NCBI GenBank assembly: GCA_903830425.1
Contig: CAIKTR010000187.1
Span: forward strand, 1 to 43,720
Source: an uncultured Opitutia bacterium
Lineage (GTDB): Bacteria; Verrucomicrobiota; Verrucomicrobiia; Opitutales; Opitutaceae
DNA length: 43,720 nucleotides
Reading direction: 5' to 3'
In this document: positions 1 through 43,720 of the stretch, in pieces
How the letters are laid out: each line of letters starts with the position of its first letter
Position numbering within the stretch: the stretch's first letter is position 1
Translations under genes and position numbers: made by a program
Notes under the pieces: generated by a model
What the model was told of the DNA's origin: nothing
The model's database searches: none
The model's input: the letters and a program-made list of their open reading frames with translations, nothing else

Positions 1-1031
1 AGGTTTCCGTGCAGGCCCACCTTCGGCACGGGCGAGTTGTTGAACGGGGTCGGGGCCAGGTCCTGCAGCATGGGATCCACCGGCCCGACGAGAATGATGG
101 CGCCCGCGAAGGGCTTGAAAAAATCCTGCGCCGCCGCCCGCACCTCGGGCCGCGCGTCCGTCAGGTCCCGCTGGTACAGCAGCACGTCGGCCAGGCTGGT
201 CCGCGGGTTGAGTTCCGGGTTTTCCCAGCGCGAGAACCAGTTGACCTCGAGCAGCTGCCGCTCGCGCAGCGGGATCGCCACCGCCACCGTGCCGTCGGGC
301 CGGACCAGCCGCAGGGTGTCCGGCGACACCCGCACCGCTTCGTCCGGCAGGCCGAGCGCGATCAGGACGAGCTTGAGGGACAGGTGGTAGTAGGTCGGGT
401 TGGGCGTCTCCGCAAACAGCGGCACCCAGCGCGGCACCTCGTTGCCGCCGTATTCGGTGTCCACGTCAATCAGGCCGACCGTCCCATAGGTCGGGCCGAT
501 CAGCGGGTCCTGCGGCAGCTCCGGCAGGTCGTGCTTGGTCCGGTCGGTCCAGCCTTTCCGCCACAGGGGGAAATTGCGCTGCCCCTCCTGCAGGTAGGCC
601 TGCCCGCCGCTGTACTGGGCGCCGAGGACGATCTCCGGATGCCGGTAGATGACCTTGCCGAATTCCAGGTTCCGCCGCCGCAGCTCGGCCCGGGACACCA
701 TCTTCGAGGCGCCGTAGTCGGAAAACACAAAGTCGAACCCGATCGCCTTGGCCTGCCCCACCTCCAGGAGCGTCTGCGCGGCCAGGGCGAAATCGCCGCG
801 GTTCCAGGGCCGCTCCCCCATCTCCTGGATCGCCCGCGTGTCCACATCCACGTACCGGACCTTGATCGGGGCCGCCAGCTCGCCGCGGTACCGGTAGCGC
901 AGCTTCAGCGTCTGGTTCTCCAGCACGTCCAGCACCCCGAAGTGGCCCAGCACGCACCAGACCGCCGGGATCGTCAGCAGCAGCAGCCAGCGCAGCCACG
1001 ACAGGGCGGTTTTCTTTTTCTGCGGGGGCAC
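1..1031 (-). CDS. CHASE2-domain sensor protein (3' end outside the window)
   Basis: About 343 codons are visible and the C-terminus lies beyond position 1. The start is GTG at 1029-1031; no better in-frame start or clear ribosome binding site was found. A basic N-terminus (PPQKKKTALSWLRW) is followed by one hydrophobic segment (about residues 13-28), then a large predicted extracytoplasmic region. The pattern VRYVDVDTRAIQEMGERPW, then DFALAAQTLLEVGQAKAIGF and FDFVFSDYG, is typical of CHASE2 sensor domains, as is the later FAGAIILVGPVDP. CHASE2 proteins usually end in an adenylate/guanylate cyclase, kinase or phosphodiesterase output domain, which cannot be seen here. It follows the FecR-domain gene on the same strand, a pairing common in bacteria; a shared signalling role is inferred. 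Domain call firm, output unknown. Confidence 0.8.
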   Translation of the reverse strand, partial: MPPQKKKTALSWLRWLLLLTIPAVWCVLGHFGVLDVLENQTLKLRYRYRGELAAPIKVRYVDVDTRAIQEMGERPWNRGDFALAAQTLLEVGQAKAIGFDFVFSDYGASKMVSRAELRRRNLEFGKVIYRHPEIVLGAQYSGGQAYLQEGQRNFPLWRKGWTDRTKHDLPELPQDPLIGPTYGTVGLIDVDTEYGGNEVPRWVPLFAETPNPTYYHLSLKLVLIALGLPDEAVRVSPDTLRLVRPDGTVAVAIPLRERQLLEVNWFSRWENPELNPRTSLADVLLYQRDLTDARPEVRAAAQDFFKPFAGAIILVGPVDPMLQDLAPTPFNNSPVPKVGLHGN

Positions 1032-1110
1032 GGCGGCCGAAACTACGGGGCGGACCGGATGAATGAAAGCAGATTTGCCCCGGCCCCGGGGCCCCGGACC
1101 GGCGGGCCCC

Positions 1111-1148
1111 GTAAACACAAGCGCCCGGATCGGGATCGATCCGGGCGC
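1111..1148 (-). terminator. Intrinsic terminator after the FecR gene
   Basis: Perfect 12-bp inverted repeat: arms 1121-1132 and 1137-1148 with a 4-base loop. Read on the minus strand it is followed by TTGTGTTTAC (1120-1111). It lies 16 bases past the FecR stop and before the CHASE2 start. The T tract is interrupted, so termination may be partial. Confidence 0.7.
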
Positions 1149-1164
1149 TCGGGAAAAGCGGCGA

Positions 1165-2049
1165 CTACTTGCCGTCGCCGGGCGTCGTGTTGTCCGGCGG
1201 GGCCGGCGGGGCCGGCGGCGGCTCCGGCGCCGGCGGCGGGGCCGGCGTGTTGGTGTTCGTGCTCACCGAGGTGAAGATCACCGCGGCGTTGGACGTCACG
1301 ATCTCCTGCGCCGCCACGGCAATCGCCGCCTGCGTCACCGGCGGGATGTCCTGCGTCACCACCGTGGGGGCCGCCGTCACCGTCACCACCCCGGTCTTCG
1401 CATCCACCGTCACCTCCACCGTCACCACGACTTCCTGGCCGGTCGGCACGGGCGTGGTCACCGCCGTGGTCCCGGTCAGGATGACCTCGCCCTCCGCCGT
1501 GCTGAGCGAGAAGAACGCCTTGCCCGAGCTGTCGGGCCGAAACACGATGCGGAAGGTGGTGCCGCGGATGCCGGCGGCGCCCACCGGGGTGTTGACGGTG
1601 AAGGACGAGCCGTTGGGGCCGTCCTTGCGGAGATGCTTGACGTTGCCGACGAGCTCCCCGCGCACCAGGGCGAGCTGCGTGACCGAGGTGGACGGCTCAT
1701 CCGTGGCCGTGGCCATCGAATAGGAGGTCGAGAACGGATCCTGCAGGAACTGCTCGATCGCGAGCGTGGAATCCGGGGCGAGGTTGATGGTCGCGCCGTT
1801 GGAGAACACCAGGATGACGCTCGAGTTCTGGGCCGTCGTCACGACGTAGTTCTGGGCGATCGCATCGTTGTCCTTCAGCTCGCGCTGGGAATGGTCCGCC
1901 GTGTTGACCGCGGTGACGGTGCCCTTGACCTTGGCCGCGACGATGCGGCCGGCCACCCGGCCTTGCGGCACCTGGGCGGTGGCGGCCGTGGCCGTCAGCA
2001 GCGCCGCTAAACCACACAGCCGCATCCACGATAAAAATTTGGTTCGCAT
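1165..2049 (-). CDS. FecR-domain secreted protein
   Basis: 294 residues from ATG at 2047-2049, chosen because it gives a proper signal peptide (MRTKFLSWMRLC, a hydrophobic stretch, then cleavage near ATAQVPQ). A longer in-frame start at 2130 would overlap the upstream gene and has no signal sequence. The FecR domain covers about residues 35-175: GRIVAAKVKGTVTAVN, VVTTAQNSSVILVFSNGATI and VNTPVGAAGIRGTTFRIVF, the last holding the family RGT motif. The rest is Val/Thr-rich and ends in a Pro/Ala-rich tail (about residues 265-294). Unlike FecR anti-sigma proteins of iron transport there is no cytoplasmic sigma-binding domain, so it is probably a periplasmic or surface FecR protein. It starts 13 bases after the O-antigen-ligase gene and precedes the CHASE2 gene. 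Confidence 0.85.
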   Translation of the reverse strand: MRTKFLSWMRLCGLAALLTATAATAQVPQGRVAGRIVAAKVKGTVTAVNTADHSQRELKDNDAIAQNYVVTTAQNSSVILVFSNGATINLAPDSTLAIEQFLQDPFSTSYSMATATDEPSTSVTQLALVRGELVGNVKHLRKDGPNGSSFTVNTPVGAAGIRGTTFRIVFRPDSSGKAFFSLSTAEGEVILTGTTAVTTPVPTGQEVVVTVEVTVDAKTGVVTVTAAPTVVTQDIPPVTQAAIAVAAQEIVTSNAAVIFTSVSTNTNTPAPPPAPEPPPAPPAPPDNTTPGDGK

Positions 2050-2062
2050 AGAAATCCTGGGG

Positions 2063-3958
2063 TTAGGGCGCACGCCGGCCAGCCACCAGCCGATGGCGCA
2101 ATAATTGCGCTTCGGCGTTGTCTGGGTCAAGGCGCAAGCAGGTCTCCACCGCGGCGAGCGCGAGTCCCGGGTCGCCCGAGTTCAGGCTGAGATGATAGCT
2201 GTGATAGAACCAGACGTTCGCGCTGGCCGGGGCGAGCACCAGCGCCTGCACCAGGGCCGCGCCGCCCTCCGCCCGCCGGCCCTGCATGTCCAGCGCCACG
2301 CCGCACCGCAGCCAGAATTCCGGGACGGCCGCGGAAAGCCCCAGGGCGCGCCGCGCCGCGGCTTCCGCCGCGCGGCCCAGTTCCCCGGCCCGCGCCGGCT
2401 CCACGCGCGCCCCCAGCGACGTGGCATAGGCCAGATCCGACCAGGCCTGCGCATTGGCCGGGGCCACCTGCACGGCCCGGCCCAGGTCGGCCCGGGCCCG
2501 CTCCAGCGTCGCCCGCTGCTCGGCCAGACTGGGCTGCCCCGCAGCCAGCCGGTTGAGCGACTGGCGCGCGGCATACCGCAGCGCCTCGCCGCGATAATAG
2601 GGCTCCACCCACCCGATCACCGCCAGCGTCACCGCCAGCGCCACGAGAAGGGCGCCCGCCCGGCCAGCCCGAGTCGCCGGCGCCGGCGCCTCGTCCTCCG
2701 GCCACGCGCGCTGGACCAGCAGCGCCGCCACCGTCGCCACGGCCATCGCGAGCGCCGGGATCTTGAGATGAAAATCCACGAAGAGCTGCAGCGCGAACGC
2801 CGCCCCCCCGGCCACCAGCGCCCCGGCCACCCGCGGCTCGTCGAGCCAGTCACGCTGCCGCGGCGCCCGGCCCCGGCCGGCCCGCCACGCCAGCAGCCCG
2901 CCGACGCCGAAAAACAGCGCGAACCCCACGGCGCCGTAGTCGCTCAGCGTGTTGAGGTAGTCATTGTGCGCCCACCGGGGCTCGTCCTGGTAGCGCCCGG
3001 GGCGGTGGGCCTCGAAGAGCACATTGTAGGACCCCGCGCCGCCGCCGACGGCGGGGTGCGCGCGGAAAATCTGCCAGGCGCCGCGCCACATGATCGGGCG
3101 CGTGACCTCGCCCGCGTCGGCCACCAGCTGCCGCCCGCGCTCGCGCACCTTGGGCACGCTCCAATACAGGGCCCCGCACGCCGCCACGACCCCCAGCGTT
3201 GCCAGCGCCGTCAGGCCCGCCCGGCGCCACCGCGAGCCCCGCGCCGCCACCAGCGGCCAGGCCGCCAGCACCAGCCCGAGCGCCAGCCCCGCGCCCCGGC
3301 TGACGGTCAGCACCAGCCCGAGCGCCAGCCCCGCCGCCAGGACGCCGCCCAGCGCGCGCCGCCCCCCGCCCACATCGCGGCGCAGCGCCAGCACCGCCAG
3401 CAGCGGCAGCAGGAGCAGCAGCAGCGCCGCCAGGCTGTTCGGGATGCCGAAGCTCCCGCTCGACCGGCCGATAAATTGATCCGCCTGCGTCCGGCCCAGC
3501 ATCAGCCAGTCCGGCCGCACGAAACGCTGGTAGCACGCCAGCGCGGCCGCCACGGACGCCGCCGCCACCAGCCCGCCCAGCAGCACCGTCCGCGTCGCCG
3601 TCGCCCGCACCCCGTTCAGCACCACCCAAAACACCAGGATCAGCTGCGCCCAGCCCAGCCAGTCCCACCAGCCCAGCCACGGCACCGGCGTCAGCCAGAG
3701 GACGTTCCCCGCGGCGTAGGCCAGAAACGGCAGCAGCCACCATCCGGCGGGATGGCTCCGCCGGGAACCGTCGCCCCCCAGCGCGCGACCGAGCAGGTGC
3801 ACCACCAGCAGCAGGCCGTTCAGCGCGCTCGTGATCCGCAGGGTTTCGGGCCGGTAGCCGCCCAGACAGAGTGTCGTCCAACCGAGATTGCCCACCAGCA
3901 GGGCGGTCTGGGCCCATTCCCAGACAGACGCGCGGGACGGCAGGGGGGAGGCGGGCAT
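2063..3958 (-). CDS. O-antigen ligase/polymerase-family membrane protein with C-terminal TPR region
   Basis: 631 residues from ATG at 3956-3958. Many hydrophobic segments fill about the first 440 residues, beginning with WAQTALLVGNLGWTTLCLGG. A large loop contains GRSSGSFGIPNSLAALL and, later, AVGGGAGSYNVLFEAHRPG followed by WAHNDYLNTLSDYGAVGF, which is the typical Wzy_C/O-antigen ligase loop with its conserved HNDYL. From about residue 459 to the end the sequence is soluble and helical with TPR-like spacing (LGRAVQVAPANAQAWSDLAY, ALVLAPASANVWFYHSYHL, CLRLDPDNAEAQLL). The family ligates or polymerises surface glycans in the inner membrane; the substrate cannot be deduced. Last codons are 13 bases from the FecR start, suggesting co-transcription with FecR and CHASE2. 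Longer in-frame upstream starts would run through the glutamine synthetase gene and were rejected. Confidence 0.85.
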   Translation of the reverse strand: MPASPLPSRASVWEWAQTALLVGNLGWTTLCLGGYRPETLRITSALNGLLLVVHLLGRALGGDGSRRSHPAGWWLLPFLAYAAGNVLWLTPVPWLGWWDWLGWAQLILVFWVVLNGVRATATRTVLLGGLVAAASVAAALACYQRFVRPDWLMLGRTQADQFIGRSSGSFGIPNSLAALLLLLLPLLAVLALRRDVGGGRRALGGVLAAGLALGLVLTVSRGAGLALGLVLAAWPLVAARGSRWRRAGLTALATLGVVAACGALYWSVPKVRERGRQLVADAGEVTRPIMWRGAWQIFRAHPAVGGGAGSYNVLFEAHRPGRYQDEPRWAHNDYLNTLSDYGAVGFALFFGVGGLLAWRAGRGRAPRQRDWLDEPRVAGALVAGGAAFALQLFVDFHLKIPALAMAVATVAALLVQRAWPEDEAPAPATRAGRAGALLVALAVTLAVIGWVEPYYRGEALRYAARQSLNRLAAGQPSLAEQRATLERARADLGRAVQVAPANAQAWSDLAYATSLGARVEPARAGELGRAAEAAARRALGLSAAVPEFWLRCGVALDMQGRRAEGGAALVQALVLAPASANVWFYHSYHLSLNSGDPGLALAAVETCLRLDPDNAEAQLLRHRLVAGRRAP

Positions 3959-4050
3959 CGGGGAAAAAGCGCCGCCGGCGGGCGGCACGGGAAAACGCTG
4001 CCGGCCAACCCCTCGGCTTCCCAGAAAAAACGTCCCGGCCGCCCGCCACC

Positions 4051-4086
4051 CAACAAAAAGGCGCCACCCCTCACGGGGATGGCGCC
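4051..4086 (-). terminator. Intrinsic terminator of the glutamine synthetase gene
   Basis: Arms 4060-4070 (GGCGCCACCCC) and 4075-4086 pair with a single bulged base. On the minus strand the stem is followed by TTTTTGTTG (4059-4051). It lies 34 bases past the stop codon at 4120. Confidence 0.85.
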
Positions 4087-4119
4087 TGGTGCATGAAATC
4101 CCAGTCAGCGGCCGCGCTC

Positions 4120-5154
4120 TCAGCTCGTGGCAACCGTCTGGATCGTCTTGATGATCCGGCCGGCGACCAGATACGGGTCGGCGGCCGAGTTCGGACGACG
4201 ATCCTCGAGGTAGCCCTTGTAGCCGTTGTTGACGAAGCTGTGCGGCATGCGGATGGACGCACCGCGGTCGGCGAGACCATAGCTGAACTTGTCGATCGAC
4301 TGCGTCTCGTGCAGGCCCGTGAGGCGGAGGTGATTCTCGGGTCCGTAGACCGCGATGTGCTCGCCCATGTGCTTGTTGAAGGCCGCCATCAGCTTGTCGA
4401 AGTAGGCCTTGCCGCCGATTTCCCGCATGTACTTGGTCGAGAAGTTCGCGTGCATGCCGGAGCCGTTCCAATCGAGCGGCTGGCTGAACGGAGCCAGGAT
4501 CGGCTTGCAGCGCCATTCGATGTCGATGCAGTAGCTTTCACACAGGCGGGTCAGGAGATAGCGGGCCACCCACATCTGGTCCGCCGCGCTCTTGGAGCCC
4601 TTGCCGAAGATCTGGAACTCCCACTGGCCCTTCGCCACCTCGGCGTTGATGCCCTCGAGATTGATCCCGGCATCCAGGCAGAGGTCGATGTGCTTCTCGA
4701 CGATCTCGCGCGCCACGTTGCCGACATTGCGGTAGCCGACACCCGTGTAGTACGGGCCCTGCGGACCGGGGAAGCCGCCCGCGGGAAAGCCCAGCGGGGC
4801 GCCATCCTTGTAGAAGAAATACTCCTGCTCAAAGCCGAACCAGGTTTCCGGATCATCGGGAATCGTGGCGCGGGAGTTGGACGGATGCGGCGTCTTCGCG
4901 TCCGGCATCATCACCTCGCACATCACCAGGGCGCCGTGCTTGCGCGTGGTGTCCGGGAAGACCGCCACGGGCTTCAGCACGCAATCCGAGCTTTTGCCCT
5001 CGGCTTGCTGCGTCGAGCTGCCGTCGAAGCCCCAGTTGGGCAGTTCGGCGAGCGTCGGGAAGCTGGCGTAGTCCTTGATCTGTGTCTTGCTGCGCAGGCT
5101 GGCGAGCGGCGTGTAGCCATCGAGCCAGATGTATTCCAGTTTGTATTTGGCCAT
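4120..5154 (-). CDS. glnII: Glutamine synthetase, type II (GSII)
   Basis: 344 residues from ATG at 5152-5154 (MAKYKLEYIWLDGY), a length typical of GSII and much shorter than GSI. It joins ammonium to glutamate using ATP in the cytoplasm. Family marks in order: WGFDGSSTQQAEGKSSDC near residue 40 (beta-grasp domain), WFGFEQEYFF near residue 110 with metal-binding Glu, GVGYRNVGNVAREIVEKH, INAEVAKGQWEFQI, the ATP/ammonium motif PLDWNGSGMHANFSTKYMRE, GPENHLRLTGLHET, and the C-terminal EDRRPNSAADPY. GSII lacks the adenylylation loop of GSI, so control is likely transcriptional, in keeping with a sigma-54-type promoter at 5252-5267. It stands alone between that promoter and a strong terminator. Confidence 0.96.
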   Translation of the reverse strand: MAKYKLEYIWLDGYTPLASLRSKTQIKDYASFPTLAELPNWGFDGSSTQQAEGKSSDCVLKPVAVFPDTTRKHGALVMCEVMMPDAKTPHPSNSRATIPDDPETWFGFEQEYFFYKDGAPLGFPAGGFPGPQGPYYTGVGYRNVGNVAREIVEKHIDLCLDAGINLEGINAEVAKGQWEFQIFGKGSKSAADQMWVARYLLTRLCESYCIDIEWRCKPILAPFSQPLDWNGSGMHANFSTKYMREIGGKAYFDKLMAAFNKHMGEHIAVYGPENHLRLTGLHETQSIDKFSYGLADRGASIRMPHSFVNNGYKGYLEDRRPNSAADPYLVAGRIIKTIQTVATS

Positions 5155-5251
5155 AATGATCGGGTTGGTGACGGGAGGGGCGGAGGGAGGGATTGGGCGA
5201 GCATGAAGGCCCCGGGCGGCCAAGGCATCTTCAAAACTCAGCGCCGAATCC

Positions 5252-5267
5252 AGCACCTTACATGCCA
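5252..5267 (-). promoter_or_regulatory. Sigma-54 (-24/-12) promoter for glutamine synthetase
   Basis: The minus strand reads TGGCATGTAAGGTGCT. Against the sigma-54 consensus TGGCACGNNNNTTGCW it keeps the invariant GG and GC dinucleotides at correct spacing, with only two mismatches (T for C, G for T). It points at the GSII start, about 98 bases downstream. No clear NtrC dimer site was found upstream, so the activator is unknown. Confidence 0.65.
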
Positions 5268-5401
5268 GAGGCAACCAGAAGTTGCTTTCGCCGCATTTTT
5301 TATGCCCGCAAACCCGTCGTCCGCCTCTTTCCACGGCCGGTCATCATGCTTGCCAGCGCCCCCCCCGGGCCAAAACTAGCCCTCCCGCCCCCCCGACCCT
5401 G

Positions 5402-5812
5402 ATGCACGAGATGAAGGATACCGCCCGCGCCTTGGTTCGCATCGGCTATGACGGCCGGGTGCACAAGAACTTCCGTGGTCACCAGGCCCAGGAACGGTTC
5501 GACCATGAGGTGCGGGTCCTGCGGCACCTGGAGGCCCGGGGCTGCACCTTCGTCCCGCGGCTGCTCGAGGTGGAGCCGGAACAGCTGAAGATCGTGACCA
5601 CCAACTGCGGCACCCGCGTGGACCACCTCAGCCTCGAGCGCCAGACCGAGGTGTTCGCCGAACTCGAGGCCTACGGCGTGCGCCACGAGGACCGGGAACT
5701 GCGCAACATCACCTACCGCACCAGCGACGGGCGCTTCTGCATCATCGACTTCGAATTCGCGACCCTGCTGGAGGGCGGCCCCGGCACCGTGTCGCTCAAA
5801 CCCTCCGGCTGA
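5402..5812 (+). CDS. Minimal kinase-fold protein (Bud32/RIO-like), paired with PP2C phosphatase
   Basis: 136 residues from ATG at 5402 (MHEMKDTARALVRIGYDG). An earlier in-frame ATG at 5282 would add a Pro-rich stretch lying in the glnII promoter region and is disfavoured. Kinase landmarks are compressed but in order: a Lys in RVHKNF (about residue 22), a helix-C-like Glu in RFDHEVRVL, a catalytic loop HEDRELRN matching HxDxxxxN (about residue 98), and IIDFEF in place of DFG. The length is well under a standard kinase domain (about 250), so the C-lobe is almost absent, as in atypical Bud32/RIO or LPS-kinase-like folds. The PP2C gene begins 5 bases after its stop, so the two are probably one kinase/phosphatase switch. 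Activity is inferred; it could be a pseudokinase or sugar kinase. Confidence 0.65.
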   Translation: MHEMKDTARALVRIGYDGRVHKNFRGHQAQERFDHEVRVLRHLEARGCTFVPRLLEVEPEQLKIVTTNCGTRVDHLSLERQTEVFAELEAYGVRHEDRELRNITYRTSDGRFCIIDFEFATLLEGGPGTVSLKPSG

Positions 5813-5817
5813 CTGCC

Positions 5818-6672
5818 ATGGACTCCCCCGACACCCCCGCCGCGGCCCCCGCCCACCCCCTCCGCTGGTCCGCCCTCACCGACCGCGGCCGCTTCCGGCC
5901 CAACAACGAGGACTCCTTTCTCGCCCTCACCTTCGACGGCCATGAGGTCCGCTTCCTCGGCAAGAACGGCCAGTCCTCGCTCGCGGGCACCGACTTCGTC
6001 TTCGCGGTCAGCGATGGCATGGGCGGGGCGAAGTCCGGCGAGTTCGCCAGCCGCATCGTGGTCGAGCGCATCACCCGCCTCCTGCCCCGCGCCTTCCACA
6101 TGTCGGCGGCCGGCATCTCCAGCGGGTTCGCCGACATCCTCGCGGAGCTGTTCACCTCCATCCACGTCGACCTGCTCAAGCTCGGCTACGCCTACGAGGA
6201 GTGCGCCGGCATGGGCGCCACCCTCAGCCTGGGCTGGTTCACGCCCGACTGGATGTATTTCGCCCACATCGGCGACAGCCGGATCTACTACCTCCCCCAC
6301 GCCGGCGGGCTCACCCAGCTCACCCACGACCACAGCTACGTGGGCGGCCTGCGGCGCAGCGGCCAGATCAACGAGCGCGAGGCCCGCACCCACCCCCGCC
6401 GCAACGCCCTGCAGCAGGCCCTCGGCGCCGGCCACCAGTTCATGGAGCCGCACATCGGCGCCGTCGGCCACCAGCCCGGCGACCGCTTCCTGCTCTGCTC
6501 CGACGGCATCACCGACGGCCTGTGGGACCACCAGCTCGAGGATCTCATCCGCCATCCCGCCCCCGCCGCCGCCGACCAGTCCCCCGCCCAGCGGCTCGTC
6601 CACGAGGCCGTCCAGGCCTCCGGCCGGGACAACGCCACGGCCGTGGTGGTCGAGCTGATGCCCCGGGCGTGA
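5818..6672 (+). CDS. PP2C-family serine/threonine protein phosphatase
   Basis: 284 residues from ATG at 5818. A soluble metal-dependent phosphatase with all main PP2C motifs: DRGRFRPNNEDSF (about residue 21), VSDGMGGAKSGEFAS (about 64), AHIGDSRIYYL (about 145), LCSDGITDGLWD (about 222) and the final GRDNATAVVVEL. The Asp residues of SDGMGG, SDGITD and GRDN bind the two metal ions. No transmembrane or extra domain is present, so this is a stand-alone cytoplasmic enzyme of the PrpC/Stp type. It starts 5 bases after the minimal kinase gene; its likely substrate set is whatever that kinase phosphorylates (inference). The stop overlaps a possible GTG start of the next gene. Confidence 0.93.
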   Translation: MDSPDTPAAAPAHPLRWSALTDRGRFRPNNEDSFLALTFDGHEVRFLGKNGQSSLAGTDFVFAVSDGMGGAKSGEFASRIVVERITRLLPRAFHMSAAGISSGFADILAELFTSIHVDLLKLGYAYEECAGMGATLSLGWFTPDWMYFAHIGDSRIYYLPHAGGLTQLTHDHSYVGGLRRSGQINEREARTHPRRNALQQALGAGHQFMEPHIGAVGHQPGDRFLLCSDGITDGLWDHQLEDLIRHPAPAAADQSPAQRLVHEAVQASGRDNATAVVVELMPRA

Positions 6673-6692
6673 CGCCGCCGCCCCGCCGCGTC

Positions 6693-7049
6693 ATGGGCCT
6701 GCTCTTCGTCTACGGCACGCTCCAGCGCGGGTGCACCAACCACGCCCAGCTCGCCGGCCAGGCCTGGGTCGGCGCGGCCCGCACCCCGCCCGGCTTCCGG
6801 CTCTACCAGCTCGAGGGCTACCCCGGGCTCGTCGCCCACCCCGACGACCGCACCGGCGTCTCCGGCGAGGTCTGGTCGGTGGACGCCGCCGGCCTGGAAC
6901 GGCTCGACCGCTTCGAGGGCGTCGCCGAGGGCCTCTACCGCCGCGCCCCGCTGCCCCTGCTCCCGCCGTTTGCCGGCCAGGTCGTGGAAACCTACTGGTA
7001 CGCCCGCAGCGTCGCGGGCCGGGCCGACCTCGGGGGGCGCTGGACCTAG
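6693..7049 (+). CDS. Gamma-glutamylcyclotransferase-like (AIG2/GGCT fold) protein
   Basis: 118 residues from ATG at 6693 (MGLLFVYGTLQRGCTNH). A GTG at 6669, overlapping the PP2C stop, would add eight residues. The N-terminal VYGTLQRG is the substrate-loop signature of the GGCT/AIG2 superfamily, followed by GFRLYQLEGYPGLV, GEVWSVDAAGLERLDRFEG and a C-terminal VETYWYA. Family members cyclise gamma-glutamyl amines or peptides to 5-oxoproline. The conserved catalytic Glu region corresponds to the RLDRFEGVAEGLYRR segment. It is the last gene of the kinase/phosphatase run and converges on dnaX, 25 bases apart. Specific substrate unknown. Confidence 0.85.
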   Translation: MGLLFVYGTLQRGCTNHAQLAGQAWVGAARTPPGFRLYQLEGYPGLVAHPDDRTGVSGEVWSVDAAGLERLDRFEGVAEGLYRRAPLPLLPPFAGQVVETYWYARSVAGRADLGGRWT

Positions 7050-7074
7050 GGCGGGGCGCGGACCCGCCTCGCGC

Positions 7075-7479
7075 CTACTCCTTCAGCGCCGCCTTGGGCA
7101 CGCGCTTGACGGCGATGAACTTCGCCCGGAACAGCTCGTCCATCAGCTCGCGCGCCGCCGCCGGGATCCGCTGCACCAGCTCGTCCAGCGCGGGCAAAGT
7201 GCCCTTGGTCTCCAGCTCCTGCACCGCCTCCACCGCCCGGGTCGCCGCCACCGGCGCCCCCTGCTCGCGTTGCTCGGCGAAAAAGGCCACCTCGGCGGTC
7301 TCGTCCGGCCAGACATTGGCCCCGTTCTCCAGCGCGGCCGCCCCGACCGGCTCCGCCACCACCGCCTCGTCGGCCGCACCCCCGCCGGCGGGGGCCGGCT
7401 CCGGCGTGGCCGGCGCCACGATCCCGACGTCCACCGCCTGCCCGGCCGCCAGCCGCGCCTCCAGCCGGTCAATCAGTCC
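7075..7479 (-). CDS. dnaX: C-terminal (tau) extension of DnaX reached by -1 slippage
   Basis: This -1 frame opens at the end of the A10 run in dnaX and runs 134 codons to a stop at 7075-7077. It has no good start of its own near the junction. The product begins [19 protein letters not shown], passes through a Pro/Ala/Gly-rich linker (about residues 27-55), and ends in a compact helical segment containing [20 protein letters not shown] and [18 protein letters not shown]. Linker plus C-terminal domain is the architecture of the tau-specific part of DnaX, which in E. coli contacts DnaB and the polymerase alpha subunit. Joined to the upstream frame it would give a 517-residue tau. Sequence similarity of this tail to known tau domains is too weak to see by eye. 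Confidence 0.75.
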
Positions 7480-8627
7480 TTTTTTTTTTCGCCGTCGGCG
7501 CCGGCGGCCGGGGATTCGTCGGCGAGCGCCGCGAGTTCCTTGATCAGGCTGTCGATCGCCCGGGCCCGGCTGGCCTCGACCGCCTTCAGCAGCGTGACTT
7601 CAAAGTTGATCTTCTCCGCCAGCCCCAGCTTCACCGCGCCCTCGCCCTCGCGCAGCCCGTCCAGCAGCCGCGTGATCTGCTCCGTCGTGAGCACCGTGCC
7701 CCCCAGCGCGCCGCTGCGGCCGCCCTGCGCAATCGCGTCCAGCAGCGCCGTGCGCACCTGGGCCTGCAGGTCCGACAGCAGCCGCACCAGGTCGCGGCCG
7801 CTGGCATCACACTCGTCCACGATCGCCACGATCTGCCGGTGGTCGCCGGCCGCCAGCGCCGCCGCCAGCGCCGCGATCTTGTCGGCCGCCGCCAGCCCGT
7901 ACACGTCCAGCACGTCGGGCTCCGAGATCTCGCCGCCGCAGAACGAAATCATCTGGTCGAGGATCGACTGCGCGTCCCGCATGCCGCCGTCCGCCAGCCG
8001 CGCGATGCAGGCCAGCGCCGCGTCGGTGACCGTGATCTGCTCCGCCCGCGCGATCCGCTGCAGCCGCTCCACGATCAGCGCCGGCGGGATGGGCCGGAGG
8101 TCGAAGCGCTGGCAGCGCGAGACGATCGTCGGCAGCACCTTCTGCGGGTCGGTCGTCGCAAAGACAAATTTCACGTGCGCCGGCGGCTCCTCCAGCGTCT
8201 TGAGCAGCGCGTTGAACGCCTGCACCGAGAGCATGTGCACCTCGTCGATGATGTAGACCTTGAACTTCCCCTGCGCCGGCGCGTAGCGGACCGTGTCGCG
8301 GAGGTCGCGGACCTGGTCGACGCCGTTGTTCGACGCGCCGTCGATCTCGACCACGTCCAGGTGCGTGCCGTCGGCGATCGCCTGGCAGGCGGGATCGTCC
8401 ACGTCGAAGTCCGCCCGCGGGCCGCCGGTGCAGTTCAGGGCCTTGGCAAAGAGCCGGGCGAGCGAGGTCTTGCCCGTGCCGCGCGGCCCCACGAACAGGT
8501 AGGCGTGGGCGATCCGCCCCCGGGTGATCGCGTTTTTCAGCGTGCGCACGACGTGATCCTGGCCGACGACGTCGTCAAACGTCTGCGACCGCCACTTGCG
8601 CGCGATGACTTGGTAACCCTTGGACAC
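7473..8627 (-). CDS. dnaX: DNA polymerase III subunit gamma/tau (short form in frame 0)
   Basis: 384 residues from GTG at 8625-8627 ([20 protein letters not shown]), the usual DnaX N-terminus; longer in-frame starts run into the SRP RNA gene. AAA+ clamp-loader ATPase: Walker [21 protein letters not shown] (about residue 43), a shortened zinc-module region ([18 protein letters not shown], with fewer Cys than the usual four), Walker [11 protein letters not shown], sensor 1 FVFATTD, the SRC arginine finger region ([13 protein letters not shown]) and sensor 2 [13 protein letters not shown]. Domain III follows to about residue 370. Frame 0 ends GEKKKD-stop immediately after ten A residues, a gamma-sized product; the -1 frame continues (see 7075-7479). 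Upstream lies the SRP RNA, as in Bacillus where scr neighbours dnaX. Confidence 0.95.
7479..7490 (-). other. Slippery A10 site in dnaX (frameshift or transcriptional slippage)
   Basis: Minus strand reads GAAAAAAAAAAGG, with ten A at 7489-7480, six bases before the frame-0 TGA (7475-7473). It contains A AAA AAG, the known dnaX slip heptamer. A one-base backward slip, or one extra A in the mRNA, opens 134 further codons. No Shine-Dalgarno-like stimulator is seen just upstream; a possible short GC stem (CCGGC with GCCGG) lies downstream. Confidence 0.75.
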
Positions 8628-8751
8628 TGGGGCCAAGACCAAATCCGAAATCCCAAAGCGCAAATCAAAACTGACCGGCCCGCCTCCCGGGCCCGGCGGC
8701 CGCGGGCGGCGCCGGAGGGCGCCCGCGCATCCGGCGGCCGGCCGGCGCGAT

Positions 8752-8860
8752 AAAAAAAGGTGGCCAGGCACTCCACGGCACTGGGAGGACGTCGTTACCG
8801 TTGCTGCCTTCCGGCCCTGGCGGAGTTCACGCGCCTGCCCATGCATGGCACCTGGCCGGT
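8752..8860 (-). ncRNA. ffs: Bacterial small signal recognition particle RNA (4.5S type)
   Basis: The minus strand carries the SRP domain IV core CCAGGGCCGGAAGGCAGCAA at 8820-8801, including the GGAA tetraloop and the asymmetric loop recognised by Ffh. Flanks pair as a long hairpin: GGCCAGG at 8857-8851 with CCTGGCC at 8768-8762. The stem is followed by seven T (8758-8752), a terminator. The 5' end is estimated from pairing, good to a few bases. The RNA, with Ffh and FtsY, targets nascent membrane proteins. It sits just upstream of dnaX on the same strand. Confidence 0.9.
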
Positions 8861-8901
8861 GCGGACCATGCCCCGCTTCCCCGGCCGCGCAACACCTTAT
8901 T

Positions 8902-9345
8902 TCAGCGCGGCGGCGGCGGCAGAACGTCCGGCGGGCGGCTGTCCCGCGGACGGCGCCCGCGCTCCCCGGCGAAACCCTTCATCCGCTCGCGCTGCTCGAC
9001 GAGCAGGCGGTCAAACCGGACCTTCTGCTCCGGCGTCAGCTGGGCGGCGATCTCGCCCTGCAGGCGGTCGATGATCGCGCGGGAGCCGAGCAGCGTGGTG
9101 CGCCGGAGCTGGCGCAATTCCTCGGCCGCCGTGGCGACCAGCGGCTGGATCTTCTCCTGCTGCGCCGGCGTGAGGTCCAGCCGGGCCGCGTAGCGCCGCA
9201 GCAGCTGGGGGCCAAACTGCTCGGGCGAGCCCAGCGCCGGCGGCCGGAAGTGCCGGAGGACCCGCAGCGTGCCCAGCCCGCCCACCACGAGGCCGGCGAC
9301 AAAAATGCCGAGGAAGGCGAGCAGGACTTTCCAGGTCTTGTCCAT
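8902..9345 (-). CDS. Spy/CpxP-like periplasmic protein with membrane anchor
   Basis: 147 residues from ATG at 9343-9345. N-terminal hydrophobic segment ([20 protein letters not shown], about residues 5-24) acts as a signal anchor. The rest is helical with two LTxxQ-type motifs, [15 protein letters not shown] and [15 protein letters not shown], the hallmark of the Spy/CpxP/ZraP/CnrR family of envelope-stress and metal-sensing proteins. The end is basic and Pro-rich. It is the last gene of a three-gene unit with an ECF sigma factor and a small membrane protein, with only two bases between its start and the preceding stop. An envelope-stress sensor or chaperone role controlled by that sigma factor is inferred. 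Confidence 0.8.
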
Positions 9346-9347
9346 GG

Positions 9348-9641
9348 TCAGGTGGCCAGTTCGATGAGTTCGGCCACCGGGTCGTCCACGCTCGCCGCCT
9401 CGTTCTGCCAGGCGCTCACGAGGGTGGCGTAGTTGCCCGCCAGGCTCCCGACGGCCAGCAGGCCGGCCAGGGCCAGGGCCCGCAGCGACCAGCACTCCAG
9501 CAGCGAGGCGGGCGGCGGCTCGGCGGCCAGCGCCTGCGCGGCCACCCGCGTGGCAAAGCCCGCGGGGGCGTCGGCCGCGCCGGGGGCGGCGCGGCGGGCG
9601 GCGCCGGTGAGGCGCGACCAGGGTTGGGGCGAAGGGGTCAT
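9348..9641 (-). CDS. Small single-pass membrane protein, candidate anti-sigma factor
   Basis: 97 residues from ATG at 9639-9641, overlapping the sigma factor stop by ATGA. The N-terminal half is soluble and includes WSRLTGAARRAA and PAGFATRVAAQALA; a single transmembrane segment (about residues 52-72, LRALALAGLLAVGSLAGNYA) follows, and the short C-terminus is acidic (DDPVAELIEL). No recognised domain. The position between an ECF sigma gene and a Spy-like gene, with overlapping ends, suggests an anti-sigma or regulatory membrane subunit holding the sigma factor at the membrane. This is inference from context; no zinc-binding HxxxCxxC motif is present. Confidence 0.65.
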   Translation of the reverse strand: MTPSPQPWSRLTGAARRAAPGAADAPAGFATRVAAQALAAEPPPASLLECWSLRALALAGLLAVGSLAGNYATLVSAWQNEAASVDDPVAELIELAT

Positions 9642-10228
9642 GGACGCTCCTGTTGTTCTAGTTCCCGGAAGAGCTTCTGCAACTTCCGTCTTGCCCGGAA
9701 GGCGCGCACCTTCACCAGCGACTGGCTCCAGCCCGTCAGCGCCGCGATCTCGGCCGTCGTCTTCTGCTCCAGGTCGAGCAGCTGGATCACCAGGCGGTCG
9801 TCGGGCTTGAGCTGGTCGAGCAGCTTGTGCACCAGCTCGTGCGCCGCCAGCGCGTCGCCCGCCGCCACGTCGCGCTCGTCCGTCAGCACCGCCTCCAGCA
9901 CGTCGCACTCGTTCGCGGAGAGGTCCGCCCAGCGGAACTCCGGCCGGCGCTGCTGCGCCCGCAGCTGGTCGATGCAGGTCGTCACCGCAATCCGCGACAC
10001 CCAGTGCGCGAAGGGCACGACCCCCTGGTACTGTTCCAGTCGGTGAAACATTTTCAGAAAGATGTCCTGGGCCAGGTCCTCCTCGGCCACCCGCCGGGGG
10101 AGGTGCGCCCGGATGATCCGGGCGACGAGGGGGTAGAGGTGATCGACCAGGGCGCGCGCCGCCGCTTGGTCGCGCTGGCGAACACGGGCGAGGCAGCCGA
10201 CCAGATCGAACGACTCGTCTTCAGGCAT
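9638..10228 (-). CDS. ECF-family RNA polymerase sigma factor
   Basis: 196 residues from ATG at 10226-10228 (MPEDESFDLVGCLARVRQRD). Region 2 covers about residues 20-95: DHLYPLVARIIRAHL, EEDLAQDIFLKMFHRLEQY and the DNA-melting part FAHWVSRIAVTTCIDQLR. Region 4 covers about residues 135-190: LKPDDRLVIQLLDLEQ, TTAEIAALTGWSQSLVKVRA and FRARRKLQKLF, a helix-turn-helix. Regions 1 and 3 are absent, as in ECF sigmas. It heads a unit with a candidate anti-sigma and a Spy-like protein, which suggests an envelope or metal stress regulon. The 280 bases upstream, shared with leuA in the other direction, show no motif that could be named with confidence. Confidence 0.93.
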   Translation of the reverse strand: MPEDESFDLVGCLARVRQRDQAAARALVDHLYPLVARIIRAHLPRRVAEEDLAQDIFLKMFHRLEQYQGVVPFAHWVSRIAVTTCIDQLRAQQRRPEFRWADLSANECDVLEAVLTDERDVAAGDALAAHELVHKLLDQLKPDDRLVIQLLDLEQKTTAEIAALTGWSQSLVKVRAFRARRKLQKLFRELEQQERP

Positions 10229-10508
10229 GGGAAAATTTGGACCAACCCGGGCACAACACGCAAGACGCGCCGCCGCCCGCCCGGTTACACCCGCGCCCCG
10301 CCGGGCTCCTTGACAGCCCCCGGAGCCGCTCCCTTACTTCCCCCCGCTGCCATGCGTTTCCTGTCTCCGGCCCTCCGACTTACCTCGGCGCACGATCTCC
10401 GAATCGCCGCCTAGCGGCCGGTCGTGCGTTGTCGGGTTGGTTTTCCGCCGTCTCCGGGATGGCGTCGCCGGTTTTTCCCCTTCATCCTTTTCCGCCTGAT
10501 TCGCTGCC

Positions 10509-12173
10509 ATGCAACCTGCTCCCATTTCCAAATACCGCCCGTTCCCGCCCGTCGACCTGCCCCACCGCCAGTGGCCCGGCCGCACCCTCCGCCAGGCCCC
10601 CCGCTGGTGCTCCGTCGACCTCCGCGACGGCAACCAGGCCCTCGCCCAGCCCATGAGCGTCGAGGAGAAGCTCGAGTACTTCGACCTGCTGGTGAAGATC
10701 GGCTTCCAGGAGATCGAGATCGGCTTCCCCTCCGCCTCCCAGACCGAGTTCGATTTCTGCCGCCGGCTCATCACCGAGCAGCGCATCCCCGCCGCGGTCG
10801 CCATCCAGGTCCTCTGCCCGTGCCGCGCGGACCTCATCGGCCGCTCGCTCGAGGCCCTGCGCGGCGCGGACCGCGTCATCTTCCACCTCTATAACTCGAC
10901 CTCGCCCAAGCAGCGCGAATACGTGTTCCACGCCACCCCGGCCGACACCGTCCGCCTCGCCACCGAGGGCGTCGCCAGCCTCAAGGCCCAGATGGCCCCG
11001 CTCGTCGCCGCCGGCACCCGCCTGCAGCTGGAGTATTCCCCCGAGAGCTTCACCAGCACCGAGCTCAGCTTCGCCCTCGAGATCTGCGAGGCCGTCACCG
11101 ACACCTGGGGCCCCACCCCCGCCCACCCGATCATCCTCAACCTGCCCGCCACCGTCGAGTACGCCACCCCCAACATCCACGCCGACCAGATCGAGTGGAT
11201 GTGCACGCACCTGACCCGCCGCGACTGCACCCTCATCTCCCTCCACACCCACAACGACCGCGGCACCGGCATCGCCGCCACCGAGCTCGGGCTCCTCGCC
11301 GGCGCCGACCGCGTCGAGGGCACCCTCTTCGGCAACGGCGAGCGCACCGGCAACCTCGACCTCGTCACCCTCGGCCTCAACCTCTACACCCACGGCATCC
11401 ACCCCGGCCTCGACTTCAGCGACCTCAACGGGATCCGCGAGGTCTACGAGCGCTGCACCAAGCTCGAGGTCCCCGCCCGCGCCCCCTACGCCGGGGAACT
11501 CGTCTTCACCGCCTTCAGCGGCTCGCACCAGGACGCGATCAAGAAGTCCTGGCCCCACCAGCGGCCGGACCGCCCGTGGGACGTCCTCTACATCCCGATC
11601 GACCCCGCCGACCTCGGCCGCAGCTACCAGGCCATCATCCGCATCAACAGCCAGTCCGGCAAGGGCGGCGTCGCCTACGTGCTCGAGCACTCCTTCGGCT
11701 ACACGCTGCCCAAGCTCATGCACAAGGAGATCGGCCGCATCATCAACGACCTCGCCGACGCCACCGGCCGCGAGCTCACCGCCGCGGAGATCCACGCCGC
11801 CTTCCAGGCCGAATACCTCGCGCGCACCGCCCCCGTCGTGCTCGTCTCGTGCAAGACCACCGAGCACGACAGCAGCGTGCACTGCGAGGCCGAGCTCACG
11901 CTCCACGGCCAGCCCCACCGGCTCACCGCCGAGGGCAACGGCCCGATCGACGCCTTCGTCCGCGCCCTCGGCGCCACCCCCCTCCCGAAGTTCGAGGTCC
12001 TCAGCTACGCCGAGCACTCCCTCGGCAAGGGCGCCGAGGCCCGCGCCGTGTCCTACATCCAGATCAAGACCGAGCGCGGCCTCGGCCTGTTCGGCGCCGG
12101 CATCGACACCAACATCGAGCTCGCCACCATCAAGGCCGTCGTCAGCGCCCTCAACCGCGCCCTCGCCCGGTAA
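10509..12173 (+). CDS. leuA: 2-isopropylmalate synthase
   Basis: 554 residues from ATG at 10509. First committed step of leucine synthesis: 2-oxoisovalerate plus acetyl-CoA. The TIM-barrel catalytic domain shows SVDLRDGNQALAQPM (about residue 35), EIEIGFPSASQTEFDF, the metal-binding HTHNDRGTG (about 247) and GNGERTGNLDLVTLGLNL (about 275). The C-terminal part (about residues 430-554) resembles the LeuA dimer/leucine-feedback domain (AELTLHGQPHRLTAEGNGPI, ALGATPLPKFEVLSYAEH). N-terminal YRPFPPVDLPHRQWPG and the overall length match the longer type-2 LeuA of actinobacteria and yeast. No leuBCD nearby, and no T-box or leader peptide was recognised upstream. Confidence 0.95.
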   Translation: MQPAPISKYRPFPPVDLPHRQWPGRTLRQAPRWCSVDLRDGNQALAQPMSVEEKLEYFDLLVKIGFQEIEIGFPSASQTEFDFCRRLITEQRIPAAVAIQVLCPCRADLIGRSLEALRGADRVIFHLYNSTSPKQREYVFHATPADTVRLATEGVASLKAQMAPLVAAGTRLQLEYSPESFTSTELSFALEICEAVTDTWGPTPAHPIILNLPATVEYATPNIHADQIEWMCTHLTRRDCTLISLHTHNDRGTGIAATELGLLAGADRVEGTLFGNGERTGNLDLVTLGLNLYTHGIHPGLDFSDLNGIREVYERCTKLEVPARAPYAGELVFTAFSGSHQDAIKKSWPHQRPDRPWDVLYIPIDPADLGRSYQAIIRINSQSGKGGVAYVLEHSFGYTLPKLMHKEIGRIINDLADATGRELTAAEIHAAFQAEYLARTAPVVLVSCKTTEHDSSVHCEAELTLHGQPHRLTAEGNGPIDAFVRALGATPLPKFEVLSYAEHSLGKGAEARAVSYIQIKTERGLGLFGAGIDTNIELATIKAVVSALNRALAR

Positions 12174-12191
12174 CCCCGGCCCGCCCGCCTC

Positions 12192-13310
12192 ATGCCCAGC
12201 CCCCCCGCGCGGCCGCCGCTCACCGGCGAGACCCTCGACTCGCTCACCGCCCGCCTCCAGGCCCAGGGCGAGCCGGCCTTCCGCGCCCGCCAGATCCTCG
12301 AGTGGGTCTACAAGCGCCGCGTCACCTCCTGGGACGGGATGACCAACCTCTCCAAGCCGCTCCGCGCCTGGCTCGCCGACACGTTCGACCTCCTGCCCGC
12401 CACCCTCGTGCTCAACCGGCACTCGGAGGACGTCACCGACAAGCTCCTCCTCGAGCTGCGCGACCGCTCCCTGATCGAGACCGTCATCATCCGCGCCCCC
12501 CAGGACGGCGTCGGCCTCGACCACTCGCGCAAGACCATCTGCATCTCCACCCAGGTCGGCTGCGCCATGGGCTGCGTGTTCTGCGCCAGCGGCCTCGCCG
12601 GCCTCAAGCGCAACCTGTCCGCCGGCGAGATCGTCGCCCAGCTGCTCCTCGTCTGCCACAGCGAGGACGCCCGCACGCCCCGGGCCCGCCTGGAGCTGGC
12701 CTCGTTCGACAACCTCGTCGTCATGGGCATGGGCGAGCCGCTCGCCAACTACGACGCGCTCATCCTCGCCCTCACCATCCTCAACGCCGAGTGGGGCCTC
12801 GGCTTCGGCGCCCGCCGCATCACCATCTCCACCAGCGGCCTCGTGCCCAAGATCCTCCAGCTCGCCGAGGAGCCCCTCGCCTTCCGCCTCGCGATCTCGC
12901 TGCACGGCGCCACCGACGCCGTGCGCGAGCAGATCATGCCCATCAACCGGGCCTACCCCCTCGCCAAGCTGCTGCCGGCCGTCCGCGCCTTCTCCGCCAC
13001 CCACGGCCGCATGGTCACGCTCGAGTTCATCCTGATCGCGGACGTGAACGACTCCCTCGAGCAGGCCAAGCTGCTGCGCGCCATCGCCCTCGACCTGCAC
13101 GCGCACGTCAACCTCATCCCCTACAACACCGTCGAGGGCCTGCCGTGGCAGCGCCCGTCGATCACCCGCCAGGAGCGCTTCGCCGACGTCCTGCGCGCGG
13201 CCCGCATTTCCGTGACGCTCCGCCGCGAAAAGGGGCACGACATCAACGCCGCCTGCGGCCAGCTCCGCCTCCAGACCGAAACCGCGCGCGCCGCCGCCAC
13301 CCCCGCCTAG
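12192..13310 (+). CDS. rlmN: Dual-specificity 23S rRNA/tRNA adenosine-C2 methyltransferase RlmN
   Basis: 372 residues from ATG at 12192, 18 bases after leuA. Radical SAM enzyme that methylates C2 of A2503 in 23S rRNA and A37 in some tRNAs. The iron-sulfur cluster motif is CAMGCVFC (about residue 125), preceded by KTICISTQVG; SAM-binding VVMGMGEPLANYDA follows, then ITISTSGLVPKILQLAE and AISLHGATDAVREQIMPINR. The second catalytic cysteine is in INAACGQLR near the C-terminus (about residue 355). Length is normal for the family. It may be co-transcribed with leuA because of the short gap. Confidence 0.96.
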   Translation: MPSPPARPPLTGETLDSLTARLQAQGEPAFRARQILEWVYKRRVTSWDGMTNLSKPLRAWLADTFDLLPATLVLNRHSEDVTDKLLLELRDRSLIETVIIRAPQDGVGLDHSRKTICISTQVGCAMGCVFCASGLAGLKRNLSAGEIVAQLLLVCHSEDARTPRARLELASFDNLVVMGMGEPLANYDALILALTILNAEWGLGFGARRITISTSGLVPKILQLAEEPLAFRLAISLHGATDAVREQIMPINRAYPLAKLLPAVRAFSATHGRMVTLEFILIADVNDSLEQAKLLRAIALDLHAHVNLIPYNTVEGLPWQRPSITRQERFADVLRAARISVTLRREKGHDINAACGQLRLQTETARAAATPA

Positions 13311-13347
13311 CCCGGGCACGGAGCTCTCCGTCCGCCGCGGCCCCGCG

Positions 13348-13722
13348 TCACCCGCCGGCGAACACCGGCCGGAATCCCGCCTCTGCCAAAATCTTCGCGA
13401 CCGGCTCGCGCTTGTCGCCCTGCAGCTCGATCTGTCCGTCCTTCACCGTCCCGCCGCAGCCGCACGCGGCGCGCATTTTCTTCGCCAGCTGCTCCTTCTC
13501 CGGCAGGCCGATCCCCGTGAACCCCGTGACCACGGTCACCGTCTTCCCCCCGCGGTTGCCGGTCTCGCGCCGGATGTCCACCCGCCCGCGCGACCCGCTC
13601 GCGGCCACCCGGACCGGGCCGGCCGCCGCCCCCCGGACCGCCGCGCCGCCCGCCAGCGCGGCAAAGGGGTTCTGCCCCAGCCCGCGGCCGCCATCCGTGG
13701 GAATCTTGCCGTCCGCCGCCAT
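13348..13722 (-). CDS. SUI1/eIF1-family translation factor (YciH-like)
   Basis: 124 residues from ATG at 13720-13722. Residues about 50-124 form the SUI1 fold: VDIRRETGNRGGKTVTVVTG, FTGIGLPEKEQLAKKMRAAC, then GCGGTVKDGQIELQGDKRE and VAKILAEAGFRPVFAGG. The CGCGGTVKDG element is the family's conserved loop. The N-terminal 45 residues are Gly/Ala-rich and probably disordered. Bacterial members (YciH) are thought to influence start-site selection on the ribosome; role here by homology only. It starts two bases after the stop of a small unknown gene on the same strand, so the two are likely co-expressed. Confidence 0.9.
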   Translation of the reverse strand: MAADGKIPTDGGRGLGQNPFAALAGGAAVRGAAAGPVRVAASGSRGRVDIRRETGNRGGKTVTVVTGFTGIGLPEKEQLAKKMRAACGCGGTVKDGQIELQGDKREPVAKILAEAGFRPVFAGG

Positions 13723-13724
13723 GC

Positions 13725-13973
13725 TTAGCCCGGCGTCGGCCGGCCCCCGGGGGACGCCGCCGGACTGCCCGGATCACCCCCCAGCAGTTGCAGCGCCTTC
13801 GGGTAGCTGCGCTTCTCGAGAAAATGCTCCAGCTGCGGCGACAGCGTGCCGTCCGCCTGACCGCGCGCCAGCCAGCCGTCCAGCCGCTCCATCTCCGCCA
13901 GGATGCACGCGCCGTCCGCCCGCCGAATGGCGGCCAGGAGGGCAATCAGGGAGGCTTTGATTTGGGTTTCCAT
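13725..13973 (-). CDS. Small helical protein of unknown function upstream of the SUI1 gene
   Basis: 82 residues from ATG at 13971-13973 (METQIKASLIALLAAIRRAD). No recognised domain. About residues 1-65 look alpha-helical with heptad-like hydrophobics (IKASLIALLAAIRRA, ACILAEMERLDGWLARG, SPQLEHFLEKRSYPKALQLL), then a Pro/Gly-rich tail. No signal peptide or membrane segment. Its stop is two bases from the SUI1-like start, which together with intact codon structure supports a real gene. Function unknown. Confidence 0.7.
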   Translation of the reverse strand: METQIKASLIALLAAIRRADGACILAEMERLDGWLARGQADGTLSPQLEHFLEKRSYPKALQLLGGDPGSPAASPGGRPTPG

Positions 13974-14049
13974 GGTCGGGGGAGGGCGTCGGCCGATTCG
14001 CTGTTAGCCACCTGGCGACCGATTGCAATCCCCGCCTGCCGCGCCCGCC

Positions 14050-14880
14050 CTACTGGCCCGCCCGCGCCGCCCGGGCCGCCGCCTGGCGCTCCTGCCAGGG
14101 AAACCGGCGGGGCGTGGCTCGCGGGCGCTCGAACTGCGTTCCCACCGCGATGTAGGCGCGGCGATAGTCGTCCGACTGGTTCGCCGGCGTGAAATGCAGC
14201 GTGCGCTCCAGGTGCACCGTCGCGCCCCCGGCCGGCAACTCGCAGGCCACCGCCGCCCCGAAATCATACGTCCCCGGCACCACCTCCAGGCCCGGCGTCA
14301 GCGGCTGGTTGCCGATGGGCTGGTGCGGGATGACTTCGAGCCCGTGCGAGCCGGGCACGAAATACATGCAGCCGTTCAGTTTCGTCGCCGGCTGCAGCGG
14401 CACCCAGATGCTCAGGCCCCGGTACTCCTTCGCCGGGTCCCAGTAGGCCTCGTCCTGGTGCCACGGCGTCGGCGCCGTGTTGTGCGGCGGCTTGTTGATC
14501 GCATGGTCCCCCACCATCCGCGCCTCGGGCCCCAGCAGCTGCTGCATCAGGGACTTGAGGTTCGCCACCAGCTGCGTCTCCAGCAGCGCCGGCGCATACT
14601 TCGCCGGCTGCAGGATCTGCGCGACGTTCTCGGCCCGGCCCGCCTGCTTCGTGCCGGCCAGGTCGTAGCGGTCGGCCTCGGTGCGGCCGCGCTCCTCGTT
14701 GAACAGGCGGTCATAGGCCGCCCGCACCTGGGGAATCTCCTCCCGCGGCATGACGTTTTCCAGGGCCAGGTAGCCGTGCTCGTGGAAAAATGCGACCTGT
14801 CCGGGCGCCAGTCGGAGCGTCGAGGTCAGGCGGGCGGGGGCGGCATAGTCCGGAACCGGCGGGGGAGGCGTCAGGGGCAT
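14050..14880 (-). CDS. Phytanoyl-CoA dioxygenase (PhyH)-family Fe(II)/2-oxoglutarate enzyme
   Basis: 276 residues from ATG at 14878-14880. The fold is recognised by QVAFFHEHGYLALENVMP near the start, the metal-binding PTPWHQDEAYWD (HxD, about residue 142), GLSIWVPLQPATKLNGCMYF, VPGSHGLEVIPHQ and the distal segment ATVHLERTLHFTPANQS with the third metal ligand (one of its two His) and RRAYIAVG with the 2-oxoglutarate-binding Arg. Family members hydroxylate lipids, amino acids or natural products; the substrate here cannot be inferred. Longer in-frame upstream starts overlap other genes. It stands between the small unknown gene and a lipoprotein gene, all on the minus strand. Confidence 0.9.
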   Translation of the reverse strand: MPLTPPPPVPDYAAPARLTSTLRLAPGQVAFFHEHGYLALENVMPREEIPQVRAAYDRLFNEERGRTEADRYDLAGTKQAGRAENVAQILQPAKYAPALLETQLVANLKSLMQQLLGPEARMVGDHAINKPPHNTAPTPWHQDEAYWDPAKEYRGLSIWVPLQPATKLNGCMYFVPGSHGLEVIPHQPIGNQPLTPGLEVVPGTYDFGAAVACELPAGGATVHLERTLHFTPANQSDDYRRAYIAVGTQFERPRATPRRFPWQERQAAARAARAGQ

Positions 14881-14969
14881 CGCCCGACAGCAGGACAAAA
14901 TTCCGGACAGGTCAAAACATTGCCGGCGGACCCCGGCGCTCCCGCCGCCTTCCCGCGCCCCCGCCCCGG

Positions 14970-15416
14970 CTAGCGCGTGGCGCGCTCGATCGCGCTCACC
15001 TGGCCCCCGGTGAAAACCACCCGGAGATACTCGTGCTCCCGGGGCTCCGGATCCCCCGCATACCAGGGGTGGAACGGCGCGCCGAAAAAACTGCGGCGGC
15101 CGCGGGGGAGGAACCGGCCGTCGTCCTCCTCGGCCGTGACGTAGCTCCAGATCTCGCTCACGCCCCGGGCCTCCGTCCGCGTCCAGACCCGGTCGGGCTC
15201 GCCCAGCGCGAGCCGCACCGGGGCCGGCGCAAAGCCCAGGCCGATCTGGCCCGCCTGGACCAGCTGCTGCTGCTCCGGCGTCAGCCGGGCAAACACCTCG
15301 GGCTGGTGGCGGATGCGCGTCGCCGGCGTGGCGCAGCCGGACTGGAGCAACAGGCCGCCGGCCAGGAGCAAGCCGGGGAGCAGGGTCTTCAGGATGGTCG
15401 GGAGCGGCGCGGGCAC
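14970..15416 (-). CDS. Predicted lipoprotein of unknown function
   Basis: 148 residues if GTG at 15414-15416 is the start, chosen because it places a signal peptide directly at the N-terminus (PTILKTLLPGLLLAGGLLL) ending in a lipobox LQSGC. In-frame ATGs at 15491 and 15512 would overlap the divergent HAD gene. The mature part contains LTPEQQQLVQAGQIGLGF, then APVRLALGEPDRVWTRTEA and EIWSYVTAEE. This order (helical start, conserved G-x-P-D, then a W-Y strand) resembles SmpA/BamE-like small lipoproteins but is not a firm match. Anchored to a membrane by its Cys; function unknown. Confidence 0.7.
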   Translation of the reverse strand: MPAPLPTILKTLLPGLLLAGGLLLQSGCATPATRIRHQPEVFARLTPEQQQLVQAGQIGLGFAPAPVRLALGEPDRVWTRTEARGVSEIWSYVTAEEDDGRFLPRGRRSFFGAPFHPWYAGDPEPREHEYLRVVFTGGQVSAIERATR

Positions 15417-15463
15417 CCAGACAGGCTGCACCCGTCCGCCGCCCGCGCCAATCGGAAAGAATC

Positions 15464-16192
15464 TTGCCCCGGCCCGCCCGCCGCGATTCATCGGCAGGGT
15501 TGATCCAACCAACTTTGCTGCTCTGGGACATCGACGGGACCCTCACGCTCTCCGGGGGCGCCGGCCTGCGCGCCTTGCAGACCGGGCTGCAGCGCGCATT
15601 CGGCGTGGTCCGCTCGCTGGACGACATCGACTACGCCGGCCGCACCGACCGCGCCATCATCGGCCAGATTTTCGCCAAGCTCGCACTCCCCGACCACGCC
15701 GCCAACCAGGCGCGCCTGCTCGACGCCTACCTGGCGGAGCTGCCCGCCGCCCTTCAGCACCCCGGCGGCTGCATCCTGCCTGGCATTCTGGACGTGCTGA
15801 CCGCCCTGGCCGGCCGCGCGGACTGCGCCCAGGCCCTGTTGACCGGCAATGTCGAGCGCGGCGCCCGCATCAAGCTCGGCCATCACGGGCTCTCGCACTT
15901 CTTCCCGTTCGGCGCCTTCGCCGACGACAGCCCGCAGCGCAACGAGCTCGGCCCGGTCGCCGTGCGCCGCGCCCGGGAACAACTCGGGGTCGACTACGCG
16001 CCCGAGCGCATCTTCGTGATCGGTGACACGCCCCACGACATCGCGTGCGGCAAGGTCATCGGCGCCCAGACCATCGCCGTCGCGACCGGCAACTACTCGC
16101 TCGACGAGCTGCGCGCGCACGCGCCCGCCGCCCTCTTTCCCGACCTCCGCGACACCGCGGCGTTCCTGCGCACCCTGGGCCTCGCGGACTGA
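15464..16192 (+). CDS. HAD-superfamily hydrolase (phosphoglycolate phosphatase-like)
   Basis: 242 residues if TTG at 15464 is used; a second TTG at 15500 would begin just before the core (LIQPTLLLWDIDGTL) and is equally possible. Motif I is WDIDGTLTLS (nucleophile and acid/base Asp), motif II LLTGNVERGARIKL, motif III around RRAREQLGVDY, and motif IV VIGDTPHDIACG. The helical cap is inserted after motif I (C1 type). Such enzymes dephosphorylate small phosphometabolites; the substrate is unknown. The start overlaps the upstream region of the divergent lipoprotein gene, so the two probably share a compact promoter region. Confidence 0.88.
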   Translation: MPRPARRDSSAGLIQPTLLLWDIDGTLTLSGGAGLRALQTGLQRAFGVVRSLDDIDYAGRTDRAIIGQIFAKLALPDHAANQARLLDAYLAELPAALQHPGGCILPGILDVLTALAGRADCAQALLTGNVERGARIKLGHHGLSHFFPFGAFADDSPQRNELGPVAVRRAREQLGVDYAPERIFVIGDTPHDIACGKVIGAQTIAVATGNYSLDELRAHAPAALFPDLRDTAAFLRTLGLAD

Positions 16193-16335
16193 GCCCGGCC
16201 CCGGCCGCCCCCGCCTCCCCGCGGACGGGGTACAACCGCGCAGCGGGCCGCCAATGGACTGGGGATTTTGTTTGCCGGGGGCAGACGGGACCCCGCAAAT
16301 GGGCCGCGCCACCCGTGCGGGGGCACCCTCCTGAC

Positions 16336-16782
16336 ATGCCCAAGACCTTCTCCATCGCCATCGGCTCGGATCATGCGGGCTTCGCCTACAAGGAAGCCAT
16401 CAAGGCCATGCTCCTCGCCGAGGGCCACACCGTGCGGGATTTCGGCACCCACTCGCCGGACCGCTGCGACTACCCGGACTTCTGCTTCCCGGTCGCCCGC
16501 GCCATCGCCAGCCACCAGGTCGAGCGCGGCATCGTCCTCGGCGGCTCGGGCAACGGCGAGGCCATGACCGCCAACCGCGTCCGCGGCGTGCGCTGCGGGG
16601 TGTGCTGGAGCGAGCCGGTCGCCGTCTGGAGCCGGTCGCACAACGACGCCAACTGCCTCTCCCTCGGCGAACGCACCATCAGCCTCGACGAGGCCCTGAA
16701 AATCGTGCGCGTCTGGCTCGCCACCGAATTCGAGGGCGGCCGCCACCTCCCCCGCATCCAGAAGATCGACAGCATGGCCTGA
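16336..16782 (+). CDS. rpiB: Ribose-5-phosphate isomerase B (RpiB/LacAB family), Glu-type
   Basis: 148 residues from ATG at 16336. Interconverts ribose 5-phosphate and ribulose 5-phosphate in the pentose phosphate pathway. Family pattern: IAIGSDHAGFAYKEAIKAML near the N-terminus, HTVRDFGTHSPDRCDYPDF, and the active-site loop IVLGGSGNGEAMTANRV. E. coli RpiB has a catalytic Cys in this loop (CGTGIG); here it is replaced and a Glu (GNGE) is present, as in the mycobacterial enzyme. GVRCGVCWSEPVAVWSRSHNDANCLSLG completes the phosphate-binding side. Preceded by 143 bases without another gene. Confidence 0.92.
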   Translation: MPKTFSIAIGSDHAGFAYKEAIKAMLLAEGHTVRDFGTHSPDRCDYPDFCFPVARAIASHQVERGIVLGGSGNGEAMTANRVRGVRCGVCWSEPVAVWSRSHNDANCLSLGERTISLDEALKIVRVWLATEFEGGRHLPRIQKIDSMA

Positions 16783-16891
16783 GCCCCCCGCCCGCCCCGC
16801 CCTCGGGTTTGCTCGCCCCCCCGCGCGCGCCCCCCCGCGCTCCACCGCGCCCCCCGGCTCCCGCCCTCCTCCTCGCCCGGTCCCCGGCGCG

Positions 16892-16914
16892 ATTGTCACG
16901 TAATACGTGACAAT
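16892..16914. promoter_or_regulatory. Perfect 11-bp inverted repeat, probable operator of the aldo/keto reductase gene
   Basis: ATTGTCACGTA, one central A, then TACGTGACAAT: both half-sites match exactly. It is AT-richer than its surroundings and lies 62 bases upstream of the aldo/keto reductase ATG. With a one-base centre it cannot form a hairpin terminator and looks like a dimeric repressor or activator site. The regulator is not in the window. Confidence 0.7.
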
Positions 16915-16976
16915 GACGAAACCGCCTTTACGGCGTCCGGATTAGACAAGGCCCGCCGGAGCTGCATACTCCGGCC

Positions 16977-17966
16977 ATGAGCATGACCTATCGCCGGCTG
17001 GGCCCGTCCGGGCTCAAGATCAGTGCCCTCTCGTTCGGCGCCTGGGTGACGTTCGGCAAGCAGATCGACGATGGCGTCGCGGCCCAGCTCCTCCACACCG
17101 CCTACGACGCGGGGGTGAACTTCTTCGACAACGCCGAGACCTACGCCGACGGGCAGGCCGAGCGGGTCATGGGCGCCCTGCTGCAACAGGCCGGCTGGCC
17201 GCGGGACTCGTACCTCGTCTCGAGCAAGGTGTTTTTCGGGGCCGAGCGCGACGGGCCCAACCAGATCGGCCTCTCGCGCAAGCACGTCGTCGAGGCCTGC
17301 CACGCCGCCCTGCGGCGGCTGCAGGTCGACTACCTCGACCTGTACTACTGCCACCGCCCCGACCCCGAGACGCCCGTTGAGGAGACCGCCCGGGCGATGC
17401 ACGACCTCATCACGCAGGGCAAGGTGCTCTACTGGGGCACGAGCGAATGGAGCGCGGCGCAGCTCCACGAGGCCTTCGCCGTCTGCGCCCGGCTCCAGCT
17501 CCATCGCCCGATCGTCGAGCAGCCCCAGTACAATCTCTTCCACCGCTCCCGGGTGGAGCAGGAATACGCCCCGTTCTACCAGTCGCCGGGCCTCGGCACC
17601 ACGATCTGGTCCCCGCTCGCGACCGGCCTGCTCACCGGCAAATACAACGAGGGCGTGCCGCCCGGCTCCCGGCTCGACACGCCCGGCCTGGAATGGCTGC
17701 GCGACCGCCTGACCGGCGACCCGTCGTTCGCACGCCAGATCGCGGCCGTGCGGCAGCTGGCGGCCGTCGCCGCCGGGCTCGGCACCTCCCTGCCGCGCCT
17801 CGCCCTCGCCTGGTGCCTGAAAAACCCGCACGTCAGCAGCGTCATCCTCGGCGCCTCGCGGCCGGAGCAGCTGGCGGAGAACTTCGGCGCCCTCGCCGTC
17901 GTCCCCCAGCTGACGCCCGAGGTCATGCGGCAAATCGACGCCCTCTCGCGGCCGGTGGCGGCCTGA
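16977..17966 (+). CDS. Aldo/keto reductase (voltage-gated K-channel beta/YghZ-like family)
   Basis: 329 residues from ATG at 16977. NADPH-dependent oxidoreductase TIM barrel. The catalytic tetrad is visible: Asp and Tyr in FFDNAETYADG (about residues 50-56), Lys in VSSKVFFG (about 84), and His in DLYYCHRPDPETP (about 125). Cofactor-binding elements near the C-terminus are SVILGASRPEQLAENF. SPLATGLLTGKYNEGVPPGS is typical of the Kv-beta/YghZ branch, which often detoxifies aldehydes such as methylglyoxal. It stands alone behind a perfect palindrome, so a dedicated regulator is likely. Confidence 0.93.
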   Translation: MSMTYRRLGPSGLKISALSFGAWVTFGKQIDDGVAAQLLHTAYDAGVNFFDNAETYADGQAERVMGALLQQAGWPRDSYLVSSKVFFGAERDGPNQIGLSRKHVVEACHAALRRLQVDYLDLYYCHRPDPETPVEETARAMHDLITQGKVLYWGTSEWSAAQLHEAFAVCARLQLHRPIVEQPQYNLFHRSRVEQEYAPFYQSPGLGTTIWSPLATGLLTGKYNEGVPPGSRLDTPGLEWLRDRLTGDPSFARQIAAVRQLAAVAAGLGTSLPRLALAWCLKNPHVSSVILGASRPEQLAENFGALAVVPQLTPEVMRQIDALSRPVAA

Positions 17967-18051
17967 GCCGCCGCCCCGGGGGCTTTCCCGGCCGGGGGAG
18001 CGACGCAGGCTTGCCGGCGGCCCACGGCCCACCCAACGTCGGAGCTTGGAT

Positions 18052-20082
18052 ATGGCCCTTCCCTTACCTCCCGCCCTCCTCGCGTCGCGCGACCTGCGCT
18101 CCGCGGAGCTTGAGCCAGCATCCGGCGAGGCCTGGCTGCGCGTTTACGCCTGGATGCAGCTGGCCCGGTCCGCCGACAACCGGATCCTCGACCTCTTCCG
18201 GCAGGGCCTGATCAAGGGCACCGTCACCGGCGGCCAGGGCAACGAGGGCCTGATCGTCCCGCTCGCCCTCCTCGCCGACAAGTCCGTCGACGTCATCTCC
18301 TTTTCCCACCGCGGCTTCGGCGGCCATCTGGTGTGGAGCGGCCATCTCTGCGGCCACCTCAACCAGTATTTCGCCAACGCCGGCAGCCCCACCCAGGCGC
18401 GCGAGGGCAACATCCACCACGGCGACCCCGCCGCCCGCTCGCTGCCGATGATTTCGCACCTCGGCGCGATGCTCTCCAACGTCGCCGGGGCCACCGACTC
18501 CCAGCGCCGCCTCGGCCGGCCGGCCGTCGGTTTCGCCTTCTTCGGCGACGGCTCCTCCAGCACGGGCGATGTCCATGAGTCGCTCAACCTCGCCTCCCTC
18601 CTCTCGCTCCCGGTGCTCTTCGTGATCGAGAACAACCAGTACGCCTACTCGACCCCCACGAGCGAGCAGTTCACCGCGGGCACCGAGCTCTGGCGCCGCG
18701 CCGCCGGCTACGGCATGGAGGGCTGCGCGGTCGACGCCACCGATGTCGCCGCCTGCACCCGCGCCTGCGCCGCCGCCCTCGCCCGGGTCCGCGCCACCGG
18801 CCGGCCCATGCTGATCGAGGCCCACACGCTCCGCCTCCGCGGCCACGCCGCCTACGACACCTGCGACTACATGCAGCCCGGCCAGAGCGCGGACTTTTTC
18901 GCCCGGGATCCGCTCCCCCGGTTCCGCGCGCAGCTGGCCGCCGCCGGGCACGGCGCCCGGCTCGACGCCCTCGACGCCGAGCTGGAGGCCTACCTCGAGG
19001 CGTGCGTCACCGCCTCCCTCGCCGTCCCGCGGCCCGATCCCGCCGGCCTGGCGGTCGGCCTGTTCGCCCCGCCGGCGCCGCCGCTGCCCTGGCGGGCGGA
19101 GCCCGCCGCGCCCCTCGCGCTCAACTTCGCGCAGGCCCTCAACGCCGCGCTGCGCAAGATCCTCGCCGAGCGCCCCGAGGCCGTCCTGCTCGGCCAGGAC
19201 ATCGGCGCCTACGGCGGCGCGTTCAAGGTCACCGACCGCCTGCTGGCCGAATTCGGCCGCCCCCGCGTCTTCAACACCCCGCTGGCCGAGAGCGCCTGCA
19301 CCGGCTACGCCATCGGCCTCGCCCTCAACGGCCACCGGCCCATCGCGGAATTCCAGTTCGCCGACTTCGCCACCGAGGCCGTCACCCAGATCACCCAGAA
19401 CGCCGCCACCTACCACTTCCGCTCCGGCGCCGCCTGCCCGCTGGTCCTGCGCTTCCCCTGCGGCACCGTCCAGCTCGGCTCCTTCCACTCCCAGGAGCTG
19501 GAGTCGCTCTTCCTCTCCATGCCCGGCCTCAAGGGCCTCTACCCCAGCACGCCGCAGGATGCGTTCGACGCCCTCCTCGCCGCCTACGAGGACGGCAACC
19601 CCGTGATCCTGTTCGAGAACAAGGCGCTCTACCGCTGCAAGAAGCAGCCCGTCGTCTGGAACCCCCGCTACCGCGAGGTCTGGCAGCCGCGGCAGCTCCG
19701 CCAGGGCGACTACGCCACCTTCGTCACCTACGGCGCCATGGTCCCCGCCGCCACCGAGGTCTGCGACTACCTCACCGGCGAATACGAGCACAGCTTCGAC
19801 CTCTTCGACCTCCGCTGCCTCGCCCCGCTCGACCTCCGCGCCATCCAGGCCTCGCTCGCGCGCACCGGCCGGCTCGTCGTGGTGCACGAGGGCCGCCGCA
19901 CCCACGGCTTCGGCGCCGAGCTCGTCGCCCGGCTCACCGAGCAGCACTTCTCCTCCCTCCGCGCCGCCCCCCTCCGCATCGGCGCCCTCGACCTGCCCGT
20001 GCCCTTCGCCCCGGAGCTGGAGGACGCCTTCCGGCCCACCCCGAACCAGCTCATCGAGCAGCTCACCGCCTGGATGGGCTGA
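18052..20082 (+). CDS. Fused E1 alpha-beta subunit of a 2-oxoacid (branched-chain type) dehydrogenase
   Basis: 676 residues from ATG at 18052. A TTG at 18046 would add two residues. The alpha half (about residues 1-340) has the thiamine diphosphate motif FGDGSSSTGDVHESLNLAS (about 165) followed by VIENNQYAYSTP and LIEAHTLRLRGHAAYDTCDY. The beta half begins about residue 355 (NFAQALNAALRKILAERPEA), with LLGQDIGAYGGAFKVT, FNTPLAESACTGYAIGLALN and the C-terminal transketolase-type domain (DLFDLRCLAPLDLRAI, VVVHEGRRTHGFGAEL). Decarboxylates branched-chain 2-oxoacids (or pyruvate) and transfers the acyl group to E2 lipoate. Fused alpha-beta E1 proteins are known in several phyla. No E2 or E3 gene is in the window. 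Confidence 0.92.
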   Translation: MALPLPPALLASRDLRSAELEPASGEAWLRVYAWMQLARSADNRILDLFRQGLIKGTVTGGQGNEGLIVPLALLADKSVDVISFSHRGFGGHLVWSGHLCGHLNQYFANAGSPTQAREGNIHHGDPAARSLPMISHLGAMLSNVAGATDSQRRLGRPAVGFAFFGDGSSSTGDVHESLNLASLLSLPVLFVIENNQYAYSTPTSEQFTAGTELWRRAAGYGMEGCAVDATDVAACTRACAAALARVRATGRPMLIEAHTLRLRGHAAYDTCDYMQPGQSADFFARDPLPRFRAQLAAAGHGARLDALDAELEAYLEACVTASLAVPRPDPAGLAVGLFAPPAPPLPWRAEPAAPLALNFAQALNAALRKILAERPEAVLLGQDIGAYGGAFKVTDRLLAEFGRPRVFNTPLAESACTGYAIGLALNGHRPIAEFQFADFATEAVTQITQNAATYHFRSGAACPLVLRFPCGTVQLGSFHSQELESLFLSMPGLKGLYPSTPQDAFDALLAAYEDGNPVILFENKALYRCKKQPVVWNPRYREVWQPRQLRQGDYATFVTYGAMVPAATEVCDYLTGEYEHSFDLFDLRCLAPLDLRAIQASLARTGRLVVVHEGRRTHGFGAELVARLTEQHFSSLRAAPLRIGALDLPVPFAPELEDAFRPTPNQLIEQLTAWMG

Positions 20083-20106
20083 GCCCCGCCCGCCCCCCTG
20101 CCGCCC

Positions 20107-20628
20107 ATGCCTGCCGCCCGCAAAAAATCCCCCGCCGTGGCCCGCGCCACCTGGGCGCGCGTCCGCCTTTTCGCGATGGATGTCGATGGCGTCCTCACCG
20201 ACGGCACCGTGCTCATCAGCTCCGACGGCACCGAGGCCAAGTCCTTCTCCATCCTCGACGGCCTGGGACTCAAGCGGCTCGCGGCGGCCGGGGTCGCCGT
20301 CGCCTGGATCAGCGGCCGGCCCTCCCGGGCGACCACCCTCCGCGCCGCCGAGCTGGGGATCCCGCACGTCATCCAGGGCCGCATCGACAAGCTCGCCGCC
20401 CTCCAGGAACTGGCCGCGCAGCTCCGGCTGACCGCCGCCGACTGCGCCTACATGGGCGACGACGACATCGACGCCCCCGCCCTGGCGTGGGCGGGCGTCG
20501 GCGTGAGCGTGCCCGGGGCCCTGCCCGCCGCCCTCGCCGCCGCGCGCTACGTCACGCGCCGGACCCCCGGCCGCGGCGCGGTGCGCGAAATCTGCGAACA
20601 CCTGCTCGCCGCGCGGGCCCGGCCCTGA
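20107..20628 (+). CDS. kdsC: 3-deoxy-D-manno-octulosonate 8-phosphate phosphatase
   Basis: 173 residues from ATG at 20107. HAD enzyme without cap domain: FAMDVDGVLTDGTVLISSDG (motif I, about residue 23), WISGRPSRATTLRAAELG (motif II), a Lys in QGRIDKLAALQEL, and YMGDDDIDAPALAWAGV (motif IV). These are diagnostic for KdsC, which makes Kdo for lipid A inner core. Its position directly before lptC, lptA and lptB repeats the order known from proteobacteria and supports the call. Confidence 0.94.
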   Translation: MPAARKKSPAVARATWARVRLFAMDVDGVLTDGTVLISSDGTEAKSFSILDGLGLKRLAAAGVAVAWISGRPSRATTLRAAELGIPHVIQGRIDKLAALQELAAQLRLTAADCAYMGDDDIDAPALAWAGVGVSVPGALPAALAAARYVTRRTPGRGAVREICEHLLAARARP

Positions 20629-20632
20629 TCGC

Positions 20633-21064
20633 GTGAACCGGCGCCTCCTCCTGCCCTGCCTGCTGGCCTGCTGCGGGCTCCCGGCCGCTGCCGAGCCGGC
20701 CGCCCTCGCCCCGGCCGTCAACTGGATCCTGCCCACCTTCACCCGGGAGAATTTCCACGCCCTGACCCTCCGCGGCTCCCGCGCCACCTTCCCCTCCCGC
20801 CACGAGGTCCAGGTGGTGGACCTGCACCTGACGGTCTTTTCCGGGGATGCCAGCAACCGGGTGGAGACCATCCTGCTGAGCCCGGCCGCGACGTTCCTGC
20901 CCCAGGCCAGCCGCGCGCAGGGCGATCGGGGCGTGCGCCTCCTCCGCGACGACCTGGAGGCCACCGGCCGCCAGTGGACCTACGACCATGCCGAGAAAAA
21001 GGTTTCGCTGCAGGGCCAGGTGCGGGTAGTTTTTAACGCCGAGCTCAAACGCCTCCTGAAATGA
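20633..21064 (+). CDS. lptC: LPS export system protein LptC-like
   Basis: 143 residues from GTG at 20633, four bases after kdsC. N-terminal signal or anchor (NRRLLLPCLLACCGLPAAAEP). The rest alternates short strands (FHALTLRGSRATFPS, EVQVVDLHLTVFSGD, TILLSPAATFLP, DDLEATGRQWTYDHAEKKVS, LQGQVRVVFNAEL) as expected for the LptC/LptA jellyroll. LptC bridges LptBFG and LptA in moving LPS across the periplasm. Its end overlaps lptA by four bases (ATGA). Family assignment rests on size, strand pattern and gene order, since LptC sequences are poorly conserved. Confidence 0.82.
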   Translation: MNRRLLLPCLLACCGLPAAAEPAALAPAVNWILPTFTRENFHALTLRGSRATFPSRHEVQVVDLHLTVFSGDASNRVETILLSPAATFLPQASRAQGDRGVRLLRDDLEATGRQWTYDHAEKKVSLQGQVRVVFNAELKRLLK

Positions 21065-21599
21065 AATCCGTCCTCGCCCTGCTGGGCTGCCTCCTCGGTC
21101 TCGCCCTCTCCGCCCGCGCCGAACAGGCCCCGCAGAAAACCACGCTGGATTGCGACCACGCCGACATGTGGAGCGTGGGCAACGAGACCCACGGCGTCTG
21201 CACCGGCGCCGTCGTTCTGAGCGGCACCAACCTCCGCATCCTCTGCGACCGGCTCGAGTTCGTGGCGCTGGGCGTCGGCGACAAGACCAGCACCGTGCCC
21301 ACGCTGGAAAAATTCAAGTACCTGATCGCCACCGGCCACGTCGTCATCACCCAGGGCGACCGCGAGGCCACCTGCGGCCGCGCCGAGGTGCGGCCCCACG
21401 AGGACCAGGTCATCCTGACCGAAAACCCGGTGCTGATCGACCGCGGCACCTCCTGGACCAGCACCGGCGAGAAAATCACCCTGCTCCGCGGCGAGCGCCG
21501 CGTCATCGTCGACAAGTCCCGCGTCACCGGCCCCGCCCTCCGCGACCTCGGCTTCGACCCGGCCAAGCCCACGTCGCCCGGCGACGGCGCCCCCGCCAA

Positions 21600-21603
<4 letters not shown>
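21061..21603 (+). CDS. lptA: LPS export system protein LptA
   Basis: 180 residues from ATG at 21061, overlapping lptC. Signal peptide MKSVLALLGCLLGLALSARA. Mature part has OstA-like strands: TTLDCDHADMWSVGNETHGV, CTGAVVLSGTNLRILCDRLEF, YLIATGHVVITQGDREATCG, RAEVRPHEDQVILTENPVLI and ITLLRGERRVIVDKS. LptA polymerises as the periplasmic bridge for LPS. The C-terminal 20 residues are Pro/Gly-rich. Its stop overlaps the lptB start (ATGA), so translation of the three genes is coupled. Confidence 0.9.
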
Positions 21604-22337
<734 letters not shown>

Positions 22338-22440
22338 GCGCGGTCCCGGGGACCCGGGCCGCCGCCCGCACCCAGCGCAGGCTCGCGTTTTCCGCGGACT
22401 CCTGCCTCCCTCCCTCCGGCTCCGACTCCCTCCCCTCCCC

Positions 22441-23445
22441 ATGCAAAAAGCCATCCACGGCATCACCGTCGCGCACTTCTACGAGGCCTATCGCGAGAAG
22501 CTGAAGCTGGAGATCATCACCGGCGCAGCCGGCCTGCACCGGCTGATCAAGGAGGGCACCATCAACCGCCCGTCGCTCGCCCTCACCGGATTCTTCAAGT
22601 ATTTCGCCAACAAGCGCATTCAGGTGCTCGGGGCCGCCGAGATGACCTACCTCAAGACCCTCTCCCAGCGGACGCAGCGCGAGATCCTGCGGGCGATGGT
22701 GGCGCGCCACATCCCCTGCCTCATCCTCACCCGCAACTACCACGCCACCGAGTCGATGCTCGCGGTCGCCACGGAGATGAACCTGCCGCTGCTGCGCACG
22801 CCCATGATCACGATGAACTTCGTGAACCTGGCCACGCTCTGCATCGACAACGAGTTCGCCCCCAGCACGACCGAGCACGCCACCACCCTCGACATCAAGG
22901 GCGTCGGGGTGATGCTCCGCGGCACCAGCGGGGTCGGCAAAAGCGAGTGCGCCCTCGCCCTGATCGAGCGCGGCCACTCCCTCGTCGCCGACGACCTCAC
23001 CGTCATCAAGCTGCTCGACGAGCGCGAGCTCATGGCCTCCTCCCGCCTGCTCAACCGCGGCTGGATGGAATGCCGCGGCATCGGCATCATCAACATCGCC
23101 GAGATGTTCGGGGTGAAGTCCCTCCGGCTCGAGAAGCGCATCGACATGGTTGTCTCGCTCCAGGAATGGACCCCCGAAGCGGTCGAGGAGCGCACCGGCC
23201 TCGAGGAGCAGTTCTACGAGATCATCGGCCTGCGCGTGCCGCACATCGAGCTCTTCGTCCGCCCCGGCCGCGACATGGCCCGCCTCGTCGAGGTCGCCGC
23301 CCTCACCCAGGCCCTGAAGAAAATGGGCCACGACCCCGCCCGGGACTTCAACGACCGGCTCATCTCCTTCATGGCGCAGCAGGCCAAGAACCAGCCCGCG
23401 CCCCTCAAGCCCGTCGACCGCGAAGACCGGCCGCTCACCCCCTAG
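22441..23445 (+). CDS. hprK: HPr kinase/phosphorylase
   Basis: 334 residues from ATG at 22441. The N-terminal domain (about residues 1-130) is followed by the kinase domain with P-loop [20 protein letters not shown] (about residue 159), [12 protein letters not shown], and the HprK signature [42 protein letters not shown] matches the C-terminal part. It phosphorylates or dephosphorylates HPr on Ser46. It comes right after the lpt genes, where proteobacteria often have rpoN-hpf-ptsN; no HPr or other PTS gene is visible. Confidence 0.95.
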
Positions 23446-23540
23446 GCCGCCGCCGGCCGCCCACCCCCGCCGTCGACCGCCGCGCGCCCGCCCCGCCGGC
23501 GGCGCCGGTTCCTCCCCTCTTTTTCCCCTCCTCTCCCACC

Positions 23541-24287
23541 ATGTCTTCCCCCCGTTCCGACGGCCGCCAGGCCGACCAACTCCGCCCCATCACCTTCGAG
23601 GCCGGCATCGCGCCGCACGCCACCGGGTCCGTGCTCGTCTCCTTCGGCGCCACCCGCGTCATCTGCGCCGCCATGATCGAGCCCAAGGTCCCCGCCTGGA
23701 TGCGCCAGCAGGGCGTCAAGGGCGGCTGGCTCACCGCCGAGTACTCGATGCTGCCCTACTCCACCCTCGAGCGGAAGCCGCGCGACATCTCCAAGGGCAA
23801 GCTCGACGGCCGCACCGTCGAGATCCAGCGCCTCATCGGCCGCTCCCTCCGCGCCGTCCTCGACCTCCAGAAGCTCGGCGACAACACCCTCTGGATCGAC
23901 TGCGACGTGCTCCAGGCCGACGGCGGCACGCGCACCGCCTCGATCACCGGCGCCTACCTCGCCGCCCGCCTCGCCGTCCAGCAGCTGCTCGACACCAAGA
24001 AGCTCGCCGAGAACCCGCTGGTCGACGCCGTCGCCGCCGTCAGCGTCGGGATCTGCGGCGGCCGCGAGCTGCTCGACCTCAATTACGTCGAGGACAAGGA
24101 CGCCGAGGTTGACGCCAACATCGTGATGACCGGCCGGGGCCAGTTCGTCGAGGTGCAGAGCAGCGGGGAGGAGTCCACCTTCTCGCCCGAGCAGCTCCAG
24201 GGCCTGCTCACCCTCGCGCAAAAGGGCCTGAAGGACCTCGCCGCCCTGCAGACCGCGTTCCTCACCCGGCAGCTGCTGGCGCGCTAG
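23541..24287 (+). CDS. rph: Ribonuclease PH
   Basis: 248 residues from ATG at 23541. Phosphate-dependent 3'-5' exoribonuclease that trims tRNA and rRNA ends. Typical sequence: [100 protein letters not shown] (phosphate/substrate site), and [20 protein letters not shown], with conserved catalytic Asp residues. Full length. Its TAG stop interlocks with that of the convergent M20 peptidase gene in the palindrome CTAG. Confidence 0.96.
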
Positions 24288-25450
24288 GCGCGGGGCCCGC
24301 CGGCCACCGGCACCCGCAGCAGTTCCAGGTACAGCGCCGACGCCTGCCGCAGCTGGTCCAGCTCCACCCACTCGTCCTTGGTGTGCGCCTGGGCCAGGTC
24401 GCCCGGCCCGAGCACGATCGCCGGCGCGCCCGCCGCGGCATAATGGCTGGCGTCCGTCACGTACGGCGCCCCCACCCCCGTCGCGTCGCCGCCGAGGCGG
24501 GTCAGCACCGGGCTCAGCCAGCGGTGAAAATCGCGGCTCTGCACCTCGTCCATCGCCGGCACCACATAGAGGGAGTCGTGCTCGACCGGCAGGCCGGCCA
24601 GCACCGCGTCCCGCTCGCGCAGCACCTCCTCGCTCGTCTCGCCCGGCACCGTCCGCCGGTCGCACTCGATCTCGCACTGCGCCGGGATGATGTTCACGGC
24701 CGTCCCGCCCCGGATCAGGTTCACGCTCGCCGCCGCGCGGCCCGTCATCGGGTGGCGGCGGGTCACGGACGGCACATACTTTGACTCCAGCGTCTCGAGT
24801 ACGCGCAGCATCGCGGAGATGGCGGAGACGCCCTGGCTTGGGTCCGACGAGTGGGCGGCGCGGCCGCGGGTAAGCGTGCGCCAGCGGATCACGCCGTTGT
24901 GCGCCACCACGGGCCGCAGCCGCGTCGGCTCGCCGACGATCACCCCGCGCAGCCGGGGCAGAAATTCACGGAGCTCCTGCCGGGCAAAGGCCTGCGACCC
25001 GGTCATGCGCGCCTCCTCGTCGACCGCAAAGACCAGGGCCGCGTTCCGCGGCCGGCGGGCATCGCGGGCATAGGTGCGCAGCGCCCAGAGCATCGCCGCC
25101 CCGGAGCCCTTGGTGTCGCAGGTGCCGCGGCCGTACATCCGGCCGCCCTCGCTCTTCCCGCCCAGCGGCGGCACCGTCATGCCGGCGATGCTCACGGTGT
25201 CCAGATGGCTCTCCAGCAGCAGCCATTCGCCGCCCGGCACCGGCTCGCAGCTCACGATCAGGTTGGCCGTCGCGTTCCCCGCGACCGGCGTCCGGCGCGT
25301 CGCCAGGCCCCAGCCGCGCGCCAGCTGCTCCAGCTGCGCCGCCAGCGCCTCCTCCCCGCCCTCCGGCCCGCCAAAGAGCGGGTTGACGGTGTTGTGCGCC
25401 ACCATCTGCGCGAGCAGTTCCTCGAGGGAGGCCGGGGTCGGGAGGCTCAT
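24284..25450 (-). CDS. M20-family metallopeptidase/deacylase (ArgE/DapE/CPG2 type)
   Basis: 388 residues from ATG at 25448-25450. Zinc hydrolase with all metal positions: [11 protein letters not shown] (His, Asp; about residue 80), [14 protein letters not shown] (bridging Asp, about 110), [11 protein letters not shown] (catalytic and metal Glu), [10 protein letters not shown], and the last His in [15 protein letters not shown]. The lid/dimer domain lies between ([20 protein letters not shown] to [17 protein letters not shown]). Such enzymes remove acyl groups from amino acids such as N-acetylornithine or succinyl-DAP; ArgE-like is the most likely, but no arg or dap genes are near. Converges on rph. 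Confidence 0.92.
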
Positions 25451-25511
25451 CGGAAGGCCGGGCGGGGGGTCGTAAATTTTGCTCGCCGGCGCCGGGTCGC
25501 GCCGGCCGGGC

Positions 25512-26558
25512 TCAGCGGAGCCACTCGTCCCGGTGCGCCGCCACGAACGCGTCGTCGGTCAGCTCGGGATAGGCCCGCGCCACGCGGGTGAGCTCCTCGG
25601 CCTGGCCCGGGGAGAGCTGCTCGTGCGGGTTGAGGCAGTGGAGCGACGGCACCAGCCCGCCGCGCCGCAGCACCTCCAAGATCCCGGGGATGCAGCCGCG
25701 AAACCCGTTGGCCGCGTCGAACAGCGCCGCGTTCATGTCGGTCACCGCGATGGCGCGCTCCAGCCAGCGGACCTCGAGCGCCGCCGCCGGCCGCGCCGCC
25801 TTGATCTCCGCCAAGAGCTGCACCGCGCTGCGGGTCCACACGCCCCAGTGCCCGAGCAGCCCGCCGGCGATCCGGCGGGTCACCCGCCGGCCCTGGTGCT
25901 CGAAGGTGAAGGGCGTGAACAGGTCCACCACGATGCTGTCGTCGTTGCCGGTGTAGAGCGCGATGTCGTCGCGGCCCGACTCGGCCAGCGCCCGCATCAC
26001 GTCGATCGTCTGGTAGCGGTTGAACGGCGCCAGCTTGATCGCGAGGACGTTCGGGATCTCCGCGAAGCGCCGCCAGAACGAGTAGCCCAGCAGCCGGCCG
26101 CCCGCCGCGGGCTGCAGGTAGAAGCCGATCACCGGCAGGACCTCGGCCACGCGGCGGCAGTGCGCCAGCATCGCCTCCTCCGGGTCGGCCTTGAACGCCG
26201 CCAGGCTCAGCAGGCCCGCCTGGTAGCCCAGCGACCGCGCCAGCTCGGCCTCGCGCAGCGCCTGCTCCGTCCGGCCGCAGACGCCGGCAATCTTGATGAA
26301 GGGCCGCGGCGCCTTCGCCAGCTCCTCGTCGATCGTGCGCGCCGCCAGCTCCAGCACCGGCCGGAACAGCCCGTGCTGCGGCTCCCGGATCTCAAACTGC
26401 GTCGAGTGCACGCCCACCGCGAGGCCGCCGACCCCGGCGGCGACATAATAGCGCGTCAGGGCGCGCTGGTGCCGCTCGGAGAACCGGCGGTCCAGGTCGA
26501 GGGCGAGCGGTTGCGCCGGGATAACGTGGCCGGCGTGCAGGTGGGAGCGGAGGTCCAT
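25512..26558 (-). CDS. Dihydrodipicolinate synthase (DapA)-family lyase
   Basis: 348 residues from ATG at 26556-26558, longer than classic DapA or NanA (about 300). TIM-barrel aldolase with the Schiff-base Lys in NVLAIKLAPFNRY (about residue 170) and the Tyr of the triad in VIGFYLQPAAGG. The usual glycine-rich GTTGE motif is not present; the region reads YYVAAGVGGLAVGVHSTQFE. This divergent branch is likely a 2-keto-3-deoxy-sugar-acid or related lyase rather than lysine-pathway DapA. Two bases separate its start from the epimerase-like gene stop, so the two form an operon. Confidence 0.82.
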   Translation of the reverse strand: MDLRSHLHAGHVIPAQPLALDLDRRFSERHQRALTRYYVAAGVGGLAVGVHSTQFEIREPQHGLFRPVLELAARTIDEELAKAPRPFIKIAGVCGRTEQALREAELARSLGYQAGLLSLAAFKADPEEAMLAHCRRVAEVLPVIGFYLQPAAGGRLLGYSFWRRFAEIPNVLAIKLAPFNRYQTIDVMRALAESGRDDIALYTGNDDSIVVDLFTPFTFEHQGRRVTRRIAGGLLGHWGVWTRSAVQLLAEIKAARPAAALEVRWLERAIAVTDMNAALFDAANGFRGCIPGILEVLRRGGLVPSLHCLNPHEQLSPGQAEELTRVARAYPELTDDAFVAAHRDEWLR

Positions 26559-26560
26559 GG

Positions 26561-27589
26561 TCAAAATTTGCCGTCGCGGGTCTCGAAGTGCGTCGGCTTG
26601 CCCAGCAGCTGGCCGCCGGCCGTCAGGTGCTCCGCCACCAGCGCGATCATCTCGTCGAGCGACTTGGTCAGCGGGCCGAACAGCCGCATCGACTCGCTCG
26701 CGTCCGAGTGCCACGCCGCCGCCGCCGGCGTCCCCGTCAGCACCGGCGCCCGGCCAAAAATCCGCCCGAACCGCTCCGCCACCTCGCGCAGCGCGAGCTT
26801 CTCCGGCCCGGTCACGTTGAGCAGCTTCGGCGGGTTCGCCACGTGCTGCAGGCACTGGATCGCCCGCGCGCAGGCGTCGCCCTGCCAGATCAGGTTGAAC
26901 ACGCCCATCGTGATGTCCACCGGCTCGCCCGCCTGCACCCGCTGCCCGATGTCCACCAGCACCCCGTACCGCAGCTCCACCGCGTAGTTGAGCCGGTAGA
27001 TCAGCAGCGGCGTCCCGTGCTTGAGCGCATAGTGCGTGAAGACCCGCTCCCGGCCCACGCAGGTGCTCGCGTACTCGCCGAGGAACGCCACCGGCGTCGA
27101 CTCCACCGCGCCGCGGCCGTCCACCGGCGTGAACGGATACACGCACCCCGTCGAAAAGACCACCAGCCGCGAGCCCCGGAACTTCTGCGCCACCAGCGAC
27201 GGCACCACCGTGTTCTGGATCCAGGTCTCCCCCGGCGCCGCGTCCGTCCCGAACTTCTGCCCCGCCAGGTACTCCACGTTCGCCACTTCCGGCAGCCGCG
27301 CCACCTGCGCCGCGTCGGCCAGGTCGCACGCCAGCGGCACCACCCCGCACCGCTCCAGCTCCGCCTTCGCCTCCGGCCGGCTGAACCGCGACACCCCGTA
27401 GACCGTCCCGGCCTTCCCCGCCGCCGTCAGCGCCCGCCGCAGCATCACCGCCGTGGTCGTCCCCATCTTGCCGCCCACCCCCAGGACCATGTAGTCGCCC
27501 CCCAGCTCCCGCACCGCGGCCACCGCCCCCGCCGTCGGCTCCGATAGCAGCTGCTCAATCTCGTGGTCGCTCCGCGGGGGGTTCGGCAT
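26561..27589 (-). CDS. NAD(P)-binding epimerase/dehydratase-like protein with altered YxxxK
   Basis: 342 residues from ATG at 27587-27589. Rossmann nucleotide site YMVLGVGGKMGTTTAVMLRR (about residue 34), then RLVVFSTGCVYPFTPVDG, NAV-like RLNYAVELRYGVLVDIG and LLNVTGPEKLALREVAERFG, all in the order of extended short-chain dehydrogenases such as sugar epimerases. Where YxxxK is expected the sequence reads STCVGRERVF, so Tyr is Cys and Lys is Glu; catalysis may differ. It forms a two-gene unit with the DapA-family lyase, two bases apart. Substrate unknown, probably a sugar acid derivative. Confidence 0.82.
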   Translation of the reverse strand: MPNPPRSDHEIEQLLSEPTAGAVAAVRELGGDYMVLGVGGKMGTTTAVMLRRALTAAGKAGTVYGVSRFSRPEAKAELERCGVVPLACDLADAAQVARLPEVANVEYLAGQKFGTDAAPGETWIQNTVVPSLVAQKFRGSRLVVFSTGCVYPFTPVDGRGAVESTPVAFLGEYASTCVGRERVFTHYALKHGTPLLIYRLNYAVELRYGVLVDIGQRVQAGEPVDITMGVFNLIWQGDACARAIQCLQHVANPPKLLNVTGPEKLALREVAERFGRIFGRAPVLTGTPAAAAWHSDASESMRLFGPLTKSLDEMIALVAEHLTAGGQLLGKPTHFETRDGKF

Positions 27590-27688
27590 AAAAATAAGAC
27601 CCGGACTGTGCGTGGCCCGAACGGTCTTGTCACTCCGTTTTCTCTCGCCCATCCTCCCGCCAACGGACCGCTCACCCCCCGATCTTTC

Positions 27689-28465
27689 ATGCGCATCATC
27701 GACGTTCACACCCACCCGGTTTTCTGCAACCTGGGCCGGACCCCGGCCGAGCTCCGCCGGGTGATCGCCTACGGGCGCCGCTTTGACATCGTCCACATGG
27801 TCGTGCTCGGCGACGTGCTCGTGTTCGGGGCCACTCCCAACGCCGAGCAGCTGCGCCTCATCAACAACGACTCCGCCCGGGTGGCGCGGCTGTTTCCCGA
27901 CTACTTCTCGGCGTTCGTCTACCTCAACCCGCTGCTCGGCGAGCGCGCCACGCTGGCCGAGGCCGAGCGCTGCGCCGCGCTGCCCGGCTTCCGCGGCATC
28001 AAGCTCGAGATCGCCAACAACGCGGCCCACCCCTGCATGCGCCACGTCGCCAAGGCCGCCCGCGTCTGCCGCCTGCCCGTGCTGCAGCACAGCTGGAGCA
28101 TCACCAACATCGGCAACGGCCAGCACCAGAGCGACCCCAGCACCACCGCGCTCTTCGCCCGGCGGAACCCCGACGTCACCGTCATCATGGCCCACCTCAC
28201 CGGCATCGGCTTCCGCGGCGTGCTCGAGGCCAAGGGCCTGCCCAATCTCTACGTCGACACCTCCGGCGGCTTCCCCGAGGAGGGCCTGATCGAGTACGCC
28301 GCCGAGCACCTCGGGGCCGACCACGTGCTCTACGGCTCCGACCTGCCGATCCGCGAGCACAGCGTCACGATCGGCCGCATCCTCGGCGCCGACCTCCCCG
28401 CCGCCGACCGGCAGCGCATGCTGTTTGGCAACACCGCCCGCCTGCTCCAGCTCAACCTCCCCTGA
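27689..28465 (+). CDS. Amidohydrolase-2 family metal-dependent hydrolase (active-site residues intact)
   Basis: 258 residues from ATG at 27689. TIM-barrel metallohydrolase. Ligands seen: IDVHTHPVF (HxH, residue 7-9), a carboxylate/Lys segment FRGIKLEIANNAAHP, LQHSWSITN (His), TVIMAHLTGIGF (His) and YGSDLPIREHS (Asp, about residue 220). Members hydrolyse or decarboxylate cyclic or aromatic and sugar-derived compounds. It starts 99 bases from the divergent epimerase-like gene and 10 bases before a second, degenerate amidohydrolase, so it may act with both neighbours. Substrate not deducible. Confidence 0.88.
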   Translation: MRIIDVHTHPVFCNLGRTPAELRRVIAYGRRFDIVHMVVLGDVLVFGATPNAEQLRLINNDSARVARLFPDYFSAFVYLNPLLGERATLAEAERCAALPGFRGIKLEIANNAAHPCMRHVAKAARVCRLPVLQHSWSITNIGNGQHQSDPSTTALFARRNPDVTVIMAHLTGIGFRGVLEAKGLPNLYVDTSGGFPEEGLIEYAAEHLGADHVLYGSDLPIREHSVTIGRILGADLPAADRQRMLFGNTARLLQLNLP

Positions 28466-28475
28466 GACCCGCGCC

Positions 28476-29231
28476 ATGCTGATCGACTCCAACGCCCATC
28501 TCGGCCCGTGGCCGTTCACCCCCGTGCCGGACCGCAGCGGTCCCGCCCTCGCCGCCCATCTCGCGGCCAGCGGCGTCCGCCGCGCCCTCGTGTCGCACTT
28601 CGGCGCGGTCTTCCTGCCCGACCCGATGCCGGCCAACCGCCGGCTCTTCGCCGCCGTCCGGGCCACCCCCGGGCTGCTGCCCGTGCCGATCCTGAACCCC
28701 GCCCTCCCCACCTGGCGGGAGCAGCTCGCGGAGTGCCGCGCCGCCGCGCCCCTCCGCGCGGTCAAGCTCCTCCCCAACTACCACCATTACAGCCTCCGGG
28801 CGGGCCACCTCGAGGACTTCATGGCCGCGCTCGCCGCGGCCCGGCTCCGGCTCATCCTCAACGTCCGCCTGGAGGACGAGCGCCACAAGTATTTCGCCCT
28901 GCGCATCAAGGGCGTGCCCGTGCCCCAGCTCGCCCATTTCCTCCGCCGCTTCCCCGCGCACCACGTCCTCTTCACCGGCATCTACAAGGGCGAGGTCGAG
29001 CAGCTCGCGCCGGCGCACACCAATTTCTCCGCCGAGATCGCGTTCTGCGAGGTGACCAACGTCCTCGAGATCATGCTCAAGAAGTTCCCCGCCCGCCGGC
29101 TCCTGCTCGGCACCTGCACCCCCCTGCTCTCGACCCGCGGCGAGGTCGACAAGCTGCGCCGCGCCCACATCCCCGCCCGCGCCAAGGAGCTCATCGGCTC
29201 CGGCAACGCGCGCCGCTTCTTCCGGCTGTAG
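28476..29231 (+). CDS. Degenerate amidohydrolase-2 paralogue (probable pseudoenzyme)
   Basis: 251 residues from ATG at 28476, 10 bases after the previous amidohydrolase. The fold is retained (LIDSNAHLGPWPF at the start, AVKLLPNYHHYSL, HHVLFTGIYKGEVE, LLLGTCTPLL near the end), and it aligns with its neighbour. The metal ligands are lost: HxH becomes NAH, the LQHSW His is replaced in LILNVRLED, the MAH His region becomes FTG, and the YGSD Asp becomes LGTCT. No frame disruption. It may be a structural or regulatory partner, or bind a different ligand without catalysis. Confidence 0.8.
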   Translation: MLIDSNAHLGPWPFTPVPDRSGPALAAHLAASGVRRALVSHFGAVFLPDPMPANRRLFAAVRATPGLLPVPILNPALPTWREQLAECRAAAPLRAVKLLPNYHHYSLRAGHLEDFMAALAAARLRLILNVRLEDERHKYFALRIKGVPVPQLAHFLRRFPAHHVLFTGIYKGEVEQLAPAHTNFSAEIAFCEVTNVLEIMLKKFPARRLLLGTCTPLLSTRGEVDKLRRAHIPARAKELIGSGNARRFFRL

Positions 29232-29257
29232 CCCGCCGCCCGGCGGACCCGCGGCGT

Positions 29258-29295
29258 CCGGGCGGGGCCGCGCCCGGCCACCCGCCCGGCTTTTT
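29258..29295 (+). terminator. Terminator-like stem with T5 just before the GH38 gene
   Basis: CCGGGCGGG (29258-29266) pairs with CCCGCCCGG (29281-29289), followed by C and TTTTT (29291-29295). It ends two bases before the GH38 ATG at 29298. It could stop transcripts of the amidohydrolase pair or attenuate transcription into GH38. In sequence this GC-rich a chance stem is possible. Confidence 0.45.
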
Positions 29296-29297
29296 CC

Positions 29298-31451
29298 ATG
29301 CGCACCGTCCATATTGTCTTCAACGCCCACCTCGATCCGGTCTGGCTCTGGCCCTGGACCGCCGGCGTCGATGAGGCCCTCAACACGTGCTACACCCTGT
29401 GCCGCACGCTCGACCGTCATCCCGACATCATCTTCACCCGGGGCGAGGCCTGGGTCTATGAGCAGGTGCGCCGCCACGATCCCGCGCTCTTCCGCCGCAT
29501 CGTGCGCCACATCCGCGCCGGGCGCTGGTCCGTCGTCGGCGGCTGGTGGATCCAGCCCGACTGCAACCTCCCGGGCCTCGAGAACCTGCACCAGCAGATC
29601 AGCCTCGGCCGCGCGTGGTTCGAGCAGCACCTCGGGTTTTTCCCGCGCATCGGCTACAACGTCGACTCCTTCGGCCATTCCGCCGCGCTCCCCGACCTCC
29701 TCGCCGCCCACGGCCAGCCGCACTACGTGTTCATGCGCCCGATGGCGCACGAGACCCCGCTGCCCGCCAACGTGTTCCGCTGGCGCGGCCGCCCGGGCGG
29801 CAAAACCGTCAACGCCTTCCGCATCTCCTGCGGCTACGCCACCATCTTCCCGCCCACCCTCGAGCTCGTCGAGCGGGCCCTCGCCCCGCTGCCCAACGGC
29901 GTCACCCACACCATGTGCTTCCTCGGGGTCGGCGACCATGGCGGCGGGCCCAACGAGCACATGATCCAGTGGGTGCGGGACCACCAGCACGCCCTGCCCG
30001 GCGTCCGGCTCGAGTTCTCCTCCCCCGAGCGCTTCTTCCGCGCCCTCGCCCCGCAGCTGCGCCACCTCCCGCTCGTCACCGGCGAGCTGCAGATGCACGC
30101 CATCGGCTGCTACACCGGCCACCGGCCGGTGAAGCTCGGGGTGCGCCGGACCGAGAACCTGCTGGCCCTCGCCCAGCGCGCCCTCGCCACCGCCCCGGCC
30201 GCCGCCCGCCGCGCCGCCCAGCCCGCCCTCGCCGAGGCGTGGCGCACCCTCTGCTTCAACTCCTTCCACGACACCCTCGGCGGCAGCTGCACCCCCAGCG
30301 CCGCCCGCGCCGCCGACGACCAGCTCGCCGGGGCCAAGGCCGCCGCCGAGACCGTCCTGAGCGAGACGTTCCGCCGCCGGGCCCACGCGCTCCCCGCCGA
30401 CCCCCGCCAGCGGATCGTCCTCGCCAACTATGCCGGCGAGCCGTTCCGCGACTTCTTCGAGCACGAGCCGTGGCTCGAGTGGACCCACTGGCGGCCCGAC
30501 TGGTGCCTGCTCGACGAGCGCAACCGCCCCGTGCCGCACCAGCTGGTCGAGCCCGAGACCCTCCTGCCCGACACCATGCGGGTGCTGTTTCCCGCGACGA
30601 TCGCCGCCGGCGGCTTCCGCACCTTCCGCCTCGCGCGCCGGCCCGCCGGCGCGGCCGCCCCGACCCCGGCGCCCGCCCCCGCCTTCACGCTGTTCACCGC
30701 GCCCAACGGCAGCGGCACGCTGCAGACCGCCGCGGTCGGGTCCCTCTGCCCGCTGCCCGAGCTGCAGCTGGTCGAGGACTTGTCCGACACCTGGTCGCAC
30801 GGCCTCGACCGCTTCGCCGGCCCGCAGCTCGACCACGCGCACTGGGCCGCCCCGGTGCACGTGGAGTCCGGTCCGGTCCGCCAGGCGTGGCGCCTGCACG
30901 GCACCATCGGCCAGAGCCGGCTCTGCGCCGACTGGCGCCGCTACGCCGGCCACGACTGCTACGAGCTCCGCCTGCGCGTGACCTGGCACGAGCACCACCG
31001 GCTGCTCCGCCTCGCCTGGTCGCCCGGCGACGAGATCGCCCGGCGCGAGGACGGCATTCCCGGCGGCGGGCTGCCGCGCGCCAGCGACGGCCGGGAGCTG
31101 CCCCTGCGCGACCGCTCCCTCCTGCACCTGGCCGACGGCGAGCGCGCCGGCGTCGTCGCGCCGGAGGTCTTCGCCGTCAGCGGCGACGCCCAGGCCGTGC
31201 GCCTCACCCTGCTGCGCTCCTGCCCCTTCGCGCACCACGAGCCCAAGGTACTGCCCGTGCCGCTGGAGCACTACGCCTGGATCGACCAGGGCGAGCACAC
31301 CTTCACCCTGCGCTTCTTCCCCGCCGGCCGCGTGACCGCGCGGGAACTCGACCGCCACGCGCTCCTGCTCCAGCAGCGGCCCGTCGTCGCCGACCTCACC
31401 CGCGGCATGCCCGAGCGCCCGTACAAGGACGACCCCGCCTGGCCGGCGTAA
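29298..31451 (+). CDS. Glycoside hydrolase family 38 alpha-mannosidase-like protein
   Basis: 717 residues from ATG at 29298. The zinc-binding N-terminal motif is FNAHLDPVWLWPW (HxD, about residues 11-13). The catalytic nucleophile Asp is in YNVDSFGHSAALPDLL (about residue 125), and a later zinc His is in FNSFHDTLGGSCTPS (about 320). VFMRPMAHETPLPANVFRWR is also GH38-like. The C-terminal half is beta-rich as in the family. No signal peptide, so it is probably cytoplasmic and acts on imported mannosides; sugar specificity is inferred. It converges on the sialidase-like gene, 17 bases apart. Confidence 0.9.
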   Translation: MRTVHIVFNAHLDPVWLWPWTAGVDEALNTCYTLCRTLDRHPDIIFTRGEAWVYEQVRRHDPALFRRIVRHIRAGRWSVVGGWWIQPDCNLPGLENLHQQISLGRAWFEQHLGFFPRIGYNVDSFGHSAALPDLLAAHGQPHYVFMRPMAHETPLPANVFRWRGRPGGKTVNAFRISCGYATIFPPTLELVERALAPLPNGVTHTMCFLGVGDHGGGPNEHMIQWVRDHQHALPGVRLEFSSPERFFRALAPQLRHLPLVTGELQMHAIGCYTGHRPVKLGVRRTENLLALAQRALATAPAAARRAAQPALAEAWRTLCFNSFHDTLGGSCTPSAARAADDQLAGAKAAAETVLSETFRRRAHALPADPRQRIVLANYAGEPFRDFFEHEPWLEWTHWRPDWCLLDERNRPVPHQLVEPETLLPDTMRVLFPATIAAGGFRTFRLARRPAGAAAPTPAPAPAFTLFTAPNGSGTLQTAAVGSLCPLPELQLVEDLSDTWSHGLDRFAGPQLDHAHWAAPVHVESGPVRQAWRLHGTIGQSRLCADWRRYAGHDCYELRLRVTWHEHHRLLRLAWSPGDEIARREDGIPGGGLPRASDGRELPLRDRSLLHLADGERAGVVAPEVFAVSGDAQAVRLTLLRSCPFAHHEPKVLPVPLEHYAWIDQGEHTFTLRFFPAGRVTARELDRHALLLQQRPVVADLTRGMPERPYKDDPAWPA

Positions 31452-31468
31452 ACCCCGCCGCGGCCGCC

Positions 31469-32620
31469 TCAGGGCGACCCGGCCGGCGGCGGCCGCCAGC
31501 GGACCACCCCCATGTGGTAGCGGTGGTGCGCCGGCACGCCGCGGCAGTAATACGCCGTGACCAGCGTGCCGTCGGCCGCCACCACCGTCGACGGGTAGCC
31601 GCCGTCGCGGCGCGGATCCGGCGCGCGGGGATGGTCGGACGAGTCCTCGAAGTCGACCAGCATTAGCGGCGCGCTCCAGCCGCGCCCGGTCGCGTCGCCG
31701 AACCGCACGGCCACGCCCCACCAGCCGGGGTTGCGCACCCCGTAGCTCAGCAAAATCCGGCCGTCGGGCAGCCGCGTCAGGTCCGCCGGATGCTGGCCCG
31801 CCAGCGTCAGCGGACCCTCGGGCTGCCAGGTCGCGCCCCCGTCGGTCGAGCGGTACGCGTCCAGGCAGGAGTTCTCCGCCCCGCGCGCCGCCGCCAGCAG
31901 GTCGCCGTTCGCCAGCTCAATCCAAGTGGTCTCGTTGTGCGCCCGGTCGCCCGTGATCCGCCCGCGCCGCTGCCACGTCCGGCCGCGGTCCGCGCTCACA
32001 TAGAAGCCCACCTCGTCGCCGTACAGGGCCACGCCCAGTTCGCCGCCGTGCACCGGCGCGATCCGCCCGAAGGGCGTGAGCGCATGGCCGCTCGCCTGGC
32101 GCGGCAGGTCGGGCGCCGGGTACTGCTCCCAGGTGCGCCCGCCGTCCCGCGACACCGCCGGGATCGGCGGCAGCGTGTGCAGGCCCTGCAGCACCTCCGG
32201 CAGCTTCTGCTCGTCGGCCAGCGTGCCCTGCCACGGGGGCAGGAAGGGGCGGGGCCAGCCGGCCACCAGTGCGACGTAGGTGCCGTCCGCCAGCATTCCC
32301 GCGGCGCAGTTCATCCGGTTCGTCCCCGGCGCGTTCGTCACCGGCACGCCCGCCCGCTGCCACGTGCGCCCCTGGTCCGCGCTGTTCCAGCACTCCAGCG
32401 CGCCCTGCACGAAGCCGTGGTTCGGGTGCGGCCAGACCAGCGCGGAAAGCTCGCCGGAGGGCAGGACCGTCAGGCGGGGCCACGCGCACGCGGCGTCGAT
32501 GGCGATGTAGCGCTCGTACTGGGGCAGCGGGGGCAGCGCGCTGGGCGCGGCCGGCAGGGCCGCGGCGCCGGCCACCGCGGCAAACACGATCAGCAGTCGG
32601 GTCGGCAGGGGCATGCCCAT
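31469..32620 (-). CDS. Secreted sialidase-like (exo-alpha-sialidase/BNR) protein
   Basis: 383 residues from ATG at 32618-32620; a second ATG two codons in is possible. Signal peptide PTRLLIVFAAVAGAAALPAAP. Four Asp-box motifs mark a six-bladed propeller: SADQGRTWQ, SRDGGRTWE, SADRGRTWQ and STDGGATWQ. Candidate catalytic residues are the Arg in AWPRLTVLPSG and the Arg/Tyr near the C-terminus (SYGVRNPGW, TVVAADGTLVTAYYCRG). Many such verrucomicrobial proteins act on other glycans, so sialidase activity is not established. It follows the DegT-type aminotransferase gene on the same strand by 49 bases. Confidence 0.88.
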   Translation of the reverse strand: MGMPLPTRLLIVFAAVAGAAALPAAPSALPPLPQYERYIAIDAACAWPRLTVLPSGELSALVWPHPNHGFVQGALECWNSADQGRTWQRAGVPVTNAPGTNRMNCAAGMLADGTYVALVAGWPRPFLPPWQGTLADEQKLPEVLQGLHTLPPIPAVSRDGGRTWEQYPAPDLPRQASGHALTPFGRIAPVHGGELGVALYGDEVGFYVSADRGRTWQRRGRITGDRAHNETTWIELANGDLLAAARGAENSCLDAYRSTDGGATWQPEGPLTLAGQHPADLTRLPDGRILLSYGVRNPGWWGVAVRFGDATGRGWSAPLMLVDFEDSSDHPRAPDPRRDGGYPSTVVAADGTLVTAYYCRGVPAHHRYHMGVVRWRPPPAGSP

Positions 32621-32669
32621 GGCCTAGACCAAACCGGCCGGGGGGCAAGCGAGCAGGTGGCGGGCGCCC

Positions 32670-33923
32670 TCAGCCCAGCCCCTCGCGGTGCACCGCCAGA
32701 ACCGAGTCCGCGATGTGATCCGCATCCGCCGGCGTGTACCGCCAGCCGATCGGCAGCGCGATGAAGCGCTTCGTCAGGTCCTCCGTCCGCGGGAAATCCT
32801 CGGCGCGATAGCCGGGGGCCGGCCACTCCTTGAAGTCGCGGAACGGCGAGGCCGCCGGCGCGTGCGCCAGGCCGGTCTTCACATAGTCGCGGTTGTACTG
32901 CGGATAGGTGCCGGTGCGCTGGCCGCAGTTGACGTTGCGCGCGTCCAGTTTGGCCCGGAACGGCGCCACCCACTCGGGGCGGTCGAGGAAGAGGTAGAGC
33001 TCGAACCCGATGTCCCCGGCCGGATCGGCCACCGGGCGCAGCTGCAGCCCCGCCAGCCCCTGGAGCCGCGGCACGATCCGCGCCTGCAGCGCCCGGCAAT
33101 GGTCCCGGATCCGGTCCACCTTGCGCAGCTGCGCGAGGGCCACCGCCGCCGTCAGCTCCGACATCCGGAACTGGCCGCCGACAAACGCCGGCTCCTGCGG
33201 CGGCACCTGCGCGGCATGGACCGGCCGGTAGTTGCCCAGGTCGCTCATCCGCACCGCGCGCTCGTACAGCCGCCGGTCGCGCGTCACGACCATCCCGCCC
33301 TCGCCGGAGGTCGCGACCTTGCTGTACTGGAAGCTGTAGGTCGCGATGTCGCTCCACGTGCCGATGTGCCGGCCGCGGTAGCGCGCCCCGAGCGACTGCG
33401 CGCAGTCCTCGATCACGTACAGGCCGCGGCGGTGCGCCTCGAGCTCGATCGGCTCCATCGCCGCCGGCACGCCCTGATAGTGGATCACCAGCACGGCGCG
33501 GGTCCGCGGCGTCGCCAGCCGCGCGATCTCCCGCGGGTCCAGGTTCAGCGAGGCGTCGATCTCGGCCAGCACCGGCCGCGCGCCCACCCGCACGATCGAC
33601 GTGAAGCAGGCGATCCAGCTCCACGCCGTCAGAATCACCTCGTCGCCGGGCCCGATGCCGCACGCCGCCAGCGCCACCTCCAGCGCCGCCGTGCCGCTCG
33701 TCACCGCCAGCGCATAGTCGGTGCCGATGTACTGGCGGAACTCCTGCTCGAGCTGCGCCGCCATCGGCGGCGGCTTCGCCGGATCCGAGCCGTAATACCG
33801 GAACGGCTCCTTGCGCCGCAGCACCTCCAGCACCAGCGCCTCCTCCTCCGCCCCGATCGCTTGGAAGCCTAGGCCGGGGAGCGGACGCGGGGGATAAGCC
33901 GGTGGGTTCATGGGGACATTCAT
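32670..33923 (-). CDS. DegT/DnrJ/EryC1/StrS-family sugar aminotransferase
   Basis: 417 residues from ATG at 33921-33923. PLP enzyme: ALAVTSGTAALEVALAACGI (cofactor phosphate site, about residue 75), AWSWIACFTSIVRVGARPV, LYVIEDCAQSLGARYRGRHI (Asp that contacts the pyridine ring) and the Lys in YSFQYSKVATSGEGGM (about residue 205). FRMSELTAAVALAQLRKVD follows. The family transaminates nucleotide-linked or free keto-sugars, or acts as an aminodehydroxylase on cyclitols. No other nucleotide-sugar genes are adjacent. It is divergent from the first propeller gene with 159 bases between the starts. Confidence 0.92.
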   Translation of the reverse strand: MNVPMNPPAYPPRPLPGLGFQAIGAEEEALVLEVLRRKEPFRYYGSDPAKPPPMAAQLEQEFRQYIGTDYALAVTSGTAALEVALAACGIGPGDEVILTAWSWIACFTSIVRVGARPVLAEIDASLNLDPREIARLATPRTRAVLVIHYQGVPAAMEPIELEAHRRGLYVIEDCAQSLGARYRGRHIGTWSDIATYSFQYSKVATSGEGGMVVTRDRRLYERAVRMSDLGNYRPVHAAQVPPQEPAFVGGQFRMSELTAAVALAQLRKVDRIRDHCRALQARIVPRLQGLAGLQLRPVADPAGDIGFELYLFLDRPEWVAPFRAKLDARNVNCGQRTGTYPQYNRDYVKTGLAHAPAASPFRDFKEWPAPGYRAEDFPRTEDLTKRFIALPIGWRYTPADADHIADSVLAVHREGLG

Positions 33924-33956
33924 TTTCCTCTCCGCCCCGAATGACAAATCAGAAGT

Positions 33957-33973
33957 GCGCCGCCCGGCGGCGC
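33957..33973. repeat. GC-only inverted repeat in the DegT/propeller divergent region
   Basis: GCGCCGCC, one C, GGCGGCGC: 8-bp arms with a one-base centre, 34 bases upstream of the aminotransferase start and 110 bases upstream of the first propeller gene. It could be an operator, but GC-only palindromes arise easily at this base composition. Confidence 0.35.
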
Positions 33974-34082
33974 GCGGTTGAATAAACACAAAAACCGCGT
34001 TGCCGCGCCGGGCGCGTCCCGCTTGTTTGCCGGGGATGAAACCGGCGGCAACTGGACGGACGTCGGCCTGAGCTTGTTCCCC

Positions 34083-36059
34083 ATGCCCCCTCCTCCTCCC
34101 GTGCGCGACCTCGGCATCCCCGTAAAGGGCGTGAGCTGGGCCCGCCTGCATCCGGGCAGGACCGCCGACGGCCGCGCCTCCCTGCTCGCCTCGATGAGCC
34201 AGAGCCACGAGGGGCTCTTCGTCCTCGACATCGACCTCGCCACCGGCCGCTGCCGGCAGCTCGCGGCCCAGGACCGCGTCCACTCGACGTTTTCCGCCGC
34301 GTCGTTCCGCTCCCTGCTCACCGGCCGGCTCTACATCGTGTCCGGCTGGGACGGCCACCTCCACGGCTACGACGCCAACCGCCCGGAGCGCGGGCTCGAG
34401 GACCTCGGCCGCGTCACGCCCGCCCCCGGCGACATCGCGCCCCTGGGGATCAACGAGGGCCCCGACGGCGCGCTCTGGATCGGCACCTACCCCGGCGCCA
34501 GCCTCACCAAGTACGACCCGGCCACCGGCCGGTTCACCGGCTTCGGGCCGCAGGACCCCGTCGACAACTACCTCTACCCGCTGGCGGGCGACGACGGCTC
34601 GCTCGCCGGCATCGTGAAGTTCGGCCGGCCCCACCTGCTGGTCTTCAACCCGGCCACCGGCGAGCGCCGCGAGGTCGGCCCGGCGGTGACCGACCCGACC
34701 GACCCGGCGCAGTTCCTGAAGTTCTTCAAGGGGGACGACCGCCGGCTCTACCTCGACTCGCACGCCGGCAAGTTCCGGGTCGACGGCCTGAACCTCACGC
34801 CCGTCGAGGCGCTGCCGGCGCCGCTCGCGGGCATTCACGCCACCTACCGGCACGCCTACCAGGCGCCGGCGGAGATGCCCGGCGGCTGGACCGCGCATTT
34901 CCTCGACGACCACATCAACGGCACCGGCACGCCCCGCCGCGTCCTGCTCGTCAACCGCGACCCGCTCGTGCCCAGCCGGGAGCTCCACCTCGACTGGGTC
35001 GGGGCCGGCTCCAACCTCCACGTCCTCGGCGTCGGGCCCGACGGCGACCTCTACGGGTCGAGCTACATGCCCAACCGGATTTTCCGGGCGCGGCTGGGCG
35101 CCGGGGCGGCGGCGCCGCTTGAGGACCTGGGCGAGCACACCTTCGCCGGCGGCGAGGCCTACTCGCTCACGACGCTCGGGGGCAAGGTGTACCTCGGCTC
35201 CTACCCCGAGTCGCGCCTCTCGGTCTACGACCCGGCCCGGCCCATCCGCTTCGGCAACGGGCCGGGCGACAATCCCCGCGACCTCGGCCGGCTCGATGCC
35301 ATCGGCTTCCGGCCCAACGTCCTGCTCGCGACGCCGGACGGCCGCCTGTGGATGGGCTCCAGCCCCGACTACGGCCTCTACGGCGGCCCGCTCGCCTGGT
35401 ACGACCCGGCGACCGGCGCCAAACAATCCCACCGCCAGGTCGTCGCGGACCTGTCCCCCGCCTCCGGCCTCTATCTGCCGGAGCTGCGGCAGATTTTCCT
35501 CGGCCTCAGCATCGAGCCCGGCACCGGCATGCCGATCAAGCAGAACCTCCACGGCGCCTTCGCCCTCTGGGATCCGGCCGCGGACGCCCTCGCCTGGTCC
35601 GGCGACCTCGGGCTCGAGCACCTCGCCGACGTGACCTCGCTCGCCCCCGCCGGGGACGGCTGCGTCTATGCGCTGATCGGCCGCGGCGACCACATCCTCA
35701 CCGCCGGCGCGCCCGAGATCGGCCCGCGGCTCGCGCTGATCGATCCCGCGCGGCGCACCGTCCTCGCCTCCGCCTGGCTGCCCGCGGACTACGGCCCGCT
35801 CTCCTGGCACGGCTACCACTCGCTGCGCGTCGGCCCCGGCGGGGCGGTGTACGGCGCCACCGGCTACTGCGTCTTCCGCCTCCGCCCGGGCACCTGCGAG
35901 GTCGAGCGCGTCTGGCAGCTCGACCAACCGCAGCCGCGCCCCGGCACGGTCTGGCTCAACGCCTCCTCCCCCAACGTCATCGACGTCGTCGGCCCCATCG
36001 TCGGCGACCAATTCTACTTCGCGACCGGCTGGCGCCTCCGCGCCCTGACCCTGCCATGA
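34083..36059 (+). CDS. Propeller-type paralogue 1 of 3 (unknown function, no signal peptide)
   Basis: 658 residues from ATG at 34083 (MPPPPPVRDLGIPVKGVSW). A TTG at 33978 would add 35 residues without creating a signal peptide, so this copy appears to be cytoplasmic. The sequence has repeated units of the form DG-x-hydrophobic-W-I/M-G-x-YP...YDPATG (GALWIGTYPGASLTKYDPAT, KVYLGSYPESRLSVYDPA, RLWMGSSPDYGLYGGPLAWY), suggesting a beta-propeller with perhaps six to eight blades. Similar in length and full-length aligned to the next two genes. No catalytic motif recognised. Confidence 0.8.
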   Translation: MPPPPPVRDLGIPVKGVSWARLHPGRTADGRASLLASMSQSHEGLFVLDIDLATGRCRQLAAQDRVHSTFSAASFRSLLTGRLYIVSGWDGHLHGYDANRPERGLEDLGRVTPAPGDIAPLGINEGPDGALWIGTYPGASLTKYDPATGRFTGFGPQDPVDNYLYPLAGDDGSLAGIVKFGRPHLLVFNPATGERREVGPAVTDPTDPAQFLKFFKGDDRRLYLDSHAGKFRVDGLNLTPVEALPAPLAGIHATYRHAYQAPAEMPGGWTAHFLDDHINGTGTPRRVLLVNRDPLVPSRELHLDWVGAGSNLHVLGVGPDGDLYGSSYMPNRIFRARLGAGAAAPLEDLGEHTFAGGEAYSLTTLGGKVYLGSYPESRLSVYDPARPIRFGNGPGDNPRDLGRLDAIGFRPNVLLATPDGRLWMGSSPDYGLYGGPLAWYDPATGAKQSHRQVVADLSPASGLYLPELRQIFLGLSIEPGTGMPIKQNLHGAFALWDPAADALAWSGDLGLEHLADVTSLAPAGDGCVYALIGRGDHILTAGAPEIGPRLALIDPARRTVLASAWLPADYGPLSWHGYHSLRVGPGGAVYGATGYCVFRLRPGTCEVERVWQLDQPQPRPGTVWLNASSPNVIDVVGPIVGDQFYFATGWRLRALTLP

Positions 36060-36141
36060 TTGACCTTCGGCACCGAACCCCGAATACCGTGGGCGGCGCA
36101 CCCCGCCCCGGCTGCCAGCCGGCACCCCCGACCTTTTCCCC

Positions 36142-38142
36142 ATGACCCTCCCCCGCCTGCTCTGCGTGCTCTGCGTCGCCCTCGCCTCACTCTCCGCCGC
36201 CGAGCCCGTCGTCCGCGACCTCGGCGTGCCCGTCAAGTCCGTCAACTGGGTCCGCCTCCACCCGGGCCGCGGACCCGACAGCCGGGCCTCGCTGCTCATC
36301 TCCATGGGCCAGAACAACGGCGGCCTCTTCGTCCTCGATGTCGACCTCGCCACCGGCCACTGCCGCCAGTTCAACGCCCCCTCCGGCAAGCAACAATACC
36401 CCACCGCGTCCTTCCGCAGCCCGCGCACCGGCGCGCTCTACCTCGGCGCGCACACCGACGGCCATCTCCTCCGCTACGACCCCGCCCGCCCCGAGCGCGG
36501 GCTCGAGGACCTCGGCGTCATTGACGGCGAACACGCCACCTTCCCGACCGGCCTCACCGAGGCGGCCGACGGCTCCATCTGGATCGGCGCCTACCCCGAC
36601 TGCTCGCTCACCCGCTTCGACCCCGCCACCGGCGCCTTCCAGCGCTTCGGCCGGATGGATCCCGCCGACCAATACCTCTACCCGCTCGCCAGCGCGGACG
36701 GCACCCTCGCCGCGCTCACCAAGTTCGTCCATCCGCACCTCCTCCTGATCGACCCCCGGACCGGGGCGACGACCACGCTCGGCCCCGTGGTCTCGCCGGA
36801 GGACAAGGCCCAGCGGCTGCTCTTCTACAAGGGCCTGGACGGCCTGCTCTACCTCGAGACGCATGCCGGCAACTTCCGCGTGCGCGGCGGCCAGCTCGAA
36901 CCCGCCGCCTTCCTGCCCCCGCCGCTCCCGCCGTTCCACGCGGTCGGGACGCCGCCGGTCGCGTTCCGCGATGCGCTGCCCATGCCCGACGGCTCGATCG
37001 CAATGTGGGAGGACGGCGACGAAGGCGCGGGGACGTTCCGGCAGATCCGGCTCACCAGCACCAACCCCACCGTGCCCACCCGCACCCTCACGCTCGACTG
37101 GCAGGGGGGCGGCACGAATCTCTTTGTCCTGCACCGCGGGCCCGACGGCCTGATCTACGGCTCGAGCTTCCTGCCCGAGCACATCTTCCGCTGCGCGCCC
37201 GACGGCTCCAGCATGATCAACCTGGGCCGCTGCAGCCTGATGCTCGGCGAGGCCTACACCATCGGCAACTTCAGCGACGGCCTCATGGCCTTCGGCTCCT
37301 ACCCGCACGCCAACATCTCGCTCTACGACCCGCGCCGGCCCTGGCGCTTCGGCGCGGACTCCGACGGCAACCCGCGCGACATCGGCCGGCTCGACGAGAT
37401 CGGCATCCGCCCCATCGCCATGGCCATCGTGCCCGCGTTCACGGCCGCCGACGGCCGCGCCGTGCGGGAGCGGATGTGGGTCGGCAACCTGCCCGACTAC
37501 GGCCTGTGGGGCGGCACGCTCACGTGGCTTGACCCCAAGACCCTCGCCTCCGGGAGCCACCGCCACCTGATCCCGGACGGCTCGCCCTTCTCGCTGCTCT
37601 GGCTGCCCGCGCCGCAGCAGCTGCTGGTCGGCCTGAGCATCGACGGCGGGACCGGCACCAAGCCCAAGATCCGGCAGGGCGCGTTTGTGCTCTGGGACAC
37701 GGCCAAGGACCAGGCGGTCTACACCGGCGACTTCGGCGTCAAAAACCTGCCCGACGTGCTTGCGCTCACCCCCGCGGCCCACGGCCAGGTCTATGCCCTG
37801 CTCGGCAACACGCGCGGCACCGCCGAGTGGCTCGGCGCGGCGGCCGGGCCCACCCGCATCGCGCTGGTCGATCCCGCCACCCGCCGGGTGCTGGCCGACG
37901 TCCCGCTGCCCGCGGAGTTCGGGCGGATGCCCGAGCAGGTCCAGGGCTGCCTCTTCCCCGGGCCCGACGGCGTCTACGGCATCACCGAGCGCGTGCTCTA
38001 CCGGCTGAAGCCCGGCACCTGCGAGGCGGAGGTCGTCTGGCGCGCGCCCGCCGGCGACCAGCTCAATGTCCCGGGCCCATGGATCGGCCGGACCTTCTAC
38101 TTCGCGACCGGCTGGCGCCTCCGGACGCTGACGCTGCCGTGA
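36142..38142 (+). CDS. Propeller-type paralogue 2 of 3 (secreted, unknown function)
   Basis: 666 residues from ATG at 36142. Signal peptide MTLPRLLCVLCVALASLSAA with cleavage before EPVVRDLG. The mature N-terminus, DLGVPVKSVNWVRLHPGRG to DVDLATGHCRQFNA, is the most conserved block of the family; over 54 residues 43 match the third copy. Propeller repeats include SIWIGAYPDCSLTRFDPATG and MAFGSYPHANISLYDPRRPW, and RMWVGNLPDYGLWGGTLTWL. It ends WRLRTLTLP, as does paralogue 1 (WRLRALTLP). Function unknown; periplasmic or outer-surface location expected. Confidence 0.85.
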   Translation: MTLPRLLCVLCVALASLSAAEPVVRDLGVPVKSVNWVRLHPGRGPDSRASLLISMGQNNGGLFVLDVDLATGHCRQFNAPSGKQQYPTASFRSPRTGALYLGAHTDGHLLRYDPARPERGLEDLGVIDGEHATFPTGLTEAADGSIWIGAYPDCSLTRFDPATGAFQRFGRMDPADQYLYPLASADGTLAALTKFVHPHLLLIDPRTGATTTLGPVVSPEDKAQRLLFYKGLDGLLYLETHAGNFRVRGGQLEPAAFLPPPLPPFHAVGTPPVAFRDALPMPDGSIAMWEDGDEGAGTFRQIRLTSTNPTVPTRTLTLDWQGGGTNLFVLHRGPDGLIYGSSFLPEHIFRCAPDGSSMINLGRCSLMLGEAYTIGNFSDGLMAFGSYPHANISLYDPRRPWRFGADSDGNPRDIGRLDEIGIRPIAMAIVPAFTAADGRAVRERMWVGNLPDYGLWGGTLTWLDPKTLASGSHRHLIPDGSPFSLLWLPAPQQLLVGLSIDGGTGTKPKIRQGAFVLWDTAKDQAVYTGDFGVKNLPDVLALTPAAHGQVYALLGNTRGTAEWLGAAAGPTRIALVDPATRRVLADVPLPAEFGRMPEQVQGCLFPGPDGVYGITERVLYRLKPGTCEAEVVWRAPAGDQLNVPGPWIGRTFYFATGWRLRTLTLP

Positions 38143-38193
38143 GCGGGGCCCTGGCGGATTTCGGATTGCGGATCGGGATTCCAGCGGTGAGAG

Positions 38194-40182
38194 GTGTTGC
38201 CCGTGGGTGATCAATCTCCGCCATTCCTGGCCTTGCTGCTCTGCGCCATGACCGCCGCCGCGCTGCCCGCCGCCCCGGATTTCCACGAAATCGGCATCCC
38301 GGTGAAGGGCGTCAACTGGGTCCGCCTCCACCCGGGTAAAACCGCCGACGGCCGGCCCTCCCTCCTCGGCTCGATGGGCCAGAACAACGGCGGCCTGTTC
38401 GTCTTCGACGTGGATCTCGCCACCGGGCACTGCCGCCAGTTCAACGCGCGGGCGCCGGGCGCCGACTATCCCATCGGCTCGATGCGCAGCCTGCGCACCG
38501 GCATCCTTTATCTCGGCTCGGCCTGGGACGGCCATCTCCACCGCTTCGACCCCGCACACCCCGAGCGGGGCGTCCAGGATCTCGGCGCCATCCATCCGGG
38601 CATGGCGACCTTTCCCACCGGCATCCAGGAAGCCCCCGACGGCGGCATCTGGATCGGCGCCTACCCCGGCGCCGGGCTCACGCGCTTCGACCCCGTCACC
38701 GGGGAGTTCCGGCGCTACGGCCGCATGGATGAAACCGACAAGTACCTCTACCCGCTCTGCGGTGACGACGGCACCATCGCCGCCCAGACCAAGACCACGC
38801 GCTACCGCCTCGTGATGTTTGATCCCAAGACCGGCGCCCACGCCCCGGTCGGGCCCGTGCTCGACGAGCCCAACAACCCCGAGCGCCGCTGGTTTTTCTT
38901 CAAGGGCACCGACGGCCTGCTCTATCTCGACAGCGACCTGGGCAAATTCCGGCTGCAGGGCATGACCGCGACCCCCGTCGCCACCGTGCCGGACCAGCTG
39001 CCCGGCATCCACGCCACCTACAAGCATGGGTATCAAGCCGACGTCACGATGCCCGGCGGCTGGCGTGCCGCCTACACCGAGGAAACCGGGGCGCCGCGCA
39101 AACTTGACCTGACCAACCTTGACCCGGCCATCCCCCCGCGCCACCTCACCCTCGACTGGGTGGGTGCCGGCACGCAGCTCTTCATGATCGGCCTCGGTCC
39201 CGACCAGCGCATCTACGGTTCGAGCATCCTGCCCGAGCACCTGTTCCGCTGCGAACTCGACGGCACCGGCCTCGTGAACCTCGGCCAGTGCAGCCTCTCG
39301 CTCGGCGAGGCCTACTCGATGGCCGCCTATGGCGACGGGCGCATGGCCTTCGCCTCCTATCCCGCCGCGCGCATTTCGCTCTATGATCCGAAACTGCCGT
39401 ACCGGTACGGCCTCGGGCCCGGCAGCAACCCGCTCGACATCGGCCCGCTCGACCACGCCGAGATCGCCTACCGCCCGCATGCGATGGCCACGACCCCCGA
39501 CGGCAAAATCTGGATCGGCTCGGCCCCCAACTACGGCATCCGGGGCGGTCCGCTCGGGTGGTACGATCCGAAGACCGGCCACCGCGGCTTTCACCGCGCA
39601 GTCGTCCCCGACACCTCGCCCAACTGCTTCCTGTTTCTGCCGGAGCTGAACCAGCTGTTCATCGGCCTCGGCACCGAGCCCGGCAGCGGCGTGAGCGTGC
39701 AGCGGTCCACGGGCGCCTTCGCGCTCTGGGACGCCGTCACCGACCAGCTGGCCCACGCCGGCGACTTCGGCCTCCAGGGCCTCGCCGACGTCTGCTCGCT
39801 GGTCCCCGCCGGCCGCGGCGGGCTGGTCTTCGCGCTCAGCGGCCGACCGACCTACCTCATCAAGGACTACGGCGCCCGGCCCGCCCCGACCCAGGTCGTG
39901 CTCGTCGATCCCAAGGAACACCGCGTGATCGCGTCTGCCGCGGTGCCCGCGGAATTCGGGCCGATGCCCACCTTCAGCCTCGACAGCCTGCGCCGCGCGG
40001 CCGACGGCACGGTTTATCTCGTGCTCGCCAGCGGCGTCTATCGCGTCAATCCCGACACCTGCGCCGTTGCGCCCGCCTGGAAGATGCCCGCCGGGGAAAT
40101 CGAGGTCACCGGCCCGATCGTCGGCCGGCGCTTCTTCTTCGGCACGCAATGGAAGCTGCGCTACGTCGACCTGCCCGAGTGA
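38194..40182 (+). CDS. Propeller-type paralogue 3 of 3 (probably secreted, unknown function)
   Basis: 662 residues from GTG at 38194; TTG at 38197 and GTG at 38203 are also possible, and an in-frame stop lies just upstream. The N-terminus has a hydrophobic core (FLALLLCAMTAAALPAAPD) but no Lys or Arg before it, unusual for a signal peptide. Family blocks: EIGIPVKGVNWVRLHPGK, SMGQNNGGLFVFDVDLATGH, repeats KIWIGSAPNYGIRGGPLGWY and MAFASYPAARISLYDP, and a closing WKLRYVDLPE. A TIGSDP-type catalytic motif is absent. Tandem with copies 1 and 2, followed after 115 bases by a desaturase gene. Confidence 0.85.
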   Translation: MLPVGDQSPPFLALLLCAMTAAALPAAPDFHEIGIPVKGVNWVRLHPGKTADGRPSLLGSMGQNNGGLFVFDVDLATGHCRQFNARAPGADYPIGSMRSLRTGILYLGSAWDGHLHRFDPAHPERGVQDLGAIHPGMATFPTGIQEAPDGGIWIGAYPGAGLTRFDPVTGEFRRYGRMDETDKYLYPLCGDDGTIAAQTKTTRYRLVMFDPKTGAHAPVGPVLDEPNNPERRWFFFKGTDGLLYLDSDLGKFRLQGMTATPVATVPDQLPGIHATYKHGYQADVTMPGGWRAAYTEETGAPRKLDLTNLDPAIPPRHLTLDWVGAGTQLFMIGLGPDQRIYGSSILPEHLFRCELDGTGLVNLGQCSLSLGEAYSMAAYGDGRMAFASYPAARISLYDPKLPYRYGLGPGSNPLDIGPLDHAEIAYRPHAMATTPDGKIWIGSAPNYGIRGGPLGWYDPKTGHRGFHRAVVPDTSPNCFLFLPELNQLFIGLGTEPGSGVSVQRSTGAFALWDAVTDQLAHAGDFGLQGLADVCSLVPAGRGGLVFALSGRPTYLIKDYGARPAPTQVVLVDPKEHRVIASAAVPAEFGPMPTFSLDSLRRAADGTVYLVLASGVYRVNPDTCAVAPAWKMPAGEIEVTGPIVGRRFFFGTQWKLRYVDLPE

Positions 40183-40297
40183 ATCGCGGTGGGCCAGACC
40201 ACCCCACTCATCATCCCAACCCCAACCGCTTCCAACCCCTCGAACCTTTCCCCGGCCTCCGCTGGATTTCAGCGCCGCAATCCAAAGTTACCGCCCC

Positions 40298-41398
40298 ATG
40301 AACGAGCAGATCAAAATCAACTGGTACCGCTGCAAAATCGACAAGGCGGTCATGAGCGACCTCATGCGCAAGAGCGACGCCCGGGGCTTCGCCCAGGCCG
40401 TGCCGCAGCTGCTGCTCTTCGCCGCCACCGGCGCGTTCGCCTACCTCGTGTTTCTCCGGCTCAACGCGCACACCTGGCCGTGGGCGCTGCCGCTCCTGCT
40501 GTTCGCGCTCTTTCTCCACGGCACCAATGGCACGTTCTTCGGCGGCATCGCCGGGCATGAGCTCTGCCACAAGACCCCGTTCGCCACACCGTTCTGGAAC
40601 ACGTTTTTCCTCAAAATTTTCTCCTTCCTCGGCTGGTTCGACCCGGTCGGCTACCGCGCCAGCCACATCCGCCACCACCAGGCCACCACGCACGTGGACC
40701 ACGACGGCGAGGTCATCCTGCCGCTCGGCCTCGACTGGCACGGGTTCAAGTTCCTCCTCACGCTGCTCACCTTCAACCCCTTCGGCCTCGTCAAGCAGCT
40801 GCGCTTCTGGGTGGCCGCGGCGATGGGCGACCTGACTCACGACGGCTTCTTCCAGGCCGCGTGGCTGCAGCGCGTGGTGCCCGAGACCAATGTCGGACAG
40901 CGCCGGGAAATCATCCGCTGGTCCCGCATCGTGGTCCTCGGCCACCTCGCCCTGGCCACGGCCTTCATCCTCACGGGGCACGGGTTCCTGATCGTGATCG
41001 TGAACGGCGGCTCCTTCTACTGCAGCTGGCTCGGCTTCCTCACCGGCGCCCCGCAGCACATCGGCCTGTCGCCCAACACCCCGGACTTCCGCCTCTGCTG
41101 CCGCACCTACACCTGCAGCTGGCTGCCGGCCTTCTTCTACTGGAACATGCAGTACCACGTGGAGCACCACATGTTCCCCGCCGTGCCGTTCTACAATTTG
41201 CCCAAGCTGCGCGCCGCCCTCGCCCACGACCTCCCGCCCGCCCCGCACGGGCTCTGGGCCACCTGGCGCGAGCTGCGGCCCATCATGCGCCGCCAGCAGG
41301 CCGACCCGTCCTACGTCTACGTGCCCCCGCTCCCCCGGAACGAGGGCGACCGGGTCGGCGACGACATCCTCCTGCGCGAGGCGGCCGAGCAGCCCTAG
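40298..41398 (+). CDS. Membrane fatty acid desaturase
   Basis: 366 residues from ATG at 40298. Integral membrane di-iron enzyme with the three His boxes: GHELCHKT (HxxxH, about residue 89), SHIRHHQATTHVDHD (HxxHH, about 128) and YHVEHHMFP (HxxHH, about 290). Hydrophobic segments precede and follow the first two boxes (AVPQLLLFAATGAFAYLVF, LPLLLFALFLHGTNGTFF; ILTGHGFLIVIVNGGSFY). It introduces a double bond or hydroxyl into acyl lipids or a related substrate; regiospecificity unknown. Its TAG stop interlocks with the stop of the convergent isochorismatase-like gene in CTAG. Confidence 0.92.
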   Translation: MNEQIKINWYRCKIDKAVMSDLMRKSDARGFAQAVPQLLLFAATGAFAYLVFLRLNAHTWPWALPLLLFALFLHGTNGTFFGGIAGHELCHKTPFATPFWNTFFLKIFSFLGWFDPVGYRASHIRHHQATTHVDHDGEVILPLGLDWHGFKFLLTLLTFNPFGLVKQLRFWVAAAMGDLTHDGFFQAAWLQRVVPETNVGQRREIIRWSRIVVLGHLALATAFILTGHGFLIVIVNGGSFYCSWLGFLTGAPQHIGLSPNTPDFRLCCRTYTCSWLPAFFYWNMQYHVEHHMFPAVPFYNLPKLRAALAHDLPPAPHGLWATWRELRPIMRRQQADPSYVYVPPLPRNEGDRVGDDILLREAAEQP

Positions 41399-42225
41399 CC
41401 GCGGCGCGCCGGGCGGCGCGGCGGCAGCCCCTGCAGCATCCGGGTGAAGTCCGTCAGGCCGAAGATGAACCCGGAGTTCAGGCTCACGCGCCACAGCGCC
41501 TGCGCCTTCTCGCGCTCCTCCCGGGCCGTCGCCGCGTTCTCCACCGCGGTCACCGCCTCGGGTATCGTCGAGCAGAGCACGCCGTAGCGCCCGAGGTCGA
41601 TCATGCCGCCCGGCGACATCAGCAGGCACCAGTTGAGCGCAAAGCCGATGTAGACAAGGTGGTTGATCCCGTGCGCCCGGCACAGCGCCGCCAGCTGGTG
41701 CCCGTCCTTCGCGATCGGCTCGCCCGGCCGCGGCCGCGCCTCGGGGGCGAAGCCCAGCCGGGCAAAGCCCCGGCGCACGTCCGGCCGGTTGTGCCGGCCG
41801 ACAAACACCCGGTCCGCCCGAAACTGCTCGAGCTGCCGGTAGACGGGATCCTTCCGCACCCGCGCATAACGCGGCGACGGGCCCGCCAGCTTCACCGTCC
41901 GCCGGTAGCCGGCGAGGTGCGAGTAGTAGTCGCGCCCGCCCACCACGTGAAACAGGGGCAGCGGCGACGCGCGCACCGCGCCGAGCAGCGGCGGAAACAC
42001 CTCCCGCAGGATCTGCAGCGCCCGCGGGTGATACTCCACGCAGCGCCGCCAGCCCGGCCACTGCGCCATCGTCCCGCACTCCCACGCATGCATGACCACG
42101 ACGGCGGTGTGCGCCGGCGCGAGGTCGACCTCCGCCTGCCGCCAGCCGCCGAACCCCTCGCCGGGGACCGGCCGGGCATAGTCGGCGTCAAACTGCTGGT
42201 AATGCCGGGTGGGGATTTTAACCAT
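41395..42225 (-). CDS. Isochorismatase/cysteine-hydrolase-fold protein lacking the usual Asp
   Basis: 276 residues from ATG at 42223-42225. The Rossmann-like fold is recognised from the first strand HTAVVVMHAWECGT and the region around the catalytic Cys, NHLVYIGFALNWCLLMSPG. In active members the first strand ends in Asp (VIDMQ); here it reads VVMHAW, so the Asp of the Asp-Lys-Cys triad appears to be replaced by His while the Cys is kept. A helical and basic C-terminal extension (TAREEREKAQALWRVS to RPARRG) follows. It lies 33 bases after the symporter gene. Catalysis uncertain; it may have altered chemistry. Confidence 0.7.
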   Translation of the reverse strand: MVKIPTRHYQQFDADYARPVPGEGFGGWRQAEVDLAPAHTAVVVMHAWECGTMAQWPGWRRCVEYHPRALQILREVFPPLLGAVRASPLPLFHVVGGRDYYSHLAGYRRTVKLAGPSPRYARVRKDPVYRQLEQFRADRVFVGRHNRPDVRRGFARLGFAPEARPRPGEPIAKDGHQLAALCRAHGINHLVYIGFALNWCLLMSPGGMIDLGRYGVLCSTIPEAVTAVENAATAREEREKAQALWRVSLNSGFIFGLTDFTRMLQGLPPRRPARRG

Positions 42226-42258
42226 GACCGCTAGCCGATAACGGAAACCGGCGGGGAT

Positions 42259-43720
42259 TCAAAGGCGGTTTTCGGCGCCGGCGCCGGGAGCGGCCGGCGG
42301 CACGGTCGGGCGCGCCACCCACCGCAGCACCAGCCCGATGGTGATGAGGAGGCCGCCGCCGACCACGTTGAGGGAGGCCGGCGCGATCGGGCGCGACGGC
42401 ACGAACCAGCAGGCCAGCAGCACGAGCCCGAGCAGGAGGCTGAGGTTGCCGATGACCGCGTAGACCCCGAGTTCGCCGTGGCCCGCCGCGCCCGGCAGCT
42501 CCACCACCGGCGTCCGCAGGTCCTGGTCGAGGCGGATCGCGCTGGCGCTCTTGGGGTCGTCGGGCCGCCAGAAAAACGCGGAGATCACGAACACCACGGT
42601 GGAGGCCAGCGCGGCGCTGAGCACGTTGCGCGGGTACGGCTGGTCGGGCCAGACATCGAGGAAGAAGAGGAGGAAGGTCAGGGCGAAGCCGGCCGCGCAC
42701 GACGCGATGCCGGACCACCACGGGGTCTTGCGGTAGATCAGGCCCAGCGCGACCGGCATGGTGAAGCCCGGCCCCACCATCGAGTAGTACTTCAGGCCGA
42801 AGTCGAAGGCGCCGCCCAGCTTCGAGATCACGAAGGCCAGCGCGACGCCGCTCACGCCGATGACGAACATCGTCACCTGCGCCGTGCGCATCTGGTGCCG
42901 GTCCGAGGCCGGCGGCAGCCCGACCCGCCGGCGGAGCGGCACGTACACGTCCTTGGTCACCGCCGCCGACAGCCAGTTGAACGCGTCGTTGGCCTGGCCG
43001 AGCGTCGCCGACAGGATCGCCGCCACCACGAAGCCGATCATGCCGTGCGGCAGCAGCAGCAGCGCGAGGCTGACAAACGAGGCCTCCTCCGGCGCCTTGA
43101 GGTGCGGCCAGAGCGCCGCCATGTCCGGGAACACCAGCTTCGCCCCCATCACCGGCATCACCCACATCAGCGGGCCGAGCAGCGAGAGCCACGCGCCGAG
43201 CATCGCCATGCGCTTCGCGTCCCGCTCCGTCGGCACGCTGTTGTAGCGCTGCGCGAAGTGCCAGGACACGTTGTAGCCGAGCATCACGCTGAGCAGGTAG
43301 GCCGTGAGGAACCAGAACTCCACCGGCTGCCCGCTGGGCACCAGGTAGTCGTGCGGCAGCTCCTGGCCCATCCGCCGCAGCCCGGCGATGAACCCGTGGC
43401 CGTTGCCCACGTAGGCGATCGAGATCGGGAAGATGATCACCGACATCACCAGGATGATCACGCCCTGAATCGCGTCCGACAGCACCGCCGCCCACAGGCC
43501 GCCGACCACGCTGTAGAGGATCATGACCGCCCCCACCACCAGCATGGTCAGCTGCAGGCCGGTGAGCGACAGGCCCGCGAACCCGAAGGTCTCGCGGTCA
43601 AAGCCCAGCGCCGCCGACACGAAGATGCACAGGATGTAGATGCCCTGGGCGATCCCCACCACCTGCGGCACGATCGCCGTCACGGTGTAGAAGTAGGTCG
43701 TCGAGGGCGAATACCGCTTG
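42259..43720 (-). CDS. Sodium:solute symporter (SSS family), N-terminus outside the window
   Basis: About 486 residues are visible and the start lies beyond 43720; an internal GTG at 43681-43683 is not the true start. Many transmembrane helices with SSS features: GLWAAVLSDAIQGVIILVMS, the following SIAYVGNGHGF loop, FVVAAILSATLGQANDAFNW (sodium-site helix), LSAAVTKDVYVPL and the C-terminal helices (NLSLLLGLVLLACWFV). The family imports sugars, carboxylates, amino acids or vitamins with sodium. Same strand as the isochorismatase-like gene (33 bases), so that protein may act on the imported solute. Substrate not predictable by eye. Confidence 0.92.
   Translation of the reverse strand, partial: KRYSPSTTYFYTVTAIVPQVVGIAQGIYILCIFVSAALGFDRETFGFAGLSLTGLQLTMLVVGAVMILYSVVGGLWAAVLSDAIQGVIILVMSVIIFPISIAYVGNGHGFIAGLRRMGQELPHDYLVPSGQPVEFWFLTAYLLSVMLGYNVSWHFAQRYNSVPTERDAKRMAMLGAWLSLLGPLMWVMPVMGAKLVFPDMAALWPHLKAPEEASFVSLALLLLPHGMIGFVVAAILSATLGQANDAFNWLSAAVTKDVYVPLRRRVGLPPASDRHQMRTAQVTMFVIGVSGVALAFVISKLGGAFDFGLKYYSMVGPGFTMPVALGLIYRKTPWWSGIASCAAGFALTFLLFFLDVWPDQPYPRNVLSAALASTVVFVISAFFWRPDDPKSASAIRLDQDLRTPVVELPGAAGHGELGVYAVIGNLSLLLGLVLLACWFVPSRPIAPASLNVVGGGLLITIGLVLRWVARPTVPPAAPGAGAENRL

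Follow-up and report, generated by a model that had tools for sequence, protein, structure and literature searches.

The dnaX gene lies on the minus strand of the window (the whole stretch of 43,720 nucleotides analyzed here, from a draft genome of 3.5 Mb and 254 contigs), and a run of ten A's (A10) stands where its reading would pass from one frame to another. The features of the locus are these:

7473..8627, minus strand: dnaX frame 0, encoding a gamma-sized product of 384 aa, with a predicted GTG start (TIGR02397 and Pfam matches)
7480..7489, minus strand: A10 slip site, read in frame 0 as GAA AAA AAA AAG and containing A_AAA_AAG
7473..7475, minus strand: frame-0 stop TGA that ends gamma (sequence)
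7469..7471, minus strand: +1-frame TGA, one base beyond the frame-0 stop, closing the third frame (sequence)
7078..7479, minus strand: −1-frame tail of 134 codons, a tau-specific linker followed by a conserved C-terminal segment (pN/pS, hhalign)
7075..7077, minus strand: tau-frame stop TAG (sequence)
8759..8857, minus strand: gene for SRP RNA, immediately upstream of dnaX (RF00169, 65.1 bits), given as context and outside the slip system

Frame 0 matches TIGR02397 at 412 bits (cut-off 250) and contains the Pfam domains DNA_pol3_delta2, DNAX_ATPase_lid and DNA_pol3_gamma3. At the slip site the minus strand reads ...GAC GGC GAA AAA AAA AAG GAC TGA, such that the frame-0 stop lies two codons past the A10 and gamma, counted from the GTG at 8627, has 384 residues; one extra A, or a −1 shift at the run, gives a tau of 517 residues. 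A first-pass annotation of this DNA had noticed the dnaX A10 with its two frames, and that observation is confirmed: the two product sizes, the short form as the templated default, the −1 frame open for 134 codons from the run to the TAG at 7077–7075, and the heptamer A_AAA_AAG in phase are all as it described. One detail is corrected, in that the stop was placed six bases after the run and the TGA in fact begins four bases and ends seven bases past it.

The nearest named relatives identified by dnaX search are four Opitutaceae/Opitutae MAGs with 73–79% identity. We note that dnaX is convergent with a plus-strand pair of genes at 5818–7049, the first for a PP2C-type phosphatase and the second gamma-glutamyl cyclotransferase-like, and that two putative long open reading frames elsewhere in the window, 10482–13319 (minus strand, 945 aa) and 9–1274 (plus strand, 421 aa), have no Pfam match at E 0.001.

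Occurrence and length of the A-run

The loci compared here are a non-random and partly hand-picked sample. The 106 family loci comprise the window, 11 other genomes of its genus, 30 best-scoring loci, four from a second search and 60 picked for genus coverage, and were drawn from the 186 of 200 searched family genomes that had a dnaX over the cut-off. The order loci outside the family consist of 24 from the second search and 40 that were picked (94 of 103 order genomes passed the cut-off, family genomes counted in), and the phylum sample of 30 best-scoring and 20 picked loci was reduced by six that the core pattern used here did not find. Runs were sought only in the stretch 255–450 codons past the Walker A motif.

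A run of this length is rare in the genome that carries it. Not even A8 was produced in 100 dinucleotide shuffles of the window, and A10/T10 occurs once in the whole draft genome, at dnaX. The same is true across the genus: each of the 12 genomes compared has exactly one A10, and it is the one at dnaX, even though AAA accounts for only 30% of the Lys codons (547/1841) in the family dnaX cores. An error of sequencing or assembly at the A10, in a gene that is really fused (A11 or A8), might be argued from the proneness of homopolymers to error and from a draft of so many contigs, but when the run-length error that the first-pass annotation had allowed for was looked for, A10 was found to be identical in all 12 genus assemblies and to be shared by 87 of the 105 family loci, one-contig genomes among them (G014, G015, G024, G058, G061). 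We give an error almost no credence; the A10 at dnaX is neither error nor chance, even if some run-length differences among draft assemblies may be consensus errors.

Within the family the run is universal in the genes read. A run of nine or more is present in all 105 readable loci, and also in G006, where a contig break interrupts dnaX and the locus ran off its contig; its A10 was read through L359 and is likewise that of dnaX, bringing the count to 106 of 106. The 105 loci divide into 87 with A10, 16 with A9, one with A11 (L032) and one with A12 (L057); all 103 A10 and A9 loci have the tail in −1, and L032 and L057 have it in frame 0. A frame-0 stop at distance 2 is shared by 90 of the 103 genes with a −1 tail, and the −1 tails are 79–237 codons long (median 134), the shortest being cut by a contig end. 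Three of the four named MAGs have A10 and one has A9. A10 is present in 55 of 61 sampled family genomes, and four of the six without it (G018, G032, G050, G068) have A9 at dnaX. With a run in every gene read and exactly one A10 in 26 of the 61 genomes (in one of the 26, G020, the single A10 is not at dnaX, which has A9), the Opitutaceae present a natural experiment, and RNA-seq of any cultured member would read slippage directly.

In the order outside the family a run of nine or more is found in 58 of 64 loci and is absent from six, and lengths from 9 to 13 occur across the order. Such variation in length might recommend a phase-variation switch, in which replication slippage alters the run, but A10 is constant in all 12 genus genomes and, dnaX being a core replication gene, a subpopulation with tau switched off would presumably be costly; we consider such a switch highly improbable. 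As a separate observation, the dnaX runs of the close order relatives L144, L145, L153, L167, L165 and L282 vary by a single A, an example being A10 in L145 and A11 in L144; such a difference changes the templated product, and may be real or a consensus error.

Farther out the run is less general, with nine or more A's in 15 of 44 readable loci of the phylum sample, a low count since four of the dropped loci (L180, L184, L189, L191) had A9. The first-pass annotation had named related genes with a fused tail and no run as evidence that would speak against its reading. None exists among the 106 family genes, and examples were found farther off: the order genes L151 (A6) and L160 (A8) combine a frame-0 tail with a short run, and 29 of the 44 phylum-sample genes have no run of nine or more in the stretch searched. 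We also note a separate clade outside the order (L181, L194, L300–L303) with A9 or A10 and a longest downstream frame in −1, which may represent an independent origin of the two-frame layout within the phylum.

Coding character and relatives of the tail

Substitution patterns point to a tail that is read as protein. In a set of 14 close relatives that includes the window, the tail frame has a pN/pS of 0.54 (0.36 over the last 50 tail columns), compared with 1.13 and 1.41 for the other two frames. The conserved part comprises approximately the last 45 residues, and the residues LIDRLE, which start directly after the run, are conserved as well. A profile built from −1 tails recovers the fused frame-0 tails of L032 (E 2.3e-16) and L057 (E 9.6e-23) and matches 13 of the 20 frame-0 order genes (for example L147, E 1.7e-11). 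An hhalign comparison of 40 family tails with 13 fused tails gives 98.3% and E 1.2e-14, a result that leans towards a match because the 13 (12 of the 20 frame-0 order genes and L032) were picked after their C-termini had been seen; the family-tail profile search is free of that bias. By these measures selection acts on the tail as coding sequence, and the tail genuinely belongs to DnaX.

Its identification as tau is of a different kind. The first-pass annotation had proposed a comparison with tau domains IV–V; no match of the tail to these domains of E. coli tau, and no meaningful match in Pfam, NCBIfam or PDB sequences, was found, and what the tail does match is the C-terminus of naturally fused DnaX proteins from the same order. 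The name tau is thus given for where the tail lies and for its homology to fused relatives. AlphaFold yields short helices with no confident fold (mean pLDDT 70, pTM 0.24). The tail would act as tau, binding polymerase or helicase. The nine fused tails of the phylum sample were also compared; like the family tails, they finish in a helix-like segment and then F-x-x-x-x-V/I-R, and as the profile comparison gives 0.3% probability and E 0.21, homology between the two is not claimed.

The tail could in principle be a separate cistron expressed by re-initiation, with gamma the sole product of frame 0, and a GTG in the tail frame at 7434 would provide a start. This GTG lies downstream of the conserved LIDRLE, however, and across 107 genes the earliest potential start codon (ATG, GTG or TTG) in the tail frame varies in position, falling within fewer than five codons in six genes and being absent from the first 60 codons in nine. 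As the tail is moreover fused to the core in some relatives, we think a separate cistron very unlikely.

Frames around the run and the nature of the proposed slip

If frame 0 gives gamma and the −1 frame completes tau, the change of frame could occur on the ribosome or in the transcript, a choice that the first-pass annotation had left open. Programmed −1 ribosomal frameshifting of the E. coli type on A_AAA_AAG, with gamma made by default, accords with the window itself, where the heptamer is in the right phase and the frame-0 stop follows directly, a feature that the Atkins 2016 review points out in candidates whose products are reversed. It also accords with the family, in which 103 of 105 loci have the tail in −1; the layout of all 103 is compatible with it. 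The heptamer, however, holds only six A's, and the run is kept at nine or more.

Stimulatory signals of the kind associated with ribosomal frameshifting are not convincingly present at the slip site, either as Shine-Dalgarno (SD) pairing (107 genes) or as a stem-loop (40 genes). A short SD-like motif occurs in the 20 nt before the run in 21 of 107 genes; on average 40% of control stretches pair equally well, with pairing of −6 kcal/mol or stronger being somewhat commoner at the sites (27/107) than in controls (16.7%). The pairing test upholds the first-pass annotation, which had seen no clear upstream SD stimulator. Folding of the downstream 60 nt, computed for 40 of the 107 genes, gives z 0.28 in the window and a median of −0.41, with z of −2 or lower in five of the 40; the stability of these stretches slightly exceeds that of controls (median −22.4 vs −20.4). 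The genome encodes both tRNA-Lys(UUU) and tRNA-Lys(CUU), which also counts against the ribosomal explanation, and the presence of two tRNA-Lys species may bear on the use of slippage in Thermus, according to the Atkins 2016 review.

The frame of the tail is not constant in the order. The frame counts leave out two of the 58 run-bearing order genes, L145 and L150, as their tails reach a contig end, and among the remaining 56 the tail is in −1 in 24, in 0 in 20 and in +1 in 12. The tail profile made 11, 13 and 5 of these assignments respectively, and the longest open frame the rest; over all 180 genes scored, 43 were assigned by longest open frame. Related genes thus require frame 0 or +1, and since some order tails are in +1, a −1 ribosomal shift cannot serve those genes. 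A templated tau frame is found only in L032, L057, the 20 order genes and nine genes of the phylum sample.

These frames have changed repeatedly. The fewest tail-frame changes required are 16 on a quick tree (112 scored rows) and 15 on a FastTree tree (180 genes scored). The quick tree leaves 42 of its 120 inner branches open, omits genes without a run of six or more, and fails to recover the family as one group (six changes); its five run changes are therefore set aside, and the FastTree tree of all 217 genes gives 11 run changes. Two comparisons, L288 with L291 and L296 with L294 and L295, are of well-supported sisters that have different tail frames at equal run length, and run-length errors therefore cannot explain them. 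Repeated changes of frame around a run constitute evolutionary evidence for slippage by RNA polymerase.

Both frames not used by the tail close soon after the run. In the window they do so at TGA codons (7475–7473 and 7471–7469), and closure within 13 codons is seen in 173 of 180 genes, compared with 11.6% of control positions within tails, part of this closure being simply the frame-0 gamma stop. The pattern holds in each group (family 101/105, named MAGs 4/4, order 53/56, phylum sample 15/15), among genes whose frame was set by profile (131/137), and in a set thinned to cores less than 75% identical (43/48, compared with 17.7% of controls). The third, unused frame taken alone closes moderately early, at a median of four codons in 30 thinned representatives (mean control percentile 0.235, Wilcoxon p 6e-5, with relatedness handled by thinning alone), and this early closure of an unused +1 frame also argues against the ribosomal explanation. 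For 18 representatives with a frame-0 tail, the mean percentiles are 0.34 for the −1 frame (p 0.014) and 0.13 for the +1 frame (p 1e-5). In four family genes the +1 frame stays open for more than 13 codons, reaching 81 codons in L035, and conservation of the peptide LID could account in part for the early stops seen in the window's genus.

Taken with the absence of clear stimulators, the maintenance of nine or more A's, the varying tail frame and the early closure of the other frames favor slippage by RNA polymerase over the ribosome, and we consider it probable that dnaX makes two proteins by programmed transcriptional slippage at the conserved run. RNA polymerase would slip on the ten templated A's, generating mRNAs that vary in their number of A's; those with 10 (or 9, 12 or 13) would meet a stop within a few codons and encode gamma of about 384 aa, and those with 11 (or 8 or 14) would be read from the AAA+/collar core on into the −1-frame tail and encode tau of about 517 aa. 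Such slippage is most likely needed for the long form, and both proteins are presumably made and required. The first-pass reading of two forms made at an A-run slip site is supported. Ribosomal frameshifting as the sole source of tau seems unlikely, and the two processes could act together.

A broader proposal, to which we would give just short of an even chance, extends transcriptional slippage to Opitutales dnaX as a whole: the template would leave the reading frame unfixed, and selection would act to hold the run at nine or more while keeping a single tail open and the other two frames closed. The tail frame could then drift between −1, 0 and +1 because slippage by RNA polymerase would supply mRNAs in all three frames.

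Relation to known dnaX recoding

The window dnaX belongs to the two-ORF kind described by Antonov et al. 2013 (PMC3711429), whose set of 17 dnaX genes represented a new structural type in which recoding is needed for tau. Nine of the 17 have ten A's, and transcriptional realignment was favored, with shifts in differing directions for one function being taken as a sign of it. The window gene shares with that type the need for recoding to make tau and the −1 change of frame, and with nine of its members the ten A's, and it has both a frame-0 gamma stop right after the poly-A run and a −1 tau continuation that is conserved as protein. The main text of that paper contains no Opitutus and mentions Verrucomicrobia once, in its genome table, and an Opitutaceae gene may already be among its ten-A genes, whose species list is in the supplement. 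In the literature library searched for dnaX recoding in Opitutaceae or Verrucomicrobia, we found nothing on Opitutaceae. What is added here is the family census, the single A10 per genome in the genus, the frame-closure statistic and the repeated changes of frame in the order.

In the literature consulted, direct measurements of dnaX recoding concern Thermus, where slippage is used, and E. coli, where the ribosome is responsible. The dnaX of Thermus thermophilus (Larsen et al. 2000) likewise has a run of nine or more A's, makes gamma and tau from one gene, and has stops near the run in both non-tau frames, as here; in Thermus, however, tau is in the templated frame and slippage gives gamma, whereas here the templated frame gives gamma. 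E. coli dnaX likewise has A_AAA_AAG, two products and a C-terminal extension in tau, but there tau is read in frame 0 and gamma arises by the shift, such that the polarity here is reversed; it differs too in that no convincing SD or stem-loop signal was found here and both tRNA-Lys species are present. Reversed dnaX genes are mentioned in the Atkins 2016 review, which notes that one nucleotide can swap the roles of the two products. In Shigella mxiE transcriptional slippage is likewise required for the longer product, in a different gene with an unrelated protein and with a U run in the mRNA instead of A's. The recoding literature consulted includes PMC3711429, PMC5009743 and PMC1088944.

According to Antonov et al. 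2013, none of the 17 frameshifts was annotated, and in genomes such as those examined here the annotation of dnaX probably gives a short protein that lacks the tail. At the other end of the gene, the mechanical open reading frame 7473–8846 extends back across the SRP RNA gene, and because of this overlap automatic annotation may place the dnaX start too early.
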